Shown in pieces: positions 1 through 64,000 of a stretch of DNA of 64,000 bases; within the stretch, counting starts at the first letter, position 1, and each line of letters begins with the position of its first letter. This DNA is from a virus, in the IMG/VR virus record IMGVR_UViG_3300027714_000004, positions 1 through 64,000 of that record. The stretch is one strand, 5' to 3'. Both the position numbers and the translations under genes were made by a program. The notes under the pieces were generated by a model. The model had not been told where the DNA came from. It saw nothing but the letters and a program-made list of their open reading frames with translations, and ran no database searches.

Positions 1-2673
1 GGTTCTATTCCGCTAGTCCAAACGGCAAGTTATGGTGTAGATGACACACTATTTGCTACCAAAACATATGTTGATTCTGGTTACACTGATACTTCAGGTA
101 TGAATTCAGCGATTGCTGTTGAAACTGCTGCTAGAACTGCTGCTATCGCCGCAATTCCTGCAACTGACTTAACTCCATACTCAACTACTGCACAGATGGA
201 CTCATCTATTGCTGTTGAGACTGCTGCTAGAACTGCTGCTATCTCTGCTGAGACTTCATCTAGAGAAACTGCTATCTCTGCTGAGACTTCATCTAGAGAA
301 ACTGCTATCTCTGCTGAGACTTCATCTAGAGAAACTGCTATCTCTGCTGCTATCTCTGCTGAGACTTCATCTAGAGAAACTGCTATCTCTGCTGAGACTT
401 CATCTAGAGAAACTGCTATCTCTGATGCTATCTCTGCTAGTGCAACTGCTGCACAGGGTACCAAAGCAGATACTGCGGTTCAACCGAGTGATCTAACAAA
501 CGTTGCAGGTTCTACTGTAAGTACAGGTCTATCGAATGATAAAACTACAGCGGTAGTCTGGTCTGGTAATGATATCCCTTGGTCAGATAATGTTAGTCGA
601 ATCGAGTCTGGTTTTGATTATGACCTTGGACATCGTAGAAATCAGATTTCTGTAGGTACTAACTACTGGGCTGCAATTAATACTACTACTTGGACTACAG
701 GCACTTCAGTATTGAAGGTGTATAACAACTCTGACGATTCAGAAGCATTTAGTACTGTTCTACCTACCGAGCACTTTGGTCAGGTTTCTCCAACAATCGC
801 TGATGCAGTTTTTGTATCTGGTGACTATGTTGTAGTGTTACAGTATGCTAACTCTAGTTACGATATGATTTATGCTATTGGTTATCATATCCCGTCTGGT
901 ATTCAGCAGTACAAGCACGTGTATGCTAATATCGATGCTAATGCTTGTAGTGTGTTCGAAGACCAAATTATATACGTTCAGAAAGATTCTAACTGGTACA
1001 CTACAGGTGTAATGAGAGCTAGAGCTTCGGACGACTATATTTTAGGTAGTGTAAACTTCGAAGGAACTACATCACCAGATAGTAAATCAGGGTGTGTACG
1101 ATTCAACGGTTCTTACTATATTAGTGCGGAATATCATGGAAACGCTAATGTTGGAGTACAATCTGGCCAGGTTACTGTATATGATTCTACTGGTTATATG
1201 GTTCATGAGTTAATTAATCCTAACTTTGCTGGTGATGCTGATTACGATAGATTCGGTTTCGACACCAATTTCTATGGAACTACTCAGGTAGTTGGTCTAA
1301 CATATAAAGATACAGACGGTACCGGATCTAACCATCCTGGCCACTTGAGTCTCTTTGACCTTACTACTGGTCTGATGCAAAAAACTTTCGATATCCCTAA
1401 AGGTGATCGAGACTTTGAAGCATCAAGCTTCAACGGCCCACTAGTAGTTGATGGTGAGTGGATCTTTGCTGGTGGTTGGCAGTCTAATGCGCCTACAACC
1501 GACTATAAGGGCGGTTTGATTCATTGTTACAACCCTATATCGAATAGTTCATTCAATCTGGTAGGTTATACAAGTTCGGAAGAAGCTAAGACTGCACACA
1601 GTGCTCTCGGAATATCTGATGCAGACTTCGGTACTATTGATTTCGCTCGTTCATTCGACGTTAGAGATGGAAAACTTGTATTAAAGACGGCATCAGATGC
1701 CGGTGTGATCGCTAATGGTGGTGTCAACGGAGATAACGTTTCTGTACTATACACGTTTACTGCTCTGGTTGCACCTCGAAACCTATTATCTATCGATGAA
1801 AATCATATTGCGACAAGAGCATATGCTTTAGAAGTAAGTCGAAATGCAAAAGAAGATGCACAGACTTATGCTGATCAAGCTGTTGTTACTGCTGTTGCTA
1901 ATGTGGTTGATGCTGCTCCTGCTTCGTTGGATACTTTAAACGAACTTGCTACTGCTCTAGGTGACGATGAAAACTTTGCGGTTACTGTAACAACTAACCT
2001 TGCTGGTAAAGCAACTATTGCCTCTGTCAGTACTTCTAGACAAGAAGCGATTGATGCTGCTGCTCTTGACGCAACTGCTAAAGCAGATGCTGCTCAAGCT
2101 GCTGCAATACTACAAGCATCTTCTGATGCAACTGGTAAAGCAGAAGCTGCACGAATCGCTGCCGCAGCTGATGCAACTAGTAAAGCAAATGCTGCTCAGT
2201 CTATTGCAATCTCTACTGCAAGTGATGATGCAACTAGTAAAGCAGAAGCTGCACGTATCGCCGCAGAAATTGCTGCTGCTTCTGATGCAACTAGTAAAGC
2301 AAATGCTGCTGAATCTGCTGCTGCACTAGATGCTGCTACTAAAGCAGCTGCTGCTCAAGCTGCTGCAATCGCTGCCGCAGAATCTGATGCTACCGCAAAA
2401 GCAGAAGCTGCTAGGATTGCTGCTGAATCTGCTGCTGCACTAGATGCTGCTACTAAAGCAGAAGCTGCTAGGATTGCTGCTGAATCTGCTGCTGCACTAG
2501 ATGCTGCTACTAAAGCAGATGCTGCTCAAGCTGCTGCTCAAGCTGCTGCTGCACTAGATGCTGCTACTAAAGCAGATGCTGCTCAAGCTGCTGCTGCACT
2601 AGATGCTGCTACTAAAGCAGATGCTGCTCGTATCAACATCTATGATGTAACTGGTGTTCTTATCAACAACTAA
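1..2673 (+). CDS. Fibre-like virion protein, Ala-rich repeats (5' partial)
   Basis: The reading frame is open from base 1, so the N-terminus lies outside the window; the first internal Met is at base 100. Three parts are visible: an Ala/Thr/Ser-rich stalk with five perfect copies of an 11-residue unit (AISAETSSRET), a central non-repetitive domain of about 400 residues rich in aromatic and beta-type sequence, and a C-terminal helical stalk built from A-L-D-A-A-T-K-A-x-A-A repeats. The opening segment contains a TKTYVDSG motif common in structural proteins of marine T4-like phages. A trimeric fibre with an inserted globular receptor-binding domain is inferred from this architecture. A strong terminator follows. 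Which T4 fibre gene it corresponds to cannot be told. Confidence 0.7.
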   Translation, partial: GSIPLVQTASYGVDDTLFATKTYVDSGYTDTSGMNSAIAVETAARTAAIAAIPATDLTPYSTTAQMDSSIAVETAARTAAISAETSSRETAISAETSSRETAISAETSSRETAISAAISAETSSRETAISAETSSRETAISDAISASATAAQGTKADTAVQPSDLTNVAGSTVSTGLSNDKTTAVVWSGNDIPWSDNVSRIESGFDYDLGHRRNQISVGTNYWAAINTTTWTTGTSVLKVYNNSDDSEAFSTVLPTEHFGQVSPTIADAVFVSGDYVVVLQYANSSYDMIYAIGYHIPSGIQQYKHVYANIDANACSVFEDQIIYVQKDSNWYTTGVMRARASDDYILGSVNFEGTTSPDSKSGCVRFNGSYYISAEYHGNANVGVQSGQVTVYDSTGYMVHELINPNFAGDADYDRFGFDTNFYGTTQVVGLTYKDTDGTGSNHPGHLSLFDLTTGLMQKTFDIPKGDRDFEASSFNGPLVVDGEWIFAGGWQSNAPTTDYKGGLIHCYNPISNSSFNLVGYTSSEEAKTAHSALGISDADFGTIDFARSFDVRDGKLVLKTASDAGVIANGGVNGDNVSVLYTFTALVAPRNLLSIDENHIATRAYALEVSRNAKEDAQTYADQAVVTAVANVVDAAPASLDTLNELATALGDDENFAVTVTTNLAGKATIASVSTSRQEAIDAAALDATAKADAAQAAAILQASSDATGKAEAARIAAAADATSKANAAQSIAISTASDDATSKAEAARIAAEIAAASDATSKANAAESAAALDAATKAAAAQAAAIAAAESDATAKAEAARIAAESAAALDAATKAEAARIAAESAAALDAATKADAAQAAAQAAAALDAATKADAAQAAAALDAATKADAARINIYDVTGVLINN
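241..417 (+). repeat. Five perfect 33-bp tandem repeats
   Basis: Units start at 241, 274, 307, 352 and 385. A 12-bp partial unit separates copies three and four. Each encodes 11 residues of the fibre stalk, and the copies are identical at the DNA level, so copy number could change by slippage or recombination. Confidence 0.9.
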
Positions 2674-2697
2674 TCTTAGATTTTATCCAAGATATAA

Positions 2698-2723
2698 GGG
2701 GGGACTTCGGTTCCCCCTTTTTT
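2698..2723 (+). terminator. Intrinsic terminator after fibre gene
   Basis: An 8-bp G/C stem (one G-T pair) capped by a TTCG tetraloop is followed by six T residues. Confidence 0.9.
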
Positions 2724-2737
2724 ATATTTAATTTTAA

Positions 2738-2757
2738 TATAAATAAACGTATAAATA
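2738..2757 (+). promoter_or_regulatory. Two late promoters before gp13
   Basis: TATAAATA occurs at 2738-2745 and again at 2750-2757, 12 bp apart, directly after a terminator and before the neck genes. This is the T4 late -10 element recognised by gp55-bearing RNA polymerase. Confidence 0.8.
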
Positions 2758-2784
2758 GTACTTAACCAATATTGGACTATAGTA

Positions 2785-3552
2785 ATGTATTCAACAAGTA
2801 AAGAAGAATTGATTGATTATTGCCTACGTGCCTTGGGGCATCCGGTAGTTGAAGTCAATATAGACGAAGAGCAACTAGACGATCGTATTGACGAGGCGCT
2901 ACAGTGGTTCCGTGAAAATCATCCGGACGGTTCTAAGAGATATTATCTGAAACATCAATTGACTCAAACTGATATTGATAATCAGTATGTCGATTTTGGT
3001 GATGACTTGGATCTCACGGCAGTAGTTCGTATGGTTCCGGTGAGTCTTGGAGGAGTAGGTTCTGGTTGGTTTAGTGACGCATGGCAAGTAATGGCTCATA
3101 CTGTTACTGACTTCTCTAATAGTTCTATTCTAGGAGACCTTGCTCATTACGAACAAATCCAACAACACTTGTCTCTATTAGATATGAAACTCGGTGGGCA
3201 ACCACAGATTACTTTCGATAGACAATATAATCGCATAAATCTATATGTTTCGAAAACACATTTACAAGTAGACGATTTTGTACTATTTGAGGTTTATGGT
3301 ATTCGGAATCCCGACAACTCGATTAACGAATATAACTCTCTATGGAACCACAAGTTTCTAAAAGAATATTCGACTGCACTGATTAAACGTCAGTGGGGTA
3401 CTAACCTAATTAAATTTGACGGTATGACACTGCCTGGCGGTGTTACGGTCAATGCACGTTTGATCTATGAAGATGCTCTTGCAGACATCGACAGACTCAT
3501 GGAAAAATTTCGTAACGAAGAAGATGAAGGGCCTATGTTCTTCATAGGGTAA
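2785..3552 (+). CDS. gp13: Neck protein gp13 (head completion)
   Basis: Head-completion protein of the T4 neck, which with gp14 closes the portal after packaging and provides the tail-joining site. The 255-residue product has the N-terminal signature of marine gp13 homologues (ELIDYCLRALGHPVVEVN, then a DD-rich helix DEEQLDDRIDEAL). It is somewhat shorter than T4 gp13 (309 residues). It is the first gene of the run gp13-14-15-16-17, in T4 order, and is followed by gp14 with almost no gap. Two late promoters lie just upstream. Confidence 0.9.
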   Translation: MYSTSKEELIDYCLRALGHPVVEVNIDEEQLDDRIDEALQWFRENHPDGSKRYYLKHQLTQTDIDNQYVDFGDDLDLTAVVRMVPVSLGGVGSGWFSDAWQVMAHTVTDFSNSSILGDLAHYEQIQQHLSLLDMKLGGQPQITFDRQYNRINLYVSKTHLQVDDFVLFEVYGIRNPDNSINEYNSLWNHKFLKEYSTALIKRQWGTNLIKFDGMTLPGGVTVNARLIYEDALADIDRLMEKFRNEEDEGPMFFIG

Positions 3553-3555
3553 GTG

Positions 3556-4431
3556 ATGGCAACTAATCCATATATAAGTCAAAAATACAGACCAGAACAG
3601 AATCTTTACGAAGATATTCTTATTGAAGCGATCCAGTTCTACGGACAGGACGTTTATTATCTCCCACGAGAAATCGTAGAAAGAGAAGATATCTTCCTTG
3701 ATAGTATTCAGTCACAGTTCTCTGACGCCTATAAAGTAGAAGTGTATATTGAAAACACTGAAGCATTTGATGGTGAGGGAGACCTATTCACTAAGTTTGG
3801 TATTGAACTCCGAGATCAATCGACCTTTGTCATTGCTCGTCGCAGATGGCGACAGCTTGTAGGTGATCGTCTTGCGGATAACCAGTTCCGTCCCAGAGAA
3901 GGTGATGTCATCTATCTCCCATTATCCGAATCTCTATTCGAGGTAAAGAAGGTCGAGACAGAAACTCCATTCTACCAGTTATCTCAACTACCACTATTCC
4001 GTATGCAATGTGAGTTGTTCGAGTACTCTGATGAAGACTTCGATACAGGTATTGCGGGAATTGATCAGGTTGAAGCAGAATCTGCATTCCAGTACGAACT
4101 TGTTATGGAAACTTCTGGAAGTGAGTTCTTCTACACGCCAGGCGAAACAGTAACTCAGACGTTTGACGACTACGTTATTGAAGGTGAAGTTACCACATTC
4201 AACTCAGAGACTCGTCTACTGAAAATTGCACACACTGGGGCTGACGATGGTAACTATCATCTGTGGGCAACAGACCGACCAGTCGTGGGAAGTAACGCAT
4301 CTCTCACTCCAGCATCCTCGGACGAGGGTGTGAATGAAATTCAACCACTTTCTCAGAATGTAATATTCGACGACTTTGCTAATGATTTCGTAGACTTTAC
4401 TGAGTCCAACCCATTTGGAGATATGCCGTAA
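3556..4431 (+). CDS. gp14: Neck protein gp14
   Basis: Second neck protein of the T4-type connector. The start is taken at the ATG of MATNPYIS; a GTG one codon earlier (3553) abuts the gp13 stop and is the alternative. The N-terminal half (YEDILIEAIQFYGQDVYYLP) is the conserved part in marine T4-like homologues. The 291-residue length is slightly above T4 gp14 (256). The stop overlaps the gp15 start by one base, indicating translational coupling. Confidence 0.88.
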   Translation: MATNPYISQKYRPEQNLYEDILIEAIQFYGQDVYYLPREIVEREDIFLDSIQSQFSDAYKVEVYIENTEAFDGEGDLFTKFGIELRDQSTFVIARRRWRQLVGDRLADNQFRPREGDVIYLPLSESLFEVKKVETETPFYQLSQLPLFRMQCELFEYSDEDFDTGIAGIDQVEAESAFQYELVMETSGSEFFYTPGETVTQTFDDYVIEGEVTTFNSETRLLKIAHTGADDGNYHLWATDRPVVGSNASLTPASSDEGVNEIQPLSQNVIFDDFANDFVDFTESNPFGDMP

Positions 4432-5207
4432 TGATGGGAAGTCACTTCTATCACAAACGTGTCCGTACTTGCGTTGCCGTATTCGGTTCTATGTTTAATA
4501 ACTTACACGTTTTGAGAACAGACTCGGCAGGTAAGGTATTATCACAGGTCAAGGTGCCGTTATCATACGCACCAAAGAGATCTTTCATAGAACGTCTAGC
4601 AGAGATGAGTAATGGAGAAGACGCAGAACGTAGAGTTGCCATTAAACTTCCGCGTATGTCGTTTGAAATTACTTCTATTGCATATGATGCAGCACGTCAA
4701 TTACCTAAAGTAAATGGGTTCGGTGGTATTGTTTCGGAAGACAACACCTCAAGACGTAAAGTATATGTGGGTGTTCCTTATAATGTATCATTCTCTTTGT
4801 CAGTATATGCTAAGACTCAGGATGATGCATTGCAAGTCGTAGAGCAAATCATACCTTACTTTGCTCCACAGTACACTCTTACAGTAAAACCTTTTGCAGA
4901 CCAACCAGAGATCAAAGAAGATGTCCCTGTAGTTCTCACGGGTTTAGACTTTCAAGATGATTTCGAAGGCCCATTGGAACAGAGACGTACTATTATATAC
5001 ACTCTCAACTTCGAGATGAAAGTTAACTTCTATGGCCCAGAGTCAATTTCTCCGGTAATTAGGGAGGTTAATACAAACCTAAATCTAGTAGTCCCCGAAG
5101 ATGATGAAGAGTATCTAATAGAAACTATAAATACTACTCCTGATCCTATTGATGTGAGTCCAGACGGTGACTATGGGTTCAATACCGAGATAATTTTCCC
5201 AGAATAA
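4431..5207 (+). CDS. gp15: Tail sheath stabiliser gp15
   Basis: Terminator protein that caps the contractile tail and joins it to the neck; in T4 it forms a hexameric ring on the last sheath and tube rings. The 258-residue product matches T4 gp15 in length and pattern: an N-terminal HFYHKRVRTCVAVFGSMFNN segment, a YAPK motif near residue 45, and a central QVVEQIIPYFAPQ segment that is the best conserved block of the family. An ATG also occurs at codon 2 (4434). Position between gp14 and gp16 supports the call. Confidence 0.92.
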   Translation: MMGSHFYHKRVRTCVAVFGSMFNNLHVLRTDSAGKVLSQVKVPLSYAPKRSFIERLAEMSNGEDAERRVAIKLPRMSFEITSIAYDAARQLPKVNGFGGIVSEDNTSRRKVYVGVPYNVSFSLSVYAKTQDDALQVVEQIIPYFAPQYTLTVKPFADQPEIKEDVPVVLTGLDFQDDFEGPLEQRRTIIYTLNFEMKVNFYGPESISPVIREVNTNLNLVVPEDDEEYLIETINTTPDPIDVSPDGDYGFNTEIIFPE

Positions 5208-5221
5208 TTTGGTGATATATA

Positions 5222-5617
5222 ATGAGAGATTCAAGTAAGCCGCCTGCTATCTTCGATGATAGTCAGAAGAAGAATGTCGTACACGAACAAGATTATGAAT
5301 ATTCCCGTGAGACCTATTATGACCTAATTGAGAAGGGTCGTGAATCTCTAGAACTAATGATCGAAGTTGCTCGTGAGAGTGAACACCCCCGTGCATTCGA
5401 AGTTCTGTCTGGTATGATTAAGGGTATCTCAGATGTCAATGACAAGTTGATGGATCTTAATAAGAAACATAAAGAACTTAGTCGTGACGATAGTCCAACA
5501 GAATCCGCTTCTGGTGGTACCACCAATAATCTATTCGTAGGTTCTACTACAGACCTTCAACGTATGTTGTTAGGTGCAGCTGATGAGAAGGTAATCGAAC
5601 AAGACTCGGACGAATGA
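5222..5617 (+). CDS. gp16: Small terminase subunit gp16
   Basis: Small terminase subunit, which regulates gp17 cutting and ATPase during headful packaging. The 131-residue product is close to the size of marine gp16 proteins and mostly helical: the core (residues about 25-90) predicts two long antiparallel helices (YYDLIEKGRESLELMIEVAR; GMIKGISDVNDKLMDLNKKH) like the oligomerisation coiled coil of T4 gp16. The stop overlaps the next start (ATGA). Confidence 0.9.
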   Translation: MRDSSKPPAIFDDSQKKNVVHEQDYEYSRETYYDLIEKGRESLELMIEVARESEHPRAFEVLSGMIKGISDVNDKLMDLNKKHKELSRDDSPTESASGGTTNNLFVGSTTDLQRMLLGAADEKVIEQDSDE

Positions 5618-5790
5618 AAAAGCAACCGAAGATTAAGATGAAGGGTAGTGCTGAATGGGACGCTCTGTCTAGAAAGGCAAGAGGGTTATATTGTTACCTC
5701 GACAAATCTAAGATTGTGAAGAAGATTAAACGTGGTTATAACAAGCGATTCCGACAGGAAGGCAAAAAGGACTGTGACATCATCGATTAA
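5614..5790 (+). CDS. Small basic protein between gp16 and gp17
   Basis: A 58-residue frame overlaps the gp16 stop by ATGA and ends 18 bp before gp17, so it fits a translationally coupled gene. The product is strongly basic (KKQPKIKMK at the start, then IVKKIKRGYNKRFRQEGKK) with an acidic tip. The family is not recognised. Nucleic-acid or terminase contact is possible from charge and position but is only inference. Confidence 0.75.
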   Translation: MKKQPKIKMKGSAEWDALSRKARGLYCYLDKSKIVKKIKRGYNKRFRQEGKKDCDIID

Positions 5791-5808
5791 GATGATAGAG
5801 ACTATAGT

Positions 5809-7416
5809 ATGACATCTTTTACTAAGAATTCCTATCTAGGAAATCCCCAAGTTAAGCGTGACGGTGTTGCGGAAGAGTGGGATAAGAAGAAACTCCGCGA
5901 ATACCGTAAGTGTATGAACGACCCAGCTTATTTCTGTAGGAAGTATGTTAAAGTCGTGCACCTTGATAGGGGTCTGGTACCTTTTAAGTTATACGATTAT
6001 CAAGAGAAGATGTTTGAACACTTCAATGATAATCGATTCTCCATCGTTCTTGCTTGTAGACAGTCCGGTAAATCTATATCTTCAGTAGGATACCTTCTAT
6101 GGTATTCTTTATTCCATCCGGAAAAGACTATTGCTATCCTTGCTAACAAAGGTGCGACTGCACGTGAGATGTTATCTCGTGTAACACTCATGTTAGAGAA
6201 CCTCCCATTCTTCCTACAGCCAGGATGTAAAGCACTTAACAAAGGGTCTATAGAGTTCTCTAATAACTCCCGCATCATCGCTGCAGCTACGTCTGGGTCT
6301 TCTATTCGTGGTATGTCGGTCAACCTATTGTTCCTAGATGAGTTCGCATTTGTAGAGAATGCGGCAGAGTTCTACACCTCTACTTACCCTGTAATCTCAT
6401 CTGGTAAAGACACGAAAGTTATCATAACAAGTACTGCTAACGGTATCGGTAATACTTACCAAAAGATATGGGAAGGTGCAGTACAGAAGGTTAATGAGTA
6501 TAAACCGTTCCGTGTTGACTGGTGGGATGTGCCTGGCCGAGATGACAAGTGGAAAGCACAAACTGTTGCAAACACTTCTCAGTTACAGTTTGACCAAGAG
6601 TTTGGTAACACATTCTTTGGTACTGGTAATACTCTTATTGAGGGTCAAGTACTTCTAGACTTACGTGCTAGAGAACCTTCTAGGAGATTAGAGGGTGGTG
6701 ACTTATTGGTCTATGAGGATGTGATTGAAGAGCATCAGTATATCATGACAGTAGATGTTTGTCAAGGGCGTGGACAGGATTATTCTACATTTACAGTCTT
6801 TGATGTCTCGGTACAACCGTTCAGACAGGTGTGTGTATATCGTAACAACATGATATCCCCGATACTATACCCTAACATAATATATAAATACGCTACAGCA
6901 TACAACGAAGCGTATGTTGTTATCGAGAATAATGATCAGGGTATGGTCGTGTGCGTAGGACTATACCAAGATTTAGAATATGAGAACATCCACCTAGAGT
7001 CTGCTATCCGAGCTGATGCCATCGGTATTCGCATGGACAGAAAGGTAAAGCGGATGGGATGTTCGTCGATTAAAGACATTATCGAAAACCATAAGTTAGA
7101 TCTGGTTGATGAAAATACCATCATGGAGGTGTCTACATTCGTCTCTAAGGGTACTTCTTACGAAGCTTCAGTAGGTAACCACGATGACTTAATGATGAAT
7201 CTGGTGATGTTTGGATACTTTGTCGGGACACAATCCTTCGGGGATATGACTAACGTCGATATCAAACAGATGTTATTTGATCAACGCATGAAAGAGATTG
7301 AAGATGATTTACCACCGTTTGGTATTATAGACGATGGTACAGAGTATGCTTCTACTACCGACTTATCAGACCCTTATAGTATGGACTGGACGAACTATGA
7401 ACCCGATGGTTGGTAA
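5809..7416 (+). CDS. gp17: Large terminase subunit gp17
   Basis: DNA-packaging motor: N-terminal ATPase and C-terminal RNase H-fold nuclease that cuts concatemeric DNA. Visible are the Q-motif region (YDYQEKMF, residues 62-69), Walker A CRQSGKS (83-89), Walker B LLFLDEF with catalytic DE (about 177-178), and the first nuclease Asp in MTVDVCQGRGQDYS (about 313-326). Later acidic residues (VIENNDQG; NHDDLMMN) fit the remaining nuclease centre. At 535 residues it is shorter than T4 gp17 (610). The gene order gp16, small protein, gp17, gp18 supports it. Confidence 0.97.
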   Translation: MTSFTKNSYLGNPQVKRDGVAEEWDKKKLREYRKCMNDPAYFCRKYVKVVHLDRGLVPFKLYDYQEKMFEHFNDNRFSIVLACRQSGKSISSVGYLLWYSLFHPEKTIAILANKGATAREMLSRVTLMLENLPFFLQPGCKALNKGSIEFSNNSRIIAAATSGSSIRGMSVNLLFLDEFAFVENAAEFYTSTYPVISSGKDTKVIITSTANGIGNTYQKIWEGAVQKVNEYKPFRVDWWDVPGRDDKWKAQTVANTSQLQFDQEFGNTFFGTGNTLIEGQVLLDLRAREPSRRLEGGDLLVYEDVIEEHQYIMTVDVCQGRGQDYSTFTVFDVSVQPFRQVCVYRNNMISPILYPNIIYKYATAYNEAYVVIENNDQGMVVCVGLYQDLEYENIHLESAIRADAIGIRMDRKVKRMGCSSIKDIIENHKLDLVDENTIMEVSTFVSKGTSYEASVGNHDDLMMNLVMFGYFVGTQSFGDMTNVDIKQMLFDQRMKEIEDDLPPFGIIDDGTEYASTTDLSDPYSMDWTNYEPDGW

Positions 7417-7428
7417 ATTTACGATAAG

Positions 7429-7436
7429 TATAAATA
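7429..7436 (+). promoter_or_regulatory. Late promoter before gp18
   Basis: TATAAATA stands 66 bp upstream of the tail sheath start, in the gap after gp17. Confidence 0.8.
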
Positions 7437-7502
7437 GATACATTGAAAGAACACTCCGTATTATGATTAACTTATTATACCTTAACTAAGAAGGACACTA
7501 CC

Positions 7503-9086
7503 ATGACTCTTTTATCTTCAGAGTCGCCATCCGTAACAGTACGAGAAATTGACTTAACAGGTATCGTACCTGCCGTCACTTCTACTACTGGTGCAATTGT
7601 AGGCGACTTTAATTGGGGCCCAGTAAACACACCTATTCTAATCGGTAACGAATCTGAACTGGCGTCTACTTTCGGTTCTCCACTATCAGGAAATGCATAT
7701 GCTGGCGATTTTCTATCCGCTTCATACTTCCTGAAATACTCTTCAAGCGCATTTATAATTCGTGCAGCTCGACCAACCATTCCAGCAGTTCCAGCAGTTC
7801 TAGATTCGGACTTAATCGAAGTAACTCCAGAAGTCCCAGAATATCCAGGCCATACAAAATCAACAGCCGGTGTTTTCACAGGGAAATATGAAGGTGCTCT
7901 CGGTAATACAATTACTGTAGCCGTAGCAGACGCAACATCTTTTCCTACTTGGGACTTTGAAGGTTACTTCACATCAGCTCCAGTAGGTGATGAACTTCAT
8001 GTTGTTGTCACACTTGGATATGTTTCAGGATCTGAATTAGGAAACATTGTCGAAACATACGAATTTGTTTCTACTGACGTTAATGCTAAACTTCCAAACG
8101 GTTCTAACAATTTCGCCAATGACGTTATTACTAAAGAATCTTCTTGGGTCGATGCTTCTGGCGTTCCAGCAGCAGGATTGTTCACGTTGGCAGGTGGTTC
8201 TGATGGAACTCCACTCCAAACTAGAGCGGATTACGTAAGTGCATATGACGGTTTCTTAAACAAAGAAGCTATCCAGTTAGATTTCCTAATTCCACCAGCG
8301 GGTGGTCAAGACGTAGCGGCAACCGTACATCAGAAACTTGTTACAGTTGCTACATCTCGTAAGGACTGTGTTGCAGTTATTTCCCCAACTTCAGGTGATG
8401 TCGATCATATGATATCATATGTTGGTACTCTTGCTCAAGATTCATCTTACTTGGTTATTGACGGAAACTGGTTTAAGGTTTACAACAAGTACCAAGATAA
8501 GTACGAGTTCATTCCAGCGGCATCTTCAACAGCAGGCGTTATGGCAGCTGCGGACGCAGTCTCTGCTCCTTGGTTCTCACCAGCTGGTTCACGTCGTGGA
8601 CAGTATCTAGGTGTTACCGAACTGTTGGTCAATCCTAGCAAAACAGAGCGTGATAAACTATACAAGAACGGAATTAATCCAGTTGTTAGTATCCCTGGCC
8701 AAGGTGTGATGTTATATGGTGACAAGACTCACCAATCACGTCCATCTGCATTTGATCGTATCAATGTTCGTCGACTATTCTTAGTCATCGAAAGAGCGAT
8801 CAGTAAAGCTGGTGAAAACGTAATGTTCGAATTCAACGATGAGTTTACTCGTGCAGAATTCGTAAACATCGTAGAACCATTCCTACGGGAAATTCAGGGT
8901 CGTCGCGGTATTACTGACTTCCGTGTTGTTTGTGATGCTACAAACAATACAGCAGAAGTCGTTGATCGCAACGAATTCATCGCAACTTGCTTCATTAAAC
9001 CAGCACGTTCAATCAACTACGTAACTTTAAACTTCGTAGCGGTAAGAACTGGTGTTGAGTTTGAAGAAGTCGTCGGTACAGTATAA
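7503..9086 (+). CDS. gp18: Tail sheath protein gp18
   Basis: Contractile tail sheath subunit. The 527-residue product opens with the N-terminal segment that forms the extended linker strand (SESPSVTVREIDLTG) and has the family C-terminal core from about residue 385 (NPVVSIPGQGVMLYGDKT, then RINVRRLFLVIERAI), which interlocks subunits. T4 gp18 is longer (659) because of extra surface domains, so the loss is likely in the exposed middle. A good ribosome site (AAGAAGGA) precedes the ATG. gp19 follows after 11 bp with its own AAGGAG site. Confidence 0.96.
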   Translation: MTLLSSESPSVTVREIDLTGIVPAVTSTTGAIVGDFNWGPVNTPILIGNESELASTFGSPLSGNAYAGDFLSASYFLKYSSSAFIIRAARPTIPAVPAVLDSDLIEVTPEVPEYPGHTKSTAGVFTGKYEGALGNTITVAVADATSFPTWDFEGYFTSAPVGDELHVVVTLGYVSGSELGNIVETYEFVSTDVNAKLPNGSNNFANDVITKESSWVDASGVPAAGLFTLAGGSDGTPLQTRADYVSAYDGFLNKEAIQLDFLIPPAGGQDVAATVHQKLVTVATSRKDCVAVISPTSGDVDHMISYVGTLAQDSSYLVIDGNWFKVYNKYQDKYEFIPAASSTAGVMAAADAVSAPWFSPAGSRRGQYLGVTELLVNPSKTERDKLYKNGINPVVSIPGQGVMLYGDKTHQSRPSAFDRINVRRLFLVIERAISKAGENVMFEFNDEFTRAEFVNIVEPFLREIQGRRGITDFRVVCDATNNTAEVVDRNEFIATCFIKPARSINYVTLNFVAVRTGVEFEEVVGTV

Positions 9087-9097
9087 GGAGTATAACA

Positions 9098-9622
9098 ATG
9101 TCATTAAGAGTAGACGATTTTAAAGCAAAATTAAAAGGTGGTGGTGCACGTCCTAATTTATTCCGTGTAACCGTAAACTTCCCTGCGTACGCGGGTGGTG
9201 ATGCAGAACTAACTTCATTTATGTGTAAAGGCGCACAGTTACCAGCATCAACAATTGCTGCTATCGACGTTCCTTTCCGTGGCCGTCAGTTAAAGATTGC
9301 CGGAGACCGCACATTTGAAGATTGGTCAGTTACTGTAATCAACGACACTGGTTTCGAAGTTCGTAACGCAATGGAACAGTGGATGAACGGTATCAACGGT
9401 CACACTGCAAACACTGGATTCACTAACCCTGTTGCATATCAAGCAGATCTTATTGTAGATCAACTTGATAAGAATGGCGACTCACTGAAGACATATAACT
9501 TCCGTGGTGCATTCCCTAACAACATTAGTGCCATCGACCTATCATACGATACAACTGACACGGTAGAAGAGTTTGAAGTGGCGTTCTCAATTCAATATTG
9601 GGAGTCAAATACCACTAGTTAA
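9098..9622 (+). CDS. gp19: Tail tube protein gp19
   Basis: Major tail tube subunit that stacks as hexamers inside the sheath. The 174-residue product is close to T4 gp19 (163). Typical segments are the N-terminal RPNLFRVTVNFP, the loop SFMCKGAQLPASTI, and the RTFEDWSVTVIND segment of the beta-sandwich tube fold. It directly follows gp18 and is followed by a terminator, so the sheath/tube pair forms one late unit. Confidence 0.95.
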   Translation: MSLRVDDFKAKLKGGGARPNLFRVTVNFPAYAGGDAELTSFMCKGAQLPASTIAAIDVPFRGRQLKIAGDRTFEDWSVTVINDTGFEVRNAMEQWMNGINGHTANTGFTNPVAYQADLIVDQLDKNGDSLKTYNFRGAFPNNISAIDLSYDTTDTVEEFEVAFSIQYWESNTTS

Positions 9623-9642
9623 AGGTATTATAAGTACTTGAG

Positions 9643-9670
9643 TGGGGGTGGTTTCCACCCCCCCTTTTTT
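9643..9670 (+). terminator. Intrinsic terminator after gp19
   Basis: A GGGGGTGG/CCACCCCC stem with a short TTT-type loop is followed by six T residues. Confidence 0.9.
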
Positions 9671-9687
9671 ATTATTAAGAGGATATT

Positions 9688-11193
9688 ATGGCAGACAACA
9701 ATTTGTTTAAAGCATTTGGATTTGAATTAAAGAGATCTAAAACAGCAAACAAGGAAGAAGACAAAGCAACTTCTATTGTCCCTAAAGTGGATGAGGATGG
9801 TGCTGGGTATGTCACTGCCTCTGGTTCTTACTTCGGTCAGTATGTTGACATGGAAGGAACTGGTGCGAAGGATAACCAAGAACTAATCAAAAAATATCGC
9901 GGTATGGCTGAACACCCAGAGTGTGACGCGGCAATCGAAGATATCATCAACGAGTCAATCGTTTCTTCTGAACTAGAAAGTTCGGTATCAATCAACTTAG
10001 ATAAAGTTGAAGCCTCAGACAAAATTAAAAAAACCATAACCGAAGAGTTTGATGGCGTTGTTGCTATGTTGAACTTCGAAGAGTATGGCCACGATATTTT
10101 CCGTTCATGGTATGTTGACGGAAGACTCTATCACCACCTAGTAGTAAACGAATCTAACATGAAAGCGGGTATCCAAGAAGTTCGTCCCGTTGATGCAACT
10201 AAGATTCGTAAGGTGAAGGAAGTTCAATACAAAAAAGACACTAAGACAGGTGCGAAGGTTGTTGATACAACTAACGACTTTTACATCTATCAAGAACGCG
10301 CTGGAGCAAACAACGGTGTTAAACTAACACCTGATTCTGTCTCCTATGTCACTTCAGGTCTTCTAGATAGTAGTAAGAAACGCGTACTATCGTATCTACA
10401 GAAGGCAATGAAACCTGTAAATCAATTACGTATGATGGAAGACTCTCTCGTAATCTATCGTATGGCTCGTGCACCAGAACGTCGAATCTTCTATATTGAC
10501 GTGGGTAACTTACCCAAAGGTAAAGCAGAGCAACATCTTAAAGACATCATGTCTCGTTACCGCAATAAGATTGTCTATGACGCAAACAGTGGTGAGATTA
10601 AAGATGGTCGCAAACACATGTCGATGCTCGAAGACTTCTGGTTACCTCGTCGAGAAGGTGGTCGTGGCACAGAGATAAGTACATTACCTGGCGGTGAGAA
10701 CTTAGGACAGATTGATGATATCATCTATTTTCAAAAGAAGTTATATCGGTCACTTAATGTTCCGTTGAACCGTCTAGAGCAAGAGTCACAGTTCTCTATA
10801 GGTCGTTCAACAGAAATCAATAGAGACGAAATAAAGTTCCAAAAGTTCATTGACCGTCTACGAGCAAAGTTCTCTCACCTGTTCTTGGGTATTCTCAAGA
10901 AGCAACTTATACTTAAAGGTATATGTACAGAGCAGGATTGGGAATCTTGGAAGAGTCAGCTCCAAGTAGATTATAGTAGAGACAACCACTTCTCTGAGAT
11001 GAAAGATGCAGAACTTCTGCGAGAACGTCTACAGACTATGGATCAAGTCTCTAGTTATGTCGGTGAATACTTCTCACGTGAGTGGGTAATGAAAAACGTA
11101 ATGATGTTTAATGATGCCGACATCGAAGAGATGTCAAAACAAGTTGAAGCCGAGAATGTTCAAGGCGGAGACGATGAAGAGGAAATTGAATAA
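9688..11193 (+). CDS. gp20: Portal protein gp20
   Basis: Dodecameric portal vertex protein, the channel for DNA and the nucleation point of the prohead. The 501-residue product has the conserved central region (LRMMEDSLVIYRMARAPERR at about 248-267, then IFYIDVGNLPKGKAEQ) and the DIIYFQKKLYRSLNVP stretch typical of T4-like portals. The C-terminus is very acidic (DDEEEIE). AAGAGGATATT provides the ribosome site. Its stop overlaps the next ATG by one base. Confidence 0.97.
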   Translation: MADNNLFKAFGFELKRSKTANKEEDKATSIVPKVDEDGAGYVTASGSYFGQYVDMEGTGAKDNQELIKKYRGMAEHPECDAAIEDIINESIVSSELESSVSINLDKVEASDKIKKTITEEFDGVVAMLNFEEYGHDIFRSWYVDGRLYHHLVVNESNMKAGIQEVRPVDATKIRKVKEVQYKKDTKTGAKVVDTTNDFYIYQERAGANNGVKLTPDSVSYVTSGLLDSSKKRVLSYLQKAMKPVNQLRMMEDSLVIYRMARAPERRIFYIDVGNLPKGKAEQHLKDIMSRYRNKIVYDANSGEIKDGRKHMSMLEDFWLPRREGGRGTEISTLPGGENLGQIDDIIYFQKKLYRSLNVPLNRLEQESQFSIGRSTEINRDEIKFQKFIDRLRAKFSHLFLGILKKQLILKGICTEQDWESWKSQLQVDYSRDNHFSEMKDAELLRERLQTMDQVSSYVGEYFSREWVMKNVMMFNDADIEEMSKQVEAENVQGGDDEEEIE

Positions 11194-11444
11194 TGAGTGA
11201 TTTAGATTTAGCAGTAGAAACCCCAACAATGGATTTTGTTAGTGCGTTACAGAGCGGAAACTTCAATGATGCAGAAGAGCTCTTCAAAGACATTCTAGGT
11301 GACAAAGTACAACAGTCTCTAGACGCAGAGAAGGTTTCTGTTGCAGACCAGATGTTCAATGGTGTTGAACCTGTGGAACTAGAAACAGAGATGGACGACG
11401 AAGAAGTAGACGCTATACTAGATACTGTCTCAGAAGACGAATAA
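11193..11444 (+). CDS. gp67: Prohead core protein, gp67-like
   Basis: Small acidic protein of 83 residues directly after the portal gene, where T4 encodes prohead core protein gp67. The first half (MDFVSALQSGNFNDAEELF, then KDILGDKVQQSLD) fits gp67-type proteins and the tail is almost all acidic. In T4 this internal scaffold component is cut up by gp21 during maturation. The call rests on position, size and composition plus weak sequence resemblance. Confidence 0.75.
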   Translation: MSDLDLAVETPTMDFVSALQSGNFNDAEELFKDILGDKVQQSLDAEKVSVADQMFNGVEPVELETEMDDEEVDAILDTVSEDE

Positions 11445-11451
11445 GAATCGG

Positions 11452-11475
11452 TATAAATACTTTTTTGTATAAATA
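11452..11475 (+). promoter_or_regulatory. Two tandem late promoters before prohead genes
   Basis: TATAAATA occurs at 11452-11459 and 11468-11475, 16 bp apart, in the gap before the GTG-started core gene and gp21. Confidence 0.8.
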
Positions 11476-11495
11476 CTCCTAAAAGGGGACTTATT

Positions 11496-11693
11496 GTGAA
11501 AAAATTCAGAGATTTGCGGGAAGCGAAAGATAAAGTAGTCTTTAATAAAAAGATGTCCGGATATCCTGTTGTTATCACAAAAACCGATAAAGGTTTTCAT
11601 CTAACTATAGATGGAGATTCGGTTGACGCATTTAAGTCACAGAAAGAAGCGGAAGTAACCGCGAAACAAGTCCTCAAAGACTTAGGAAAATAA
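11496..11693 (+). CDS. Small prohead core protein (gp68 position)
   Basis: The 65-residue product starts at a GTG with AAAAGGGG upstream. It sits exactly where T4 has gp68 (between gp67 and gp21), but sequence similarity is not clear. The N-terminus MKKFRDLREAK carries an LRE/A site of the gp21 protease type and resembles the head-targeting N-termini of other proteins in this window. The rest is a short beta-rich Lys-rich domain ending in a helix (KEAEVTAKQVLKDLG). A prohead internal protein is the likely role, by position. Confidence 0.7.
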   Translation: MKKFRDLREAKDKVVFNKKMSGYPVVITKTDKGFHLTIDGDSVDAFKSQKEAEVTAKQVLKDLGK

Positions 11694-11694
11694 A

Positions 11695-12354
11695 ATGAAA
11701 CTGATTAGCGAATACGTAGAGAACGATGTACAATGCATTGTAGAAGCCAAAGATAATGGTGAGAAGAGTTACGTTATTGAAGGTGTATTTGCACAAGCAG
11801 ATCAAAAGAATAGAAACGGACGTATTTACCCAAGAGCCATTATGGAGTCTGCGGTAAATAAATATGTTGAAGACCAAGTTAGCAAGAAACGCGCCGTGGG
11901 TGAATTGAATCATCCTGAAGGCCCTACAGTTAACTTGGATAAAGTTTCTCACCTCATCACTGACCTTAGATTAGAAGGCAATGATGTGGTAGGAAGGGCA
12001 CAAATATTAGATACTCCTATGGGTAAGATCGTAAAAGGTCTCTTAGAAGGTGGTGTTCAATTAGGCGTGTCAACTCGTGGTATGGGAAGTCTTGAGACAA
12101 GAAATGGCGTAAACTACGTCAAAGAAGACTTTATTCTTAGTACAATTGATATTGTGCAAGATCCAAGTGCACCTGAAGCTTTCGTTAATGGGATTATGGA
12201 AGGTGTAGACTGGGTATGGAATAATGGAATTTTACAACCTCAAGTCATTGAAGAGATAGAGACTGAAATCAAACAAGCAACTGAAGCACATCGTCCAGAA
12301 GTGCAGATTCGTGAGTTTAAGAATTTCCTCTCGTTAATCAAATCTAAACTATAA
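11695..12354 (+). CDS. gp21: Prohead core protease gp21
   Basis: Serine protease of the herpes-assemblin-like fold that cleaves scaffold, capsid and internal head proteins after [LI]-x-E. Catalytic candidates are His in GELNHPEGP (about residue 73) and Ser in LGVSTRGMGS (about 126), spaced as in the family. Length 219 matches T4 gp21 (212). An IVE/A sequence near residue 18 may be a self-cleavage site. It lies between the core protein and scaffold genes as in T4. Confidence 0.95.
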   Translation: MKLISEYVENDVQCIVEAKDNGEKSYVIEGVFAQADQKNRNGRIYPRAIMESAVNKYVEDQVSKKRAVGELNHPEGPTVNLDKVSHLITDLRLEGNDVVGRAQILDTPMGKIVKGLLEGGVQLGVSTRGMGSLETRNGVNYVKEDFILSTIDIVQDPSAPEAFVNGIMEGVDWVWNNGILQPQVIEEIETEIKQATEAHRPEVQIREFKNFLSLIKSKL

Positions 12355-12363
12355 GGAGTCACT

Positions 12364-13410
12364 ATGACTGATTTAAATAAGACAGACAGTGAAATCCGCG
12401 ATACAGATGTTGAAACTAACGAAATCGTGGAGGGAACTCTCGAAGAAGCAAAAGCCCCTGCAGCTACAGGCGTAACGACAGACGGACAAGAAGTATCAGA
12501 GCCAGAGTCAATCGCATCAGTAGACAAAGCGGCAAAATCTACTTCTAAGGCGACACTACCTAAAACTAAAGCTGGTATGATCAATGCGATGTATCAGAAA
12601 ATGAACAAGATGAAGAAAGAAGATCTAACTTCTTCTTATTCAAAAATGTTCGAAGGTATTGACCTAGAAGACTATGTTGCAGAACAAACTGATTCTCAGT
12701 CTGAACTTGCGGCAATCGTTGAAGGCGAAGCAACTCTATCTGAAGAGTTCAAAGAAAAGACATCACTAATTTTTGAAGCAGCTGTTAAGTCAAAGTTGTC
12801 CGAAGAAGTTACTCGTCTTGAAGAGCAGTATTCAGAAGAACTTGCTGAAGAAGTATCTTCAATTAAAACCGACTTGGTAGGTAAGGTAGATTCTTACCTA
12901 AACTATGTAGTTGAATCTTGGATGGAAGAGAACAAGTTAGCGATCCACTCCGGTCTACGTACCGAAATCGCTGAAGGGTTCATGGACAAGATGAAGGATC
13001 TATTCGTAGAGTCTTACATCGACGTTCCAGAGTCTAAGGTAGACCTAGTTGACGAATTAGCATTGCAAGTAGAAGAGTTAGAAGAAAAACTAAACTCAAC
13101 TACTGGTGACGCAATTTCACTTGCTGAAGAACTAGAAACTTACAAGCGTGATTCAATCATCGCTGAAGCTTCTCGTGGATTAGCAGACACACAAGCCGAA
13201 AAGTTAAAAGGACTTCTCGAAACAGTTGAATTTGAAAGTGAAGAGACATTCACTGCAAAAGTAACTACTGTTAAAGAGTCATACTTTTCAAAAGAAATCC
13301 CTGAGCAACTCGAAGAATCAGCCGTCACAGACGATGCTGAAGAAGAAATCGAAGTATCTTCTATGATGGAAGGTTACATCTCTGCTCTAAGAAAAACCTC
13401 TAAGAAATAA
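12364..13410 (+). CDS. gp22: Prohead scaffold protein gp22
   Basis: Major scaffold of the prohead core, degraded by gp21 before packaging. The 348-residue product is highly charged and almost wholly helical, with long Glu/Lys-rich coiled-coil segments. Candidate gp21 sites are present, e.g. IVE/G and LEE/A within the first 30 residues. It is longer than T4 gp22 (269). The position between gp21 and gp23 is canonical, and a good ribosome site (AAGGAG) precedes the ATG. Confidence 0.93.
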   Translation: MTDLNKTDSEIRDTDVETNEIVEGTLEEAKAPAATGVTTDGQEVSEPESIASVDKAAKSTSKATLPKTKAGMINAMYQKMNKMKKEDLTSSYSKMFEGIDLEDYVAEQTDSQSELAAIVEGEATLSEEFKEKTSLIFEAAVKSKLSEEVTRLEEQYSEELAEEVSSIKTDLVGKVDSYLNYVVESWMEENKLAIHSGLRTEIAEGFMDKMKDLFVESYIDVPESKVDLVDELALQVEELEEKLNSTTGDAISLAEELETYKRDSIIAEASRGLADTQAEKLKGLLETVEFESEETFTAKVTTVKESYFSKEIPEQLEESAVTDDAEEEIEVSSMMEGYISALRKTSKK

Positions 13411-13422
13411 GGAATCTAAAAA

Positions 13423-14730
13423 ATGAATAATTCATACGACACATTGATTGAAAAATGGTCTCCAGTACTAAACGAAGAATCAGCTGGTAAGATCACAGAT
13501 CATCACCGTAAAGCAGTTACTGCTGCTATCCTAGAAAACCAAGAACGCGCAATGATCGAAGAACGCGCTGCTTCACAGGGTTTCCTAGCAGAATCTCCAA
13601 CTAACGCAACTGGTTCTGCCGTTGCTAACTGGGATCCAGTTTTGATCTCTCTAGTACGCCGTGCAATGCCTAACCTAATGGCATATGACGTATGTGGCGT
13701 TCAGCCAATGTCAGGCCCAACTGGTCTTATCTTTGCAATGAAAGCAAAGTATACTTCACAGACTGGTGATGAAGCACTATTCAACGAAGCAAACTCTGCA
13801 TTCTCTGGTACTGGTACACAAACTGCTGAATCATCAGGTATGTCTGGATTCGACGAGGCCACTGGTCTTGGTCGTGAGCTAGATGCTGCTGGTCGTCCAA
13901 TCGCTACTTCAGCTGCTGAAGCACTCGGTGAAGCTGGTGGTACTGACTTCGCAGAAATGGGTTTCTCAATCGAGAAGCAATCTGTTGTTGCTAAGTCACG
14001 TGCACTTAAAGCAGAATACTCTCTAGAACTTGCACAAGATCTTAAAGCAATCCACGGCCTTGACGCAGAAACAGAATTGGCAAACATCTTGTCAACTGAG
14101 ATCCTAGCAGAAATCAACCGCGAAGTAATTCGTACAGTTAACACTCAGGCAGTTCTAGGTGCTCAACAAGCATCAATCGCGAACGCTGGTGTTTTCGATC
14201 TAACTTCAGACGCAGACGGACGTTGGTCAGCAGAGAAGTTCAAGGGTCTAGTAATTCAATTGGATCGTGAAGCGAACGAAATTGCTAAGACAACTCGTCG
14301 TGGTAAGGGTAACATCGTAATCTGTTCATCAGACGTTGCTACTGCACTTGCTGCTTCTGGTCAGTTGGACTATCAAGTAGGCGCTGGTCTACAGGTAGAC
14401 GATACTGGTAATACTTTTGCTGGTACTCTAAACGGTCGTATGAAAGTCTATATCGATCCATACGCCTCAATCGACTACTGTACTGTTGGTTATAAGGGTT
14501 CTAACGCTTATGACGCAGGTGTGTTCTACTGCCCATATGTTCCATTACAAATGGTTAAGGCAGTATCTGAAGATACTTTCCAGCCTAAGATTGGTTTCAA
14601 GACGCGTTACGGAATGGCTGCAAACCCATTCGTTACTAGCGCTAATGCTAATCAGGATATCTCATCGAGCAAGGGCGTTAACACTTACTACCGCATCTTC
14701 CGTGTCGATAACCTAATGGTTACTGTATAA
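13423..14730 (+). CDS. gp23: Major capsid protein gp23
   Basis: Major head subunit of the HK97 fold. The 435-residue product has the conserved start of the mature region (NWDPVLISLVRRAMPNLMA, then YDVCGVQPMSGPTGLIFAM), diagnostic for T4-type gp23. A predicted gp21 cleavage is GFLAE/S after Glu57, which would remove the targeting peptide as in T4. It is shorter than T4 gp23 (521), as in other marine members. Folding in T4 needs gp31 with GroEL; a GroES homologue is encoded at 47.8 kb. Followed by a terminator. Confidence 0.98.
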   Translation: MNNSYDTLIEKWSPVLNEESAGKITDHHRKAVTAAILENQERAMIEERAASQGFLAESPTNATGSAVANWDPVLISLVRRAMPNLMAYDVCGVQPMSGPTGLIFAMKAKYTSQTGDEALFNEANSAFSGTGTQTAESSGMSGFDEATGLGRELDAAGRPIATSAAEALGEAGGTDFAEMGFSIEKQSVVAKSRALKAEYSLELAQDLKAIHGLDAETELANILSTEILAEINREVIRTVNTQAVLGAQQASIANAGVFDLTSDADGRWSAEKFKGLVIQLDREANEIAKTTRRGKGNIVICSSDVATALAASGQLDYQVGAGLQVDDTGNTFAGTLNGRMKVYIDPYASIDYCTVGYKGSNAYDAGVFYCPYVPLQMVKAVSEDTFQPKIGFKTRYGMAANPFVTSANANQDISSSKGVNTYYRIFRVDNLMVTV

Positions 14731-14747
14731 GATACATAAAAAATAGA

Positions 14748-14763
14748 ACTAGGTATACCTAGT
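14748..14763. repeat. 16-bp perfect palindrome after gp23
   Basis: ACTAGGTATACCTAGT is a perfect inverted repeat between the gp23 stop and the terminator. It could be part of the transcript end structure or a protein site. Function unknown. Confidence 0.6.
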
Positions 14764-14771
14764 CGTTTTAA

Positions 14772-14797
14772 GGGACTCTTCGGAGTCCCTTTTTTTA
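14772..14797 (+). terminator. Intrinsic terminator after gp23
   Basis: A perfect GGGACTC/GAGTCCC stem with a TTCG loop is followed by seven T residues. Confidence 0.95.
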
Positions 14798-14801
14798 TGC
14801 A

Positions 14802-14809
14802 TATAAATA
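14802..14809 (+). promoter_or_regulatory. Late promoter before lipoprotein gene
   Basis: TATAAATA begins 4 bp after the gp23 terminator T-run and gives a leader of roughly 85 nt to the lipoprotein start. Confidence 0.8.
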
Positions 14810-14902
14810 ACTACATGGAAGATGTTCTGTGTATCAAGTGATACGCACTCTAACCGTGAGACATGGAACCCACAACCGGAAGTACTTAATAAGGAGAGAC
14901 CT

Positions 14903-15112
14903 ATGCGCATTCTAATGATTGCAGCGATGGTACTTCTGTCTGCCTGTTCTACAGTCGATGCAACAATTGACGGAACGGGAGGTATCATCAAAGGTGTCGG
15001 TTCTGATGTCTTTGGTGTGACCGCAGGTGTCCTTGACGTAACATCTAACCTCATTAAAGATGTTGCTGTAAAAACTGGCACTGACGCGACAGCACCCGAA
15101 GAAACAAAGTAA
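14903..15112 (+). CDS. Small phage lipoprotein
   Basis: A 69-residue protein starting at the ATG after a strong AAGGAGAG site; an earlier in-frame ATG (14822) lacks one. A signal peptide (MRILMIAAMVLLSAC) ends in lipobox LSAC with Cys15 as the lipidation site. The mature part is small, Gly/Val/Thr-rich (IDGTGGIIKGVGSDVFGVT) and resembles glycine-zipper bacterial lipoproteins. It has its own late promoter after gp23. Superinfection exclusion, lysis (outer-membrane spanin-like) or envelope modification are possible; sequence does not decide. Confidence 0.8.
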   Translation: MRILMIAAMVLLSACSTVDATIDGTGGIIKGVGSDVFGVTAGVLDVTSNLIKDVAVKTGTDATAPEETK

Positions 15113-15151
15113 GTAAGGAGTTCGATGGCCATGGATGGCACTTATTACCCG

Positions 15152-15159
15152 TATAAATA
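15152..15159 (+). promoter_or_regulatory. Late promoter before tube-fold gene
   Basis: TATAAATA occurs 22 bp upstream of the ATG at 15181, in a short gap after the lipoprotein gene. Confidence 0.75.
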
Positions 15160-15180
15160 CAGTGAACCAGAGGATATATC

Positions 15181-15648
15181 ATGGCAATAACTGAAAACAA
15201 GAATTTTTTACAACCTACCGGATTCCGCGTCATTGTAGAACGCGAGCACTATGGTAACTTAGAATTCTTCGCACAGACAGTTCAACATCCCGGCACAACA
15301 GTTTCTGCCGCAGAGGTTTCTAATCCTAGACTCCAATCTGGACTACCAGTAGCTGGCGACTCTATAAACTACGGGGAACTGTCACTCAGTCTAATTCTAG
15401 ACGAAGACTTAACTGCATACAAAGAAGTTCAGAAATGGTTGGAAGACGGGGTCTTCACCGAAGAATCTCCGTACCATGATATAACTGTCATAGTCCTAAC
15501 AAGCCATAATAACTTTTGTGCGAAGATCCAGTATAAGAACTGCATACCTACACAGTTGGGTGCAATTGAATTTGCATCAACAACAGGTGATGTTACGTAT
15601 ATTAACTTTGATGCTACCTTTAGATTTAGTGAATTCATCATATCATGA
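15181..15648 (+). CDS. Tail tube-fold virion protein
   Basis: The 155-residue product shares the layout of gp19-type tube proteins: an N-terminal strand with NFLQPTGFRVIVERE, a loop EFFAQTVQHPGTTVSAAEV, a second strand AGDSINYGELSLSLILDED, and a C-terminal strand pair. Similar proteins occur in marine T4-like phages. In T4 the tube fold is also used by gp48 and gp54 at the baseplate, so a tube-initiator or end-ring role is plausible. It has its own late promoter and overlaps the next gene by four bases. Confidence 0.6.
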   Translation: MAITENKNFLQPTGFRVIVEREHYGNLEFFAQTVQHPGTTVSAAEVSNPRLQSGLPVAGDSINYGELSLSLILDEDLTAYKEVQKWLEDGVFTEESPYHDITVIVLTSHNNFCAKIQYKNCIPTQLGAIEFASTTGDVTYINFDATFRFSEFIIS

Positions 15649-16292
15649 GTCTAAGCAAGTTTACCATCAAGAATAAAAATGTTCTGAATATTCTTGAGGA
15701 CTTTCGATATACTTACCGAGAGTTGTATCAACCAGAGATTACCAACAACTGCCTATTCACTGAAATGAAAGGTATGGGGGATCACTATACGGGTGAAGAT
15801 GAGATGCACCGTATTATTGATATGGGTGAAGATCACGATGGATCCGCTTCGAATTCATTTTGCTATGCTATAAAACCTTCTCATTATAATGGTACTCACC
15901 CAGAAGAATATGCTAAGACTTGGCATAATTTAAACAATGGGTTGACCGAGGAGTTGGGTGTTCATAATAGTGCACTATCAACCCTATACCCATCTGGTGG
16001 ATTTATCGGTTGGCATAATAATGCAAATGCCTCTGCATACAACCTAATATTTACTTGGTCAGAGCATGGTGATGGTTGGTTTAAGTACGTAGACCCAAAG
16101 ACTCAAGAGGTGGTGACCATTCAAGACGATAAAGGATGGAACCTCAAGGCCGGTCATTTTGGTGAATATGGGTCTGGAGATGTTGTGTATCACTCCGCAA
16201 AGACTAATTGCTACCGGATGACCCTCAGTTATGTTCTAGGGCATGACGAAGATTATTGGAAAGATTGTATTGATTTTATAACAAATCCGTGA
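15645..16292 (+). CDS. 2OG-Fe(II) oxygenase-like protein, H-x-N variant
   Basis: A double-stranded beta-helix oxygenase of the prolyl-4-hydroxylase-like type. The metal motif is GWHNNANAS, with H124 but Asn126 where the family normally has Asp. The distal ligand is H183 (VVYHSAKT) and the 2-oxoglutarate-binding basic residue is R191 (CYRMTLSY). A paralogue at 39987 keeps the same H-x-N. The substrate is unknown; marine phages often carry such genes, and head, tail or nucleic-acid modification are all possible. Starts within the end of the tube-fold gene (ATGA overlap). Confidence 0.75.
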   Translation: MSLSKFTIKNKNVLNILEDFRYTYRELYQPEITNNCLFTEMKGMGDHYTGEDEMHRIIDMGEDHDGSASNSFCYAIKPSHYNGTHPEEYAKTWHNLNNGLTEELGVHNSALSTLYPSGGFIGWHNNANASAYNLIFTWSEHGDGWFKYVDPKTQEVVTIQDDKGWNLKAGHFGEYGSGDVVYHSAKTNCYRMTLSYVLGHDEDYWKDCIDFITNP

Positions 16293-16298
16293 TATAAT
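16270..16298 (+). promoter_or_regulatory. Early-type promoter for uvsY
   Basis: TTGATT and TATAAT with 17 bp spacing, partly inside the oxygenase gene and 37 bp before the uvsY start. Confidence 0.65.
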
Positions 16299-16334
16299 GA
16301 ACATATAAGTACTACTTGAATTGAAGGATATTTT

Positions 16335-16781
16335 ATGATTGATTTGGACTCCGTTCTTAAAGAATGGCAGGAAGACTGTCCCATCTCCCAACATCAGTTG
16401 GATGAGGTGTCTAGACAAACCCCATCATTACACGCAAAATACTTGCAGTATCTGGCACTCGCCAAGTTGCAACTCAAACGTTCTGAAAACATCCAGAAGA
16501 CGTTACTCAAACAAAAGTTCTTATACTACAACGGAAAGATGTCTCAAGAAGAGGTCTTAGCGACTGGGTGGGATTTAGACCCATTCAATGGTCTGCGCAT
16601 GTTGAAGGGTGAAATGGAATACTACTATGATGCTGATCCTGAGATTCAGAAATCTGAAGAGAAGGTAATCTATCACAAAACACTTATCGATACCCTGACT
16701 AATATAGTCGACACTCTGAAGTGGAGACACCAGACAATTAGAAACATGATATCGTGGCGTCAGTTCGAAGCCGGTGGTTAA
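16335..16781 (+). CDS. uvsY: Recombination mediator UvsY
   Basis: Loads UvsX recombinase on gp32-covered single-stranded DNA. The 148-residue product resembles T4 UvsY (137) along its length: helical Lys-rich centre (LQLKRSENIQKTLLKQKFLY), a YYNGK segment, and the C-terminal signature HQTIRNMISWRQFEAGG, which parallels the T4 ending MRAFEAGK. A promoter lies just upstream. Next come a small gene and uvsW, the T4 neighbourhood in reverse order. Confidence 0.93.
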   Translation: MIDLDSVLKEWQEDCPISQHQLDEVSRQTPSLHAKYLQYLALAKLQLKRSENIQKTLLKQKFLYYNGKMSQEEVLATGWDLDPFNGLRMLKGEMEYYYDADPEIQKSEEKVIYHKTLIDTLTNIVDTLKWRHQTIRNMISWRQFEAGG

Positions 16782-16825
16782 GGAACATATAAGTATATCT
16801 ATAAAGGTAAGACGGTGATATTGAA

Positions 16826-16978
16826 ATGTATGATGAACAGGATCTAAAGAAAGCAGAACAACTGCATTTTCTAGGACATAAAATTGATATAGAAGTTATT
16901 GAGTTAGCAAAGATTATTTATGAGCGTAGACAACAAGATTCGAATCAGGATGGTCAACCACAGTTACTTCGCGGTTGA
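16826..16978 (+). CDS. Small protein between uvsY and uvsW
   Basis: A 50-residue frame (MYDEQDLKKAEQLHFLGH, then IDIEVIELAKIIYERRQQ) with no clear family. It is predicted helical and charged. It overlaps uvsW by 59 bp in another frame. T4 has small genes (uvsY.-1, uvsY.-2) at the same place. A weak ribosome site makes the start less certain. Translation might be coupled to uvsW. Confidence 0.5.
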   Translation: MYDEQDLKKAEQLHFLGHKIDIEVIELAKIIYERRQQDSNQDGQPQLLRG

Positions 16979-18449
16979 AGCACATCCAGCACAGGAACAG
17001 GAGTTAAGAGAATACTTTTCTTTCTTCGTGCCTGGCTATAAGTTTATGCCCGCTTTCAAGTCTCGACACTGGGACGGTAAGGTTAAACTTTATAACATGG
17101 TTTCGAAACAAATGAATGTGGGTCTGTATACTCACCTTCGTCGTTTCTGTGCAGATCGTTTTTATCAATTAGAGATACTTGAACATGAGGTGTACGGAAT
17201 ACCCTCGTTTAAGGAAGATATCGACCACCCCGCTCTAATTGACTTCTTGTCGGTTTTGGACGTTCCTTTCAAACCTAGAGACTATCAATACAAGGCTATC
17301 GCGCATGGAGTCGAGAACAGACGATGTCTTCTGTTGAGTCCTACGGGTAGTGGTAAGTCTTTCATTATATACAATCTTCTCCGGTATTGCTATGAAGTGA
17401 CCGAAGGGAAGATATTGGTCATTGTCCCAACCACCTCTCTGGTTGAACAGATGTACAAAGACTTTTCCGACTACGGTTATGACGTGGATGAGTTCTGTCA
17501 TAAGATCTACTCTGGTAAGGAGAAGGTTACTGATAAGAGGGTTATCATCTCTACATGGCAGTCAATCTATAAGTTTGGTAAAGAGTGGTTCGAACAGTTC
17601 AACACAGTCTTTGGAGATGAAGTACATCTTTTCAAAGCAAAGTCTCTCTCTGGTATGATGGACAAGTGTACAGAAGCACAGTATAGATTTGGTCTTACTG
17701 GTACGCTTGACGGTACTGAGACTAACAAGTTGGTACTAGAAGGTTTATTCGGGCCTACGTTTACGGTGACACGCACCGTGGAATTGCAGAAAGCTAAACA
17801 GCTTGCAGAATTAGACATATCAATTCTGCTGTTAAGGTATCATAGTGATATCTGTAATATGATGAGGGATAAAAACTATCAAGAGGAACTTGATTATATC
17901 GTCACATATGAACCACGTAATAAGTTTATAAGTAAGATAGCAATAGATCAAACGGGTAATACTTTAGTTATGTTTCAGTTTGTTGAGAAGCACGGTAAGG
18001 TGTTATATGAGATGATCAAGTCTATGGCAGCTGAGGGACGTAAGGTGTTTTATGTTTCTGGTGAGGTAGACGCTACTGATCGCGAACGTATACGAGGTAT
18101 CGTAGAAAAAGAACATGACTCTATTATTGTTGCTTCTCTTGGGACTTTCAGCACTGGCATCAACATCCGCAACTTGCACAATATTGTATTTGCGACTCCA
18201 TCCAAATCTCAAGTTAAAGTCCTCCAATCAGTTGGGCGTGGTCTGCGCCAGTCTGATGATGGTAGGACTACTAAGCTTATTGATATCGCTGATGATCTCC
18301 ATGTCAACTCTCATAAGAATTTTACTCTGAGACATAGCGCCGAAAGGATTAAGATATATACTAAGGAAGGATTTAATTATAAAGTATATCCTATCGACCT
18401 AAAACCTATATTATCAAAGGATACTGATACAAATGAGTACTTCGATTAG
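16920..18449 (+). CDS. uvsW: Recombination helicase UvsW
   Basis: SF2 helicase that unwinds R-loops and branched DNA, moving T4 from origin-dependent to recombination-dependent replication. The N-terminal about 100 residues form the UvsW substrate-binding domain (SRHWDGKVKLYN). Walker A is SPTGSGKS (about 140-147), the DExH-type box is GDEVH (about 232), and motif VI is QSVGRGLRQ (about 434-442). The 509-residue length matches T4. The 3' end overlaps the next gene. Confidence 0.95.
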   Translation: MSVDNKIRIRMVNHSYFAVEAHPAQEQELREYFSFFVPGYKFMPAFKSRHWDGKVKLYNMVSKQMNVGLYTHLRRFCADRFYQLEILEHEVYGIPSFKEDIDHPALIDFLSVLDVPFKPRDYQYKAIAHGVENRRCLLLSPTGSGKSFIIYNLLRYCYEVTEGKILVIVPTTSLVEQMYKDFSDYGYDVDEFCHKIYSGKEKVTDKRVIISTWQSIYKFGKEWFEQFNTVFGDEVHLFKAKSLSGMMDKCTEAQYRFGLTGTLDGTETNKLVLEGLFGPTFTVTRTVELQKAKQLAELDISILLLRYHSDICNMMRDKNYQEELDYIVTYEPRNKFISKIAIDQTGNTLVMFQFVEKHGKVLYEMIKSMAAEGRKVFYVSGEVDATDRERIRGIVEKEHDSIIVASLGTFSTGINIRNLHNIVFATPSKSQVKVLQSVGRGLRQSDDGRTTKLIDIADDLHVNSHKNFTLRHSAERIKIYTKEGFNYKVYPIDLKPILSKDTDTNEYFD

Positions 18450-18837
18450 ACATTTTAAGTTAGTTACTGGTGAAGAAGTTATATGTGAAGTACTTGAAGA
18501 GACTGGAGATACTATTGTAGTTAACAATGCAATGAGTCTTATGCAGAATACTTTAAAGAATGGTGATAAGTTTTTTACTTTTAAAACTTACATGGTGTAT
18601 CAAGATACTCCTATGAATGTCATAGTCATTTTTACTGATAAGATTATGTCTCTAGCAACACCTGCCAAAGAGATGTTAGATCAGTACTCTATGGCAATTA
18701 AGGAGATGGCTAAATATATCGAAGAGACTTACAAAGATAGTTCTGATGAAGAAATGTCTTTAGATGAATTTTTAGATGATATGGATAAAGAAACTAGACT
18801 GTTAGACTCTGATGTAACAGGAATGTTATCCAACTAA
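18433..18837 (+). CDS. Unknown protein, possible Sm-like N-terminus
   Basis: The 134-residue product starts inside the uvsW 3' end. The first about 75 residues are a beta-rich segment (RHFKLVTGEEVICEVLEE, then DTIVVNNAMSL) with the strand-turn pattern of a small SH3/Sm-like barrel. The rest is helical and ends very acidic (SSDEEMSLDEFLDDMDKE). The gene at 40664 has a similar opening (VVTVSGEYVGRLDTV). Function unknown; RNA or protein binding is a guess from the fold. Confidence 0.65.
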   Translation: MSTSIRHFKLVTGEEVICEVLEETGDTIVVNNAMSLMQNTLKNGDKFFTFKTYMVYQDTPMNVIVIFTDKIMSLATPAKEMLDQYSMAIKEMAKYIEETYKDSSDEEMSLDEFLDDMDKETRLLDSDVTGMLSN

Positions 18838-18924
18838 TTTAGTATATACCCCTCTGGGACTACAAGCTAGATTATACACTATAAAACACCATCTGTCAAG
18901 ATAAAAAGAAATTATATTTAAGCA

Positions 18925-18953
18925 TTGACACATCGTGGTAAATGTAGTATAAT
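18925..18953 (+). promoter_or_regulatory. Early-type promoter for gp55
   Basis: TTGACA and TATAAT with 17 bp between, in the gap before the late sigma factor. Confidence 0.85.
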
Positions 18954-18981
18954 AAGGGTTAAATTAATCGAGTGATATATC

Positions 18982-19563
18982 ATGAAACCAAAAGAAAAAC
19001 CGCATTACGTAAGCAATAGAGATTTCTCTAACGCCGTAGTAGAATACTGCACCACCGTTAAGGAAGCAGAAGCTGAAGGTAATTCACGTCCTGTAGTTAC
19101 TAACTATATCGCTTCTTGTTTCTTAAAGATTGCAGAAGGTCTTTCCCATAAAGGCAATTTCGTTCGTTACACCTATCGTGAAGAGATGGTGATGGACGCA
19201 GTAGAGAATTGTCTTAAAGCAATTGAAAACTATGATATTGAAGCTGCAACTCGATCAGGTAAGCCAAATGCATTCGCATATTTCACCCAGATATCATGGT
19301 ATGCCTTCCTCCGAAGAATTCAAAAAGAAAAGAAACAACAAGACATCAAAATGAAGTATATTGCTGAAGCAGACATCAGCGCATTCATGGATGGTGACGG
19401 TGAAGGTTTCTTTCAACAATCTCCCTTTGTAGATACTCTACGTCAACGTATTGATGTTGTTAAGAATGCAGATGACGACTTCAAACAGTATACGAAAGAT
19501 GAGAAGAAAAGAAAGAGACGAGCAGTAAACGTTGACTCTGATTTAGCAGGATGGATTGAATAA
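18982..19563 (+). CDS. gp55: Late-transcription sigma factor gp55
   Basis: Phage sigma factor that directs host RNA polymerase to TATAAATA late promoters, activated by the gp45 clamp. The 193-residue product is close to T4 gp55 (185). The central region (MVMDAVENCLKAIENYD; FAYFTQISWYAFLRRIQKEK) matches the sigma region 2-like core of gp55. The C-terminal AVNVDSDLAGWIE may hold the clamp-binding hydrophobic tail. Many late promoters in the window fit its presence. Confidence 0.93.
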   Translation: MKPKEKPHYVSNRDFSNAVVEYCTTVKEAEAEGNSRPVVTNYIASCFLKIAEGLSHKGNFVRYTYREEMVMDAVENCLKAIENYDIEAATRSGKPNAFAYFTQISWYAFLRRIQKEKKQQDIKMKYIAEADISAFMDGDGEGFFQQSPFVDTLRQRIDVVKNADDDFKQYTKDEKKRKRRAVNVDSDLAGWIE

Positions 19564-19571
19564 TAAAAGAC

Positions 19572-19600
19572 TTGACACAACCCCCATATTGTAGTATAAT
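19572..19600 (+). promoter_or_regulatory. Early-type promoter for gp47
   Basis: TTGACA and TATAAT with 17 bp between, 30 bp before the gp47 start. Confidence 0.88.
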
Positions 19601-19630
19601 AGCTGTCATACGAATTGAGTTGAGTCTTTT

Positions 19631-20689
19631 ATGAAAATCGCCATACTAAATGATACCCACTGTGGGTGTCGAAACTCCTCTGATATCTTCATGGATTATC
19701 AAGAGAGGTTTTACACAGAAGAGTTTTTTCCTTATCTCCTAGAGAACGGTATTACCCAGATTCTACATTTGGGTGACTACTATGATAATCGAAAAACCAT
19801 CAACCTCAAAGCGTTGAACCATAATCGTCGTATCTTCTTAGATAGGCTGCGAGAGTATAATATCCATATGGATATAATTCCCGGCAACCATGACGTATAC
19901 TTCAAGAATACTATCGAACTAAACTCCTTGAAAGAGTTAATGGGTCACTACATCAATGAGGTAGACATCCTAATGGATCCTATCGTCCGTGATTATGGTG
20001 GTGTTAAGTTTGGTCTTGTACCTTGGATTTGCCCAGAGAACGAGAAAGAGATTCTAACTTTCTTAGAGAACTGTGGTGCCGATGTCATTGGTGGCCACTT
20101 CGAACTCGCAGGATTTGAGATGGATAAAGGTATTGTCTGTCACACTGGTATGGATCCAAAACCTCTAGAACGTTTTGAAACTGTGTTGTCCGGACACTTC
20201 CACACTAAATCTAGCAAGGGTAATATCACTTACCTTGGTGCGCAGATGGAATTCTTCTGGAACGATGCTCATGACCCCAAGTACTTCCACATCTACGATA
20301 CAGAAACTCGTGAGATGACCCCAGTACAGAATATGGTCACACTATTTCATAAAATATATTATGATGAAGACACTATTAATTACTTCGAAGATCTATCTTA
20401 TCTGAATGGTAAGTTTGTCAAGTTGATTGTTTCTAATCGATCTGATATGCAGAAGTTTGAGAGATATGTTGACAAGATTCAGTCGCAAAAGATCCACGAA
20501 CTGAAGATTGCCGAAGACTTCAAAGAATTCCGAGGAGAAAATGTCTCGGATGCTGATATAACTATTGACGACACCGAAACTTTAGTGTATAATTATATCC
20601 AAGAAGTAGAAACAGACTTAGACAAAGAACGCATTAAGGCTGTGGTATCCGAACTAATGATTGAAGCACAGAGTGTCGAAATTGCATGA
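19631..20689 (+). CDS. gp47: Recombination nuclease subunit gp47 (Mre11-like)
   Basis: Nuclease subunit of the gp46/47 complex that resects ends, and in T4 also degrades host DNA. Phosphodiesterase motifs are in order: NDTHCG (residues 6-11), LGDYYDNR (about 47-54), GNHDVY (about 81-86), GGHFE and SGHFHTK (about 190-196). Length 352 matches T4 gp47 (339). It overlaps gp46 by four bases (ATGA). Confidence 0.96.
   Translation: MKIAILNDTHCGCRNSSDIFMDYQERFYTEEFFPYLLENGITQILHLGDYYDNRKTINLKALNHNRRIFLDRLREYNIHMDIIPGNHDVYFKNTIELNSLKELMGHYINEVDILMDPIVRDYGGVKFGLVPWICPENEKEILTFLENCGADVIGGHFELAGFEMDKGIVCHTGMDPKPLERFETVLSGHFHTKSSKGNITYLGAQMEFFWNDAHDPKYFHIYDTETREMTPVQNMVTLFHKIYYDEDTINYFEDLSYLNGKFVKLIVSNRSDMQKFERYVDKIQSQKIHELKIAEDFKEFRGENVSDADITIDDTETLVYNYIQEVETDLDKERIKAVVSELMIEAQSVEIA
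20565..20593 (+). promoter_or_regulatory. Internal promoter in gp47, for gp46
   Basis: TTGACG and TATAAT with 17 bp between, near the 3' end of gp47. Confidence 0.65.
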
Positions 20690-22410
20690 TTAAATTTGAA
20701 ACGTTACGTTGGAAGAATTTTCTATCCACAGGCAACTATTTTAATGAAATAAACTTTCTGGACAGTTCTACTAACTTAATTGTTGGTGAGAACGGTGCAG
20801 GAAAGTCGACGATGCTCGATGCATTGTCGTTTGCTCTGTTTGGTAAGGCTCATCGTAAGATTACTAAAAATCAGTTGGTCAATACGATCAACAATAAAGA
20901 TTGTGTATCTGAGGTAACCTTCAGTGTAAACACCGTAAAATATCGTGTGGTGCGGGGTATTAAACCTGCTAAGTTTGAAATCTGGAAAGATGGTAGTATG
21001 ATCAACCAGAGTTCACATGCGAGAGAGTATCAAGATATTCTTGAGAAGAACGTCTTTCAGATGTCTCACAAGAGTTTCCACCAGATTGTTGTTCTAGGCT
21101 CGTCGTCTTTTGTTCCGTTCATGCAACTCAACTCCACCTCTCGGCGTGACGTGATCGAAGACCTTCTTGACATTAACATTTTCTCAAAGATGAATATGTT
21201 ACTCAAGGAGAAAACCTCCATCCTTAAAGGCGAGCTTGAGAACAACACCCATTCTATTGAAGTGGTTAAGACTAAGATCAATGCACAGAAGAAGTATATC
21301 CGTGATCTAACTGCTATCAATACTCAACAGCGTAAGGATAAAGAGAGTGATATCTCTGAACTCCAGTCTGAGATCGAAGAACTCAATGCGACAAACGGTA
21401 CGTTATCTGAGACGGTCAGTACACTGTTACCTGTCATTACCGATAGTTTGTCTACTGTCCGTGCAAACAAACAGAAATTAGACCAGTACTATGCACAATT
21501 TAAGAATCAGGTAAAGACTGTAGTCAAGGAAGCAAAGTTCTTTGATGATAATGAACATTGTCCTACGTGTGACCAAGATATCGCAGAAGAGTTGCGTCAA
21601 GAGAAAAAGAACTCTGCGACTACTAAAGCGAAAGAACTCAAGACCACTATGGATGAGGCAGAAGTTCAACGCAAAGTATATGAAGATGAGATAGTATCTC
21701 TAGAGTCTCGGATGTCAGAATGTCTTGCTGACCAGAATACTCTGCATAATAATAACCAGACCATCATTCGACTTCAGAGGTCTGTTGATAAACTTCGTTC
21801 TGATCTAGATGGTATGGCTGCTAGTTCTGGTGATATGGGTCAAGCGAATACTGATTTGACTACTTTAGATACCGAACTTCACGAGAAGACCGACGAGAAG
21901 TATGTCCTCAATGAGAAGGCATCTTATAATCGTATCGCAGCCGAGTTACTCCGTGATACTGGTATCAAGACCAAGATTATTCGTCAGTATATTCCGGTCA
22001 TTAATGAGTTGACCAACAAATACTTGCAGATTCTGGACTTCTTTGTGCACTTTGAACTGGATGATAGTTTTAATGAAACCATCCGGTCACGATACCGCGA
22101 CACGTTCTCTTATGACTCGTTCTCTGAGGGTGAGAAACAACGTATCGATTTGTCCCTATTATTTACTTGGCGTCAGATCGCCAAGATGAAGAATTCGGTG
22201 TCAACTAACTTGTTGATACTTGATGAAACGTTCGACTCTTCGTTGGACGGTGAGGGTGTAGATAATCTTATGAAGATCATCGACACACTGAAAGAAGATA
22301 CGAACGTATTCGTAATCTCTCACAAGACTGAATTGGAGGATGCTCACTTTGAACGTAAGCTAACCTTCGTTAAAGATAAAAACTTCAGTCGAATGAAAGA
22401 AAGTACTTGA
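20686..22410 (+). CDS. gp46: Recombination nuclease subunit gp46 (Rad50-like)
   Basis: ABC-type ATPase partner of gp47. Walker A GENGAGKS is near residue 35; a coiled coil follows and is interrupted by the zinc hook CPTCDQ (about 291-296); the ABC signature is FSEGEKQRIDLSLL (about 479); and Walker B is NLLILDETFD (about 508). Length 574 matches T4 gp46 (560). The stop codon overlaps the -35 box of the gp45 promoter. Confidence 0.97.
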   Translation: MIKFETLRWKNFLSTGNYFNEINFLDSSTNLIVGENGAGKSTMLDALSFALFGKAHRKITKNQLVNTINNKDCVSEVTFSVNTVKYRVVRGIKPAKFEIWKDGSMINQSSHAREYQDILEKNVFQMSHKSFHQIVVLGSSSFVPFMQLNSTSRRDVIEDLLDINIFSKMNMLLKEKTSILKGELENNTHSIEVVKTKINAQKKYIRDLTAINTQQRKDKESDISELQSEIEELNATNGTLSETVSTLLPVITDSLSTVRANKQKLDQYYAQFKNQVKTVVKEAKFFDDNEHCPTCDQDIAEELRQEKKNSATTKAKELKTTMDEAEVQRKVYEDEIVSLESRMSECLADQNTLHNNNQTIIRLQRSVDKLRSDLDGMAASSGDMGQANTDLTTLDTELHEKTDEKYVLNEKASYNRIAAELLRDTGIKTKIIRQYIPVINELTNKYLQILDFFVHFELDDSFNETIRSRYRDTFSYDSFSEGEKQRIDLSLLFTWRQIAKMKNSVSTNLLILDETFDSSLDGEGVDNLMKIIDTLKEDTNVFVISHKTELEDAHFERKLTFVKDKNFSRMKEST

Positions 22411-22435
22411 CATACGGGTCGTATTGTTATATAAT
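22407..22435 (+). promoter_or_regulatory. Early-type promoter for gp45
   Basis: Perfect consensus TTGACA, 17 bp, TATAAT; the -35 box includes the gp46 stop codon. Confidence 0.92.
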
Positions 22436-22462
22436 GGTCACCTACTAATAAGGAATAACACA

Positions 22463-23140
22463 ATGGAATTATCTAGTCGCACGGTCGAGATTCTGCGTAA
22501 CTTCTCGACAATCAATCCAAACATTGTAGTCAATGGCGGTAACGTCCTAAAGACTATGTCGATAGCAAAGAATATAGTCTCTCGTGCAGAGATCGAAGAA
22601 ACCTTCCCGAATACTTTCGGTATATATGATCTCTCAGAATTCCTATCTGTGCTATCATTGGTGGATCGTCCATCAATCACTTTCGGTGATAACTTCTGTA
22701 CCGTATCAGACGGTAGTGGATTATCATCCGTGAAATACTTCTACTCTGATCCAGAGATGCTTTCTGCACCTAAGAAAGATATCGTTATGCCAGAGTGTGA
22801 AGTAAAGTTCTTGCTTACTAACGAAACCCTAAGTAAGATCAAACGCGCATCTTCTGCACTTGGTTACGATAATATCTCTATCAAACCAAACGGAAATGCT
22901 ATTGAGATTAGCGTAATTGACTCAAATGACTCTACTTCTAACTCATACTCTGTATTGGCTGAAGGTAATTTCCCTGAAGGGACTGACTTCAACTTCATTA
23001 TGGGCGTGTCTAACATGAAGTTGCTTGGTGAAGACTATGAAGTTTCGGTCTCTACTAAATTAATCTCACACTTTAAATCAATAAATTCAGAGACGCAATA
23101 CTTTATTGCTCTTGAAAAATCATCTACTTATGGAGTCTAA
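22463..23140 (+). CDS. gp45: Sliding clamp gp45
   Basis: Trimeric processivity clamp of the T4-type polymerase and activator of gp55 late transcription. The start is placed at MELSSRTVEILRNFSTIN because it aligns with T4 gp45 (MKLSKDTTALLKNFATIN) and has AAGGAA upstream; an in-frame ATG at 22424 lies inside the promoter -10 region and is unlikely. The 225-residue length matches T4 (228). Conserved GIYDLSEFLSVLSLV and FNFIMGVSNMKLL blocks are present. Confidence 0.96.
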   Translation: MELSSRTVEILRNFSTINPNIVVNGGNVLKTMSIAKNIVSRAEIEETFPNTFGIYDLSEFLSVLSLVDRPSITFGDNFCTVSDGSGLSSVKYFYSDPEMLSAPKKDIVMPECEVKFLLTNETLSKIKRASSALGYDNISIKPNGNAIEISVIDSNDSTSNSYSVLAEGNFPEGTDFNFIMGVSNMKLLGEDYEVSVSTKLISHFKSINSETQYFIALEKSSTYGV

Positions 23141-23141
23141 C

Positions 23142-23360
23142 ATGACTGAAGAACAAAAGAACTTAAATGACCTAGCAAACCGCGTTGCACGATCCTGTGT
23201 AGCTGTTGTAGACACCATTGTAACTCGTGGTGGTTTTAAAGGTGAAGAGTTGACTACTATTGGTCAACTACGTGATCAAGCAATCCAAGTGGTTGCACTC
23301 TATGAAGGTGTCGCAAAGGCACATGCAGAAGAATCAGAAAAGACTGCTAAGAAGAAGTAA
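23142..23360 (+). CDS. Small helical protein after gp45
   Basis: The 72-residue product begins right after the gp45 stop with GGAG upstream. It is predicted helical (NDLANRVARSCVAVVDTIVT, then TIGQLRDQAIQVVALYEGVA) with a Lys-rich end. No family recognised. Co-transcription with the clamp gene suggests a replication or transcription context, but this is only position. Confidence 0.7.
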   Translation: MTEEQKNLNDLANRVARSCVAVVDTIVTRGGFKGEELTTIGQLRDQAIQVVALYEGVAKAHAEESEKTAKKK

Positions 23361-23368
23361 CCCCCCTT

Positions 23369-23454
23369 TGGTCTCTTGAATCATAATGTCTTTGCCCAAG
23401 ATATGATTTGAATTGAACTTATATATAGTATGCCTTATTTGATTCAAGAGACCA
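23369..23454. repeat. 15-bp perfect inverted repeat with 56-nt loop
   Basis: TGGTCTCTTGAATCA at 23369-23383 is matched by its exact complement at 23440-23454. Within the loop a shorter ATCATA/TATGAT pair offers an alternative fold. No T-run follows, so it is not a standard terminator. It occupies the gap between the post-clamp gene and a TTG-started membrane gene. Confidence 0.8.
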
Positions 23455-23460
23455 CCCTAA

Positions 23461-23700
23461 TTGTTAAAGTTAAACCCCAATATTGCTAAAGAGTCCGCAG
23501 TACATGTATTGACTGGGGCATTGATCAATTACCCTCTCAACATATTTTTTCTGTGGTTAATTATAGAAAGGTGGGGGATAACAGATCCGTTCTGGATTAC
23601 TAACATAATCACTTTTTGGTTCTCAATTACTGCTTTCACTCGCATATATATAATAAGGTCATATGCAGAAAAACGTAAGTTAAAGAAAAATAGAAAGTAA
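23461..23700 (+). CDS. Small membrane protein, DUF7220-like
   Basis: A 79-residue frame starting at TTG with no clear ribosome site. Two hydrophobic segments (VLTGALINYPLNIFFLWLII at about 15-35; ITNIITFWFSITAFTRIY at about 45-62) and a basic tail (RSYAEKRKLKKNRK) give the pattern of the small phage DUF7220-type proteins, where an (I/V)RSYxxRR-like ending is typical. It is preceded by an inverted repeat and followed at once by a tRNA. Start uncertain. Confidence 0.6.
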   Translation: MLKLNPNIAKESAVHVLTGALINYPLNIFFLWLIIERWGITDPFWITNIITFWFSITAFTRIYIIRSYAEKRKLKKNRK

Positions 23701-23702
23701 AC

Positions 23703-23778
23703 GCCCTCTTAGCTCATTTGGTAGAGCAGCACACTTGTAATGTGCAGGTGATCCGTTCGAATCGGATAGAGGGCTCCA
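23703..23778 (+). tRNA. tRNA-Thr (TGT)
   Basis: Full cloverleaf: acceptor GCCCTCT/AGAGGGC, anticodon loop CTTGTAA giving TGT, T-arm ATCCG/CGGAT, CCA encoded. It lies between the small membrane gene and gp44, away from the main tRNA cluster. Confidence 0.95.
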
Positions 23779-23809
23779 TTTCTTTTATTAAAAATATATA
23801 CCTTTACTC

Positions 23810-23838
23810 TTTACATGAGAGGACAAGTGTAGTATAAT
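23810..23838 (+). promoter_or_regulatory. Early-type promoter for gp44
   Basis: TTTACA and TATAAT with 17 bp between, 38 bp before the gp44 start. Confidence 0.85.
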
Positions 23839-23876
23839 GTCCTCATTGATTAATTATTATATTATGGAGTTCCAAC

Positions 23877-24821
23877 ATGAGCAATGAGTTTCTGTGGGTT
23901 GAGAAGTATCGTCCTAAAATGGTGTCCGAGACTATCCTTCCGGATGAGTTAAAGACCACCTTTCAAAACATCGTAGACGGCGGAGAAATCCTAAACATGA
24001 TGTTTACTGGCAGTGCCGGTACTGGTAAGACAACAGTCGCTAAGGCGATCTGTCAAGAATTAGACCTAGATTACATCGTGATCAACGGGTCGGAAGAAGG
24101 TAACATCGACACTCTGCGCGGCAAGATCCGTCAGTTTGCATCATCGGTCTCTCTGTCTGGTGGTTACAAAGTGGTCATCCTAGATGAGGCTGACTATCTA
24201 AATCCCCAATCAACGCAACCTGCTCTCCGTGGGTTTATCGAAGAGTTCTCTAACAACTGTCGTTTCATTATGACTTGTAACTTCGAGAACAAGATCATCG
24301 AACCTCTTCACTCAAGATGTTCTAAGTACGCCTTTAACTTTGATAAGAAGACCATGCACTCCTTATGTGGTGGGTTCATGGATAGACTTCAAGGAATCCT
24401 TGATAAGGAAGGTGTTGCGTACGACAAGAAAGTTGTCGCAAATATCATCATGAAACATGCTCCGGATTGGAGAAGAGTCCTCAACGAATGTCAGAAGGGT
24501 TCTGTCTCTGGTACACTAAATGTTGTGGGTAACCTCAGTGTAGATATCTCTGATGCCTACACCCAGTTGTTCACTGCACTCCGAGAGAAGAACTTCAAGA
24601 AGATGAGATCGTGGGTAGTTAACAATATTGATGTTGAACCCGCCACAATCTTTCGTGGGATCTATGACAAGATGTATGATCATGTCGCCCCAAATAGTAT
24701 CCCTCAGTTAGTTCTTATCCTTGCAGACTACCAGTATAAGAACGCATTTGTCGCAGATCATGAATTAAATCTGGTCGCATGTATGACCGAAGTGATGGCT
24801 AACGTAGAGATCAAACCTTAA
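23877..24821 (+). CDS. gp44: Clamp loader large subunit gp44
   Basis: AAA+ ATPase that, as a tetramer with one gp62, opens and loads the gp45 clamp. Walker A GSAGTGKTT (about 45-53), Walker B VVILDEADYL (about 99-108) and the SRC motif HSRCSKY (about 144-150) with the trans-acting Arg are visible. Length 314 matches T4 gp44 (319). The stop overlaps the gp62 ATG by one base. Confidence 0.97.
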   Translation: MSNEFLWVEKYRPKMVSETILPDELKTTFQNIVDGGEILNMMFTGSAGTGKTTVAKAICQELDLDYIVINGSEEGNIDTLRGKIRQFASSVSLSGGYKVVILDEADYLNPQSTQPALRGFIEEFSNNCRFIMTCNFENKIIEPLHSRCSKYAFNFDKKTMHSLCGGFMDRLQGILDKEGVAYDKKVVANIIMKHAPDWRRVLNECQKGSVSGTLNVVGNLSVDISDAYTQLFTALREKNFKKMRSWVVNNIDVEPATIFRGIYDKMYDHVAPNSIPQLVLILADYQYKNAFVADHELNLVACMTEVMANVEIKP

Positions 24822-25225
24822 TGTCTGGCGCAAAGTCTAAGAGATTAAGTCCGTTTGACTTTCTAAAGACTATTAATGACACTAAGATCAACCTTATTGA
24901 TATGGATGAGAGCAACGCTAAAGCCTATAATGGATTTATGGTTAACAGATCTCTCTCTTATTTTTCAGATACTGTAATTATTTCTAATGAAATGAACAGA
25001 TTACATCACATTGATAGTAAGATGCAATACGATTTTCTTATAAATATTATAAGGAAAAGGAAGCGATTCTCTAAATGGAACAAACCTGATCTAAGAGTTG
25101 ACATGGAATGTATCAAGGAATATTTTGGGTACAGTGAACAGAAGGCTAAGCAAGTCATCGGACTCTTAACGGAATCACAAATACAAACTATCAAACATAA
25201 GGTTGGCAAAGGTGGAAGAGAATAA
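24821..25225 (+). CDS. gp62: Clamp loader small subunit gp62
   Basis: Fifth, non-ATPase subunit of the clamp loader. The N-terminal LSPFDFLKTINDTK and central NRSLSYFSDTVIISNEMN, YDFLINIIRKRKRFSKW are the recognisable parts of gp62. At 134 residues it is shorter than T4 gp62 (187), as in other marine members. The order gp45-gp44-gp62-regA is the T4 order. Confidence 0.92.
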   Translation: MSGAKSKRLSPFDFLKTINDTKINLIDMDESNAKAYNGFMVNRSLSYFSDTVIISNEMNRLHHIDSKMQYDFLINIIRKRKRFSKWNKPDLRVDMECIKEYFGYSEQKAKQVIGLLTESQIQTIKHKVGKGGRE

Positions 25226-25247
25226 TCTTGTTCAATGGAACTCTGAT

Positions 25248-25622
25248 ATGATGCTAGAAATTAGTCTATCAGAACCAGATGATTTCCTGAAAGTCAGAGA
25301 AACATTAACACGTATAGGTGTAGCGTCTAGGAGAGACAATACTCTATATCAATCATGCCACATCTTGCATAAGCAAGGTAGGTACTTTATCGTACATTTC
25401 AAGGAACTATTCTTGTTGGACGGTAAGAAGTCAAATCTAGAAACGTCAGATATGGAAAGACGCAACACTATCGCCACTCTGCTTGCAGACTGGGGACTAG
25501 TTGGAATCGTTAACAAAGAAGTAGCTCGTGATTGCGCTCCAATGAGACAAATCAAAATTATTTCATTCCGTGACAAGTCCGAATGGACATTACAACCGAA
25601 GTATAATATTGGAAATAGTTGA
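25248..25622 (+). CDS. regA: Translational repressor RegA
   Basis: RNA-binding protein that represses early mRNAs by covering their start regions. The start is set at the ATG pair 25248/25251, which aligns with T4 RegA (MIEITLKKPEDFLKVKETLTR versus LEISLSEPDDFLKVRETLTR) and has TGGAA upstream; a longer TTG-started form is unlikely. The conserved SCHILHKQGRYFIVHFKELF and LLADWGLVGIV segments are present, and the end KYNIGNS matches KYTIGN. Length about 124 versus 122 in T4. Confidence 0.95.
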   Translation: MMLEISLSEPDDFLKVRETLTRIGVASRRDNTLYQSCHILHKQGRYFIVHFKELFLLDGKKSNLETSDMERRNTIATLLADWGLVGIVNKEVARDCAPMRQIKIISFRDKSEWTLQPKYNIGNS

Positions 25623-25627
25623 AAAGT

Positions 25628-26167
25628 ATGTCAGTGAATTATGGTATATTTGAAGGTAAAGAAGATAATATAAGAACGAAGACCCCATTTGTAGGTCGAC
25701 TTCCATTTGATATGGGGTCGACCTACAACTGGAACCAATTCATGCATATGATGGATTCTCATCCCAAAGATCTGTATGATCGAAATTCGGATAAAATGCG
25801 TATCGGATTAAACTCTTTCCACAGTCGCGGTAGTGCACCGGACTTTGCCAGAGGGATTTATGAAGAGATGCAAGATGTATTTACCCTACACGCCAACAAG
25901 ATCACTAACATTGCGTTCAGTGGTTTTGGACGTGACAGTGGATCTTACCCTTGGCATAAAGACGGAATGGATGTCTTCTTAGTTCAGGTCATCAGTACCG
26001 TAGGACTAAAGGTTGAGGGTATTGACAATAATGAAATGTTTGACTTTGAGCCAGGCATGTATGCTTACCTACCGCGTGGTACGCATCATCAAGTATTTCC
26101 ACGCGAATCTAGAGTATCCTTCTCATTCGGTGTAGAAGGTGATCCAGACCCATCAATTTATTACTAA
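25628..26167 (+). CDS. Cupin-type 2OG-Fe(II) oxygenase
   Basis: The 179-residue product has the oxygenase core: YPWHKDGMD with H110 and D112, a distal His in LPRGTHHQVFP (H153 or H154), and R162 in ESRVSFSFG for 2-oxoglutarate. Unlike the two paralogous oxygenases elsewhere in the window it keeps the normal H-x-D, and is closer to JmjC/cupin-like proteins. The ATG at 25628 is preferred over an upstream TTG. It directly follows regA, where T4 has gp43. Substrate unknown. Confidence 0.7.
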   Translation: MSVNYGIFEGKEDNIRTKTPFVGRLPFDMGSTYNWNQFMHMMDSHPKDLYDRNSDKMRIGLNSFHSRGSAPDFARGIYEEMQDVFTLHANKITNIAFSGFGRDSGSYPWHKDGMDVFLVQVISTVGLKVEGIDNNEMFDFEPGMYAYLPRGTHHQVFPRESRVSFSFGVEGDPDPSIYY

Positions 26168-26226
26168 ACCATATCGAATATAATAAAATAAAGTGTTAAT
26201 AATTCACTTTACATTTTTATACTTTG

Positions 26227-26234
26227 TATAAATA
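26227..26234 (+). promoter_or_regulatory. Late promoter before hsp20
   Basis: TATAAATA lies 67 bp upstream of the heat-shock gene. A GGATG/CATCC hairpin (26241-26264) sits early in the leader, and an AAAGTG/CACTTT hairpin is just upstream. Confidence 0.78.
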
Positions 26235-26300
26235 GTACCGGATGTGCCGATGGTCGGGCATCCATTTTAAAACTTGCTAACTAATTTAGGAGTTAACAGC

Positions 26301-26798
26301 ATGACAATAACAGCAAAACAACTGTTTCCACGTTCAGCATTTGTCGGTTTTGATACCATGATCGACGAATTAGACCGTATCTCAAGGCGCTCGGGTGACA
26401 TATTCCCTCCGCACAATATATTGAAGACGGGTGAGGATCAATACCTAATCGAACTCGCGATCGCTGGTTTCAGCGAGGATGAATTAGAAATCGAAGTAAA
26501 GAACCGAACACTGACCATTCGAGGACAGCACAAAGATAACGGAAGAGAGTATATCCATAAAGGGATATCTACAAAACAGTTCGAGCGGCAATTTAGGCTG
26601 TCGGAGTATGTTGAAGTAATAGGAGCTGATTTCAGTCAAGGACTACTTGCCATTAATTTGGAAGTCATAATACCTGATAATCATCGGCCTCGTAAAGTTG
26701 AAATTAACGGGTCTCAAACATTGAGTCCTCAACTATTAAACGAGGAGATCGTAAATGAATCAAAAAAGAGTTCTACATCATCTAAAAAGTCATCATAG
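26301..26798 (+). CDS. hsp20: Small heat shock protein Hsp20/IbpA-like
   Basis: The 165-residue product has an alpha-crystallin domain at about 38-132: DQYLIELAIAGFSEDELEIE, then NRTLTIRG and LAINLEVIIP. The ATG after AGGAGTTAACAGC is chosen. The C-terminal tail is Ser/Lys-rich with no clear I-x-I/V motif. Such genes are typical of marine T4-like phages (cyanophages) and are thought to protect phage proteins or aid assembly. It is driven by a late promoter, fitting a role in morphogenesis. A second gene overlaps its 3' end. Confidence 0.95.
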   Translation: MTITAKQLFPRSAFVGFDTMIDELDRISRRSGDIFPPHNILKTGEDQYLIELAIAGFSEDELEIEVKNRTLTIRGQHKDNGREYIHKGISTKQFERQFRLSEYVEVIGADFSQGLLAINLEVIIPDNHRPRKVEINGSQTLSPQLLNEEIVNESKKSSTSSKKSS

Positions 26799-26886
26799 AC
26801 ACTTTAGATTCGAAGATGTAAGCTTGACTTTGGCGATAGTAGGAGTATGTTATACCATGTTCCTATGTTTATTGCCATTGATCTAG
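26755..26886 (+). CDS. Small membrane protein overlapping hsp20
   Basis: A 43-residue frame starts inside the hsp20 tail in another frame, with an excellent ribosome site GAGGAG seven bases before the ATG. The product has a His/Arg-rich start (NQKRVLHHLKSHHRHFRF) and one membrane segment (SLTLAIVGVCYTMFLCLLPL). A terminator follows 12 bp later, so it is the last gene of the hsp20 transcript. Function unknown. Confidence 0.75.
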   Translation: MNQKRVLHHLKSHHRHFRFEDVSLTLAIVGVCYTMFLCLLPLI

Positions 26887-26898
26887 ATAGATAAATAA

Positions 26899-26923
26899 GG
26901 GGGAGTCAAATCCCCCTTTTTTT
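26899..26923 (+). terminator. Intrinsic terminator after hsp20 unit
   Basis: A GGGGGA/TCCCCC stem with a GTCAAA loop is followed by seven T residues. Confidence 0.93.
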
Positions 26924-27733
26924 GTGAGCGATATGAAAGCAATACAAATTGTAATGAAAGGAGACGAACGGTCGGAAGAGTACGCACATCTTTCTAGACG
27001 TTCTTTCCAACGTGCCATCGATGATGGTTACATCGACTCCATCGAAACCTTCGATGCGATTACCCCCCAATCAGAAGACTTCCAAGACCATGTAGATAAG
27101 TACACGTGGGATAAGAGTCTGATGACCCTAGACCTAAACTCCCCTAATACAAAAGACGATCACTCACCTTCCGAGAAGGCTGGGATGTGTTCTCATTGGG
27201 AACTTATGCGTCAACAAGGAGAGTCTGACGATAAGTTCTGGATTATGGAACACGACACTTGGTTGATAGAAGAACGTTATGAAGCGTTTAAACTTCTCTC
27301 TGAGTACTCTGAGAACACTCTCTATGCAAACATCGGACTATTCATGGGTATGTACTCTATGGATAGGGGTTTCGCCCACTGGAGTCACCACATGATGACT
27401 ACCAGACAATTCCCTATCAACTGTGGCCCATACTGCGTTCTACAACGTCTTTTCAGAACATACACAACTGACCACCTTACTCGTCCAGAAATTAATTATT
27501 ACGGAATCCGCAATACCGCCTTGCATCCTTGGTCTGGATGTGATACAATAGGCGTAGGTCGTGACATTGGAATTTACTTCAATGAGCAGGACAGACATAA
27601 GACTGGCATCCCAACACCAACGACTCAGTTGATTTCAAAACGTCTGAGTGTGACTCAAGACCATCATGGTTATAATGACAGTCACCAACAAGAGCCTTGG
27701 ACTAGACATAAATTCTTTAAAGTTGTAGATTAG
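26924..27733 (+). CDS. Possible glycosyltransferase-like protein
   Basis: The 269-residue product may start at GTG 26924, touching the terminator T-run, or at ATG 26933; neither has a strong ribosome site and no promoter is obvious. The pattern KAGMCSHWELMRQ followed by DKFWIMEHDTW resembles family 25 glycosyltransferases, in which a G-C-x-x-S-H block precedes an acidic E-D/D metal site. The rest is His/Trp-rich. It opens the block of modification-type genes before gp43. Transferase activity is inferred, not shown. Confidence 0.5.
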   Translation: MSDMKAIQIVMKGDERSEEYAHLSRRSFQRAIDDGYIDSIETFDAITPQSEDFQDHVDKYTWDKSLMTLDLNSPNTKDDHSPSEKAGMCSHWELMRQQGESDDKFWIMEHDTWLIEERYEAFKLLSEYSENTLYANIGLFMGMYSMDRGFAHWSHHMMTTRQFPINCGPYCVLQRLFRTYTTDHLTRPEINYYGIRNTALHPWSGCDTIGVGRDIGIYFNEQDRHKTGIPTPTTQLISKRLSVTQDHHGYNDSHQQEPWTRHKFFKVVD

Positions 27734-27736
27734 GGG

Positions 27737-27765
27737 TTGACACATAAGGCTATATACTGTATAAT
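27737..27765 (+). promoter_or_regulatory. Early-type promoter for methyltransferase
   Basis: TTGACA and TATAAT with 17 bp between, 26 bp before the methyltransferase ATG; the AAAGGTG ribosome site follows. Confidence 0.88.
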
Positions 27766-27791
27766 GTCTATTAAACAGTGAAAGGTGTATT

Positions 27792-28940
27792 ATGAGTTAT
27801 CAACCATATAATCTACAAGATGTCTACGATGCGGCATCACAGAAGAAATTTCAAGTCATCTCGACCTTTGCGGGTGGTGGTGGATCGTCCACAGGTTACC
27901 GTCTTGCTGGTGCAGATATTCTAGCAATTAACGAGTTTGTCGAAGAAGCACGGATAACCTATAAAGAAAACTATCCAGATACTCCTATTCTCCCTGACGA
28001 TATCAAACAGCTGTCCGGTCAAGACTTTCTAGATCTCACTGGTCTCAAGAAAGGTGAACTTGATATCCTTGATGGCTCTCCTCCTTGCTCTGCCTTTTCT
28101 GTTTCGGGTAAACTCTCTCATGCATCTGATGGTAAACACTCGGATGGTTGGGGTCAAACCAAATCTTATTCTGACGGCAAGATCGTAGAAAATATCGAAG
28201 ACTTGTTCTTTGAGTTCTTACGCGTAGCCAAAGAAATCTCCCCCAAGGTAATCATCGCAGAGAATGTTAAAGGTCTGACCATTGGTGAGGCAAAAGAATA
28301 TTACAACCGCATCCTGAATGAATTCGAGAACATCGGATATGAAGTTGTCTCTGAAGTATTAGATTCCCGTTACTATGGGGTGTCCCAAACTCGCAATCGA
28401 GTAATCTTTATTGCAGTACGACAAGATGTTGCTGATGAAGTTGGTCTAAACTTCTTGACTATGAATCACTTGTTTCCAGAACCTTCTCGTACTGCTATCC
28501 CATTGAAAGATGCGTTGGTAGGACTAGAGTACGACGACGAAGAAGTCAAATATTTAACGGAGAAGTTTGAGAATACCGCATACTGGAAACAGACTGGATC
28601 CATGATGGAGAAGTTTCCTAAGAAGGTATTGTCCGGTACGGATTACCATCCCAAGGGTCACCACTTCAACCTCAAGCGAGTTTCTCTTGAAGTCCCTGCA
28701 CCAACCCTCACTGCTATGGGTAACGGGGATACGACAGCTGGTGCGTTCCATTGGAGTGAATCAAGAAAGTTGACACTAGGGGAATTAAAGCGTATAATGT
28801 CACTTCCGGATGACTTTAAACTAACGGGTAAGTGGAACCAGAAAGCAGAACGCATTGGTCGTATGGTTCCTCCATTGATGATGAAGAAGATCGCAGAGTC
28901 GGTCTATGATAACGTATTGAAGGTATACAATGAAAGATAG
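27792..28940 (+). CDS. dcm: DNA cytosine-5 methyltransferase
   Basis: C5-cytosine methyltransferase of 382 residues. Motif I is FAGGGGSSTGYRLAG (about 26-40), motif IV with the catalytic Cys is GSPPCSAFS (about 95-103), motif VI is AENVKGL (about 156-162), motif VIII is QTRNRVIFIAVR (about 199-210), a target-recognition region follows, and motif X is near PPLMMKKIAES. All catalytic parts are intact, so it should be active; the target sequence cannot be read. No partner restriction enzyme is seen, so protection against host restriction or a regulatory role is likely. Confidence 0.94.
   Translation: MSYQPYNLQDVYDAASQKKFQVISTFAGGGGSSTGYRLAGADILAINEFVEEARITYKENYPDTPILPDDIKQLSGQDFLDLTGLKKGELDILDGSPPCSAFSVSGKLSHASDGKHSDGWGQTKSYSDGKIVENIEDLFFEFLRVAKEISPKVIIAENVKGLTIGEAKEYYNRILNEFENIGYEVVSEVLDSRYYGVSQTRNRVIFIAVRQDVADEVGLNFLTMNHLFPEPSRTAIPLKDALVGLEYDDEEVKYLTEKFENTAYWKQTGSMMEKFPKKVLSGTDYHPKGHHFNLKRVSLEVPAPTLTAMGNGDTTAGAFHWSESRKLTLGELKRIMSLPDDFKLTGKWNQKAERIGRMVPPLMMKKIAESVYDNVLKVYNER
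28770..28798 (+). promoter_or_regulatory. Internal promoter in methyltransferase gene
   Basis: Perfect TTGACA, 17 bp, TATAAT inside the 3' part of the cytosine methyltransferase gene, 131 bp before the next start. Confidence 0.75.
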
Positions 28941-29643
28941 AGAGCAGTATAAAGACTTTACATTTGGTCACCGCAAAGAAGGTTTCGATAATCATATCGA
29001 TGCTTCTATTCGACACTATTCCACACTACATGATGACGTGGTAAATCTATCTCGTTACTTTGTAGAGAACGATACCAAGGTTGTTGATATCGGTTGTAGT
29101 ACTGGTAAGACCGTCGAAGCCATGATCGAACAGAATCATGCGACTGCTCCTAATGCACATTACTGTGGTGTTGAGTATGCTCCTGTATTCCAAGAAGAGA
29201 TGGATACCCGACAGAAGAGACTTAATGAAGAAGGTCATCACGTCTGTTTCCAAAACAAGAACATCATCCACCACTCATTCGCTAACTGTTCTCTGGTAAC
29301 ATCTATCTTTACGTTGCAGTTCATGCAGCCATTGTGGAGACAAAGAGTTCTAGAGAACATCTACGAGGGTCTGAACGAAGGTGGTGCATTTATCTTTGCC
29401 GAGAAGACTTATGCGGAGAACTCACGTATCCAAGATATGATGACCTCGACTTTCTATGAGTATAAGGCACAGCACTTTACCTATGAAGATATTATGGAGA
29501 AAGAGAAGACTCTCCGAACTATGTTGAAACCTATGACTTGGAATGACCTTGTCGGTCTACTGACTTCAGTTGGTTTCGATTCAACTAAGATTCAACCTTT
29601 CTGGATGAACCACCTATTTGTCGGAGCAATCGCAATAAAGTAA
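28930..29643 (+). CDS. SAM-dependent methyltransferase, class I
   Basis: The 237-residue product has motif I VVDIGCSTGKTVEAM (about 51-65), an acidic motif II region (HYCGVEYAP), and a motif IV-like ALVTSIFTLQF region. The layout resembles small-molecule or carboxyl methyltransferases such as TehB or trans-aconitate methyltransferase, not DNA base enzymes. The start overlaps the preceding gene by 11 bp. The substrate is unknown; a link to the neighbouring DNA methyltransferase is possible. Confidence 0.8.
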   Translation: MKDREQYKDFTFGHRKEGFDNHIDASIRHYSTLHDDVVNLSRYFVENDTKVVDIGCSTGKTVEAMIEQNHATAPNAHYCGVEYAPVFQEEMDTRQKRLNEEGHHVCFQNKNIIHHSFANCSLVTSIFTLQFMQPLWRQRVLENIYEGLNEGGAFIFAEKTYAENSRIQDMMTSTFYEYKAQHFTYEDIMEKEKTLRTMLKPMTWNDLVGLLTSVGFDSTKIQPFWMNHLFVGAIAIK

Positions 29644-29662
29644 ATTATTTAGCTATAAGCCC

Positions 29663-29691
29663 TTGACACTGGGTACCAATCTTGGTATAAT
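29663..29691 (+). promoter_or_regulatory. Early-type promoter for ParB-like/PP-loop pair
   Basis: TTGACA and TATAAT with 17 bp between. The leader to the ATG is about 90 nt and can form GTCAT/ATGAC and TAGTCC/GGACTA hairpins. Confidence 0.88.
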
Positions 29692-29787
29692 GTCACCTGT
29701 AGTCATCAATGACAGTAGTCAGACTACAAAATAAACCTAATAGTCCCGTGGACTAAAAACCAATCCTAAAAGAAAAGGAAATTTACC

Positions 29788-30780
29788 ATGAATATTCAAT
29801 TTGATTTAGATGAAATAAAGAAAAACCAAAATCCCGAAGTTATCTTCGCAAACAAAGCTGGTATCGTACACAAAAAAAGAGTAGTTGTCAAACGTTCCAG
29901 TATTGATTGGAGTGGTAGTAAGTGGCAGATTCGTGAGGGAGTGTATGATGAAAAAAACGTAGCTGAGATATTTACTTCTCTTAAACACTATGGGTACTTG
30001 ACTAGCGAAAAACCACAAGTGGTAATCCGAGCACCAGCGGGCCATCTTACGGAATTTATAGGTATCGCTGGATTCAACCGAGACGCAGCGCAACAAATGT
30101 TAGAGTGGGAGACTACTGTAGTTGATGTAGTAGAATTCCAAAATCCTATCGATCTACGAGTATTATCTCATAAAACAAATCATAAGATGACCCCTTCAGC
30201 ACCCTGTACTACAGGTGATTTTATAAAGTCTGTCCAAGCAGCAATAGAGTTTAATGAAATAGGTGGAACCGAAAAGGAAGTCATAGAACTTGTTGAGTCA
30301 ATTGTAGAACCACATCGAAAGAGCGTTATCAAAGCAGTTATTAAAACTGTTATTTCTAATATAGAATATGGTAATTCTCTACATCGTCCTTTTGATGGAG
30401 CCCTTGCTAATAAATTCGCCAAAGATGAATTTGGTATTCATACTGGTAAAGCTCACTGTGCGTTTATAAGACCTAATGGTGTGTCAAAAACTACTTTTTT
30501 TGACGGTATGAAAGCTAGTCTAGCTTTTAGTAGTGATATTACCATATATGGGTACATTGACCAACCTAAACCTGCTACTCTAAACAAAAAGCGTCAGGTA
30601 TGGATGAACGAGTTCAATAGTCTCGGAAAGTTTTGGCAGGAGGTTGTTCAGGCTGGTTCTGGGATAAGACCTCCTGTAGAGAATTGTCCGTTCGTATTTG
30701 GTGGATTCTTACCACAGAATGAGACTCCTGATCCAACTAAAGGCGGATCACCTACAGAAACCGAATTAGTTTTCATTTAA
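29788..30780 (+). CDS. ParB/Srx-like domain protein
   Basis: The 330-residue protein has a central stretch (HLTEFIGIAGFNRDAAQQML, then EWETTVVDVVEF, about 91-121) resembling the ParB box II pattern G-x-x-R-x-x-A, and then a SHKTNHKMTPSAPCTTGDFI segment like the N-terminal ParB nuclease/Srx families. The C-terminal half is unassigned. It overlaps by one base a PP-loop ATPase gene, and ParB-like plus PP-loop pairs (such as IbrB/IbrA) recur in bacteria and phages. Strong ribosome site (AAAAGGAAA). ParB assignment is moderate. Confidence 0.55.
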   Translation: MNIQFDLDEIKKNQNPEVIFANKAGIVHKKRVVVKRSSIDWSGSKWQIREGVYDEKNVAEIFTSLKHYGYLTSEKPQVVIRAPAGHLTEFIGIAGFNRDAAQQMLEWETTVVDVVEFQNPIDLRVLSHKTNHKMTPSAPCTTGDFIKSVQAAIEFNEIGGTEKEVIELVESIVEPHRKSVIKAVIKTVISNIEYGNSLHRPFDGALANKFAKDEFGIHTGKAHCAFIRPNGVSKTTFFDGMKASLAFSSDITIYGYIDQPKPATLNKKRQVWMNEFNSLGKFWQEVVQAGSGIRPPVENCPFVFGGFLPQNETPDPTKGGSPTETELVFI

Positions 30781-31646
30781 TGATTAGAGAGATTCTCTCT
30801 GACCACATAACAGGAAAGGTGCCGCACGATAAGGTTGCGGTACTTCTTTCTGGTGGTGTTGACAGTATCAGTGTGGCAATCGCTGCACAGGATGCTGGGA
30901 AGACTGTACACGCGTATAGTTTCCATCTCGAAGGACAACCATCTTATGATCATGCGAAGGCAAAAGAAGTCGCAGAAATCATGGGGTGGGAGTTCACCAC
31001 TATTATTGTCCCTACTGATAACCTAGTTGAAGACTGGCACCGACTAGTCAAACATGGTTGTCGCAAGAAATCCCACTACGAAGCCGCAGTGTTTCCCTTT
31101 CTCTATTGTTATGAAAACATGTCGGAAGACTACTGTATTACTGGATGGGGTGCAGACGCCTACTTCGGTTGCAGTAAGAAAGCAATGATACGATACTCTT
31201 CTTTTAAAAAGAAGCGCAACTACGTCAAGTACTGTAAAGAGAACAACCAGACGAGAGTTAACTGGAATGAGTTCCGTAATTCCTATCTAGACGGAGACTG
31301 TGCAGGACTACAGCAACACACCAATCTCGCAGAGAAGCATGGTAAGGTGCATGTCACTCCATATCTAGACCCACGCGTACGCGAGTTCTTTATGAAGTTT
31401 TCGTGGGAAGACCTCAACAGACCAAAACAAAAGAATATAATCCGTGAAGAATTTAATATTGAAGATCTGTTTGGGAAAGTCAAGCCCCATATCAATCTTC
31501 AGTTGGGTAGTGGTATTGATACACTATTCGAGACTCTTCTGGATAATCCGGAGGTAAACTATAAAAGAAGACAGAGAGTAATGGATATGTGTCGCGACTG
31601 GCACTCCGAAAATACTACTATAGATCTTTCTGAATTTATGTCTTGA
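30780..31646 (+). CDS. PP-loop ATPase, asparagine-synthetase-like
   Basis: The 288-residue product has the pyrophosphatase loop LSGGVDSISVA (about 23-33) and the adenylation-type fold of asparagine synthetase C-terminal and related AMP-forming enzymes; GWGADAYFG (about 122-130) matches the synthetase G-x-G-A-D/DE-loop. The glutaminase half is absent, so it is a stand-alone ligase or thiolase-like enzyme with an unknown acceptor. One-base overlap with the ParB-like gene implies coupled synthesis. Its stop lies inside the -35 of the gp43 promoter. Confidence 0.82.
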   Translation: MIREILSDHITGKVPHDKVAVLLSGGVDSISVAIAAQDAGKTVHAYSFHLEGQPSYDHAKAKEVAEIMGWEFTTIIVPTDNLVEDWHRLVKHGCRKKSHYEAAVFPFLYCYENMSEDYCITGWGADAYFGCSKKAMIRYSSFKKKRNYVKYCKENNQTRVNWNEFRNSYLDGDCAGLQQHTNLAEKHGKVHVTPYLDPRVREFFMKFSWEDLNRPKQKNIIREEFNIEDLFGKVKPHINLQLGSGIDTLFETLLDNPEVNYKRRQRVMDMCRDWHSENTTIDLSEFMS

Positions 31647-31708
31647 CATACTCTCCCAATCTAGGTATAATAGCCTCATGAGACATACTCTCCCAATCTA
31701 GGTATAAT
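31643..31708 (+). promoter_or_regulatory. Duplicated promoter of gp43
   Basis: P1 is TTGACA (31643) and TATAAT (31666) with 17 bp between. A 28-bp exact copy (31645-31672) recurs at 31682-31709, 37 bp on, giving P2 with -35 GAGACA and TATAAT (31703). The -10 of P2 ends 6 bp before the gp43 ATG. Confidence 0.85.
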
Positions 31709-31714
31709 ATCACC

Positions 31715-34192
31715 ATGACAAAATTTTACTCTTCTGCTATCCGTATGGGTAAGCACATTCTATATCGCGGTTACGAGAATGGCCTACAGGTCAAGAAACG
31801 TATCCCATTCAAACCTAAACTATATGTCACCACTAATAACGAATCTGAATGGAAGACTCTAGACGGTGTCCCTGTGCACGAGTGCGTACTAGACTCTATG
31901 TCTGATGCGACTGACTTTCTCAAGAAGTATGCCGACGTACACAACTTTAAAGTTTACGGTAACAATAACTATGTTTCGCAGTATATCGGTCAGAAATTTC
32001 CTAATAAGATCGAATTCGATCGTGACCTAATTCGAGTCGCCAATATCGACATCGAGGTTTATAGTAAGGAAGGTTTCCCAGAGCCAGGCAAGGCTGCATA
32101 TCCTGTGACCTCAATTGCAATGCGCAAGAACGATGGTTCCTACTGGGTGTGGGCATGTGGTGAGTACAAAACTACTCGTGACGAAGTGGTCTATATCAAA
32201 TGCGACCACGAGATGGATCTTCTCCGCAAGTTTATTGAGCACTGGTCTCACTATTCCCCTGATATCCTGACGGGTTGGAACAGTCGGTTCTTCGATATTC
32301 CCTATATCGTTAACCGTTGCGTTAACCTCTTTGGTGATGACACGTTGTTGAAACGACTATCTCCTTGGGGTGCGGTACGTGAACGTAATGTAACTATTCA
32401 AGGTCGCGCCAATCAGGAATACGTGATTGAAGGTGTCGAGCACCTAGATTACATTGAAATCTTTAAGAAGTTCACACTCAACACTCTGGGTCAACAAGAA
32501 TCCTATCGTCTAGACCATATCGCCCACGTTGTCTTGGGTGAACGCAAGTTGTCCTATGAGGAGCACGGAAACCTCCACGCTCTTTATGAAAACGACTTCC
32601 AGAAGTTTATTGACTATAACATCAAAGACGTGGAGCTGGTGCACAAGATCGATGAGAAACTCGACTTGATTACTCTGGTACTCACTATGGCGTATCGTGG
32701 TGGTGTGAACTATGGCGACACTCTTGGTACTACTAATATCTGGGACAGCATCATTTACCGTATGCTGAACAAGATGAAGGTAGTTGTCCCTTCCAAATCC
32801 GAGAAGCCTAAGACTTCATATCCGGGCGGTTATGTTAAAGAACCTCAAGTTGGGTCACACGACTGGGTCACCTCTTTCGACTTGAACTCCCTGTATCCAA
32901 ACATCATTGTGCAATACAACATGTCCCCTGAGACTGTTATGGACGGTTTCCATAATGGTGTTAGCGTCGATAAGTTCCTTGATGGGTCGTACAAGGTCTC
33001 TGAATCTAACGTCTCTATCGCGCCAACTGGGGTCGCTTTCTCGCACGACCGTGTGGGTGTTATCCCTACGGTGATTAAACAATATTACACTGAACGTCGA
33101 GTTATTAAGACCGAGATGCTGAAACTCCAGCAGGAATATCAGAATGCTCCGACTAATGCTTTGGCATATAGGATATCCTCCCTAGACAACCAACAGATGG
33201 CGATCAAGATTCTGATGAACTCCCTCTATGGTGCGCTGGGTAATCGATACTTCCGTTACTTCGATCAACGTGTTGCAGAGTCAATTACTCTTGCAGGGCA
33301 ACTTGCAATCAAATGGGCAGAGAGGGCCGTTAATAATGAGATGCAGAAACTTCTTAAAACGGATGAAGACTACGTTGTGGCAATTGACACCGACTCTCTT
33401 TATATTCGTATGGCTGCCCTTGTTGATAAGTTTTCTCCTAAAGATCCTGTTAAGTTCCTAGACAAGATTTGCTCCGAGCACTTCGAGAAAGTTTTGGAAA
33501 CATCTTATGCGGAGATGGCACTCGTCACTGGTGCGTATGAGAATCGTATGGAGATGGGTCGTGAGGTAATCGCAGACCGTGGTATCTGGATGGCGAAGAA
33601 ACGATACATCCTGAACGTGCATAATAACGAGGGTGTCCAGTACGCAGAACCTAAACTCAAGATGATGGGTATCGAGGCAATCAAGTCCTCGACTCCTTCG
33701 GTTGTCCGTGACAAGATGAAAGAAATCTTCCGCGTCATTGTAGAAGGTACCGAGGAAACCACCCAGAGATTTATCCGTGAGTTCAAGACTCTGTTTAATA
33801 CATTGCCTCCCGAAGATATTTCATGGCCCCGTGGTATCTCTAACCTCGATAAGTGGAAAGACCGAGAGACTATTTTTAAGAAGGGTACTCCCATACACGT
33901 TCGCGGTGCGTTATGTTATAACAATCTAATCAAGGAGAATAATCTTGGTAATAGATATGAACTGGTCAAGCCAGGCGAGAAGGTAAAGTTCGTCTATCTA
34001 AAAGTACCGAATCGTCTGGGTGAAAACGTTGTGGCATATCCTCAACATCTCCCCGAAGAACTGGGCCTGGGTAAGTATATCGATTACGACTTAATGTTCA
34101 GTAAGACTTTCATTGACCCTCTCGAACCAATTCTTGACGCAGTCGGTTGGTCTTCAGAACCTCGTGCCACACTGGAAGACTTCTTCGGTTGA
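31715..34192 (+). CDS. gp43: DNA polymerase gp43 (family B)
   Basis: Replicative family B polymerase with proofreading. Exonuclease motifs: ANIDIEVYS (about 109-117), the FDIPY region (about 192) and [13 protein letters not shown] (about 305-317). Polymerase motifs: [12 protein letters not shown] (about 388-398), [15 protein letters not shown] (about 497-510) and [11 protein letters not shown] (about 554-563). The 825-residue length is slightly below T4 gp43 (898). It is displaced from regA, its T4 neighbour, by 5.5 kb of accessory genes. No good ribosome site is visible. Confidence 0.98.
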
Positions 34193-34217
34193 CAGACACC
34201 AAACTTTATGATATAAT
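34189..34217 (+). promoter_or_regulatory. Early-type promoter overlapping gp43 stop
   Basis: TTGACA and TATAAT with 17 bp between; the -10 ends 6 bp before the next ATG, so the start site should fall on or near that ATG. Confidence 0.88.
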
Positions 34218-34223
34218 AGCCAC

Positions 34224-35165
34224 ATGAATTACGAATTAACTATATTTAAAAATCAGTTCGATAACAAGACCCATCGCCATATGGTTCTTGACGATTGGGA
34301 TAAGTTCGTAAATGTCCTGAAAAACATGTATAAAGAGAAAGGAGAAAAAGGTGGAAATAATTCTAGTCCTCTTATTAGTCCTGCTGTTTTCGAAGTGGGT
34401 AAGACGCGTAGTAATAAATCTACTGGTTATTGGGGTGGGTGGTGCTGCGTTGATGTTGACGATCATACTTTTTCTAGAGATGTTCGAGTCCTTAACCAAG
34501 AGTTGCACGAACTCTTTAGGGAATACGACTACGTTGTGTACAACACTGCATCAAGTCGAGACGAGAATCTCAAATTTAGGATCGTATTTCGATTAGATGA
34601 ACATATTGAAAACGAGCGAATCAAGGCATTTTGGTTTGCACTGAACACTAAACTGGGTGAACTAGGAGATCCACAGACCAAAGATCTCGCACGTATGTAC
34701 TATGTCCCCGCTCAGTATCCTAATGCGACTTCGTTCTTTTTCACCAATCAAGGGACTTCTATTAACACGTCTGAGTTGATGGCGAAATATCCGTATCACG
34801 AAAAGACTGGTAATTCCTTCTTAGATAGACTACCCCCAGAGATGCAACAGGCAGTTGTCGCACATCGTAAGAACAGTCTAAATAATACCGACTTCTCGTG
34901 GTCATCGTACCGAGACTGTCCCTTCTGGCCAAGAAGGTTAGGTGCAGAGTATCAGCAGATCAGTGATGGTGGTTGGTACTCCCAGATGTATAAGATTATG
35001 CTTGCGATAGCAGGTAACGCGTATTCGAAAGGATACCCAATAACCGCTTCTCAAATCTCTGTTATGTGTCAAGAGTTTGATCGAGAGACTGGTAATTGGT
35101 ATGAGAATCGTCCCCTGACCGTAGAGGCGGACAGGGCATTAGAATATATTTACAGGAATAGTTAA
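34224..35165 (+). CDS. AEP primase-like protein
   Basis: The 313-residue product has features of the archaeo-eukaryotic primase superfamily: acidic motif WCCVDVDDHTF (about 73-83), then YNTASSRDENLKFRIVFRL (about 107-125), and DLARMYYVPAQYPNA. These match the D-x-D, S-x-x-x-x-R-x-R and later basic motifs of phage and plasmid AEP-like (VirE-N/BT4734-like) domains. The C-terminal part (FSWSSYRDCPFWP) lacks a helicase. It sits directly after the polymerase. T4 uses gp61 for priming; whether this replaces it is unknown. Leaderless start possible. Confidence 0.6.
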   Translation: MNYELTIFKNQFDNKTHRHMVLDDWDKFVNVLKNMYKEKGEKGGNNSSPLISPAVFEVGKTRSNKSTGYWGGWCCVDVDDHTFSRDVRVLNQELHELFREYDYVVYNTASSRDENLKFRIVFRLDEHIENERIKAFWFALNTKLGELGDPQTKDLARMYYVPAQYPNATSFFFTNQGTSINTSELMAKYPYHEKTGNSFLDRLPPEMQQAVVAHRKNSLNNTDFSWSSYRDCPFWPRRLGAEYQQISDGGWYSQMYKIMLAIAGNAYSKGYPITASQISVMCQEFDRETGNWYENRPLTVEADRALEYIYRNS

Positions 35166-36107
35166 ATGAAGAAAGTATTAGTAACGGGTGCTGCCGGATT
35201 CATCGGGTCTCAGCTCTCAAAGCGTCTAATGAATCGTGGACTCCATGTAAAAGGAATTGACAACTTTAACGAGCACCTGTATACTCCTAGATTAAAAGTA
35301 GACCGAATGAATCACTTTGTTCTGGATATCTGGGGATGTGATTTACGAGATGAAGTTAAACTGGAAGCACTATTAAGAGACTTCCAACCAGATACTATCG
35401 TCCACCTTGCCGCAATGGCAGGGGTTCGTGACTCTATGGGTAAAGAGAAGAGTTACCACGAGAACAACATTGACGCGACCCAAAACCTTATTGACATCTG
35501 CAAAGAACATTTACCGGAAACTCGTATAGTATATGCGTCGACCTCTTGTGTATATGCTGGTTCTCCTGTTCCGTGGACTGAAGGTCAGGAGTCAGGTAAG
35601 CAGTTAAACGCATATGGTTACACCAAGTGGGCGAACGAATGTCAGATGCAGTCCTCTGGTCTTAACAATATCGGTCTGCGATTCTTCACAGTCTATGGCC
35701 CATGGGGTCGACCTGACATGGCGTTGTTCGATTTCACCAAGAATATACTTGACGAGAAGGAAATAATCGTGTATAATTATGGTGATATGAAACGTGACTT
35801 TACTTACGTGGACGATATTCTTGACGGTATTGAGGTTGTCCTAGACAACACTGAAATCCCATCTAATGAGATCTTTAACATCGGTCGCGGTGAACAGGTC
35901 GCGTTGATGGACTTTATTGGAGAAATCGAGAAGAATACTGGGAAAGACGCGATCAAGAAACTTGCTCCTAAACATCCTGCGGATACTCTAGAGACTTGGG
36001 CAAACACTTCCAAGTTGCAAGCCCTAGGTTATAAACCAAAGGTGGATATTGCGGAAGGTGTTGAGCATTTTTATGAATGGTATAAAACTTATAATGGAAT
36101 TAAATAA
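35166..36107 (+). CDS. NAD-dependent sugar epimerase/dehydratase
   Basis: The 313-residue extended SDR enzyme has the nucleotide-binding motif VTGAAGFIGSQL (6-17), the VHLAAMAG segment (about 79-86) and the catalytic YGYTK (Y about 150). Closest in pattern to UDP-glucuronate 4-epimerase or UDP-glucose 4-epimerase (RFFTVYGPWGRPDMA). It forms a tight operon with the downstream UDP-sugar dehydrogenase (one-base overlap). Together they could make a UDP-uronic acid for glycosylation of DNA, virion or host surface. Confidence 0.88.
   Translation: MKKVLVTGAAGFIGSQLSKRLMNRGLHVKGIDNFNEHLYTPRLKVDRMNHFVLDIWGCDLRDEVKLEALLRDFQPDTIVHLAAMAGVRDSMGKEKSYHENNIDATQNLIDICKEHLPETRIVYASTSCVYAGSPVPWTEGQESGKQLNAYGYTKWANECQMQSSGLNNIGLRFFTVYGPWGRPDMALFDFTKNILDEKEIIVYNYGDMKRDFTYVDDILDGIEVVLDNTEIPSNEIFNIGRGEQVALMDFIGEIEKNTGKDAIKKLAPKHPADTLETWANTSKLQALGYKPKVDIAEGVEHFYEWYKTYNGIK
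35749..35777 (+). promoter_or_regulatory. Internal promoter in epimerase gene
   Basis: TTGACG and TATAAT with 17 bp between, about 330 bp before the next gene. Confidence 0.6.
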
Positions 36108-37093
36108 TGTCTGATACAACACAGGAAGGTGGAATCTCTAGATTCCGAATAGGTATCGTAGGTCATGGTTTTGTCGGTCAGGCAGTGGAGTATGCATTTA
36201 ATCACCCTCTGGTAGACTTCAATTACTATGACCCAAAATATGAAACTAGTCTAGACACTCTCGGTGATTTCTCTGCTGATCGACATCCTAGATGTTTCTT
36301 TATATGCGCTCCTACTCCCTCGAATGATGATGGGTCGGTCAATTCTAGTATAGTGGAATCTGCGGTCATGGAGTGTTTGACCCAGACCGATGCCTTAGTT
36401 GTTGTCAAATCAACGATTACACCGGAATCTATTGACAGCCTTTATGCAGGAATGAGCAGAGAACAAACTAATCGTTTCGTCTATAACCCTGAGTTTCTAA
36501 CGGAGAAGAATGCTAAGTCAGATTTCGTGAATGCTAAGTTTCATGTCATCGGTGGTATGCCAAATCCCGCACAGGAACTTATTGATATCTATGAAATCTT
36601 TGGTGGGTGTCAGTCTGATGACTATCACCGTATGACTGCGTATGAAGCATCCTTTGTGAAATATACTATCAATTCATTCCTAGCAACCAAGGTAACCTTC
36701 TTTAATCAGTTGTATGATCTGGTTAATATGTACGGTTGCAACTATAATAATATCGTCCGAGCAGTAGGTAAGGACGATAGAATAGGTATGGGTCACACCC
36801 GTGTGCCGGGCTTTGATGGTAAACGAGGATTTGGTGGCGCATGTTTACCCAAAGATACACGGGCATTCTTAGACTTTTCAACACATGAGTTTGCTGACGG
36901 AACTATGACTAGTTTCGATTTATTGGAAAAAGTACTTGACATCAATGGTGCTTATCGTGTACAATATGACCTTGATGAAAGAGAAAGAATTAATAATATA
37001 ACATTTGTAGATTTTGGAGGCAAGAATGAGCATAATGGACAAACTAAAGAAGAACTCGAAGATAAAGGAAACAGCGATACTATCGACGAGTAA
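36107..37093 (+). CDS. UDP-glucose/GDP-mannose dehydrogenase-like
   Basis: The 328-residue product has an N-terminal Rossmann motif GIVGHGFVGQAV (about 17-28), the central helix signature (YNPEFLTE; SFVKYTINSFLATKVTFFNQ) and catalytic Cys in GFGGACLPKDTR (about C246). It oxidises the C6 hydroxyl of a nucleotide sugar to the acid. It is shorter than cellular homologues (about 390-450), with a reduced C-terminal domain. Its last 23 codons overlap uvsX, and it carries the uvsX promoter. Confidence 0.88.
   Translation: MSDTTQEGGISRFRIGIVGHGFVGQAVEYAFNHPLVDFNYYDPKYETSLDTLGDFSADRHPRCFFICAPTPSNDDGSVNSSIVESAVMECLTQTDALVVVKSTITPESIDSLYAGMSREQTNRFVYNPEFLTEKNAKSDFVNAKFHVIGGMPNPAQELIDIYEIFGGCQSDDYHRMTAYEASFVKYTINSFLATKVTFFNQLYDLVNMYGCNYNNIVRAVGKDDRIGMGHTRVPGFDGKRGFGGACLPKDTRAFLDFSTHEFADGTMTSFDLLEKVLDINGAYRVQYDLDERERINNITFVDFGGKNEHNGQTKEELEDKGNSDTIDE
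36936..36965 (+). promoter_or_regulatory. Internal promoter for uvsX
   Basis: TTGACA and TACAAT with 18 bp between, inside the dehydrogenase gene and about 60 bp before uvsX. Confidence 0.65.
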
Positions 37094-38072
37094 ATTCTTC
37101 ACAGAGAAAGATATGGTACCTACTGACGTTCCTATGGTGAATGTCGCGTTGTCCGGTACCGTAGATGGTGGTGTCGCGCCAGGACTTACAGTTCTAGCAG
37201 GGCCATCTAAACACTTTAAGACATCGTTTGCATTATTAATGGCAAGCGCATATCTTAATGCTAAACCCGATGCAGTGATGCTGTTCTATGATTCCGAGTT
37301 TGGATCTCCTCAGTCATACTTCACCCAGTTCGGTATTGATACTAGTAGAGTGTTACATACACCTATTGCTAACGTCGAAGAACTGAAGTTTGACCTGATT
37401 AATCAGTTAGAGGCCCTAGATCGTAGTGATGATGTTATTATCGTTATCGATTCTATTGGTAACCTTGCGTCTAAGAAAGAACTTGACGATGCACTGAACG
37501 AGAAGGGTGTTGCCGATATGTCTCGTGCGAAAGCACTTAAAGGTCTATTCCGTATGTCGACTCCGTATCTGGCGATGAAGAATATCCCGATGCTTGCAAT
37601 CAATCACACTTATAAAGAGATTGGTTTGTTTCCGAAAGATGTAGTTAGTGGTGGTACTGGTATCTATTACTCTGCCGACAATATCTGGATTATCGGTCGT
37701 CGACAGAATAAGACTGGTACTGAGATCATGGGTTATGATTTTGTGATCAAGGTCGAGAAGTCACGATTTGTCAAAGAGCAGTCTAAGATCCCTATTACCG
37801 TCTCTTGGGATGGTGGTGTTGAGAAAAACTCTGGTCTACTTGAAGTTGCATTGGCTGGTGGATATGTTATCAAACCAAGTAATGGTTGGTACTCACGTTG
37901 TCACGGTACCGAAGCAGAAGATAAGAAGTTCCGTACTAAGGATACTTTGTCCAATGAGTTCTGGGCTCCTATTTTCGAAACAAGTGACTTTGCTACATTC
38001 CTACAGAAGACTTATCAGATAGGATATAAAAGCGAGATCAACCCTGAAACCTTTGTCGAGGAGGCATTGTAA
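37026..38072 (+). CDS. uvsX: RecA-like recombinase UvsX
   Basis: Strand-exchange protein of T4 recombination-dependent replication. The 348-residue product aligns well: TASKFF-like TSKFFTEKDMVPTDVPMVN, Walker A GPSKHFKTS (59-67), Walker B-type VIVIDSIGNLASKKELDD (about 142-159), and NHTYKEIGLFPK. The ATG 37026 follows TTGGAGGCAAG; a further ATG at 37035 is possible. Shorter than T4 UvsX (391) at the acidic C-terminus. The gene begins inside the dehydrogenase gene. Confidence 0.96.
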   Translation: MSIMDKLKKNSKIKETAILSTSKFFTEKDMVPTDVPMVNVALSGTVDGGVAPGLTVLAGPSKHFKTSFALLMASAYLNAKPDAVMLFYDSEFGSPQSYFTQFGIDTSRVLHTPIANVEELKFDLINQLEALDRSDDVIIVIDSIGNLASKKELDDALNEKGVADMSRAKALKGLFRMSTPYLAMKNIPMLAINHTYKEIGLFPKDVVSGGTGIYYSADNIWIIGRRQNKTGTEIMGYDFVIKVEKSRFVKEQSKIPITVSWDGGVEKNSGLLEVALAGGYVIKPSNGWYSRCHGTEAEDKKFRTKDTLSNEFWAPIFETSDFATFLQKTYQIGYKSEINPETFVEEAL

Positions 38073-38434
38073 TGAAAGAATTGAATTTGGATAAACCATC
38101 CGAGAATCTAGACTATAAACTAGTACCTGTTGTCTTAGAAGGAGTGGAGGGTTGGAATGTCGACCTTCTACGTGCTCCTTATGAAGATGTGACCATTCGT
38201 TTTAATAACGTACGTGTCAATGGTGATGAACAAAATATAACTTTTAACTTCGATGTTGTTGACACGGACGAGCCAAACGTGTATAATATAGACAATAACG
38301 ACCTACAAGGGTTTGTGGGTGAAGTTTTAACTGATATTTTAGAATCAGCAATTGAGACTGGTTCAGTAGACATTAAGGATTCAAATGACGGAAATCAATC
38401 TGGAACAAACGATTCTACGGAATCTTCTGACTAA
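38072..38434 (+). CDS. Unknown acidic protein between uvsX and gp41
   Basis: The 120-residue product overlaps uvsX by one base and the gp41 start by 50 bp. A beta-rich first part (YKLVPVVLEGVEGWNVDLLR) is followed by a very acidic Ser/Asn-rich tail. No family recognised. Its coding region contains the likely gp41 promoter. Confidence 0.7.
   Translation: MKELNLDKPSENLDYKLVPVVLEGVEGWNVDLLRAPYEDVTIRFNNVRVNGDEQNITFNFDVVDTDEPNVYNIDNNDLQGFVGEVLTDILESAIETGSVDIKDSNDGNQSGTNDSTESSD
38259..38287 (+). promoter_or_regulatory. Internal promoter for gp41
   Basis: Perfect TTGACA, 17 bp, TATAAT about 100 bp before the helicase start. Confidence 0.75.
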
Positions 38435-39785
38435 CGATGCCTACATGAGGAAGGTCGCCCCCTTCCTCGCTCCTGAATACTTTGAAGGTGCTTACAAAAG
38501 TATCTTCAAAGAGTTCAATGCATACATTGCAAAGTATAACAATCTTCCGTCCAAAGAGGCTCTCAAGATCGAGATCGACTCTGAGGGTAGAATGTCTGAC
38601 GAGCACTATCGTCATACTATGGACATCCTACCGGACATCTTCACATATGCCGAAGAAGACCTTACGTGGTTACTAGAACGCACTGAGAAGTGGTGTCAAG
38701 ACCGTGCGGTATTCAATGCAGTGATGGAGTCTATTACGATCATTGACGGTAAGCACCAAGAACTGTCCAAGAACGCAATCCCCGAAGTACTGTCTAAGGC
38801 ACTGTCGGTATCGTTTGATACTAACATTGGACACGACTATCTGGAGAATGTCGATTCTCGTTGGGACTTCTACACTATGGACGAGGAGAGAATGCCTTGG
38901 GACTTGGATTACTTCAACCGTATTACTAAAGGCGGTTTGCCCAATAAGACCCTGAACATTGCTCTTGCAGGAACTGGTGTTGGTAAGTCTTTGTTTATGT
39001 GTCACGCTGCGGCAGCTGCGATGAGTCAGAATAAGAATGTTCTGTATATCACTCTAGAGATGTCCGAAGAACGTATTGCAGAAAGAATCGATGCCAACTT
39101 ACTGAACGTCCCTATTGACCAGTTAGAGCATCTCACCAAAGATATGTTTGCAAGTCGTGTTAAGAAGGTGGCAGATAAAACTACGGGTAAACTTATTATT
39201 AAGGAATACCCGACTGGTAGTGCGCACTCAAACCACTTCCGTGCTCTTCTAAACGAGTTGAAACTAAAGAAGAAGTTCACTCCAGATATCATCTTTGTCG
39301 ACTACCTGAACATCTGTTCGTCGTCTAGGATGAAGGCTATGGGTGGTGCTATTAACTCATACACTTATATCAAGTCTATCGCAGAAGAGTTGCGCGGTCT
39401 TGCTGTTGAGTTTGATGTTCCGGTAGTATCTGCGACCCAGACTACACGTTCTGGTTATAGTAATGATGATGTTGGTCTAGAAGATACTTCGGAATCCTTT
39501 GGACTACCTGCTACTGCTGACCTTATGTTTGCTCTGATTAGTAATGATGAACTGAACGCGCAGGGTCAGATAATGGTCAAGCAGTTAAAGAATAGATATA
39601 ATGATATCGGTCAGAACCAAAGATTCGTTGTAGGTATTGACCGAAGCAAGATGAGATTGTTCGACGTAGACCAAAATGATTCTCCCCTAAATAAAGAAGT
39701 AGATCATGGCCCAGTATTTGATAAATCTAACTCAGGCCAACGAATTTCTTCTGAGAAGATGAACTTTGACGGTTTTACTTTATAA
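38385..39785 (+). CDS. gp41: Replicative helicase gp41 (DnaB-like)
   Basis: Hexameric 5'-3' replicative helicase of the RecA-core DnaB family. The N-terminal domain (INLEQTILRNLLTNDAYMRK) is followed by the ATPase: Walker A AGTGVGKS (about 195-202), H1a-type LYITLEMSEERIAERI (about 222-237), Walker B IIFVDYLNI (about 303-311), and the VSATQTTRSGYSN sensor region. Length 466 matches T4 gp41 (475). uvsX then gp41 is the T4 order. Confidence 0.97.
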   Translation: MTEINLEQTILRNLLTNDAYMRKVAPFLAPEYFEGAYKSIFKEFNAYIAKYNNLPSKEALKIEIDSEGRMSDEHYRHTMDILPDIFTYAEEDLTWLLERTEKWCQDRAVFNAVMESITIIDGKHQELSKNAIPEVLSKALSVSFDTNIGHDYLENVDSRWDFYTMDEERMPWDLDYFNRITKGGLPNKTLNIALAGTGVGKSLFMCHAAAAAMSQNKNVLYITLEMSEERIAERIDANLLNVPIDQLEHLTKDMFASRVKKVADKTTGKLIIKEYPTGSAHSNHFRALLNELKLKKKFTPDIIFVDYLNICSSSRMKAMGGAINSYTYIKSIAEELRGLAVEFDVPVVSATQTTRSGYSNDDVGLEDTSESFGLPATADLMFALISNDELNAQGQIMVKQLKNRYNDIGQNQRFVVGIDRSKMRLFDVDQNDSPLNKEVDHGPVFDKSNSGQRISSEKMNFDGFTL

Positions 39786-39795
39786 GGAGTCCACT

Positions 39796-39984
39796 ATGGA
39801 TCCATACGCACATACAATCATCGCCTTGGCATTACTATTTATTTCCCATGTCGTAGGAAAGAAAATAGGAAGACAAGAAGGAATAACTTCGGCAGTCAAC
39901 TATCTCATGGAAATGGGCGCCCTCAATGAAGCAGATCTGAAAAGAGCGAATGAAAAGTTTGCTGAAAATGAGGAAGACCTTTAG
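39796..39984 (+). CDS. Small membrane-anchored protein
   Basis: The 62-residue product starts at an ATG with AAGGAG upstream. It has one N-terminal membrane segment (AHTIIALALLFISHVVG) followed by a cytosolic helix (SAVNYLMEMGALNEADLKRA). No family recognised. Confidence 0.75.
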   Translation: MDPYAHTIIALALLFISHVVGKKIGRQEGITSAVNYLMEMGALNEADLKRANEKFAENEEDL

Positions 39985-39986
39985 TA

Positions 39987-40667
39987 ATGAGTGAAGTTAA
40001 TATTAGGAATAAAGAATTCCTTAGTGTCCTGAATAGTTTCTCTGATGAGATGTTATCAAAACCTTCTTACAATGATGAGAAGTATTGGTCATATTTTAAT
40101 CGTGAAGATATCTATAAAGGAAAAGAATATACTTCTAGAGAGTATCTAGACGAATGTCTTTCCAGATATCCTCAGTTAGTAGGTGCACCAGACAGATTTT
40201 TTGCACAAGCTATTTCTAAGATGGTTCGTATAGATCCTGATATGTGGGGAGACTTTATGCAGAAGGTCAAGTATGACTTCGCTGCGGAGATTGGAGCACA
40301 CACATCTGCATTACTCTCCTATTACCCGCCTGGCGGTTATGTCGGATGGCATACTAACTACAATGCGAATGCTTATCAGGTCTTATTCACGTGGTCAGAG
40401 ACCGGAGATGGGTACTTCCAGTACTATGATAAGAAGACAGACAAGATAGTCCGTATCCAAGATGTTGCGGGATGGCAATGCCGACACTATTACTTTGGTG
40501 CGGAACATGAAAAAGATTTGCACTGTTGGCACTCTGCTTACGCAGGATGTCAACGCATCACCCTAGCATACAAGTTCGTTAATGGTGGTAGTGTGAATAA
40601 CCCTGAAGACGCGCAAGCGAGAGCAATGCGTGATATGTTAATTGATGAAATAGAGAGTGAAGAATGA
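39987..40667 (+). CDS. 2OG-Fe(II) oxygenase-like protein, H-x-N (second copy)
   Basis: A 226-residue paralogue of the 15645 gene. The match runs from GAHTSALLSYYPPGGYVGWH to the end: metal motif GWHTNYNANAY with H122 and Asn124, TWSETGDGYFQYYD, distal H182 (HCWHSAYAG) and R190 (CQRITLAYKF). Its N-terminal third is different, adding a helical segment. Substrate unknown. It has a four-base overlap with the next gene and sits in a run of small genes after gp41. Confidence 0.75.
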   Translation: MSEVNIRNKEFLSVLNSFSDEMLSKPSYNDEKYWSYFNREDIYKGKEYTSREYLDECLSRYPQLVGAPDRFFAQAISKMVRIDPDMWGDFMQKVKYDFAAEIGAHTSALLSYYPPGGYVGWHTNYNANAYQVLFTWSETGDGYFQYYDKKTDKIVRIQDVAGWQCRHYYFGAEHEKDLHCWHSAYAGCQRITLAYKFVNGGSVNNPEDAQARAMRDMLIDEIESEE

Positions 40668-40942
40668 AGAAAAGTGATGTAGTAACAGTAGTGACAGTGA
40701 GTGGTGAGTATGTTGGTCGCCTAGATACAGTTCATAGTGATGGGGCAATTACCCTTAAAGACCCACGTATGTTGATCCACGGTGAGCAAGGTATTGGTTT
40801 TGCACGTGGTGTTTGCATGACCAGTAAAGAGAACCCAGAGAGTGTTAAATTTCAACAATACGTATTATGTACTGAGACGAACGATGACTTCTCGGCAGCA
40901 TGGTCAGAAGCAATTAGCGGATTAAAGTTGGTGGTGTCATAA
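40664..40942 (+). CDS. Small beta-rich protein, possible Sm-like fold
   Basis: The 92-residue product begins with strand-turn-strand sequence VVTVVTVSGEYVGRLDTV, then AITLKDPRML, similar in rhythm to Sm/Hfq-type barrels. The second half (VKFQQYVLCTETNDDFSAAW) is unassigned. It is coupled to both neighbours by overlaps. Function unknown. Confidence 0.65.
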   Translation: MKKSDVVTVVTVSGEYVGRLDTVHSDGAITLKDPRMLIHGEQGIGFARGVCMTSKENPESVKFQQYVLCTETNDDFSAAWSEAISGLKLVVS

Positions 40943-41181
40943 TGATAGTTCAAGATAAAGAAAAAGTCGCAGCTGCGGTACGAGAAATGTCCGATAGTAT
41001 GTTGCGTATCGACGCAGAGAAAGAACTGATGAAAGACATCGTTGATGTTACTGCCGAGAAGTACGAGATTGACAAGAAGCAATTCCGTAAGATTGCTAAC
41101 ATCTTCCATAAGAGAAACCTCGAAGAAGCTCGTACTGAGACGAATGAGGTTTTTGAGTTGTACGAGGAACTTTTCAAGTAA
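40942..41181 (+). CDS. dsbA: DsbA-like double-stranded DNA-binding protein
   Basis: The 79-residue helical product resembles T4 DsbA (89 residues): a central AEKYEIDKKQFRKIANIFHK, then EEARTETNEVFELYEELF parallels the T4 region with the Tyr-His-Lys helix and acidic C-terminal helix ending in LYD. T4 DsbA binds late promoter DNA and stimulates late transcription. Overlaps both neighbours by one base. Assignment by partial resemblance. Confidence 0.6.
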   Translation: MIVQDKEKVAAAVREMSDSMLRIDAEKELMKDIVDVTAEKYEIDKKQFRKIANIFHKRNLEEARTETNEVFELYEELFK

Positions 41182-41972
41182 TGTTATTAACTGCCGGTTG
41201 TAGTTTTGTCTGGGGGGATGAGTTAGAAGGATTTGATAACTCTCCCCCCACCCATTGGGATCTCACGTTTACGGCAATAACTGCTCGTGCGTTAGGCGTT
41301 GATTACGTAAACCGTGGTATTTGCGGTGCTTGTAATGAAAAGATCTTCCGTGAGGTTACGGACTTTCTCCACACGACCACTGAACCTGTCACCCATCTGG
41401 TGGTAATGTGGTCTGCGTGGCAACGAAAGGAACACGTCGAGTACATGCCAGAGATTGCGGAATTTAAACTCGGTAGACAAAATGATGTTACTCAATTTTC
41501 TTCACTGCGCACTAATGCTATACACGGCCGTGAGATGAGAACTTCGATGGAACATTGGTACTTTACTTCATATGATTCTAAGACTGATATTATGCACACT
41601 ATCAGTAATATGAAAGCACTAGAGATTATATGTGAAGCATCGGGAATCAAACTGATTCAAGGGGTGTTTCATAATAGGAACTGGTCTAACTTAATGTCTA
41701 TATTAAATGGACGACCTCCTCTTGACGCTACCAGAGATGCTAATGAAGATGAGATCTTTGATATAAACGATACCCCTGAATATAAGAAGTGGATTACTGA
41801 TTCTCTAGGGTCTCTCAAATCCACTAGTCGGGTAGGTCTCGGTAGGGGCAAAGATCTTTTCACAATAGGACTTGAATTACAGGACATACGAGAATTTGGA
41901 CATCCCGGCGAAAGAAGTCAGGAAGTCTTCTCTGAGTTTCTTTTGGAAACATTTGAAAACTCTAGTGATTAA
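41181..41972 (+). CDS. SGNH/GDSL hydrolase-like protein
   Basis: The 263-residue product has block I AGCSFVWGDEL (5-15) with Ser8, a Gly/Asn block (NRGICGACNEK, about 41-51), and a C-terminal FGHPGERSQEVFSEFL block that resembles the D/H-P-x-G-x-x-x-H region. This order is that of SGNH esterase-like phage proteins. The C-terminal catalytic His is not certain. A role in cleaving or modifying a surface glycan is possible. Phage SGNH-like proteins of this kind are common in marine myoviruses. Confidence 0.6.
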   Translation: MLLTAGCSFVWGDELEGFDNSPPTHWDLTFTAITARALGVDYVNRGICGACNEKIFREVTDFLHTTTEPVTHLVVMWSAWQRKEHVEYMPEIAEFKLGRQNDVTQFSSLRTNAIHGREMRTSMEHWYFTSYDSKTDIMHTISNMKALEIICEASGIKLIQGVFHNRNWSNLMSILNGRPPLDATRDANEDEIFDINDTPEYKKWITDSLGSLKSTSRVGLGRGKDLFTIGLELQDIREFGHPGERSQEVFSEFLLETFENSSD

Positions 41973-41976
41973 TAAG

Positions 41977-41984
41977 TATAAATA
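41977..41984 (+). promoter_or_regulatory. Late promoter before membrane and cargo genes
   Basis: TATAAATA lies 39 bp before the 42023 start, so the kinase-like gene at 42334 is likely expressed late. Confidence 0.78.
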
Positions 41985-42022
41985 CACTTATAATAATTGA
42001 CATTAATATTAGGAATAGTAAG

Positions 42023-42337
42023 ATGGGTATTGAATTGAATACGACAGATATAGTTTCTTTGGCTGTAGGAGGTATTGCTATATTACTTGCGGTTTACTGT
42101 ATTATAGGTGTATTGCGATGGCCGCCTGAGAAGAATGAATCGGCAGACACTACTACTCCAGACATTGAAGATACTTTCGAAGATCAACGAGTACAGTTTG
42201 ATAAAATGACCGTGCCTCAGTTAAAGAAGCACGTCAAAGAAAATAAAAATAAATTAGTCGAACCAATGGGACGTATGCCTACTAGGAAGGCAGATCTTGT
42301 TGAGACCTCTCTACGTATATGGACTCATGAAAAATGA
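42023..42337 (+). CDS. Membrane protein with SAP/Rho-N-like tail
   Basis: The 104-residue product has one membrane segment (IVSLAVGGIAILLAVYCIIG, about 10-29) and a C-terminal helical module (KMTVPQLKKHVKENKNKLVE, then RKADLVETSLRIW) like the small SAP/HeH DNA-binding folds. The gene at 60767 has a similar module (MTKRELDELGNANGL). A membrane-tethered DNA-binding protein is an inference. Overlaps the next gene by ATGA. Confidence 0.65.
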   Translation: MGIELNTTDIVSLAVGGIAILLAVYCIIGVLRWPPEKNESADTTTPDIEDTFEDQRVQFDKMTVPQLKKHVKENKNKLVEPMGRMPTRKADLVETSLRIWTHEK

Positions 42338-43005
42338 AACTACAATCTTTCAATTCCTTCTTGAACGAAGGTGTAAACGACCCAGCAATCTTTAAGGCAA
42401 TCTTCCTTGCAGGCGGGCCAGGCTCAGGTAAGTCGTTCATCGTCGGTAAGACGGGTCTGACTTCTATGGGTTATAAGGTGGTTAACTCTGATGATTCGTT
42501 TGAGAACGCTATGAAGAAAGCATCGATGGAAATGAATCCCGATAACATCTTCTCGGTCAAAGGTCAAGAACTCCGTGGTAAGGCAAAGAGTCTCACTGGC
42601 ACCAAACAAACGATGTACATCAAAGGTCGTCTAGGTTTGGTTATCGATGGTACTGGTAAAGACCCAAGTAAGATCGCAGCCCAAGCAAAGGAACTCAAGA
42701 AACTGGGTTACGATGTCGCAATGATTTTCGTTAACACCGATCTTGACACTGCAATCTCTCGTGATGCGCAACGTGCACGTACACTAGGTGCTAAAGGCGT
42801 TACTGAATATTGGAAAGCAGTACAGGCAAATATCGGTAAGTTCCAAACTATGTTCGGTAAGACGAACTTCCTAGTTGTGGATAACTCTGAAGGTAAGGAT
42901 TACCAGAAAGAGACACTACGCGCATATCGTGATGCTACCAAGTTCACCCAGTCACCTGTAGACAACTCTAAGGCAAAGAAGTGGATTGCCGGAGAAAAGA
43001 AATAA
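42334..43005 (+). CDS. Zeta-toxin/PNK-like P-loop kinase, head-targeting N-terminus
   Basis: The 223-residue product has a short N-terminal peptide MKLQSFNSFLNE/G, with an LNE/G gp21-type site, and then a P-loop kinase domain: Walker A AGGPGSGKS (26-34), NSDDSF (about 50-55), LVIDGTGKDP (about 106-115) and VNTDLDTAISRDAQRAR (about 135-151). The layout is that of phage zeta-toxin/polynucleotide-kinase-like proteins. The peptide suggests packaging in the head and delivery with DNA. The substrate (nucleotide, nucleic acid or UDP-sugar) is open. Confidence 0.78.
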   Translation: MKLQSFNSFLNEGVNDPAIFKAIFLAGGPGSGKSFIVGKTGLTSMGYKVVNSDDSFENAMKKASMEMNPDNIFSVKGQELRGKAKSLTGTKQTMYIKGRLGLVIDGTGKDPSKIAAQAKELKKLGYDVAMIFVNTDLDTAISRDAQRARTLGAKGVTEYWKAVQANIGKFQTMFGKTNFLVVDNSEGKDYQKETLRAYRDATKFTQSPVDNSKAKKWIAGEKK

Positions 43006-43034
43006 TTGACATCCGTGGTACATTGTAGTATAAT
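43006..43034 (+). promoter_or_regulatory. Early-type promoter upstream of 19-codon frame
   Basis: TTGACA and TATAAT with 17 bp between, overlapping the stop of the kinase-like gene. An AGGAA site and ATG follow at 43069, but the frame is only 19 codons. Confidence 0.85.
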
Positions 43035-43117
43035 AACTTCATTAATCAAATGAATTATAGGAACTGCAATGTACTACCATACCACCCCCCACCTCCCAAA
43101 CTTTCTTTACAATTCCC

Positions 43118-43146
43118 TTGACTTCTAACTAAAATACGTGTATAAT
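43118..43146 (+). promoter_or_regulatory. Early-type promoter for SleB hydrolase
   Basis: TTGACT and TATAAT with 17 bp between, 30 bp before the hydrolase start. Confidence 0.82.
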
Positions 43147-43176
43147 ACCTCTTTAGATACCACTTTGGAGAACTAC

Positions 43177-43701
43177 ATGGTACGTTTAGCAGCAGCACTG
43201 TCTTTACTTTGTTTCTTTGGTTACATCAGTATCGTTGATGCAGAAACCCCAGACATAACAAAGAATAATGATCTCGAATGTCTCGCCCTGAATATATATC
43301 ACGAGGCCCGAAGTGAGAGTCTCGCGGGTCAGTACGCAGTCGCAGATGTCACCCTCAATCGTGTACAAGATCGACGATACCCGTCCACCATATGTGGAGT
43401 AGTTAAACAGGCAGTATTAAGTCAATGGGGTTTAGACCGAGGTATGTCTATCCCAAGGAAAAATATGTGTCAGTTCAGTTGGTATTGTGACGGTCTCGCA
43501 GATGAACCAGTAGAAACGTATTCTTGGTTACGTGCACAGGACATAGCACGAGACATGATATTTGTCCGGAAGTACCGAGGAATAACCGAAGGGTCTACTC
43601 ACTATCATGCAAATTATGTTAACCCTAAGTGGAGTTCTCATGAAAGTATGCGACTGATAGGTAGAATAGGCGATCACATTTTCTATAAAGAGGAATACTA
43701 A
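43177..43701 (+). CDS. SleB-type cell-wall hydrolase, secreted
   Basis: The 174-residue product starts at the ATG after TTGGAGAAC; an earlier in-frame ATG sits at the promoter -10. A signal peptide (VRLAAALSLLCFFGYISIVD, cleavage near DA/ET) precedes the SleB/CwlJ catalytic domain: LALNIYHEARSESLAGQYAV with the catalytic Glu, then VTLNRVQDRRYPSTICGVV and QFSWYCDG. It probably cuts peptidoglycan (lytic transglycosylase type) from the periplasm, as endolysin or helper lysin. Export without holin is possible. Confidence 0.9.
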   Translation: MVRLAAALSLLCFFGYISIVDAETPDITKNNDLECLALNIYHEARSESLAGQYAVADVTLNRVQDRRYPSTICGVVKQAVLSQWGLDRGMSIPRKNMCQFSWYCDGLADEPVETYSWLRAQDIARDMIFVRKYRGITEGSTHYHANYVNPKWSSHESMRLIGRIGDHIFYKEEY

Positions 43702-43958
43702 TGCCTGTAGACTATGACTCAATACCGACCGGAAAGTTCCCTGAAGAAACTGACTTAGATCAAGTATATATATTATACGATCACATTGGCGGCATGATAG
43801 CCGTGTATGGTGACGGAGACCGAGCGATTGAACGTGCGGTCGATGAGATCACCAAAGACTATGACTACGACACCGTACATGTTGATATCTTTGATTGGGC
43901 TATCATGGTACGAAGTAATATTGGAGAGATCACAATATTAATTGAAAAAATATACTAA
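43701..43958 (+). CDS. Unknown acidic protein after SleB
   Basis: The 85-residue product overlaps the hydrolase gene by one base. It is acidic with a compact alpha/beta sequence (YILYDHIGGMIAVYGDGDRA, then AVDEITKDYDYD). No family recognised. Confidence 0.7.
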   Translation: MPVDYDSIPTGKFPEETDLDQVYILYDHIGGMIAVYGDGDRAIERAVDEITKDYDYDTVHVDIFDWAIMVRSNIGEITILIEKIY

Positions 43959-43964
43959 AGGGTA

Positions 43965-43993
43965 TTGACACAACAAGTTTCTTTTGGTACAAT
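43965..43993 (+). promoter_or_regulatory. Early-type promoter for tRNA-Glu
   Basis: TTGACA and TACAAT with 17 bp between, 12 bp before the tRNA. Confidence 0.82.
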
Positions 43994-44005
43994 AACCACT
44001 TAAAT

Positions 44006-44081
44006 GTCCCGTTCGTCTAGAGGCCTAGGACACCGCCCTTTCACGGCGGTAACAGGGGTTCGACTCCCCTACGGGACGCCA
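44006..44081 (+). tRNA. tRNA-Glu (TTC)
   Basis: Acceptor GTCCCGT/ACGGGAC, anticodon loop CTTTCAC giving TTC, T-arm GGGG/CCCC with GTTCGAC, CCA encoded. Confidence 0.95.
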
Positions 44082-44105
44082 TTTTTAGTTAAAAGTCGTT
44101 TCTTG

Positions 44106-44113
44106 TATAAATA
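44106..44113 (+). promoter_or_regulatory. Late promoter before repeat virion gene
   Basis: TATAAATA lies 31 bp before the ATG at 44144, with an AGGAGG ribosome site between. Confidence 0.82.
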
Positions 44114-44143
44114 GTAGAAACACATTTATAATAGGAGGTCATT

Positions 44144-45766
44144 ATGTCTAATGATATCACAGCACCAAACGTTAGTAATAATGGCGAAACTAACGTCCCT
44201 ACTAATTTAGCACAGCAAAGCGGGTTACCCAATATGACAAGCACAAAAATATTCACCGTACAAACCGATATGATCGTCGAAGGTGACCTGTGGGCGACCA
44301 ACATCTTCGGGGCCGGCGGGGCCCCTCTTTCTACATATGCGATAAAGGTAGGATATAACCCCAGCGATCCTTCGGATCTTTCTTCTGTTCTATTAGATGC
44401 TGGTACTGACGGGACTGATGGTCAACTTACTATCACAAACATTACAGCAGACGGTACTGTAGACTTTACTGGTGCAACTTTAGTTGGCATTTCTGCTGGC
44501 GGAATTGACTTGAATGACCTTTCCGTATCTGTTGATGCAGCCGGTACCGCAAACCTTGCATACAATGACCTCACTGGTGTCTTTACATATACTCCACCCG
44601 ACCTATCATCTTACTTGACTGCAAGTAGTACAGATACTTTGACTAACAAGTCTGGTAGTAACTCTCAGTGGACTAATGACGAAGGTTTTACTACCAATAC
44701 TGGTACGGTTACTGATTCAAGCACCGATACTTTCACCAATAAATCTGGTAGTAACTCTCAGTGGACTAATGACGAAGGTTTTACTACCAATACTGGTACG
44801 GTTACTCCTTCTAGTACTGATGTGTTTACTAACAAGTCTGGTAGTAACTCTCAGTGGACTAATGACGAAGGTTTTACAACTAACACCGGAACAACTACAG
44901 CAGACAACGTTCAAACGTTTACTAACAAGTCGGGAAGCAATAGTCAATGGACTAATGACGAAGGTTTTACAACTAACGTAGGTGACATCACCGAAGTGGT
45001 TGCAGGAACCTCCTTATCAGGTGGTGCTACAAGTGGTTCAGCAACACTGGACGTAGCAAACGATGGTATTACTGCGACTCAACTTAGTGTAACAGGAAAC
45101 GGAAACGCTGGTCAGGTATTATCATCTGACGGAGACGGAACTTTCACTTGGATCGCTAGTGGCGCTGGTGGTGGCATATCCCTGACAGATCTGTCAGTAA
45201 CAGTTGCGGCTGTTGGTACTGCAAACCTTGCATACAATGGCCTCACTGGTGTTTTCACATATACTCCACCTGATCTGACAACTTACTTAACAGAAAGTAG
45301 CACATCGACTCTGACTAACAAGTCGGGAAGCAATAGTCAATGGACTAACGATGAAGGCTTTACTACCAATACTGGTACGGTTACTCCTTCAAGCACAGAC
45401 GTGTTTACTAATAAATCTGGAAGCAATAGTCAATGGACTAACGATGAAGGTTTTACAACTAACGTTGGTGACATCACAGAAGTAGTTGCCGGGACAGGTT
45501 TAACGGGTGGTGCTACAAGTGGTTCTGCTACTTTAGATATCGATTCTACCGTAGCGACACTAACGGGAGCACAGACTCTTACTAATAAAGCATTAACCTC
45601 TCCGGCTCTTACTACTCCAACTATTGAGGGTGGTACTAGTGATTGGCAGTTCTCTGTCTCTGGTGATGATCTCATCATTAGTTACGGTGGTGTCTCTAAG
45701 GCGAAGTTAACGACAACGGGTGACCTTGTTGTAGCAGGTAACCTAACAGCGTATGGTACTATCTAA
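44144..45766 (+). CDS. Repeat-rich virion surface protein
   Basis: The 540-residue Thr/Ser/Asn-rich protein contains six copies of a 31-residue unit (core TNKSGSNSQWTNDEGFTTN) in blocks of four and two, plus two copies each of LAYN-LTGVFTYTPPDL and GDITEVVAGT segments. The ending (GVSKAKLTTTGDLVVAGNLT) is typical of marine phage fibre or decoration proteins. A beta-solenoid or trimeric fibre is inferred. Late expression fits. One-base overlap with the next gene. Confidence 0.75.
   Translation: MSNDITAPNVSNNGETNVPTNLAQQSGLPNMTSTKIFTVQTDMIVEGDLWATNIFGAGGAPLSTYAIKVGYNPSDPSDLSSVLLDAGTDGTDGQLTITNITADGTVDFTGATLVGISAGGIDLNDLSVSVDAAGTANLAYNDLTGVFTYTPPDLSSYLTASSTDTLTNKSGSNSQWTNDEGFTTNTGTVTDSSTDTFTNKSGSNSQWTNDEGFTTNTGTVTPSSTDVFTNKSGSNSQWTNDEGFTTNTGTTTADNVQTFTNKSGSNSQWTNDEGFTTNVGDITEVVAGTSLSGGATSGSATLDVANDGITATQLSVTGNGNAGQVLSSDGDGTFTWIASGAGGGISLTDLSVTVAAVGTANLAYNGLTGVFTYTPPDLTTYLTESSTSTLTNKSGSNSQWTNDEGFTTNTGTVTPSSTDVFTNKSGSNSQWTNDEGFTTNVGDITEVVAGTGLTGGATSGSATLDIDSTVATLTGAQTLTNKALTSPALTTPTIEGGTSDWQFSVSGDDLIISYGGVSKAKLTTTGDLVVAGNLTAYGTI
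44642..45499 (+). repeat. 93-bp coding repeats (4 + 2 copies)
   Basis: Unit starts near 44642, 44735, 44828 and 44921, then 45314 and 45407, always 93 bp apart. The last units differ mainly at synonymous positions, so the protein repeat is kept while DNA copies have drifted. Confidence 0.85.
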
Positions 45767-46374
45767 TGGCACTGCCTACGAGTGGTACTATAACACTGGA
45801 CGAAATCCACATTGAAGCTGGAGGTACTACTAGTACTCTAGCAACAATAAACGATGTGGATATTCGTGCGTTAATCGGCAAGGCAGCTGGTGTCGAGATG
45901 TCCTTTGATGAGTGGTATGCAGTCGCGGCACAATCCTTCACGGTAACTGAGGCCTCAGACCTATTCCTGACTACGTCATACTACGGTTTAAGAAATGGAG
46001 GTACCGCTGGATCTGCGTCTCCCACCAATATAACTGTTGCTGGTAATTCTCATCTGATAAAAGATTCTTTCCGAAGATGTGCTAGTTCAGCTGGTATCGA
46101 TGACGATACTACGTCAGCATTTTATTTCGGACTTTATTACACCGCTGCTGATGACCGACCTGCTGATAATTGGTTCACCTCACTTGACATTGATGCTACA
46201 GGGGGTACTATAAATATACCTCAATCGACTGCATCCATCTTCTTCACTGGTAGTGGGGCGACAGGATACAAAGAGTGGCGTTGGTTCTCTAGCGATTTCA
46301 CAACACAAGAACTCATTGACCTTTCATCTCAATGGGATGGTTCCGGTACTTCTGACGTAACAATAAACGAGTAA
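45766..46374 (+). CDS. Tail fibre-associated structural protein
   Basis: The 202-residue product has the N-terminal signature ALPTSGTITLDEIHIEAGGT, then VDIRALIGKAAGVEMSFDEW, which recurs in phage fibre or baseplate-associated proteins of marine myoviruses. The remainder is beta-rich. Coupled by one base to the repeat protein gene, so the two probably act together on the virion surface. Confidence 0.65.
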   Translation: MALPTSGTITLDEIHIEAGGTTSTLATINDVDIRALIGKAAGVEMSFDEWYAVAAQSFTVTEASDLFLTTSYYGLRNGGTAGSASPTNITVAGNSHLIKDSFRRCASSAGIDDDTTSAFYFGLYYTAADDRPADNWFTSLDIDATGGTINIPQSTASIFFTGSGATGYKEWRWFSSDFTTQELIDLSSQWDGSGTSDVTINE

Positions 46375-46379
46375 TAACA

Positions 46380-46574
46380 ATGGCTATCACTCTTACATAC
46401 GATACTCCTGTCACCGGACAAGATAGACTATCCGGTACGGTAACCTTTGATACAGGCACAGGTGAATTTTCCTGTCCTATTATCTACAATGCTGAGACGA
46501 TGGATCTGCCAGCAACCGAAGCAAGGATGACACTACATATACAGGAATCAACAGATCCTGAAACAACCCCTTAA
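46380..46574 (+). CDS. Small beta-rich protein
   Basis: The 64-residue product has a beta-type sequence (AITLTYDTPVTGQDRLSGTV, then ATEARMTLHIQEST). No family recognised; likely a minor structural or accessory protein by position after two virion genes. Confidence 0.6.
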   Translation: MAITLTYDTPVTGQDRLSGTVTFDTGTGEFSCPIIYNAETMDLPATEARMTLHIQESTDPETTP

Positions 46575-46587
46575 TAGGAACTATATT

Positions 46588-46800
46588 ATGCCAATGAAGT
46601 ACCAAGAAGATATTGTAACTAAAGATCGTAAGACCCTTAGATTATCAACCCAAAGATTTTATATGCACACCCTTAGTACCCCATCTTTATGGGAAGAGTT
46701 TGGAAGATGCCGTACCCCCAAGATTAAGGCTAAGTTTCGTAATGAACTCGTGAAGCGTGGGTTTTCAGATCAAACAATATTATCTAGTCAGTCCTCTTGA
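46588..46800 (+). CDS. Small basic unknown protein
   Basis: The 70-residue Arg/Lys-rich product (DRKTLRLSTQRFYMHTLSTP, then KIKAKFRNELVKRGFSDQTI) has an AGGAACTA ribosome site. Its stop lies in the -35 of the next promoter. No family recognised. Confidence 0.65.
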   Translation: MPMKYQEDIVTKDRKTLRLSTQRFYMHTLSTPSLWEEFGRCRTPKIKAKFRNELVKRGFSDQTILSSQSS

Positions 46801-46825
46801 CATAGAGGTCTAACTGTAGTATAAT
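46797..46825 (+). promoter_or_regulatory. Early-type promoter for tRNA-Asn/Leu
   Basis: Perfect TTGACA, 17 bp, TATAAT, 10 bp before tRNA-Asn. Confidence 0.9.
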
Positions 46826-46835
46826 ACAGTCTTAT

Positions 46836-46910
46836 TCCGAAGTAGCTCAGTGGTAGAGCAGTTGACTGTTAATCAATTGGTCGTTGGTTCGACCCCAACC
46901 TTCGGAGCCA
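46836..46910 (+). tRNA. tRNA-Asn (GTT)
   Basis: Acceptor TCCGAAG/CTTCGGA, anticodon loop CTGTTAA giving GTT, T-loop GTTCGAC, CCA encoded. Confidence 0.95.
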
Positions 46911-46914
46911 GAAT

Positions 46915-46999
46915 GCGGGTGTGGTGGAATTGGTAGACACGCTAGATTTAGGTTCTAGTGTCGCAAGACGTGGAGGTTCAAGTCCTCTCACCCGTACCA
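46915..46999 (+). tRNA. tRNA-Leu (TAG)
   Basis: Long-variable-arm type. Acceptor GCGGGTG/CACCCGT (one G-T pair), anticodon loop TTTAGGT giving TAG, variable arm TGTCGCAAGACG, CCA encoded. Four bases after tRNA-Asn. Confidence 0.95.
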
Positions 47000-47023
47000 A
47001 TACAGTAATATTATGAGTGATAT

Positions 47024-47455
47024 ATGAAAATAAAACGAAGAATGTACGCGCACACTCCCCCATTCAGCTATGTCCGCCATAGCAATGAAGAAATTTATCC
47101 TGACCCTATCAGCGAGACTCTAGAGTTCGAAAGATACTCGGATGGCGTTTCTATGAAAGATGTAGAAGACGGTCTGGATCATATCGATTACAAGTTCAAT
47201 GAAGGCGAACTTATTCAAGAGTTTAAGGATTATATCGACTCTACATACAACGCACACTATTGTACTTCTGGGATTCAATCCAGTGAAGTCATTATTGATC
47301 GTGGGCATGGTATGGGTTTCTTTCTAGGTAATGTGGATAAGTATAATGCACGTTATGGAAACAAAGGTGATGTAGTAGATCACCGAAAAGACCTTATGAA
47401 GGTATTACATTATGCTTTATTAGCATTACACACACATGATTTGGAAAATACGTAA
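47024..47455 (+). CDS. DUF3310/SaV-like unknown protein
   Basis: The 143-residue product has a C-terminal module (IQSSEVIIDRGHGMGFFLGN, then VDKYNARYGNK and DLMKVLHYALLA) like phage DUF3310 (SaV) proteins, which have F-x-x-GN-x-x-KY and a DL-K-x-x-Y helix. The N-terminal half is unassigned and includes FKDYIDSTYNAHYCTS. It lies between tRNA-Leu and a structured non-coding stretch. Function unknown. Confidence 0.65.
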   Translation: MKIKRRMYAHTPPFSYVRHSNEEIYPDPISETLEFERYSDGVSMKDVEDGLDHIDYKFNEGELIQEFKDYIDSTYNAHYCTSGIQSSEVIIDRGHGMGFFLGNVDKYNARYGNKGDVVDHRKDLMKVLHYALLALHTHDLENT

Positions 47456-47459
47456 AGAA

Positions 47460-47640
47460 CGTGTCTGGTAACTCAGACTAGTAGTATGTTGTTCCTTCTA
47501 CGATGAGAATGAGGATTAGTTGCCTCAAATAGGAACACGACACCAAGTAGGTCGGTAACTGGTACCGTTAGTCAGAAGCGCTGGAGATCGTGCGCGTGAA
47601 TGGTTATAAAGATAGGTTATCTTTAACTAAGGTCAAGGAA
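47460..47640 (+). ncRNA. Structured non-coding RNA in tRNA cluster (candidate)
   Basis: No gene fits this 210-bp gap between 47456 and 47665. It can form a row of stems: GTCTG/CAGAC (47463-47478), GTTCCT/AGGAAC (47491/47531) enclosing TGAGG/CCTCA (47510/47523), CGGTA/TACCG (47553-47567), GCGC/GCGC (47578/47592) and AAAGATA/TATCTTT (47608-47624). T4 has two stable RNAs of unknown role (C and D) in its tRNA cluster, a useful parallel. No promoter of its own is seen. Confidence 0.5.
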
Positions 47641-47665
47641 GGGGTTATGGCACCAGATAAATTAT

Positions 47666-47742
47666 GGACTGGTAGTTCAGTTGGTTAGAATATCGGCCTG
47701 TCACGCCGAGGGTCGCGGGTTCGAGTCCCGTCCAGTCCGCCA
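47666..47742 (+). tRNA. tRNA-Asp (GTC)
   Basis: Acceptor GGACTGG/CCAGTCC, anticodon loop CTGTCAC giving GTC, T-loop GTTCGAG, CCA encoded. Confidence 0.95.
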
Positions 47743-47762
47743 ATTAATGATTAAGGAAAATG

Positions 47763-48029
47763 ATGAAAGTCTTACATAATAATGTTTTAGTTACACAAGA
47801 TAAAGCAAAAGAATCCACAACAGCTAGCGGTCTGATTATCTCATCTGCAAAACCTACTGGACAAACTCCAGCCAAGGTAATTAGTATGAGTATCGAAGTT
47901 GCGTCAAAGAATACTATCGCAGCGGGTAACACCGTATACTTCGATTGGAGTAAGGCGATTGCAGTAGAACTGGACGGTATCCAGTGTGCAGTTATTGATT
48001 ATAACGACATTAAGTTGATTGTAGACTAG
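47763..48029 (+). CDS. GroES-like co-chaperonin (gp31 role)
   Basis: The 88-residue product (start at the second of two adjacent ATGs because AAGGA is then well spaced) has the GroES pattern: KVLHNNVLVTQDKAKESTTA, mobile loop ending SGLIISS, then PAKVISM, a GNTVYFDW block and QCAVIDYNDIKLIV. In T4 gp31 replaces GroES to fold gp23 with host GroEL. This protein is closer to bacterial GroES than to gp31 but probably does the same. Only 20 bp after tRNA-Asp. Confidence 0.85.
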   Translation: MKVLHNNVLVTQDKAKESTTASGLIISSAKPTGQTPAKVISMSIEVASKNTIAAGNTVYFDWSKAIAVELDGIQCAVIDYNDIKLIVD

Positions 48030-48127
48030 TAGTTACTTTGTGTCTATATATGACATGGTATATTCGAAGGGTCTGATTCCCCTTTAAAAATAACTGAATC
48101 AGTGGTGCCCAGTAGAGCATAGTTGTA

Positions 48128-48202
48128 TGGGGTGTCGCCAAGTGGTTAAGGCCTCGGGTTTTGATCCCGATATCGGAGGTTCGAATCCTCCCACCCCAGC
48201 CA
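48128..48202 (+). tRNA. tRNA-Gln (TTG)
   Basis: Acceptor TGGGGTG/CACCCCA, anticodon loop TTTTGAT giving TTG, T-loop GTTCGAA, CCA encoded, T-run after it. Confidence 0.95.
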
Positions 48203-48221
48203 ATCTTTTTTTAAATAAAGG

Positions 48222-48250
48222 TTGACAAAGAGAAGTAATTAGTGTATCAT
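48222..48250 (+). promoter_or_regulatory. Early-type promoter for tRNA-Ser and peroxidase
   Basis: TTGACA and TATCAT with 17 bp between, 13 bp before tRNA-Ser; the peroxidase gene could be read from the same transcript. Confidence 0.8.
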
Positions 48251-48263
48251 ACGTAGTTGAAAT

Positions 48264-48351
48264 GGAGAGTTGGCAGAGTGGTCGAATGCACCTGACTTGA
48301 AATCAGACGAACCGCAAGGTTCCATAGGTTCGAATCCTATACTCTCCGCCA
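48264..48351 (+). tRNA. tRNA-Ser (TGA)
   Basis: Acceptor GGAGAGT/ACTCTCC, anticodon loop CTTGAAA giving TGA, long variable arm with ACCGCAAGGT, CCA encoded. Confidence 0.95.
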
Positions 48352-48380
48352 TTTTATATAATACATTGATGAGATATACT

Positions 48381-49817
48381 ATGAATACTAAAGTTTTACT
48401 ATTGCTATCCTCTATATTCCTAACTGCATGTGGTGGTGACGAGTCGTCCACAACTCCTTTAGAGTCTGTTGCCAATACTCCGTCCACACCAACTGTTGCA
48501 GAACCTACGGATTTAGAGATTGCGTTAGAAGATCTCCAAGATATCATGAACGCAACGTCTCCGACTGGTTCCTATGAGGGTTATATCCTCCCAGAGAGCG
48601 ATGACTTCCTCAACATCCCCCAAGACCCCAACAACCCAATTACTGCTGAAAAAGTAGCACTAGGTAAGCTGATATACCACGAAACTGGTATCACTTCTGA
48701 TGGTCTGGGTAAGACCGATATGGATAACACGTGGTCTTGTGCGTCTTGTCACAATGGACAGAACGGGTTTAAGTCTGGTATTCGACAGGGTATTGGTGAA
48801 GGTGGTGTTGGATTCAACCATCGAACTTTTGCCGAAGGTATGGAAGAACTTGCTGATATCCAACCTGTAACATCCCCTACTGTTCTTAATACCGCATATC
48901 AAGAAGTGATGTTATGGAACGGTCAGTTCGGTAATGTTGTGGGTGGTATCGTTAATGTTGGTATTGATCCAGAGAGACACTTTACCGAAGGTACTCCTAA
49001 AGGCGAGAACTTACGTGGATTTGCAGGACTTGAAACTCAAGCACTCGCTGGTTTAGTGGTTCACCGAATGAATGCAGCAGAACCGGACTCTATACTATCT
49101 ACTAATGAGAAGTATCAGATGATGTTTGAGGCGGCATACGGAACATCACGACCGAATGATATGTTAGAGGCAGCTGCTCTTGCGATTGCCGCATACGAAC
49201 GTACTATACTTGCAAACCAAGCTCCTTTTCAAAAGATGTTACGCGGTGACGCAAATGCATTATCTTTAGAAGAAGTTGAAGGTGCGAAGGTATTCTTCGG
49301 TAAGGGTGGTTGTGCGGGTTGTCATAATGGCCCTGCGTTATCTTCACCAGTTGGTTCCTTGGCAAGTGAAGTCTTTATGACACTGGGATTCAATGACTTG
49401 GATATGTGGGAAGATACAGTTGGAGAAGTCAACCAAGCGACAAAAGAAGGTCGTGCTGGATTTACGGGTGATGAGATGGAGAAGTATGCTTTCAAAGTTC
49501 CACCACTATATAACCTCAAAGATACGAACGTGTTTGGTCATGGTGGTTCATTCACCTCTGTAGCAGATGTTGTTAGATACAAGATCATGGCAGTGGCAGA
49601 ACACTCTGAAGTCGAAAGTACAAACCTAGACCATCGTTTCGTCCCTCTGGACTTGACTGATGAAGAAGTATCTAACTTGGTGACTTTCCTAGAAGACGGT
49701 CTACATGATCCGGATTTGATGCGGTATGTTCCTGAAGAACTTCCTAGCGGTAACTGCGTAACTAACAACGATGAACAGTCTAGAGAAGAATTAGGGTGTA
49801 CCAATAATGGTCAGTAA
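48381..49817 (+). CDS. Di-haem cytochrome c peroxidase (MauG/CcpA family) lipoprotein
   Basis: The 478-residue product is an exported c-type cytochrome. A signal peptide with lipobox LTAC (Cys17) is followed by a Ser/Thr/Pro linker, then two haem-binding motifs, CASCH (120-124) and CAGCH (311-315), in the spacing of bacterial di-haem peroxidases. Further family parts are SPTVLNTAYQEVMLWNGQFG (about 165-184) and the C-terminal PPLYNLKDTNVFGHGGS block. The start is the ATG at 48381, 29 bp after tRNA-Ser; an earlier frame overlaps the tRNA. It would reduce peroxide or oxidise a protein in the periplasm, using host haem maturation. It looks acquired from a bacterium. Confidence 0.93.
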   Translation: MNTKVLLLLSSIFLTACGGDESSTTPLESVANTPSTPTVAEPTDLEIALEDLQDIMNATSPTGSYEGYILPESDDFLNIPQDPNNPITAEKVALGKLIYHETGITSDGLGKTDMDNTWSCASCHNGQNGFKSGIRQGIGEGGVGFNHRTFAEGMEELADIQPVTSPTVLNTAYQEVMLWNGQFGNVVGGIVNVGIDPERHFTEGTPKGENLRGFAGLETQALAGLVVHRMNAAEPDSILSTNEKYQMMFEAAYGTSRPNDMLEAAALAIAAYERTILANQAPFQKMLRGDANALSLEEVEGAKVFFGKGGCAGCHNGPALSSPVGSLASEVFMTLGFNDLDMWEDTVGEVNQATKEGRAGFTGDEMEKYAFKVPPLYNLKDTNVFGHGGSFTSVADVVRYKIMAVAEHSEVESTNLDHRFVPLDLTDEEVSNLVTFLEDGLHDPDLMRYVPEELPSGNCVTNNDEQSREELGCTNNGQ

Positions 49818-49974
49818 GAACGATATCACCGGAGATGCGATTCGATCCAAAACTCTATCTCAACAAGGTAGGGACAATTGGGACAACATCTTCGGTAAGA
49901 AGGATAAGGTTGATACAATTATACCTGAAACGAAAAAAGAAATCGTTATAAATAAAGATAGTAAGAAAGTATAA
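49807..49974 (+). CDS. Small phage protein with ITGD motif
   Basis: The 55-residue product overlaps the peroxidase 3' end by 11 bp. It opens SKNDITGDAIRSK and has GRDNWDNIFGKK, the pattern of a small protein seen in many phages (ITGD, then RDN-x-D-x-IFGK). The tail is Lys-rich. Function unknown. Confidence 0.75.
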   Translation: MVSKNDITGDAIRSKTLSQQGRDNWDNIFGKKDKVDTIIPETKKEIVINKDSKKV

Positions 49975-49977
49975 ATA
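49970..49977 (+). promoter_or_regulatory. Possible late promoter before tRNA-Ala
   Basis: TATAAATA overlaps the stop of the ITGD gene, 18 bp before tRNA-Ala. Chance occurrence in AT-rich sequence cannot be excluded. Confidence 0.5.
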
Positions 49978-49994
49978 TAATTAAGAAGTTCACT

Positions 49995-50070
49995 GGGGGT
50001 ATAGCTCAGATGGGAGAGCGTCGCCCTTGCACGGCGAAGGTCTGCGGTTCGATCCCGCATACCTCCACCA
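49995..50070 (+). tRNA. tRNA-Ala (TGC)
   Basis: Acceptor GGGGGTA/TACCTCC (one G-T pair), anticodon loop CTTGCAC giving TGC, T-arm TGCGG/CCGCA, CCA encoded. Confidence 0.95.
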
Positions 50071-50247
50071 TATTCCCCACCGTACGGGGCTCGGTACTAA
50101 AGAGATGAACCACGCGCCTTTCATCGCGCACTAACTTGATAACTGCGATCTCTCATAACGTGCATGTTAAAAATGCCAAGCAGTTGAGTTAAGGTTCTCC
50201 AACCATAATAGTACCATTAAGAGCCCCGTACTCGTGGGGATCTTTTT
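50071..50247 (+). ncRNA. Structured RNA with terminator and alternative stem (candidate)
   Basis: The gap from 50071 to 50339 has no gene. Its first part can close into a long stem, GTACGGGGCTC (50082-50092) with its exact complement GAGCCCCGTAC (50221-50231). Inside lie GAACC/GGTTC, AGAGAT/ATCTCT and GCGC/GCGC pairs. The 3' arm overlaps the left half of a terminator hairpin (CCCC/GGGG, 50224-50239, then ATCTTTTT), so the two folds exclude each other. It may be a stable RNA after tRNA-Ala or a readthrough switch. Confidence 0.55.
50224..50247 (+). terminator. Terminator after tRNA-Ala/structured RNA
   Basis: A CCCC/GGGG hairpin with an eight-base loop is followed by ATCTTTTT. The left arm also belongs to a competing long stem. 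Confidence 0.65.
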
Positions 50248-50281
50248 GCCTAAAATAATGTAAAATAATTGATATAAGCCC

Positions 50282-50310
50282 TTGACAATACATTCGTATT
50301 GGGGTATAAT
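50282..50310 (+). promoter_or_regulatory. Early-type promoter for PD-(D/E)XK nuclease
   Basis: Perfect TTGACA, 17 bp, TATAAT, 30 bp before the nuclease start. Confidence 0.9.
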
Positions 50311-50339
50311 ATAGTATATTAAATTGAATTGGATATATT

Positions 50340-51059
50340 ATGTTTGTACATGCTCCTGTGACCTTGACCGAAATGACTGCTGTTACTACTGACACTGGTC
50401 GTCAATACATGACACCCGAAGGTGTGAATCTACCTTCTATCACTACTGTTCTTTCTATTCTCTCTCGCGACTCCATTGCTAAATGGCGTGCTCGTGTCGG
50501 TGAGAAGGAAGCAAACCGCATCTCCTATCGCGCATCTACGCGTGGTACGTCAGTTCACGAAATCTGTGAGAAGTACGTAAACAACGATCCTGACTGGAAT
50601 AAGTACATGGCAATCAACCCTGATAATGGGGAAATGAAGATGACCAAACGTACTCCTGATTTAATCGATTCGTTCTTGAAGATGAAACCAATCCTTGACG
50701 AACGTTTGACTACTGTTTATGCTCAAGAAGCTCCACTGTACTCTACCCATCTGGGTGTTGCGGGTCGTGTGGATTGCGTTGGTATCTTCGATGGTAAGTT
50801 ATCTATCATTGACTACAAGACTGCTATGAAACCTAAACGTCTTGACTGGATCAAGAACTACTTCATGCAAGAGTCTGCATATGCGATCATGTGGGAAGAG
50901 CGTACAGGAATGCCTATCACTCAGTTGGTGACTATCATCTCTGTCGACAATCACGAACCTCAAGTATTTGTAGAACACCGTGATAACTGGGTGCGGCCAC
51001 TTCGTGATACTATTGCTCAATATAACGAAGAGAATTCCGCAAATTCATTTGACATATAA
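50340..51059 (+). CDS. PD-(D/E)XK nuclease, RecB-like
   Basis: The 239-residue product has the nuclease core: HEICEKY helix (His about 75), GVAGRVDCVGIFDGK (Asp about 144), the LSIIDYKTA strand with D-x-K (about 154-162), and Gln in MQESAYAIMW. This is the exonuclease/RecB-nuclease layout with all catalytic residues. It has its own early promoter, so it acts in infection, e.g. recombination or DNA processing. Marine phages carry similar genes. Confidence 0.88.
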   Translation: MFVHAPVTLTEMTAVTTDTGRQYMTPEGVNLPSITTVLSILSRDSIAKWRARVGEKEANRISYRASTRGTSVHEICEKYVNNDPDWNKYMAINPDNGEMKMTKRTPDLIDSFLKMKPILDERLTTVYAQEAPLYSTHLGVAGRVDCVGIFDGKLSIIDYKTAMKPKRLDWIKNYFMQESAYAIMWEERTGMPITQLVTIISVDNHEPQVFVEHRDNWVRPLRDTIAQYNEENSANSFDI

Positions 51060-51062
51060 ATA
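51055..51062 (+). promoter_or_regulatory. Late promoter before virion-cargo series
   Basis: TATAAATA overlaps the nuclease stop codon and lies 40 bp before the 51103 gene. Confidence 0.8.
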
Positions 51063-51102
51063 GTATTATAATATACTAACCGCATTGATTATGGGAAAAA
51101 TA

Positions 51103-52398
51103 ATGTTAAAATTTGCATCATATCTATCAGAAGCATCTCTAACCTTTGGTGAGATAACTCGTGAAGATAGAGAGTTTCGTCTGGAGTTGTTCTTGCGCAA
51201 ATACAAGAGCAACGAACCATTTGATCTGACTGACGGTGGACAAGTTATACTGAAGTATAATGCAGAGATTGAACGAGCGATGAAGTCAAGAGATTCTAAG
51301 CGTGCTACGGCAATTGGTTTAGAAACTATGGATGGTGACAAGATTTCTTTTGGTAAGCTTCTCAAGACTGGTGAGTTTGGTGGTGGTCGTGGTACTGGGG
51401 GTGGTTCTCTTAACACTCGTGCCACCGAGTCCGCGCAATGTGTCTATCTACAGGCAATTTGGGATAACCCCCAAACTAACTTCTCTCCTGATGAACTACG
51501 TACTGCATATACTAAAACCCATACGGACGCAACACTAGACGAAGTTCTATTGGGTGATGATGCGTGGATATCCTCCTCTATCAATGCAGCGAAAGTATTG
51601 CATAAGGTGTTGAAGAAGAAGCAATACTCTTTCCACCGTGGTTCTAATTGGGTTAGTATCCTTGATAATAAGTTTAAGGAAGTTAACAGAGAAGAGAAAC
51701 AGTTCTCTAATCTAAACAAATGGAATCCTTCTGACATATGGATGGTCGCAAAGGGTGCAGAGAACAAGTACGATATCGAAGGTGCTAAGACACTACAGTA
51801 CTTGAACAATGAGTTGCTCAAGGCATATGCCGCACGTGACATCATTGGAGTATCTCTGAAGAAGGTAGGTAAGAAGGCTAAACTCACTCAAGTGAATTAT
51901 AAGAAACCCTTTGCTTCCCCAAAATTCACCAAGGTGTCATACGGTAAGAGAGACTTCTTCAAGTCAAAAGATGGTTACCTAATGTACTCTGGTGGAGAAA
52001 TCCAGTTTAGAACATACCCAACATTCCAGTGTGAAATCATTGGTAGAGATGCAAAGCACGGTAAGCTGAGTCATGGCCCCATTGACGCTGCTTTATATGC
52101 GACCACTCGTAATATGACGGACAACCGAAAGAAACTAGAAACTATGATTAAGAGTGACCGAGATGGGTTCCTCAAAAAGTTCTATGGATTCTATGACGGT
52201 GCTGTTGACAAACCTGTGGACTATGATACATTTACCAAGAACCTAGAAGATAAGACCACCGAATGGTTGGTGTCAAAGTATTATGTGACATCAATATTTG
52301 TGATGGTTAAGGGAAGGGAACAACAGTTCTTGGAATATCTGTATAGAGGGGCAAAATCACAATCCAAACTTTCATCAGTTCATTTGAAAGTACAATAG
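51103..52398 (+). CDS. Candidate head-targeted nuclease-like protein
   Basis: The 431-residue product starts MLKFASYLSE/A, with an LSE/A gp21-type site; alternatives are ATG 51091 and TTG 51085. A Gly-rich loop (TGEFGGGRGTGGGS, about 80) and NKWNPSDIWMVAKG, then YAARDIIGVSLKKVGK (about 200-255) look like a PD-(D/E)XK active site with Asp and SLK; this is tentative. Late promoter and N-peptide point to packaging in the head. Large for an internal protein. Confidence 0.6.
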   Translation: MLKFASYLSEASLTFGEITREDREFRLELFLRKYKSNEPFDLTDGGQVILKYNAEIERAMKSRDSKRATAIGLETMDGDKISFGKLLKTGEFGGGRGTGGGSLNTRATESAQCVYLQAIWDNPQTNFSPDELRTAYTKTHTDATLDEVLLGDDAWISSSINAAKVLHKVLKKKQYSFHRGSNWVSILDNKFKEVNREEKQFSNLNKWNPSDIWMVAKGAENKYDIEGAKTLQYLNNELLKAYAARDIIGVSLKKVGKKAKLTQVNYKKPFASPKFTKVSYGKRDFFKSKDGYLMYSGGEIQFRTYPTFQCEIIGRDAKHGKLSHGPIDAALYATTRNMTDNRKKLETMIKSDRDGFLKKFYGFYDGAVDKPVDYDTFTKNLEDKTTEWLVSKYYVTSIFVMVKGREQQFLEYLYRGAKSQSKLSSVHLKVQ

Positions 52399-52417
52399 AA
52401 TAGGAGTATAACATACA

Positions 52418-53776
52418 ATGGCACAATTTAGTGTAGAGAGACAACAGAGTTTATTCAACGCAGACCTTCACGAGGTCAACTTATTGGCACGATCTGACGG
52501 GTATCCTATCAAAGAAGATAATTACCTGCACGTTGGTGAATATACTTCGAAGAACCGAATTAAGGTATCTGGATACGAGACAGTATTTTTCAACACATTT
52601 CAGTACGGTAAAGAGTCTGATGTTTGGGATGAAGCGACTTCTGGGGATGCTGACGCAACCCATAACCTTAACTCAAACATGGTTGCCCTACGTGTTGGCG
52701 GAACTGCTGGCGCATCGGTCTTTAGACAAACTCGAAATGTACAGAGATATATTCCTGGCCGACAGTCGCAGTTAACCTTTGCAATAAGAATGGAAGCTCC
52801 TGTTACTGGTATTCGTCGAAGATTTGGTTTGTTTGAAGAAAATAATGGTTTCTTCTTCGAGGATGCTGGCGTTGAGGTCGAGGGGATTCCTCAGTACAAC
52901 GTAGTCATTCGTTCTAAAACAAGTGGTTCTGTTGTTGAAACGCGAGTACCTCGCGAGGCATGGAACGGAGATAAGTTAGATGGTACTGGCCAGAGTGGCA
53001 TCATTGCTGATTCTACTAAACAACAATTAATATCATTTGATTATGAGTGGTATGGAGCAGGCCAAGTTAGAGTTCTATGGAACATTGGTGGGAGAAATAT
53101 ACTTATTCACACCTTCAATCATTCTAATATACTACCTGACGTTTGGTGCTCTACCCCATTCTTACCCATTAGAATGGAACTTGAATGTATCTCTACGATT
53201 GGTGGTGATCATTATATGTATCAAGGGTCAAACAGTTTGGTCAGTGAAGGTGATGGTGGATACGGACATAAGATCGGTATCGCAGAGAATGTTAGTTCTC
53301 CGATCACAGGCACTACAACTAGTTCTGCAAGCATATGGTATCCTATACTAAGTATTAGATTAAAACCTAATGATTTAAAGGGTGTCGTATTACCAACATT
53401 TTTTCAAGTAGCAACCGCTGATAACACTAACTTGTTCTATAGAGTTGTTCGCAATGCGGTGATACCCACTGAGGTTGTTGCTGGACAAGATGGGCCGCAA
53501 CCTTGGTTAAATCAAAGAGACGCTGATGCTTTCACCCAGTATCAAACCTACATTTCTCCTGTGGCAATCGCTGATAATACCGATCAAGGGGTTTCTATTG
53601 ACTCAGGATTCATTACTGGTTCGGGGGGTGATCGAATTTCTGTAGATCCCAATACTCAGTATCAACTCGGTAGAACAGGAATGGGTACTGTAAGTGATAC
53701 ATATACCATACTATGCGCAACAACAGGCTCAAATAAATCTGTTCTCGCGGCAATGACGTGGATTGAACAGAGATAA
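52418..53776 (+). CDS. Structural virion protein, beta-rich
   Basis: The 452-residue product is mostly beta and Gly/Asn/Ser-rich. Segments such as TRNVQRYIPGRQSQLTFAIR and GLFEENNGFFFEDAG recur in tail or fibre-type proteins of marine phages. It has an AGGAG ribosome site. No head-targeting peptide. The exact virion site is not visible. Confidence 0.65.
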   Translation: MAQFSVERQQSLFNADLHEVNLLARSDGYPIKEDNYLHVGEYTSKNRIKVSGYETVFFNTFQYGKESDVWDEATSGDADATHNLNSNMVALRVGGTAGASVFRQTRNVQRYIPGRQSQLTFAIRMEAPVTGIRRRFGLFEENNGFFFEDAGVEVEGIPQYNVVIRSKTSGSVVETRVPREAWNGDKLDGTGQSGIIADSTKQQLISFDYEWYGAGQVRVLWNIGGRNILIHTFNHSNILPDVWCSTPFLPIRMELECISTIGGDHYMYQGSNSLVSEGDGGYGHKIGIAENVSSPITGTTTSSASIWYPILSIRLKPNDLKGVVLPTFFQVATADNTNLFYRVVRNAVIPTEVVAGQDGPQPWLNQRDADAFTQYQTYISPVAIADNTDQGVSIDSGFITGSGGDRISVDPNTQYQLGRTGMGTVSDTYTILCATTGSNKSVLAAMTWIEQR

Positions 53777-53784
53777 AATAAAGG

Positions 53785-53813
53785 TTGCATAACCACTAAC
53801 AGTATGTTATAAT
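53785..53813 (+). promoter_or_regulatory. Weak early-type promoter
   Basis: TTGCAT and TATAAT with 17 bp between, in the gap before 53843. The -35 box is poor. Confidence 0.45.
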
Positions 53814-53842
53814 AACATATTCCTTACTAGATGGATAACATA

Positions 53843-55063
53843 ATGGAAAACTTCGCAGATTTCATAACGGAGCAAAAGAATACGCATATGACTCACATTG
53901 AGGACAAAGTCCTGTACGGTGGAGTTGATGGTACGCGTCAGGCTATTAATGCTCTGCGAAGTCTGCGAGATATGTTGTCCGGTAGTTCAAAGGGAAGCGT
54001 CTCAGTAAAGTGGGACGGTGCTCCTGCAATCTTTTGTGGCACCGACCCAAGTGACGGTAAGTTCTTTGTTGCTAAGAAAGGTATCTTCAATAAGAACCCA
54101 AAGGTCTATAAGACTAATGCAGACATCGACGATGATACGTCAGGTGACCTAAATGCAAAGTTAAAGGAAGCATTACTATATCTTCCTGAGTTGGGAATCA
54201 AGGGTGTAATTCAGGGAGACTTCCTGTTCGGTAAAGGAGATGTGTCCACTAAGAACATCGACGGACAGAAGTATACCGTGTTCCACCCAAACACTATTGC
54301 GTATGCAGTGCCGTACGACCAATCTAAAGAAGTGCGCGATGCTAAGATCGGTATCGTGTGGCACACTACCTATAAAGGTAAAGACTTTGAGTCAATGTCT
54401 GCTTCATATGGAGTGGATGTTTCTAAACTAAAGAAGTCTAGAAACGTATGGTCTCAGGACGCGATGTTGCGAGACGCGACTAAAGCAACAATGTCGGAAA
54501 AGGATACCAAAGAAGTCAATGGTCTGTTGACTCAGATAGGGTTGTTGTTCAAACAAACCTCTTCCACAACTCTACGTGCACTAGAGAGCAATCCCAAACT
54601 AGCGCAATCTATAGAGACATACAACAATTCCTTTGTTCGTGCGGGTGCATTACTTCCGGACTCAAAAAGGCATGTTAGCGGATTGATAAGTAATAGACAA
54701 GCTTACTACAAGAAAGAGATAGACAGTAAGAAGTCTGAACGTGGTAAAGAGACGTGGAAACAGAAATATGCCGATGAAATGGAGTTTTTCTCTCCTTCTA
54801 ACCGTGCTAATCTAGTTAAAATGTTCGAATTGCAAAAATTAATAGTTTTGGTTAAATTAAAACTTATAAATAGTTTAGACAAATTAAAGTTGATTGACAC
54901 TTTCGTGAAAACTTCTAAAGGTTATAAAGTGACTGGTGAAGAAGGTTATGTAGCAATTGACACACTTGGTGGTGACGCGGTGAAATTGGTTGACCGTATG
55001 GAATTTTCATACAACAACTTTTCGTCCGATATATTAAAGGGCTGGGACTCAGCTCGAAGATAA
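53843..55063 (+). CDS. Nucleotidyltransferase/ligase-like protein, head-targeting N-terminus
   Basis: The 406-residue product (start at the second ATG, which has GGATAA upstream and gives MENFADFITE) has an ITE site followed by a VSVKWDGAPAIF segment (54-63) that matches motif I K-x-D-G of covalent nucleotidyltransferases (DNA/RNA ligases), with Lys56 as candidate. FFVAKKGIF and GVIQGDFLFG could be motifs III and IV; IVWHTTYKGK may hold motif V. Similar proteins in marine phages are DUF6267-type. End-joining or RNA repair cargo is inferred. Confidence 0.65.
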   Translation: MENFADFITEQKNTHMTHIEDKVLYGGVDGTRQAINALRSLRDMLSGSSKGSVSVKWDGAPAIFCGTDPSDGKFFVAKKGIFNKNPKVYKTNADIDDDTSGDLNAKLKEALLYLPELGIKGVIQGDFLFGKGDVSTKNIDGQKYTVFHPNTIAYAVPYDQSKEVRDAKIGIVWHTTYKGKDFESMSASYGVDVSKLKKSRNVWSQDAMLRDATKATMSEKDTKEVNGLLTQIGLLFKQTSSTTLRALESNPKLAQSIETYNNSFVRAGALLPDSKRHVSGLISNRQAYYKKEIDSKKSERGKETWKQKYADEMEFFSPSNRANLVKMFELQKLIVLVKLKLINSLDKLKLIDTFVKTSKGYKVTGEEGYVAIDTLGGDAVKLVDRMEFSYNNFSSDILKGWDSARR

Positions 55064-55096
55064 TAATGGGATAAACCAACAGAAGGATTATATGAC

Positions 55097-55468
55097 ATGT
55101 TGTCATTTAAAGATCTAGTAACGGAAGTACTCGACGTACAACAACGTCGAAAACTTGCGATGCGAATGAAAAGAAACAAATCTAGAATAGCAATTGCGCG
55201 TAAACGTTCTGAAAAGAAGATTGCTAACATGGACACGTTAAAGAAACGTGCACGTCGACAAGCACGTAGCGCAGTAATATCCAAACTCACTAAAGGTAAA
55301 GACAAGGGAGAGATGTCGATAGCTCGTAAGAAAGATATCGAGAAGAGACTAGAACGCCCTGCTTTACAATCCCGTATCGACCGACAAGCTAAGAAACTTG
55401 TGAAGGTAGTTCGTAAGCAAGAAATCGAACGCAAAAGAAACAGGTCTAGAGGCGGTGATAACAAGTGA
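55097..55468 (+). CDS. Very basic head-internal protein (candidate)
   Basis: The 123-residue product is about one third Lys/Arg. It starts MLSFKDLVTE and continues as one long charged helix (RRKLAMRMKRNKSRIAIARK; RRQARSAVISKLTKGK). Homologues are common in cyanophages and other marine T4-like phages near virion genes. A DNA-condensing internal protein is the likely role. Overlaps the next gene by GTGA. Confidence 0.75.
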   Translation: MLSFKDLVTEVLDVQQRRKLAMRMKRNKSRIAIARKRSEKKIANMDTLKKRARRQARSAVISKLTKGKDKGEMSIARKKDIEKRLERPALQSRIDRQAKKLVKVVRKQEIERKRNRSRGGDNK

Positions 55469-57138
55469 TTAAGAATTTTAGTCAATATCTTATCGAAGAA
55501 GAACGCGAAGTCTACTTCACGTTTGGTCGTATGAATCCTCCTACGATTGGTCATGGTAAGGTAATGGATATGTTAGCGAAGAAGTCTGGGAAGTCAGACT
55601 ATAAAGTATTTGTGTCTCAGTCACAGGACGCGAAGAAGAACCCGTTATCATACTCCGATAAAATCAAGCACACAAGAAAGATGTTTCCGAAACATGCACG
55701 GAATATCATGGTGGATAAGTCTGTTAAAACAGCTATCAACGCCATGGTCGCATTACACGATCAAGGTTACCAATCAGTAACTATGGTTGTGGGTGACGAC
55801 AGAATTACAGAATTCGATGTACTATTAAAGAAATACAATGGTGCACAGGCCAGACATGGTTTTTATAACTTCAAGAGCATTAAAGTAGTATCTGCCGGTA
55901 AGAGAGATCCAGATTCTGCTGGTATTGAAGGTATGTCCGCATCCAAACAAAGAGAGAACGCGTCTAATAACGATTTCGTTTCTTTCTCCCAAGGTGTTCC
56001 TAAGACAATGTCAAATCCTGACACACGTAAGTTGTTTAATGACGTGCGTAAGGGTATGGGTCTGAAGGAAGCCAGTGAATTCCGTAATCACCTAGAACTA
56101 GAGATAGTATCTGAAACACGAGAGAAATTCGTGCAAGGAGAATTGTTCGAGGTAGGCGATATAGTAGTAATCAAAGAAAGTGAAGAGGTTGCTACTATAT
56201 CCGTCCTAGGTGCAAACTATGTCATCGTTGAAACTAACGATGGTAAGAAGATGCGTAAATGGTTAGAGTCTGTAGAGTTAATCTCCGAAGACGTGACCCA
56301 GAAGCAACTTAATGATCTAGAGAAGTTCGGTGACCGTCTATTGAAGAAGTTCAATATCGACATCGAGTTTACTCGACACTTCGCAGACCGTATGAATGAT
56401 ACCCGTAATAGTCCTGCTATTAAGGTAACGGAACTTCAACGTCTGTTTAAGAAGATTGCAAAGAACAAGGGCAAAGGCATAAAACAGCATGGGGATGCTG
56501 AGGCAGTACTGAAAGATATGCAGTCAGACCTAAATCTACCTGTCGTTGTAAACTATAAGGACGGTGAGTTCGAAATGGTTAACAAGACTATTATGCGTAA
56601 GAAGGGATTCAAGACTAGCAGTCCAGTCATCCAGTATGAAGGACAAGACCCTGATATCAAAGACCGCGAAGGTACTCAACCAGCACGTTATCACAAAGGA
56701 CTTGCGAAGTCCACCAAGGCAAAACGTGATGCGCACTTCAAAGCAAAGAAAGATGGCCCTGCGCCAGGCGATGCTAACGCAAAGACCAAACCTTCCAAGT
56801 ATACTAAATCCTTTAAGGACATGTATGACGAAGATTGTTGGGACGGTTACAAGCAAGTCGGTGTGAAAAAGAAAGGTGGTAAGACCGTACCGGATTGTGT
56901 TGCAGAAGAGAATAGTCAAGGTATTAACGAAGGGTTCATGGACACAGTAAAGTCTAAGACCATCAATAAAAAACAATACCAACATGCGTTGATGACTTTG
57001 AAGAATCTTCTGACTCGTAAGAGTGATGAGAATAACCTGACTCATAGTACAGAGTATTATGCACAGAAGGTCGCCAAAACATATTCGGGTATGGACACTA
57101 AAGTACTGCACCGTATGTTAGGGAATTGGAAACCATGA
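55465..57138 (+). CDS. Cytidylyltransferase-like polyprotein, head-targeting N-terminus
   Basis: The 557-residue product starts at GTG: MIKNFSQYLIE/E. Residues about 14-195 are a nucleotidyltransferase domain: FGRMNPPTIGHGK holds the T/H-x-G-H site (H30) and GMSASKQREN (156-165) the second motif. After a GLKE/A site comes a small barrel (ELFEVGDIVVIKESE), then after LISE/D a helical module (FTRHFADRMNDTRNS), a DCWDGYKQVGVKKKGG module common in marine phage virion proteins, and a last part after INE/G. The order domain-site-domain suggests gp21 processing. Confidence 0.72.
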   Translation: MIKNFSQYLIEEEREVYFTFGRMNPPTIGHGKVMDMLAKKSGKSDYKVFVSQSQDAKKNPLSYSDKIKHTRKMFPKHARNIMVDKSVKTAINAMVALHDQGYQSVTMVVGDDRITEFDVLLKKYNGAQARHGFYNFKSIKVVSAGKRDPDSAGIEGMSASKQRENASNNDFVSFSQGVPKTMSNPDTRKLFNDVRKGMGLKEASEFRNHLELEIVSETREKFVQGELFEVGDIVVIKESEEVATISVLGANYVIVETNDGKKMRKWLESVELISEDVTQKQLNDLEKFGDRLLKKFNIDIEFTRHFADRMNDTRNSPAIKVTELQRLFKKIAKNKGKGIKQHGDAEAVLKDMQSDLNLPVVVNYKDGEFEMVNKTIMRKKGFKTSSPVIQYEGQDPDIKDREGTQPARYHKGLAKSTKAKRDAHFKAKKDGPAPGDANAKTKPSKYTKSFKDMYDEDCWDGYKQVGVKKKGGKTVPDCVAEENSQGINEGFMDTVKSKTINKKQYQHALMTLKNLLTRKSDENNLTHSTEYYAQKVAKTYSGMDTKVLHRMLGNWKP

Positions 57139-57407
57139 TTAATTTTAAGAAATACCTTGACGAGGGACGTTATTCAGTGTATGATACGCTTGAACTGGAC
57201 GAAGGCCCAGACGGTATTGCAGGAAAAGCAAAGAAGTCCGGTATCTCTTCGGAGGTATTGCAGAAAGTTTATAACCGTGGAGTTGCAGCATGGAAGACGG
57301 GTCACAGGCCCGGCACAACACCCCAGCAGTGGGGTCATGCACGAGTGAATGCCTTTATCGTTAAAAAGAAAAAGGGTGGTCTCAACCACGACAAAGATCT
57401 AGCATAA
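57135..57407 (+). CDS. DUF5824 virion protein
   Basis: The 90-residue product (ATG 57135 after GGAAACC) starts MINFKKYLDE/G, with a second LDE/G at residue 23. The rest is the DUF5824 signature GIAGKAKKSGISSEVLQKVY, then NRGVAAWKTGHRPGTTPQQW and DKDLA, conserved across marine T4-like phages. The two gp21-type sites would release the bare DUF5824 domain. Overlaps the preceding stop by four bases. Confidence 0.82.
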   Translation: MINFKKYLDEGRYSVYDTLELDEGPDGIAGKAKKSGISSEVLQKVYNRGVAAWKTGHRPGTTPQQWGHARVNAFIVKKKKGGLNHDKDLA

Positions 57408-57473
57408 GATCGCTAAATATTAATACTATTAACCGAGCACCTACTAAGGTGTTTCGCATCTAGAGGAAGTTAA

Positions 57474-58730
57474 GTGAAAAGTTTTAAAGATATACGACTA
57501 TCAGAATCTGTTGACCTAGACGAAGCCAAAGATAAAGACAACGACTATCGTAGAGTGTCTAAGGCTATAACCCAGACCCCTAAACATAAACGAGACAAGA
57601 AAGCAACCGATGCAACCCCTGCCAAGACAGACGCGAAAGCAGTTGCTCGACGCAAAGCGATTGAGAAGCACCAAGCACGATCGAAAGCGAAGAAAGATGA
57701 CTACTCATATGAGTCGGTTGAAGAAGACGCCTCTGGAATGACTGCTGCTCAGAAGAAGAAGTTCGATACCCTCTATAAAAAAATGGATGGTGGTAAAGAA
57801 CACAGGGCAATCAGACAAAAGATTCATAACCCAATCAAAGCAGACGATGCATTTCATGGTCTAGTCAAGAAGATGGCGATGGAATCTATTGACGAGAGTG
57901 CCAAAGGTCTGGTAGGTGGATTCACCGTAGAGATACCAAAGCAAACTATCTCTGGTAAAACAATCGGTGGTGGTAAAGGCGGAATCTTTGTTAAGGCGAA
58001 GACTGCTCGTCAAGCAATCAGCATGGCGGCAAAACGTCTGGGTGTTGATTTCATGATGCTTAAAGTCGGTAAGGTAGTTAAAGAAGGTGTCGAATCATTT
58101 TCTGAGTCGGTAAACCTTGAAGAAGGAAAAATGAAAGAGTTTCATGACTATATCGATCAAGGTAAATCTGCACAGTGGATTGCTAAGAAGATGGGTCTGG
58201 ACATGAAGACGGTAAAAGAATTGATGGCAGACATGAAAGAGTCTGTCGAACTTGACGAAGCATACCAACAATTCTTGGATAAGGCTCCTAACTGGGGTGA
58301 AGACAAGGCAATCTCTTATGGACGCAAGAAGGGTTACAAAGAGATTGGGGTATGTGGCCACGGTAATATAGATGGTATTGTATTGTTCGGTATGGATGCC
58401 GGTGACAAATCATATGTCGGTAAGGAAGCAAAGGTTAAGACTGGTCAAACAGTATTCCGTTATGCTACTAGACGTACTGTCGCAGGCGATATATTCCCTC
58501 TAGTTAAGATTGATGTTAAGAGAGGTATTCTATATAACCTGTCTCAGAAGTCTAGTGAAGGGGAGATTGAACACGCAGAGTTTGAGACTAAGGGAGTCAA
58601 GTTACGTTATCTTCGTCTTCTCGCTAGTGCTAACCTCCGAGACATTACTGGGTTCGATCCTGGCTTTGGTTCAATGAAAGAGTCTACTGCACTTAAAACT
58701 CTTAGCGATATCCGAGAAGCAAGATCTTAA
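57474..58730 (+). CDS. Candidate gp21-processed polyprotein
   Basis: The 418-residue product starts at GTG with AGAGGAAG upstream: MKSFKDIRLSE/S. Sites of the type [LI]-x-E/[AGS] occur at LSE11, LDE17, IDE141, LEE217, LDE262 and IRE415, several in the shared context ESV-x-L-[DE]-E. They bound four segments: a Lys-rich basic part (18-141), a Gly-rich alpha/beta part (142-217), a short helix-turn-helix-like piece (218-262, MKEFHDYIDQGKSAQWIAKK) and a beta domain (263-415). The regular spacing is the main evidence. No enzyme motif is recognised. Confidence 0.7.
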   Translation: MKSFKDIRLSESVDLDEAKDKDNDYRRVSKAITQTPKHKRDKKATDATPAKTDAKAVARRKAIEKHQARSKAKKDDYSYESVEEDASGMTAAQKKKFDTLYKKMDGGKEHRAIRQKIHNPIKADDAFHGLVKKMAMESIDESAKGLVGGFTVEIPKQTISGKTIGGGKGGIFVKAKTARQAISMAAKRLGVDFMMLKVGKVVKEGVESFSESVNLEEGKMKEFHDYIDQGKSAQWIAKKMGLDMKTVKELMADMKESVELDEAYQQFLDKAPNWGEDKAISYGRKKGYKEIGVCGHGNIDGIVLFGMDAGDKSYVGKEAKVKTGQTVFRYATRRTVAGDIFPLVKIDVKRGILYNLSQKSSEGEIEHAEFETKGVKLRYLRLLASANLRDITGFDPGFGSMKESTALKTLSDIREARS

Positions 58731-59407
58731 TGAGAAGTTTTCGTTCTTTTATAACAGACAGTGTTGATGCCGAGAAAGAATATGGTGCGTCATTTGTCGC
58801 GTCTGCCAAGTCAGTTGGTGTGCAACGTAAGTTGACCAAAGAACTTGGTGTTAAACTCAAAGAGGTAGAGAAGTCTTTGGGTCATGGTGGTGGCGGTAAT
58901 GGACTTACGCCGGACAATGTGAAGTCGAACCCTAAGTGGAAAGCGGCAAAGAAAGCATTGGATGTCGCATTTAAGAAAGAACAACAAATGAACCAAGCGA
59001 TGTCAAAGGCGTTTGGTAAGCAGATGAAAGACTTCCGCAACAAAGATCGTAGAGGGTATATGTCTTTGTTTATCGGAGAGTCTACAGAAGTTTGTTGTGA
59101 AGACTGCGTAGAAGAACTCATCGTTGAAGACGGTGTATTCATCAACGAAGATGGTAAGAAAGATAACGTGAAACTTAACAATCCTACCCGTGGTGGTAGT
59201 AAGAAGTTTTACGTATATGTAAAGAACGAGAAAGGCAACGTGGTTAAGGTTTCTTTCGGAGATCCCAATATGGAGATCAAAAGAGATGATCCTGCACGTC
59301 GAAAGAGTTTCAGGGCAAGGCACAACTGTGCAGACCCTGGCCCGAAGTGGAAGGCACGGTACTGGTCATGTTATCAATGGCGAGCCGGTGCTAAAGTAGA
59401 TAATTGA
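58730..59407 (+). CDS. Head-associated protein with conserved C-terminal module
   Basis: The 225-residue product begins MRSFRSFITD/S, a near-miss of the head-targeting peptide. The first half is basic and helical. After an acidic Cys-rich linker (EVCCEDCVEELIVEDGVF) comes a module (KKFYVYVKNEKGNVVKVSFG, then ARRKSFRARHNC and WKARYWSCYQWRAG) seen in marine phage virion proteins. The four Cys in the linker and end may bind metal. Start overlaps the preceding stop by one base. Confidence 0.65.
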   Translation: MRSFRSFITDSVDAEKEYGASFVASAKSVGVQRKLTKELGVKLKEVEKSLGHGGGGNGLTPDNVKSNPKWKAAKKALDVAFKKEQQMNQAMSKAFGKQMKDFRNKDRRGYMSLFIGESTEVCCEDCVEELIVEDGVFINEDGKKDNVKLNNPTRGGSKKFYVYVKNEKGNVVKVSFGDPNMEIKRDDPARRKSFRARHNCADPGPKWKARYWSCYQWRAGAKVDN

Positions 59408-59412
59408 TAGAT

Positions 59413-59420
59413 TATAAATA
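59413..59420 (+). promoter_or_regulatory. Late promoter before coiled-coil membrane gene
   Basis: TATAAATA lies 5 bp after the preceding stop. The rest of the gap to 59534 is very AT-rich with no clear structure. Confidence 0.72.
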
Positions 59421-59533
59421 CACAAGTAACTTTTAACTAATAAGTCAACTAATATTATATTACTAATTATATCACTATATTAATAATTATATCAAGTAGG
59501 ACTTATATCATTCACACAATGGGCTGATCGAAA

Positions 59534-59842
59534 ATGGCAGATAATAACATATTACAAGACCATGTACAACGTGAAGAGTCTCGACTCGCAAGAATCGAAG
59601 ATAAGATTGACAAACTCTCGGATGCAATGATTGACCTTGCACGAGCAGAAGAAAAACTTATCAATATAGAGAAAGCAAACTCACAACATTTTGAACGAAT
59701 GAACCGTTTCTCCATGCGAATGGATGATATGGAAGATTCACTTCAAGAACAAGGAAAGACCGTTAAAGTTATGCAGTATATCATTACTCTAACTACTACG
59801 ATCTTTGCTGGTATAGTCGTCAAAGTTTTCTTTGACGCATAA
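59534..59842 (+). CDS. Coiled-coil protein with C-terminal membrane anchor (XhlA-like)
   Basis: The 102-residue product has a long charged coiled coil (ESRLARIEDKIDKLSDAMID to about residue 75) and a C-terminal membrane segment (VMQYIITLTTTIFAGIVVKV). This is the layout of XhlA-type holin partners and of some tail-associated proteins. A late promoter precedes it. A lysis role is possible, with the SleB hydrolase 16 kb upstream as enzyme. Confidence 0.6.
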   Translation: MADNNILQDHVQREESRLARIEDKIDKLSDAMIDLARAEEKLINIEKANSQHFERMNRFSMRMDDMEDSLQEQGKTVKVMQYIITLTTTIFAGIVVKVFFDA

Positions 59843-59859
59843 TATATTTAACGGAGACT

Positions 59860-60747
59860 ATGATGTCACACAGTACTACTAAAATTATGGAGGCTTACTT
59901 GTCAATGAAGGTCTCCGAGCAAGAAGCACTTGCCGAAGCTAAAAAGTTGGATGCAGTAGACGATAAGGCGAACGATAAGAAGTTCACTGATCGTAAAGAT
60001 AAAGATATAGATAACGACGGTGACGTAGATTCATCTGATGAGTTCTTACATAAGAAGCGTAAGGCAATCGACAACGAGATTGACGGTGGAGAGAAACCTG
60101 CTGACAATGCTAAACCTAAGAAGGGTGTTAATCCTTTCAAGAAGGAAGAAGTTGAGACTGACGAAGCACGTCAAATGAAAGATCCTAAGAAAGATTCTAT
60201 GGTCACTAAGGGTGGTAAGACTATCGTAATCGACAAGTCTAAGGAAGCAGAATACCTCAAGAAGGGTTGGACTCTATCCGAAGAAAAAGACGAAGAAGAA
60301 GATGATGTCGAGACTGATAAGAAACCTTTCCCACCTAAGAAGAAGAAGCCTGCAGATGTGGATGGTGATGTTGAAGAACCAGAAGCTGACGGAGATTCCG
60401 ATATTAAAAAGAATCCTAAGACTGCTGATAAGAAAGCAGAGATCTCTAAGATCGAAAGTGTAGATACTCGTTCTGCGTTTGAAAAGATGTGGACTGAGAT
60501 TGCTGAAGCAATGGACGCTAAGAAGGCTGCAAAAAATGCTACTGCACCGGATAAGTATGACGATACTGCTTCACCAAACGATAAGAAATTTATCGACATG
60601 CATAAGAAGTCTGACAAGAAGATCGAAGATGGCGAAGAAGCTGGACACGATGTGACCTTTAAAGCTGGTGGTAAGACTATGAAACAAGCCCCTGCTCGAA
60701 GTGGTGCAGACAATCTAAAGAACGGTGATACAAAGTCACCAAAATAA
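59860..60747 (+). CDS. Acidic/basic prohead-core-like protein with gp21-type sites
   Basis: The 295-residue product is nearly all Lys, Asp and Glu. It contains KIME/A (11), ALAE/A (26) and EIAE/A (216) sites and a dockerin-like calcium motif (KDIDNDGDVDSSDEF at about 48-62) followed by LHKKRKAID, a signature seen in marine phage prohead or virion proteins. Low complexity and gp21 sites suggest an internal head protein that is cut at maturation. A second Met at codon 2 is an alternative start. Confidence 0.68.
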   Translation: MMSHSTTKIMEAYLSMKVSEQEALAEAKKLDAVDDKANDKKFTDRKDKDIDNDGDVDSSDEFLHKKRKAIDNEIDGGEKPADNAKPKKGVNPFKKEEVETDEARQMKDPKKDSMVTKGGKTIVIDKSKEAEYLKKGWTLSEEKDEEEDDVETDKKPFPPKKKKPADVDGDVEEPEADGDSDIKKNPKTADKKAEISKIESVDTRSAFEKMWTEIAEAMDAKKAAKNATAPDKYDDTASPNDKKFIDMHKKSDKKIEDGEEAGHDVTFKAGGKTMKQAPARSGADNLKNGDTKSPK

Positions 60748-60766
60748 ATGATTAGGAATTGATGAC

Positions 60767-60997
60767 ATGTTTACTGATATTTTCCACTATGTTTTAAATC
60801 TATTTCGTCAGGATGATCCCACTAAAGTAGTTAGTGAAAAGACTCCTACGGCAGATACCAATCTTCGAATGATAGAAGATATGACCAAACGTGAACTAGA
60901 TGAACTAGGTAACGCTAATGGTTTGCACCTAGATCGTCGTCGTAAGAAGACTATCATGATTGCAAAACTACAGGAAGCTGGAATCCATCACGGATAA
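60767..60997 (+). CDS. Small protein with SAP/HeH-like module
   Basis: The 76-residue product has a hydrophobic first part (FTDIFHYVLNLFRQD) and a C-terminal helix-extended loop-helix (MIEDMTKRELDELGNANGLH, then RRRKKTIMIAKLQEAG) of the SAP/HeH type that can bind DNA. The gene at 42023 has a similar tail after its membrane segment. Confidence 0.6.
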   Translation: MFTDIFHYVLNLFRQDDPTKVVSEKTPTADTNLRMIEDMTKRELDELGNANGLHLDRRRKKTIMIAKLQEAGIHHG

Positions 60998-61017
60998 TCC
61001 AGATCAGATCAAACGAA

Positions 61018-61046
61018 CCACAGTCAGTATCGACCTTTGACTGTGG
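61018..61046 (+). terminator. Perfect 9-bp hairpin, possible terminator
   Basis: CCACAGTCA and TGACTGTGG pair around an 11-base loop. Only a weak ATTTCTT tract follows, so it may also protect the 3' end. A further ACTAAATA/TATTTAGT hairpin occurs at about 61092-61119. Confidence 0.55.
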
Positions 61047-61133
61047 ATTTCTTGTGTCTGTAGATATGTATTATCACGTCTTATCTTAGAACTAAATACC
61101 ATTTAATACTATTTAGTTTAAAGACCCCATACT

Positions 61134-61502
61134 ATGAAGTTAAATAAGAATAACCTTGTTATCTATGCTGCAAAGCACTACTACAACCCCACCCATATCG
61201 ATGGTGAAGAGTTCTTTGATGATCTCAAACGTTTTAAATACGTCAAGAGACTTGTCAATCGATATCAACTGAATGGTGACCTAGCGGAACGTCTCATTCT
61301 AAACCACCTCATTGTTATCTTCAATGTGTTTGGTCATGAGGCGGGAGTAGAGATGTTGGCATTAAAATTGCCGTTAGAACAGTGGCCAACAATCAAACCA
61401 TTCCTTGTATTTCTTCAGGCGATAAAAAATGAGGACATTACAGGTATTGATATGGATAAATACGTAGTAACCAAATTGAGAGAATTACGATGGGCATCCT
61501 AA
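61134..61502 (+). CDS. Conserved marine T4-like phage protein (DUF7207-like)
   Basis: The 122-residue helical product has the start MKLNKNNLVIYAAKHYYNPT, then EEFFDDLKRFKYVKRLVNRY and LAERLILNHLIVIFNVF, shared by a small protein family of T4-like cyanophages and relatives. Function is not known. It overlaps the next gene by 13 bp. Confidence 0.75.
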   Translation: MKLNKNNLVIYAAKHYYNPTHIDGEEFFDDLKRFKYVKRLVNRYQLNGDLAERLILNHLIVIFNVFGHEAGVEMLALKLPLEQWPTIKPFLVFLQAIKNEDITGIDMDKYVVTKLRELRWAS

Positions 61503-62083
61503 AGTCTGCGGTAGACGTAGTATATACAATTAGATTTCTGAAACTACTCGTCACTAAGTTCGAGGATACAGGTGCGTTTAAAGCTGGTATCATTGATAAA
61601 GACGGGAAGAAAAACCCAGACTTCACTACCGATCGTATGGATGATCGCGAAGCATACCGCGAACACTATACCGCATTCCATCGTCTAGTGTTTAACCTAA
61701 AGAAGATCATGGCAAAGGCCCCTGGCGGTACTTCGGTAGTCGCTCGATATGGTGCTGCACTTGCATTGATTAAGGAACACGGAGACCTCTCGGACTCTAA
61801 TCTACAGAAGATTCATGAAGCGTCTGGTATAGATGTCATGGATATTCTAATGGAAAGTTCTCAGTGGTATGTACTGGAGAACGGGTGTGTTGGTCAGGGG
61901 GTGTACCGTATGCGTAATGACTCTATGACGACCTCTGCGGACGAACTAGTACGTAAGGGTGACCAGATCCGTATCGCGGAGGACAACCTATCACATGACG
62001 TTCTAGGCATCTCCATTTTTGAAGGAACCCACTTACGAACAGGTAGACGTGTACTGTTCTCTGCTAATGAGATAACGAAATGA
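61490..62083 (+). CDS. Conserved virion-region protein, unknown
   Basis: The 197-residue product has a conserved N-terminus (SAVDVVYTIRFLKLLVTKFE) that recurs in marine T4-like phages. A helical middle is followed by a beta-rich C-terminal part (ENGCVGQGVYRMRNDSMTTS). No enzyme motif. Coupled to both neighbours, so the three genes form one unit. Confidence 0.7.
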   Translation: MGILKSAVDVVYTIRFLKLLVTKFEDTGAFKAGIIDKDGKKNPDFTTDRMDDREAYREHYTAFHRLVFNLKKIMAKAPGGTSVVARYGAALALIKEHGDLSDSNLQKIHEASGIDVMDILMESSQWYVLENGCVGQGVYRMRNDSMTTSADELVRKGDQIRIAEDNLSHDVLGISIFEGTHLRTGRRVLFSANEITK

Positions 62084-62262
62084 AAACCTACGAAGAATTC
62101 ATGAAACAGTTCGACGAAGAGATCACTAACAACACCACCGGAGTAGCTGGTGCAGGTGATAACCCAGAACAAATTGTCGTTGTACGCAAAAAACATGACC
62201 GTAAGAAGAAGCGCAAAGATGCTGCCGCTATACTCCGAAGAATATTCCCCGATAAATTCTAA
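62080..62262 (+). CDS. Small basic protein with IPIII-like N-terminus
   Basis: The 60-residue product begins MKTYEEFMKQF, close to MKTYQEFIAEA of the T4 internal proteins that define the capsid-targeting sequence. The gp21-type site is not clean here (FDE/E). The C-terminal half is Lys/Arg-rich (VRKKHDRKKKRKDAAAILRR). A small head-packaged DNA-associated protein is likely by analogy. Confidence 0.65.
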   Translation: MKTYEEFMKQFDEEITNNTTGVAGAGDNPEQIVVVRKKHDRKKKRKDAAAILRRIFPDKF

Positions 62263-62280
62263 AAAAAATAGATTTACCCC

Positions 62281-62309
62281 TTTACAGAGTACTCATAATA
62301 CTATATAAT
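62281..62309 (+). promoter_or_regulatory. Early-type promoter for 62335 gene
   Basis: TTTACA and TATAAT with 17 bp between, 25 bp before the ATG. Confidence 0.8.
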
Positions 62310-62334
62310 CTATACCTACACTAAGGATTATATT

Positions 62335-62685
62335 ATGAAACTACTGCACCACGCTGACTACATGATAGTCATTCTCGAAAAGATGAATGATGTTGAAGAA
62401 GTTCTTGAAGAACTAGTTCCACACCAATTTTGTGAGAGCAATATAATCTATGTTGCTATGCAAGGTTACTCCGTTTTTGACAGAGTGTCCAAAGAAAGAT
62501 TCCTAGTACAAAATCCAGAGAGCCCGTTCAGTAATCATCTGATGTGGGAAGGACTCTTTGACTCCGCAGAACAGGAAGACTATATACAAAAGTGTTGCGA
62601 GAAGTTCTGGAACACTGGTAAGAAGATGGTTATCGAAGATTACGATTACCAAGAAGATGAACCTTTTTACGATTATAGCAAGTAA
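62335..62685 (+). CDS. Unknown early acidic protein
   Basis: The 116-residue product (MKLLHHADYMIVILEKMNDV, then WEGLFDSAEQEDYIQKCCEK) is acidic with an alpha/beta pattern. It has its own early-type promoter and AAGGATTAT site. No family recognised. The small size and early expression suggest host takeover, but there is no direct evidence. Confidence 0.7.
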   Translation: MKLLHHADYMIVILEKMNDVEEVLEELVPHQFCESNIIYVAMQGYSVFDRVSKERFLVQNPESPFSNHLMWEGLFDSAEQEDYIQKCCEKFWNTGKKMVIEDYDYQEDEPFYDYSK

Positions 62686-62690
62686 AGGGG

Positions 62691-62719
62691 TTGACAAGTA
62701 GAGTCCCCTAGAGTATAAT
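62691..62719 (+). promoter_or_regulatory. Early-type promoter for nrdA
   Basis: Perfect TTGACA, 17 bp, TATAAT, about 80 bp before the reductase start. Confidence 0.9.
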
Positions 62720-62797
62720 ATAGCAGATCTACTACATAGAAGACATCACTAATAAAGATGTCCTGATATAACTTACACGCAATATAATGGAATAATA

Positions 62798-64000
62798 ATG
62801 ACAGTTGAAGTGAAATATGAACGGGACGAATTACTCACAGATTATGCTGTGGGTATGCTAAAAGACTTCTATATGGTCGACGGAGAGACCTCTCCTCAAG
62901 ATGCATATGCCAGAGCAGCGACTGCTTGGTCTATGTATAAAGGTCAGTTGGATGAAGTGTTGGCACGAAGACTGTATGAGTATGTTTCCAAGAAATGGTT
63001 CATGTTTTCCTCCCCCGTACTGTCAAATGCTCCGGTAGGTGATAAAAAATCTAAAGGATTGCCGATCTCATGTTTCCTTACATACGTACCTGATACGTTA
63101 GAAGGTTTAATCGAGCACTCTTCTGAGTTGCGTTGGTTGTCCGTGATGGGTGGTGGTGTCGGTGGCCACTGGGGTGACGTGCGTACGGTGTCTGACATTG
63201 CGCCTGGCCCGATTCCTTTCCTACACACAGTAGACGCAGACATGATTGCGTATCGTCAAGGGAAGACCCGTAAGGGGTCATATGCGGCATACCTAGATGT
63301 GCATCATCCAGACATTATAGAATTCCTAAATATACGTATCCCTACTGGGGACGTACAAAGGAAAGCATTGAACATTCACAATGCTATAAATATTACTGAT
63401 GAGTTTATGACCGCAGTAATAGGTAACACAGATTTTAACTTGCGTGACCCCAAAGATGGTTCAGTAAAAGAAGCTATCGATGCACGTAAGTTATGGGAAA
63501 GAATCCTTGAGGTTCGATTCCGTACGGGTGAACCGTACTTAAACTTTATTGACGCTGCGAATCGCGATCTCCCCCAACCTCTAAAGGATAAGGGACTAAA
63601 GATTCACGGGTCAAACTTATGTAATGAAATTCACTTACCGACATCAGAAGATAGAACTGCGGTATGTTGTCTGTCTTCCCTCAACTTAGAGTACTATGAG
63701 GATTGGAAGGACACCAACATTGTACGAGATATCGTCCGTATGTTGGATAACGTTCTTGAGTACTTTATTGAGAACGCACCGGACAGCATCTCTAGAGCAA
63801 GATACTCTGCGGAACGTGAAAGATCAATTGGATTGGGTGCAATGGGATTCCATTCACTCTTACAGAAACACTCTGTTGCTTGGGAGTCTGATAAAGCTCG
63901 GGAAATTAATAAAGTAGTTTTCGAGAATATTAAGAAACAAGCAGTAGAAGAGTCTTGGCTCCTTGCGAAAGAGCGAGGTGAATACTCGGACGGTTTAGGT
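62798..64000 (+). CDS. nrdA: Ribonucleotide reductase large subunit (3' partial)
   Basis: The frame stays open to the end of the window (401 codons seen). It begins MTVEVKYERDELLTDYAVGM without an ATP-cone. Catalytic-barrel features are visible: SSPVLSNAP and SCFLTYVPDTLEGL with the first redox Cys, MGGGVGGHWGDVR, SNLCNEIHLPTS (about 271-282) and AVCCLSSLNLEYY (about 288-300). This fits a class I alpha subunit of marine T4-like phages. It supplies deoxynucleotides for phage DNA. The lack of the cone suggests loss of overall activity control. Confidence 0.92.
   Translation, partial: MTVEVKYERDELLTDYAVGMLKDFYMVDGETSPQDAYARAATAWSMYKGQLDEVLARRLYEYVSKKWFMFSSPVLSNAPVGDKKSKGLPISCFLTYVPDTLEGLIEHSSELRWLSVMGGGVGGHWGDVRTVSDIAPGPIPFLHTVDADMIAYRQGKTRKGSYAAYLDVHHPDIIEFLNIRIPTGDVQRKALNIHNAINITDEFMTAVIGNTDFNLRDPKDGSVKEAIDARKLWERILEVRFRTGEPYLNFIDAANRDLPQPLKDKGLKIHGSNLCNEIHLPTSEDRTAVCCLSSLNLEYYEDWKDTNIVRDIVRMLDNVLEYFIENAPDSISRARYSAERERSIGLGAMGFHSLLQKHSVAWESDKAREINKVVFENIKKQAVEESWLLAKERGEYSDGLG

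Follow-up and report, generated by a model that had tools for sequence, protein, structure and literature searches.

A marine T4-like phage lineage carries a gene for a predicted di-haem lipoprotein of the bCCP/MauG superfamily and maintains it under selection. The gene lies in a 64,000-nucleotide stretch of viral DNA (the window) taken from a virus record of 145,426 bp, and it was captured long ago from an Alteromonadaceae-like gammaproteobacterium. Its product is assigned here to a subfamily of its own that is common to bacteria and phages. We give about even weight to the reading that this selected phage gene encodes an early, outer-membrane-anchored, host-matured and peroxide-using enzyme, which most likely serves in peroxide defence at the envelope.

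A Genuine Gene of T4-Like Phages

The record that holds the window encodes a T4-like gene set with terminase, tail sheath, portal, major head protein and DNA polymerase, and the nearest matches of its virion protein (52418-53776) come from T4-like cyanophages, with at most 54% identity. Phage C48C1 (OQ984149, Kyanoviridae), for which a complete, circular genome of 156 kb is available, encodes a 64% identical di-haem protein that is annotated as hypothetical. The gene order of C48C1 matches that of the window: tRNA-Ser, di-haem gene, tRNA-Ala and then the exonuclease. In IMG/VR, at least 62 contigs from 59 metagenomes carry the gene, a number that is a lower bound because the scan used short peptide patterns. 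A preliminary description of the locus had called the gene phage-encoded, had proposed to look for it in other phage genomes and had named an assembly chimera as the finding that would overturn this view. The T4-like record, the C48C1 orthologue and the metagenome contigs confirm that the sequence belongs to a phage, and the conserved gene and gene order in a circular genome, together with the contigs, refute the chimera.

It is thus barely conceivable that the gene is an assembly chimera or a contaminant. Four of the five matches in the phage collection do resemble host DNA in phage records, but nothing of this kind was found for the window, and the GC content of the gene (44%) is close to that of the window (41.5%). 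The di-haem peroxidase matches in the four records AFYI01000003, AGRM01000003, OR850884 and OR845265 of this collection look like enterobacterial DNA in phage entries rather than phage genes.

Counting CxxCH motifs in ORFs of at least 60 aa revealed no other c-type cytochrome in the whole 145 kb of the phage. The literature searched contained no earlier report of a phage-encoded di-haem peroxidase or MauG-like protein, in line with the earlier statement that no well-described phage system of this kind is known; with subscription literature thinly covered, this negative result is a lead rather than a proof. The product had no match in PHROG, and no predicted viral structure in BFVD matched it.

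Organization of the Locus

The features of the locus are compiled in Table 1. Promoter, tRNA-Ser, di-haem gene, small ORF, tRNA-Ala and terminator likely form one transcription unit. The gene indeed sits within a tRNA cluster behind a promoter-like site of early type, as originally described, and this site would predict early expression. Two other sites match at 12/12 positions, one before the tRNA-Asn/Leu pair (46797) and one before the exonuclease (50282). All 17 kin phages of the tRNA type that were examined have a site with 11-12 matches, at -146 to -171 from the ATG when tRNA-Ser adjoins the di-haem gene and at -72 to -74 when tRNA-Ser is distant. Because the site is about 73 bp upstream when tRNA-Ser has moved, the promoter travels with the di-haem gene and not only with the tRNA. 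The exonuclease is encoded near the di-haem gene in 37 of 42 phage loci, the window locus included.

Two further genes of this region were recorded. A GroES-like co-chaperonin (Cpn10) of 89 aa is encoded between tRNA-Asp and tRNA-Gln (window 47760-48029), and window 43138-43701, which 13 phage loci have kept upstream of the tRNA array, encodes a putative cell wall hydrolase (Hydrolase_2) whose N-terminus is signal-like.

Table 1. The di-haem gene, the motifs of its product and the neighbouring features, in window coordinates.
Feature	Position	Strand	Remarks
Sigma-70 type promoter-like site TTGACA-17-TATCAT, before tRNA-Ser and di-haem gene	48222..48250	+	11/12 matches
tRNA-Ser(UGA)	48264..48351	+	syntenic in kin phages
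Gene of the di-haem CCP/MauG-superfamily lipoprotein	48381..49817	+	stop-free ORF, 478 aa
Signal peptide and lipobox LTAC (residues 14-17) with lipid-carrying Cys17, then Gly, no Asp at +2 (predicted)	48381..48431	+	
CASCH, haem c site 1, residues 120-124	48738..48752	+	Cys/Cys/His in 77/77
Glu140, at the position of the CCP distal His (GIGE here, SIGH in CCP)	48798..48800	+	
His228-Arg229, invariant (77/77), at the position of the CCP/MauG catalytic Glu (VEM)	49062..49067	+	register +/-1 residue
CAGCH, haem c site 2, residues 311-315	49311..49325	+	76/76
Tyr400-Lys401; Lys401 at the predicted distal axial-ligand position of the second haem	49578..49583	+	sequence alignment
Cys459 ... Cys473, C-terminal pair	49755..49799	+	both Cys in 72/72 sequences with these columns
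Small ORF (55 aa) overlapping the 3' end of the di-haem gene, gene status uncertain	49807..49974	+	
tRNA-Ala(UGC)	49995..50070	+	most kin phages have it 3' of the di-haem gene
Terminator-like hairpin after tRNA-Ala, end of unit	50224..50239	+	
Phage exonuclease, PD-(D/E)XK, phrog_298, syntenic anchor	50340..51059	+	perfect promoter of its own at 50282-50310

Selection and Distribution among Related Phages

Purifying selection on the phage di-haem gene is clear. Pairwise dN/dS values of the phage copies are mostly 0.05-0.13 and reach 0.23-0.28 at the highest, the exact ratios being rough because dS is near saturation in several pairs. With a bona fide phage genome, a bacterial origin and purifying selection, the gene has the genomic attributes of a candidate auxiliary metabolic gene.

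Loci were counted by hand on 80 contigs that contain the neighbouring exonuclease. The di-haem gene is present in 32 of these contigs and absent from 34 that have more than 4 kb of upstream sequence, while 13 had too little sequence to judge and one was left out. All but one of the 34 contigs lacking the gene also lack the tRNA array, and gene and tRNAs occur together in 32 of the 66 judgeable loci. This joint presence and absence indicates that the di-haem gene and the tRNA array constitute a cassette in one part of the phage group. Neither of them is found on four contigs with exonucleases that are 86-88% identical to that of the window. The gene also occurs in a second, tRNA-free context (loci L038-L041), and in L038 a radical SAM-SPASM gene (7206-8093) lies directly 3' of it, its start overlapping the stop codon. 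In a related phage without the di-haem gene, the stretch upstream of the exonuclease encodes successive small proteins whose starts are signal-like (L125, 700-3500).

A peroxiredoxin (Redoxin/AhpC-TSA) was detected in 18 fetched loci (overlapping contigs included), all of them on contigs with the di-haem gene, and in none of the 34 comparable loci without it. In several kin phages the peroxiredoxin is encoded upstream of the di-haem gene, for example at 2349-2942 in L042, 1120-1680 in L038 and 3276-3785 in L225. A small protein that is secreted or has a lipobox, and that contains a zincin-like HEVAH motif, recurs in the tRNA cassette (L006 5240-5599, L042 8309-8689 and 20 more kin loci, in upstream position), and the two members tested had no Pfam match. 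It was ruled out as a general partner of the di-haem protein because it is absent from the window.

Bacterial Origin and a Copy in Haliea

The phylogeny against bacterial genes that had been suggested for this locus places the phage genes within an Alteromonadaceae lineage. In the maximum-likelihood tree they branch from gammaproteobacterial Alteromonadaceae-like genes, also when the analysis was repeated with more rows, and Bacteroidota copies are located further out. Lipoproteins of Alteromonadaceae (Glaciecola/Alteromonas; L044, L046 and L048) belong to the same orthologous family, with about 50-55% identity end to end, and share the lipobox, both CxxCH motifs, His228-Arg229, Lys401 and the C-terminal Cys pair with the phage protein. 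In contrast to the phage gene, they are chromosomally encoded in varied single-gene contexts without tRNA or phage neighbours. The divergent phage copies L224 and L225 are placed in the tree with weak support, and therefore a second capture may be conceived for them.

One bacterial copy, found in a Haliea MAG (L043; CAJXWP010000006.1, 7836-9335), has a well-supported position within the phage clade, and a tree that holds all phage rows together without this copy was rejected (p-AU 0.0013). The GC3 of the gene is 0.42, compared to 0.55-0.57 for its neighbours, and among 140 genomes of the family to which the MAG belongs, 139 have no di-haem gene. Its nesting within the phage clade and its absence from the family genomes rule out L043 as a plain bacterial donor. 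These data, which for L043 come from only one MAG contig, whose end is about 3 kb away from the gene, suggest as the simplest reading that a phage captured the gene from bacteria and that it later returned to a bacterial (Haliea) chromosome. Upstream, this contig has genes resembling alaS and lysC, an ORF similar to csrA and a tRNA-Ser, with gene names assigned by eye from the sequence. The L043 gene has an NSG repeat run after the lipobox and is located in a gene-poor stretch downstream of the csrA-like ORF and the tRNA-Ser.

A Subfamily of Its Own within the bCCP/MauG Superfamily

By its motifs, the product is a two-CxxCH member of the bCCP/MauG superfamily with two cytochrome c-like domains, which are predicted to be loaded with haem. 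It matches Pfam CCP_MauG with 1.1e-23 and 85 bits, compared to a gathering cut-off of 25.6. The lipobox and the two CxxCH motifs of the preliminary description were found intact and at the same residues in the 478-aa translation. Cys17 is kept in 72 of 72 homologues with an N-terminus in the alignment, the haem motifs are intact in all of the 77 homologues wherever the sequence extends that far, and Trp179 is conserved in all compared homologues. Cys459 and Cys473 likely form a disulfide. The AlphaFold2 model of the product has a pLDDT of 84 and a pTM of 0.86, and Foldseek ranked bacterial CCPs and MbnH on top (E ~1e-13, TMt 0.70-0.75), with MauG lower. Neither a characterised function nor a solved structure was found for any member of the subfamily, bacterial ones included, and the nearest solved structure has about 25% identity.

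The assignment to an enzyme class depends on a few residues, which were compared in profile alignments with CCPs and with MauG/MbnH-like proteins from one bacterial family. At the position of the CCP distal His, 72 of 77 sequences have Glu and five have Asp. The second haem has its distal-ligand position 14 residues downstream of a conserved His; there, Met is found in 9/9 CCPs and Tyr in 32/32 MauG/MbnH-like proteins, but Lys in 75/75 sequences of the phage and bacterial di-haem subfamily. Solved sequences concur, with Met at this position in 1nml and, in an ungapped reading, Tyr in 6e1c. In this mapping, which rests on sequence and not on model coordinates, Lys401 would be the distal ligand of the second haem, and a ligand shift to the adjacent Tyr400 is possible.

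What had been termed blocks of a "MauG/CcpA family" are therefore superfamily blocks, which are present, while the residues diagnostic of CcpA are absent. The name cytochrome c peroxidase is not supported: the distal His and the catalytic Glu of CCPs are missing, and Lys replaces the Met ligand of the electron-accepting haem. CcpA membership is excluded by these substitutions (Glu/Asp, His-Arg and Lys, respectively), and membership in MauG (TIGR03791, 80 of 443.85 bits) or MbnH (TIGR04039, 103.5 of 362.85 bits) by the scores and by Lys401 instead of Tyr. The best NCBIfam scores were obtained with the MauG-like families TIGR03981 and TIGR04039, and all are far below the cut-off. TIGR03981 (His-Xaa-Ser system-associated MauG-like), the top match with 1e-31, resembles the product in its MauG-like C-terminal half; the alignment is limited to residues 243-412, and its 110 bits compared to a cut-off of 340 exclude membership.

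The product shares the fold, two haem sites, the Trp of the WxG block and a conserved His block before the second-haem distal ligand with CCPs (3o5c, 1nml, 1eb7), but differs from them by Glu140, His228-Arg229, Lys401, about 150 extra residues and the lipid anchor. With MbnH (6e1c) and MauG (3l4m), which match it structurally with a TMt of 0.65-0.70, it has in common a first haem without distal His and a non-Met residue on the distal side of the second haem. These proteins have a Tyr ligand and a catalytic Glu, whereas the phage protein has Lys and His-Arg. No conserved partner gene for an MbnP- or pre-MADH-like protein was seen in the phage and bacterial neighbourhoods, judged from ORFs and clusters. 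Tentatively, and with less than even confidence, we propose a third bCCP/MauG class in marine T4-like phages, in which the second haem would be His/Lys-ligated and the first haem would face a distal His-Arg pair; it would act as an early envelope enzyme in infection, and its gene would have been handed back to a bacterial chromosome.

Viral alaS, hemO and pcyX are phage auxiliary tetrapyrrole genes from aquatic environments (PMC11480375). Like the di-haem gene, they are aquatic phage genes that touch haem metabolism, but their enzymes make or degrade tetrapyrroles in the cytoplasm, whereas the di-haem product is predicted to be a secreted haem c enzyme.

Proposed Role and Alternative Explanations

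Lipobox proteins with CxxCH motifs are exported via Sec, are lipidated and receive haem from the Ccm system, and the lack of an Asp after the lipobox Cys directs lipoproteins to the outer membrane. As Cys17 is not followed by Asp, the phage protein is predicted to reside there. In the infected cell, host RNA polymerase would transcribe the gene early from the sigma-70 promoter that it shares with tRNA-Ser, host Sec would export the product, Lgt and Lol would lipidate and sort it, and Ccm would attach the two haems. The claimed dependence on host c-type cytochrome maturation is supported by the presence of CcmF in four of four candidate-host relatives and its absence from the phage. In the bCCP/MauG superfamily the first haem is the one that reacts with peroxide; here, this reaction would be permitted in the envelope by the His-Arg pair and by the open side distal to the haem. 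The second haem would pass electrons via the conserved Trp179 and, if ligated by Lys, would have a low potential as in MauG rather than in CCP. The net effect would most likely be the removal of H2O2 or organic peroxide at the envelope, keeping the infected cell alive and respiring until lysis.

Peroxide removal is the leading role because all 18 peroxiredoxin loci belong to contigs with the di-haem gene, and peroxide defence at the envelope is likely. The evidence is indirect, as the window phage itself has no kin-type peroxiredoxin in its 145 kb. Another argument against this role is that about half of the otherwise similar phages manage without the di-haem gene; around the genes of the cellular relatives there is no conserved oxidative-stress neighbourhood. 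Since the distal His, the catalytic Glu and the Met ligand of CCPs are missing, CcpA-like electron transfer from a cytochrome c donor should not be assumed, and with Glu140, His228-Arg229 and Lys401 in their place, cytochrome c may not be the source of electrons with which the protein reduces peroxide, if it does so. The main rival is a MauG/MbnH-like oxidase. Peroxide would then drive the oxidation of aromatic residues in a specific envelope protein, which might be a receptor or porin of the host or be encoded by the phage, and could cause, e.g., a surface change or superinfection exclusion. MauG and MbnH oxidize proteins in this way, with a peroxide haem that is open and a second haem that is ligated by Tyr, and the phage protein resembles them in the missing distal His, the replaced Met ligand, the top NCBIfam scores and the presence of MbnH 6e1c among the best structural matches; the radical SAM-SPASM gene that adjoins the di-haem gene in L038 also fits. 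Yet these scores are far below the cut-offs (110/340, 104/363 and 80/444 bits), no conserved partner gene adjoins in bacteria or phages, and the ligand position is Lys and not Tyr. We consider this oxidase function unlikely, but worth keeping in mind.

Two haems c with a conserved Trp between them and a lipoprotein anchor, in the sole c-type cytochrome of the phage, would also be consistent with an electron sink or redox modulator of the envelope, which passes electrons from the respiratory chain or quinol to peroxide or oxygen and alters respiration rather than detoxifying. However, the second haem, if ligated by Lys, should have a low potential that is unsuited to c-type donors, and a quinol-oxidising part is missing, which makes this function improbable. 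More improbable still is that the gene is a bystander, hitch-hiking with little benefit in a tRNA cassette that is swapped between phages and chromosomes. The strict linkage to the tRNA array and the apparent transfer into the Haliea chromosome would be in line with such cargo, but the low dN/dS of most pairs, the intact motifs in all copies, the own promoter at about -73 when the gene is apart from tRNA-Ser and the tRNA-free context in L038-L041 argue against it.

Concluding Remarks

To our knowledge, most redox genes described from phages to date function in the cytoplasm or at the photosystem. If the gene does yield a lipid-anchored haem c enzyme, conserved and equipped with a promoter, some lytic phages would invest early in the redox chemistry of the host envelope and rely on host Ccm and lipoprotein export. 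The invariant Lys, if it is a ligand, would add to this well-studied superfamily of enzymes a natural ligand state that is new. Moreover, the finding makes it possible to test whether phage production in the sea is limited by cell-surface peroxide.

Follow-up and report, generated by a model that had tools for sequence, protein, structure and literature searches.

Results

A nucleotidyltransferase gene fused to serial modules

The gene at positions 55465-57138 raises the question of what is made from a chain that joins a nucleotidyltransferase (NTase) to a start resembling that of phage head proteins and to a series of further modules. A reading of the DNA alone (the sequence-only reading) had proposed a packaged enzyme, with candidate sites for a gp21-type protease, that could act at once after injection. 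The window, the whole stretch of 64,000 nucleotides that was analyzed, belongs to a virus record of 145,426 bases from a marine, T4-like phage; among named phages, C48C1 (Kyanoviridae) is its closest relative, followed by Methylophilales phage Melnitz and Pelagibacter phage HTVC008M. We consider it likely that the gene product is a precursor of internal head proteins, including a packaged and injected NTase.

The open reading frame (ORF 55465, plus strand) starts with GTG exactly as previously read, overlaps the stop of the upstream gene and encodes 557 amino acids. From the N-terminus, we distinguished a capsid-targeting sequence (CTS), MIKNFSQYLIE (residues 1-11, 55465..55497), with a predicted cut after E11; a HIGH-type nucleotidylyltransferase with the motifs GRMNPPTIGH and GMSASKxR (residues 12-202, 55498..56070) and a predicted cut at LKE202/A (the slash marks the cut); a linker and a small beta-barrel (residues 203-275, 56071..56289), with a candidate site at ISE275/D; a helical, mobile domain, module C (about residues 276-392, 56290..56640), recognized by phrog_23027 (E 9e-39); a putative N-terminal half of DUF5824 (about residues 394-456, 56644..56832), with a weak Pfam match below the cut-off (406-457, E 0.005); a Cys hairpin module CWDGYKQVGVKKKGGKTVPDC (about residues 457-482, 56833..56910); and, after INE489/G, a C-terminal helical module (residues 490-557, 56932..57135).

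The anatomy given by the sequence-only reading is right. In the AlphaFold2 model the ordered parts were the NTase (13-199, pLDDT mostly above 90), the barrel (217-273, with strands at 233-272 and pLDDT about 84-92) and the C-terminal helical part (489-552, pLDDT 88-97), plus the hairpin at 462-480. Confidence was low for residues 1-12 and 481-487, for module C (279-373) and for the DUF5824 half, and lowered in the 200-216 linker. The barrel was conserved in relatives and matched phrog_4808.

The cytidylyltransferase-like domain, previously recognized from PPTIGHGK (residues 25-32) and GMSASKQREN (residues 156-165), matched Pfam CTP_transf_like over residues 19-122 (E 1.1e-5, above the cut-off) and PHROG “cytidyltransferase” families (E 4e-66 and 3e-63); the NTase had no NCBIfam match, and its sequence profile gave no meaningful match to PDB chains. 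Homologues to some part of ORF 55465 occurred in 540 phage records, mostly cyanomyoviruses. From about 150 relatives collected from viral contigs, 84 sequences were aligned, and the motifs NPPTxGH and GxSAxKxR were kept throughout: N24, P25, P26, T27, G29, H30, G156, S158, K161 and R163 were present in all 84 rows and A159 in 81. The domain combines the (T/H)xGH and SxSxxR/K motifs with a Rossmann-like fold, the features that define the CTP_transf_like superfamily. The jumbo-phage homologues (PA5oct and GAP32) were stand-alone domains devoid of a CTS.

A T4-type capsid-targeting sequence

In the internal protein IPIII of T4, targeting requires residues 4 and 7, processing requires residues 8 and 10, and the D10 change allows targeting and blocks processing (PMC9026906). 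The start of ORF 55465 has the same spacing shifted by one residue, its positions 5, 8, 9 and 11 corresponding to IPIII positions 4, 7, 8 and 10, and MIKNFSQYLIE carries the expected residues (aromatic at IPIII positions 4 and 7, I/L at 8, E at 10). F5, [YF]8, [LIV]9 and E11 were found in all 83 aligned relatives having an N-terminus, while positions 6, 7, 10 and 12-15 varied. The strict pattern [FY]xx[FY][ILV]xE started 5 of the 179 ORFs of the genome, against 0.12 expected from internal windows; a shuffle control gave a mean of 0.08 ORFs and a maximum of 2 in 1000 shuffles. The five are ORF 55465, a kinase (ORF 42334), a DUF6267 protein (ORF 53843) and ORFs 51103 and 57135. Because of this conservation and of five ORFs against about 0.1 expected, the head-type peptide noticed previously is not a chance pattern. 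A looser regular expression retrieved 13 ORFs against 3.6 expected, non-head genes among them; it was too permissive and was dropped, and we therefore adopted the strict T4 spacing. The NTase gene of HTVC008M has no canonical CTS.

A protease that could process such a chain is predicted in the same genome. The protease, scaffold and capsid genes, assigned from sequence and gene order, lie at 11.7-14.7 kb in the T4 order: a predicted gp21-type prohead protease (11695..12354, plus strand) stands 5' of a predicted gp22-like scaffold and gp23-like major capsid protein (12364..14730, plus strand; ORFs 12364 and 13423), the latter with a candidate propeptide site at LAE57/S. The general gp21 motif [ILV]xE[AGS] was most in excess in the scaffold, which had the largest excess of the genome (10 against 2.5 expected), and in ORF 57474, and was high in the protease itself (5 against 1.0 expected). 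Head proteins are expected to show such an excess, but on its own it is not specific, since some non-head ORFs show it too.

Fold comparison and the acceptor of the nucleotidyltransferase

In the VIA comparison of the NTase model, PPAT came first (Z 13.9, rmsd 3.0, 156 aligned), followed by NadD (13.0) and NadM (12.8), rows within 1 Z being tied, and Foldseek ranked NadD first; phosphopantetheine and NMN/NaMN enzymes are thus inseparable by comparison of the modelled fold. Judged from this model, the domain is most likely an adenylyltransferase, possibly of the NMN/NaMN type. The packaged enzyme might instead be a PPAT, or a nucleotidyltransferase for some other coenzyme or for a lipid head group, a reading that we regard as rather doubtful. 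The top VIA rows speak for it, as does the TxGH form of the motif, which is PPAT-like; against it stand the tie between rows, the Foldseek ranking and the HxGH form carried by the homologues of cyanophages S-SZBM1 and S-CREM2. No profile of the NAPRTase/nicotinamide phosphoribosyltransferase family matched in the genome, which leaves a second phage gene for NAD salvage unsupported. The sequence-only reading had also listed host RNA among the possible targets; no evidence suggests that the NTase domain acts directly on RNA.

Tagged companions of the nucleotidyltransferase

Several neighbors of ORF 55465 carry a CTS or a CTS-like start (all on the plus strand). The DUF6267 protein (53843..55063; Pfam E 1e-105) begins with MENFADFITE and was modelled with a pLDDT of 87.9. 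RNA/DNA ligases made up all of the best 50 VIA rows listed for it, with Naegleria RNA ligase at Z 7.9 (rmsd 4.0, 182 aligned), T4 Rnl1 at 7.3 and Rnl2 at 7.0. K56-x-D58-G59 (motif I), E367-G368 (motif IV) and K381 (motif V) were invariant in 70 of 70 sequences. The features of the polynucleotide ligase superfamily (KxDG, EG, the motif V Lys and the fold) were thus all found, with a best Z of only 7.9; a Z below 8 alone is weak, and it is because fold and motifs agree that membership of this superfamily is likely for the modelled protein. Foldseek alone gave a weak DNA-ligase match (E 0.047), and none of the Pfam profiles RNA_lig_T4_1, RNA_ligase and DNA_ligase_A_M matched anywhere in the genome. 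DUF6267 profile matches to gamma-SNAP and TFIIF were set aside as apparent noise from helices. At least 465 phage records match the family, and a literature search gave no paper and no described function for it.

The third tagged enzyme is a predicted P-loop kinase of the zeta-toxin/AAA_33 family (42334..43005; Pfam Zeta_toxin E 6e-11, AAA_33 E 1e-8), whose CTS was found in 21 of 23 distinct leaders. With these companions, the three proteins could form a packaged set for nucleic-acid end repair, in which NTase, ligase-like protein and zeta/PNK-like kinase would repair the ends of RNA or DNA, from host or phage, right after injection, for instance after anticodon nucleases, as a packaged counterpart of T4 Pnkp/Rnl1. 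We hold this to be unlikely. The shared CTS, the ligase fold and invariant motifs of DUF6267, the Pfam match of the kinase, the adjacency of kinase and NTase genes in HTVC008M and that of DUF6267 and NTase genes in 141 loci among those searched all fit it. Yet small molecules are the usual substrates of HIGH-type enzymes with the NTase fold, the target of the kinase may be a different one, and DUF6267 lacks a CTS in cyanophages S-SZBM1, S-CAM9 and S-SM1. S-SZBM1_141, one of these tagless proteins, is absent from the S-SZBM1 mass spectrometry list in its accessible form; for a link between tag and packaging this is a single consistent case and not a test. In S-SZBM1 and S-CAM9 the tagless protein begins with M-AKNTHLEHLED, which resembles the N-terminus that the tagged protein is predicted to have after cleavage, a point in favor of the precursor reading. 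A broader proposal, a three-enzyme nucleotide-chemistry set under one shared tag that would act at injection, before transcription, either in RNA-end repair or in restoring nucleotides attacked by host defence, can be put forward only tentatively.

Immediately upstream of the NTase gene, ORF 55097 (55097..55468) encodes a small, very basic, internal-protein-like product with a CTS-like start under the relaxed motif (MLSFKDLVTE); it is homologous, via phrog_23027, to an internal module of gp354 of Sinorhizobium phage phiM19. Downstream, the C-terminal half of DUF5824 forms a separate CTS gene (57135..57407; MINFKKYLDE/G ... LELDE/G; Pfam E 7e-19). It is followed by ORF 57474 (57474..58730), with a CTS-like start and 7 [ILV]xE[AGS] sites between modules against 1.2 expected, and by an ORF (58730..59407) whose CTS, MRSFRSFITD, has Asp at the cut position, in parallel to T4 IPIII D10 (PMC9026906). 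The CTS-bearing product of ORF 51103 (51103..52398; MLKFASYLSE/A) belongs to phrog_1462 and had no Pfam match; by eye, its D...SLKK arrangement might resemble the PD-(D/E)XK type.

Candidate cleavage sites and module shuffling

Four L/I-x-E sites, LIE11/E, LKE202/A, ISE275/D and INE489/G, are candidates for cleavage. E11, E202 and E489 are well-supported candidates, as the sequence-only reading had it for E11, E202 and a site near residue 490; its E274 corresponds to E275, which is weaker and kept in some relatives only. [LI]xE was present at 200-202 in 80 of the 84 relatives; S-SCSM1 and S-CAM9 lack the L/I-x-E pattern at E202. At the E489 junction the residues vary across relatives (INE, VNE, IDE, ILE, IFE, LDE) and the [ILV]xE motif stays. 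More generally, [ILV]xE was found no more than 26 residues before the NTase in 47 of 49 distinct leaders (against a mean of 26.7 and a maximum of 35 after shuffling) and no more than 26 residues before the DUF5824 C-terminal half in 19 of 22 (mean of 8.7 and maximum of 16 after shuffling). The AlphaFold2 linkers coincide with the candidate sites. Cleavage motifs at domain borders, implied by the earlier proposal of cuts between modules, were thus recovered for these junctions but not before the Cys hairpin ([ILV]xE in 1 of 4) or the basic tail module (2 of 18), for which cleavage is unsupported.

The modules also move between genes. Module C is absent in C48C1 and many relatives, is shifted to the C-terminal part in two others (L083 and L084), and forms the C-terminal module of phiM19 gp354. 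The DUF5824 halves, split over two ORFs here, are in one chain with the NTase in relatives L033 and L035. Motif-bearing junctions and modules moving as units fit a polyprotein that is predicted to be cut into pieces.

This mosaic C-terminus would also suit a polyprotein for head filling or scaffolding whose enzyme domain rides along passively and is decaying, as would phiM19 gp354 (L256:1040-2848), where a degenerate NTase (NPATVEH, no SASKxR) lies among homologous modules. Loss of catalytic residues in homologues, named beforehand as an argument against a packaged enzyme, is thus found in phiM19, and catalysis seems dispensable in that one lineage; but the residues are intact in the 84 diverse relatives, and we judge a passive cargo very unlikely.

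Homologues in virions

The presence of this NTase family in virions is already published (2010, 2022-2023), and the packaging proposed by the sequence-only reading is in that respect not new. According to the accessible text of the respective reports, mass spectrometry detected S-SM1 T4-GC190 (Sullivan 2010, PMC3037559), S-SZBM1_140 (PMC9146016), S-SCSM1 ORF91 (PMC9602691) and S-CREM2 ORF154 (PMC10665884) in virions. All four start with a CTS: MKKFSAFLNE/A in S-SM1, MRFRQFIIE/A in S-SZBM1_140, MKSFLQFLKE/A in S-SCSM1 ORF91 and MKNFSSFLTE/A in S-CREM2 ORF154. In the accessible parts of these papers, the CTS is unmentioned and the N-termini of the homologues are not given. The Cys hairpin likewise occurs in two proteins listed there as detected in virions, S-SZBM1_139 and S-CREM2 gp160. 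Together with the CTS and the intact motifs, these detections suggest that the NTase of ORF 55465 is probably packaged and active, and that its CTS is probably removed by the gp21-type protease.

That the gene would instead be an ordinary auxiliary metabolic gene acting late, with the virion NTase a contaminant and the N-terminal motif incidental, is highly improbable: the authors of two of the proteome papers mention, in the text available, possible co-purified contaminants, but the detections come from four independent phages with a strict CTS in each, and the CTS is conserved while its flanks vary and is also carried by unrelated neighbors.

In S-CREM2, gp156 (L173:7013-7726), listed as detected by mass spectrometry in the accessible text, matches the Pol-beta-type NTP_transf_2 family (E 3e-4), which adds an unrelated type of nucleotidyltransferase to the virion.

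Discussion

In the mechanism that we favor, the CTS would draw the chain of ORF 55465 into the prohead core and would be removed after E11 by the gp21-type protease, which probably also cuts after E202 and E489 to release smaller modules and a nucleotidylyltransferase about 190 residues long. Once matured, this NTase would stay in the head and enter the cell with the DNA, where it may nucleotidylate a small acceptor that carries a phosphate, most likely with ATP as the donor of AMP; NMN or NaMN, leading to NAD, would be slightly favored over phosphopantetheine.

The closest known proteins are the cyanophage T4-GC190 “cytidyltransferase” or NMNAT-like virion proteins (S-SM1, S-SZBM1, S-SCSM1, S-CREM2), which share with ORF 55465 the NTase, the barrel, the CTS and the neighborhood; they end soon after the barrel, whereas ORF 55465 fuses further virion modules downstream. 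T4 IPI-IPIII and Alt (CTS, gp21 processing and ejection) have the same targeting and processing determinants and spacing, with a cargo unrelated in sequence; Alt, to which the sequence-only reading had likened the timing, is an injected head enzyme but an ADP-ribosyltransferase. NadD/NadM and PPAT (CTP_transf_like, PF01467) have the fold and the (T/H)xGH and SxSxxR motifs in common with ORF 55465, at about 10-16% identity, but the CTS and the fused modules are found only in the latter. The polyprotein phiM19 gp354 resembles the locus in having module C, a homologue of the basic ORF, a part like the DUF5824 C-terminal half and an NTase remnant; it differs in its degenerate catalytic motifs and in module order. 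The logic of CTS and polyprotein, the shuffled modules and the CTS-tagged ligase-like and kinase companions appear undescribed.

A tag of about 10 residues would predict head-borne proteins in abundant marine phages, turning a mass spectrometry curiosity, the cyanophage virion NTase, into a readable rule, and would allow candidate injected enzymes to be listed from sequence alone. DUF6267 gains a predicted fold, and the kinase and the ligase-like enzyme may be injected together.

Two further genes were observed elsewhere in the window: a di-haem cytochrome c peroxidase (48381-49817; CCP_MauG, E 1e-23) with a lipoprotein-like signal, which adjoins tRNA genes, and a GroES-like Cpn10 homologue (47763-48029; E 5e-10).

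What the first reader, a model, noticed from the sequence alone, without database searches (positions are those of the whole stretch)
57474..58730. Polyprotein cut by the prohead protease
The 418-residue product has six [LI]-x-E/[AGS] sites at residues 11, 17, 141, 217, 262 and 415. Three occur in the repeated context ESV-x-L-[DE]-E, and the sites fall between segments of different composition. This would make four or more small proteins from one gene inside the prohead.
Basis: inference. Interest (0 to 1): 0.85.

Follow-up and report, generated by a model that had tools for sequence, protein, structure and literature searches.

The report
Shuffled phage-head polyprotein with protease-type junctions
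A marine T4-like virus carries one gene that strings together several small, mostly basic protein modules, joined by copies of the signal that its head-assembly protease is known to cut; related viruses keep the junctions but reshuffle the modules, which suggests a swappable package of proteins loaded into the virus head and probably injected into the host.

Summary
The ORF at 57474-58730 (418 aa) has [LI]xE/[AGS] at exactly the six stated residues (0.84 expected, p about 5e-5), three in ESVxL[DE]E. In the window only the scaffold (gp22) and the protease (gp21) show a similar excess. Relatives in IMG/VR turn the guess into a strong inference: the stretches between sites are modules that recur in other orders, numbers and neighbours. 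In 49 unrelated contexts of one module the preceding residue is Glu 49/49 times and P3 is L/V/M/I 49/49; homology stops at the scissile bond. The same modules also sit directly behind N-terminal capsid-targeting-type peptides (FIAE/A, LMTE/A, DIRE/S), and one relative carries a tandem duplication running exactly from bond to bond. Modules are mostly basic, like T4 internal proteins; products of the equivalent cyanophage S-SCSM1 cluster are annotated as virion proteins. Corrections: sites 11/17 are the N-terminal leader, 415 is not conserved, and an unlisted VEE/D at 84 is probably a junction. Cutting and ejection are not shown. Best reading: a modular polyprotein of internal head proteins processed by gp21, a new variant of the T4 internal-protein system.

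The parts
57474..58730 (+). Polyprotein gene, 418 aa, GTG start
   Evidence: Open frame; relatives in 24 IMG/VR loci; dN/dS 0.12-0.22
57474..57524 (+). N-terminal leader, residues 1-17 (MKSFKDIRLSE/SVDLDE/A), capsid-targeting-type, with candidate cuts after E11 and E17
   Evidence: Same form as leaders of neighbouring ORFs and as T4 CTS described in PMC9026906; relatives place modules directly behind such leaders
57525..57725 (+).
   Evidence: Found in other contexts in L003, L006, L158, L247, L257; pI
57726..57896 (+). Module S2, residues 85-141, pI 9.4; ends at IDE/S (E141)
   Evidence: Found in other contexts in L014, L017, L018-L023
57897..58124 (+). Module S3, residues 142-217, pI 9.8; ends at ESVNLEE/G (E217); a relative has a weak Jag_N-like match
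   Evidence: Directly behind the leader MRTFKDIRE/ in L005 and L007; L083 Jag_N E 0.057
58125..58259 (+). Module S4, residues 218-262, helix-turn-helix-like; ends at ESVELDE/A (E262)
   Evidence: 49 unrelated upstream contexts, P1 Glu in 49/49; weak HTH matches
58260..58679 (+). Module S5, residues 263-402, alpha/beta domain of unknown function
   Evidence: 17 unrelated contexts, P1 Glu in 16; AF2 pTM 0.69
58680..58730 (+). C-terminal tail, residues 403-418 (ESTALKTLSDIRE/ARS) and stop codon; resembles a degenerate leader; site E415 not conserved
   Evidence: Compare ALKTLSDIRE with N-terminal VKTLKDLRE of L003; L003, L004, L006 read IRAER
11695..12354 (+). gp21 prohead protease, the proposed cutting enzyme
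   Evidence: Peptidase_S77 E 2.6e-39; T4 gp21 structure 5jbl E 1e-26; His73 and Ser126 in the conserved positions
12364..13410 (+). gp22 scaffold, internal control: 7 sites against 1.8 expected
   Evidence: T4_CASP E 2e-66; site count
51055..51062 (+). Late-promoter-like TATAAATA before the cluster of ORFs with targeting-type leaders (51085-59407)
   Evidence: 20 matches in the window against 4.4 expected, all on +

Best explanation
The gene encodes a modular polyprotein of internal head proteins. Its N-terminal peptide targets the whole chain into the prohead core, as in T4 internal proteins. During head maturation gp21 cuts after the Glu of each (L/I/V/M)xE junction, releasing about five small, mostly basic proteins (S1-S5) that stay with the DNA and are probably ejected into the host, where they would act as early effectors or anti-defence factors. 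Relatives swap, duplicate and reorder modules at the junctions, because each junction is a self-contained linker that keeps both reading frame and cleavability. Shown here: the modules, the shuffling, the coincidence of homology breaks with the (L/I)xE bond, the interchangeability with N-terminal leaders, and the protease gene. Inferred: cleavage, packaging of this product, ejection and effector role.
For: Module shuffling. Anchored border test: P1 Glu 49/49 (S4) and 16/17 (S5), P3 L/V/M/I 49/49 and 16/17, identity step at P1/P1'. Modules directly behind N-terminal leaders. Tandem duplication of exactly one module plus linker in L041. P1' is A/G/S in 75% of linkers against 22% background, also in loci chosen by module homology. 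Site excess shared only with gp22 and gp21. gp21 with its catalytic-type residues present. Basic modules, 79% with pI above 8.5 against 18% of window ORFs. The S-SCSM1 counterpart cluster, including a 520-aa protein with EEVELDE/R and a stand-alone DUF3008 protein, is annotated as virion protein, and the paper reports virion mass spectrometry. AF2 shows no single fold.
Against: No peptide or gel evidence of cutting in any member. P1' is K, D, Q, R or V in a quarter of linkers, and P3 is Val or Met in some junctions (including VEE/D at 84), so not every junction need be cut. Site 415 is not conserved. S4 is not basic (pI 5.3). Linkers are also alike in DNA, so part of their conservation may serve recombination. 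The generic breakpoint test gave only weak enrichment.
Confidence: 0.78

Rival explanations
1. Uncut multidomain virion protein: only the N-terminal leader is removed, and the ESVxLDE copies are acidic linkers between domains that also ease recombination, as in polyvalent proteins that are injected whole.
For: Linker DNA is more alike than codon usage predicts, 0.71 against 0.48, strongly in L069; some linkers have P1' K/R/D/Q; many polyvalent proteins are multi-domain injected chains.
Against: P1 Glu and P3 aliphatic are kept while P2, P4 and P5 vary, which is a protease specificity pattern rather than a flexible-linker pattern; internal borders and N-terminal leader cut sites are interchangeable; in the window gene the three linkers differ at synonymous positions.
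Confidence: 0.15
2. Cut, but as a scaffold-like core protein: like gp22, gp67 and gp68 it is degraded into peptides that mostly leave the head, rather than giving cargo proteins.
For: T4 core proteins are cut into several fragments by gp21 (PMC9026906); gp22 here has seven sites.
Against: Modules are folded-looking, diverse and exchanged between phages, unlike a conserved scaffold; some occur as separate CTS-bearing or stand-alone proteins, one annotated as a virion protein; gp22 is already present.
Confidence: 0.05
3. Chance: the sites are a by-product of an acidic, Leu- and Glu-containing sequence and mean nothing.
For: The motif is short and the protein is rich in charged residues.
Against: p about 5e-5 by shuffling, and 49/49 conservation at homology-defined borders.
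Confidence: 0.02

Closest known systems
T4 internal proteins IPI/IPII/IPIII and Alt with capsid targeting sequences, processed by gp21
   Same: N-terminal targeting-type peptide ending in (L/I)xE, gp21-type protease in the genome, small basic variable proteins, proposed loading of varied cargo into heads (PMC9026906, PMC3012670).
   Different: T4 encodes one internal protein per gene with one leader; here several modules are in one chain with a leader-type site before each, and the modules are shuffled.
Polyvalent proteins of phages and conjugative elements (Iyer et al. 2017, PMC5512222)
   Same: Multi-domain, highly rearranged proteins transferred with the DNA; release of domains by proteolysis is proposed.
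   Different: There the peptidase domain is embedded in the chain; here no peptidase domain was found in the chain and the proposed cutter is the separate prohead protease. None of the domains found here matched a family named for polyvalent proteins.
Ejection proteins of giant phages SPN3US and phiKZ
   Same: Prohead protease cuts after xxE; propeptides of ejection proteins can hold several sites (PMC10052503).
   Different: There 13 of 14 cuts remove N-terminal propeptides; no shuffled multi-protein precursor is reported in the passages read.

Membership tests
T4-type CTS-bearing internal head protein | N-terminal leader of about 10-19 residues ending in the gp21 cleavage motif | tested here: met
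   MKSFKDIRLSE/SVDLDE/A
T4-type CTS-bearing internal head protein | gp21-type protease encoded by the same phage | tested here: met
   11695-12354, Peptidase_S77 and 5jbl match, His73 and Ser126
T4-type CTS-bearing internal head protein | Basic mature product(s) | tested here: met
   S1, S2, S3 and S5 have pI 9.4-9.8; S4 is an exception at 5.3
T4-type CTS-bearing internal head protein | One mature protein per gene | tested here: not met
   Several separately shuffled modules in one chain
T4-type CTS-bearing internal head protein | Present in the mature head and cut by gp21 | not testable with these tools
   Needs virion proteomics or co-expression
Polyvalent protein | Several domains in one chain with rearranged architectures | tested here: met
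Polyvalent protein | Domains of the described polyvalent repertoire, often with an embedded peptidase | tested here: inconclusive
   No Pfam or PHROG family on this protein; weak HTH on S4 only; absence from the libraries does not exclude distant members
Polyprotein in the strict sense | Protease-type site at each module border | tested here: met
   S4 49/49 and S5 16/17 with P1 Glu; S2 and S3 alike, with one P3 exception
Polyprotein in the strict sense | Separate products demonstrated | not testable with these tools

The most novel reading that the evidence does not exclude
Many marine T4-like phages carry an open-ended cassette polyprotein: small injected effectors or anti-defence proteins are strung together by duplicated capsid-targeting/cleavage peptides, released in trans by the prohead protease inside the head, and reshuffled at those peptides. 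It would be a head-packaged, polymorphic effector array with a pool of well over a hundred module families.
Probability: 0.55. Interest if true: 0.9.

Novelty: new variant of a known kind. Interest (0 to 1): 0.74.

Why it matters
T4 packages three IPs and Alt from separate genes. If this reading holds, marine relatives load a variable number of cargo proteins from a single gene by repeating the leader-type site before each module, which would explain how they can change their injected cargo quickly. It gives a sequence rule, (L/I/V/M)xE at shuffled borders, for finding phage-delivered proteins among 'hypothetical' ORFs of ocean viruses, and makes 148 segment families candidates for anti-defence testing. 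It also turns the old question of what the variable internal proteins do into one that can be tested module by module.

Tried and rejected
tblastn of the whole protein and of S2 against 50,697 phage records: no match. Pfam and PHROGs on the protein: none; on modules: only weak HTH matches for S4, a weak Jag_N match in L083, and DUF3008/DUF5824 in relatives. Fold search of S5: no significant PDB match; the second look gave a best Z of 2.2, and no PDB family was listed above that; one BFVD match to Vibrio phage nt-1 R9TJK7 could not be confirmed by sequence in nt-1 and is not used. A generic BLAST breakpoint test gave only weak enrichment because HSP ends are noisy; it was replaced by the anchored test. 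The DNA-repeat-only explanation is partly true in L069 but not in the window gene. A first structure alignment with short fragments misaligned and was dropped. Literature: no head polyprotein of this kind was found in 10 searches of an open-access library; subscription papers are not covered.

Full report
What was checked. The ORF at 57474-58730 is open, 418 aa, GTG start. Shuffling the protein gives 0.84 sites on average and reaches six with frequency 5e-5. Of the window's other ORFs only the scaffold gp22 (7 seen, 1.8 expected) and the protease gp21 (4 seen, 0.65 expected) show a comparable excess; in T4 the scaffold is a gp21 substrate and gp21 is thought to cut itself (PMC9026906). ESVxL[DE]E occurs three times in the window, all in this gene.

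Relatives. The protein has no match in the named-phage collection, Pfam or PHROGs, but 24 IMG/VR loci encode relatives. Two are identical; the rest share parts. Laid side by side, the stretches between sites behave as modules. L003 has another module in the place of S3. L004 has S4 and S5 with new modules between and around them. L005 and L007 start with S3 directly behind MRTFKDIRE/ and continue with S5, then other modules including S4. L006 has 718 aa with S1, S3, S4 and S5 plus several others. L013 is leader + S5 + a module that in the window is the C-terminus of the next gene (58730-59407). A scan for the linker peptide found many more contigs, with proteins of up to 938 aa and up to eight linkers. 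In 50 such ORFs I count 269 segments in 148 families, 32 of them behind at least two different upstream neighbours. Segment cutting there uses the motif, so these counts describe the family and do not test the motif.

The test of the border. To avoid circularity I anchored on module cores trimmed well inside the linkers and looked upstream. For S4, 49 contexts with dissimilar upstream sequence have Glu at P1 in 49/49 and L/V/M/I at P3 in 49/49 (Leu 39). For S5, 17 contexts have Glu at P1 in 16 and L/I/M at P3 in 16. For S4 the mean pairwise identity is 0.05-0.11 from P24 to P8, 0.64 at P3 and 1.0 at P1; for S5 it is 0.02-0.23 from P24 to P5, 0.67 at P3 and 0.88 at P1; it stays high from P1' on. 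P4 and P5 vary in both, P2 clearly in S4. S2 and S3, unrelated modules, show the same (IDE/G, LDE/D, LGE/S, IEE/S, LVE/K; IRE/S, IDE/S, LEE/A; one WDE/S exception in L006). So the thing kept in front of unrelated modules is (L/I/V/M)xE. It cannot be just the first residues of one module, because unrelated modules share it and because very different leader peptides supply it: FIAE/A, LMTE/A, LLE/T, DIRE/S, TLNE/G. DUF3008, a Pfam family, sits behind LRE/K in leaders and behind ESVELDE/K inside L052. In L041 a tandem duplication has a unit of exactly 64 aa from P1' to P1. P1' is A/G/S in 75% of linkers against 22% background, in loci chosen by module homology as well as in those chosen by motif; the motif pattern itself required Ala or Gly at one linker per locus, so only the homology-chosen set counts as a test.

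Mechanism. T4 internal proteins carry a 10-19-residue N-terminal capsid targeting sequence that is cut by gp21, and the CTS has been proposed as a way to load varied proteins into heads (PMC9026906; PMC3012670). The window encodes gp21 (T4 gp21 structure 5jbl; His73 and Ser126 present). Neighbouring ORFs also begin with CTS-like peptides (IKNFSQYLIEE, MINFKKYLDE, MLSFKDLVTE, MENFADFITE), and a late-promoter-like TATAAATA stands at 51055 before this cluster. In cyanophage S-SCSM1 the counterpart cluster (ORFs 91-93: an NMNAT with leader MKSFLQFLKE/A, a 520-aa protein containing EEVELDE/R, and a stand-alone DUF3008 protein) is annotated as virion protein, and the paper reports mass spectrometry of CsCl-purified virions. 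Modules are basic: 79% have pI above 8.5 against 18% of window ORFs. The best explanation is therefore a polyprotein of internal head proteins cut by gp21.

What is not settled. Cleavage, packaging and ejection are inferred. Linkers are also more alike in DNA than codon usage predicts (0.71 against 0.48), strongly so in L069 but not in the window gene, so they probably serve recombination as well. A generic BLAST breakpoint test gave only weak enrichment. AF2 gave a broken full-length model (pTM 0.33, low confidence at 74-84, 140-216 and 255-275), which agrees with separate domains but rests on 15 sequences. S5 has a plausible alpha/beta fold (pTM 0.69) without a significant relative in the PDB, and no module of this protein has an assigned function; S4 looks like a helix-turn-helix (weak matches).

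Known or new. Membership: the leader, gp21 and basic products are met; one protein per gene is not; virion presence was not testable. Polyvalent proteins (PMC5512222) share the multi-domain, rearranging architecture but are proposed to be released by embedded peptidases. SPN3US ejection proteins lose propeptides (PMC10052503). I found no report of a shuffled multi-module precursor cut in trans by the prohead protease in the open-access papers searched. I file it as a new variant of the T4 internal-protein kind.

Noticed in passing
window 59860-60747: Neighbouring ORF (phrog_22379) shares the module ARQMKDPKKDSMV..GGKTIVIDKSKE with L003's polyprotein, and carries a DxDxDGDxD loop (KDIDNDGDVDSSDEFLHKKRKAI) that recurs in neighbouring genes of Melnitz, HTVC008M and C48C1 and inside modular proteins such as L083.
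   Followed up: partly
window 57126-57407: DUF5824 is a separate small gene here and in C48C1, but is fused to the cytidyltransferase in Melnitz and HTVC008M.
   Followed up: partly
window 58730-59407: The C-terminal SFRARHNCA module (phrog_7595) is fused behind S5 in L013 and stands in the cytidyltransferase chain in Melnitz; in several phages it starts right behind a leader-type site (E/AEYQGK).
   Followed up: partly
L069:1500-3947: Six linkers of the strict form are almost identical in DNA (GAATCCGTTGAACTGGATGAA), a possible recombination repeat inside a coding sequence.
   Followed up: partly
L041:5255-7291 and L100:1716-3707: Tandem duplications of one module plus its linker, with the unit running from bond to bond.
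   Followed up: yes
window 48270-49817: This ORF begins inside a tRNA-Ser gene (48264-48351; N-terminus LAEWSNAPDLKSDEPQGS), so its first residues are probably not translated as listed.
   Followed up: yes
window, whole: TATAAATA occurs 20 times against 4.4 expected, all on the + strand, as expected of T4-type late promoters.
   Followed up: partly
window 61490-62083: Another ORF with an excess of [LI]xE/[AGS] sites (3 seen, 0.37 expected) and unknown role.
   Followed up: no
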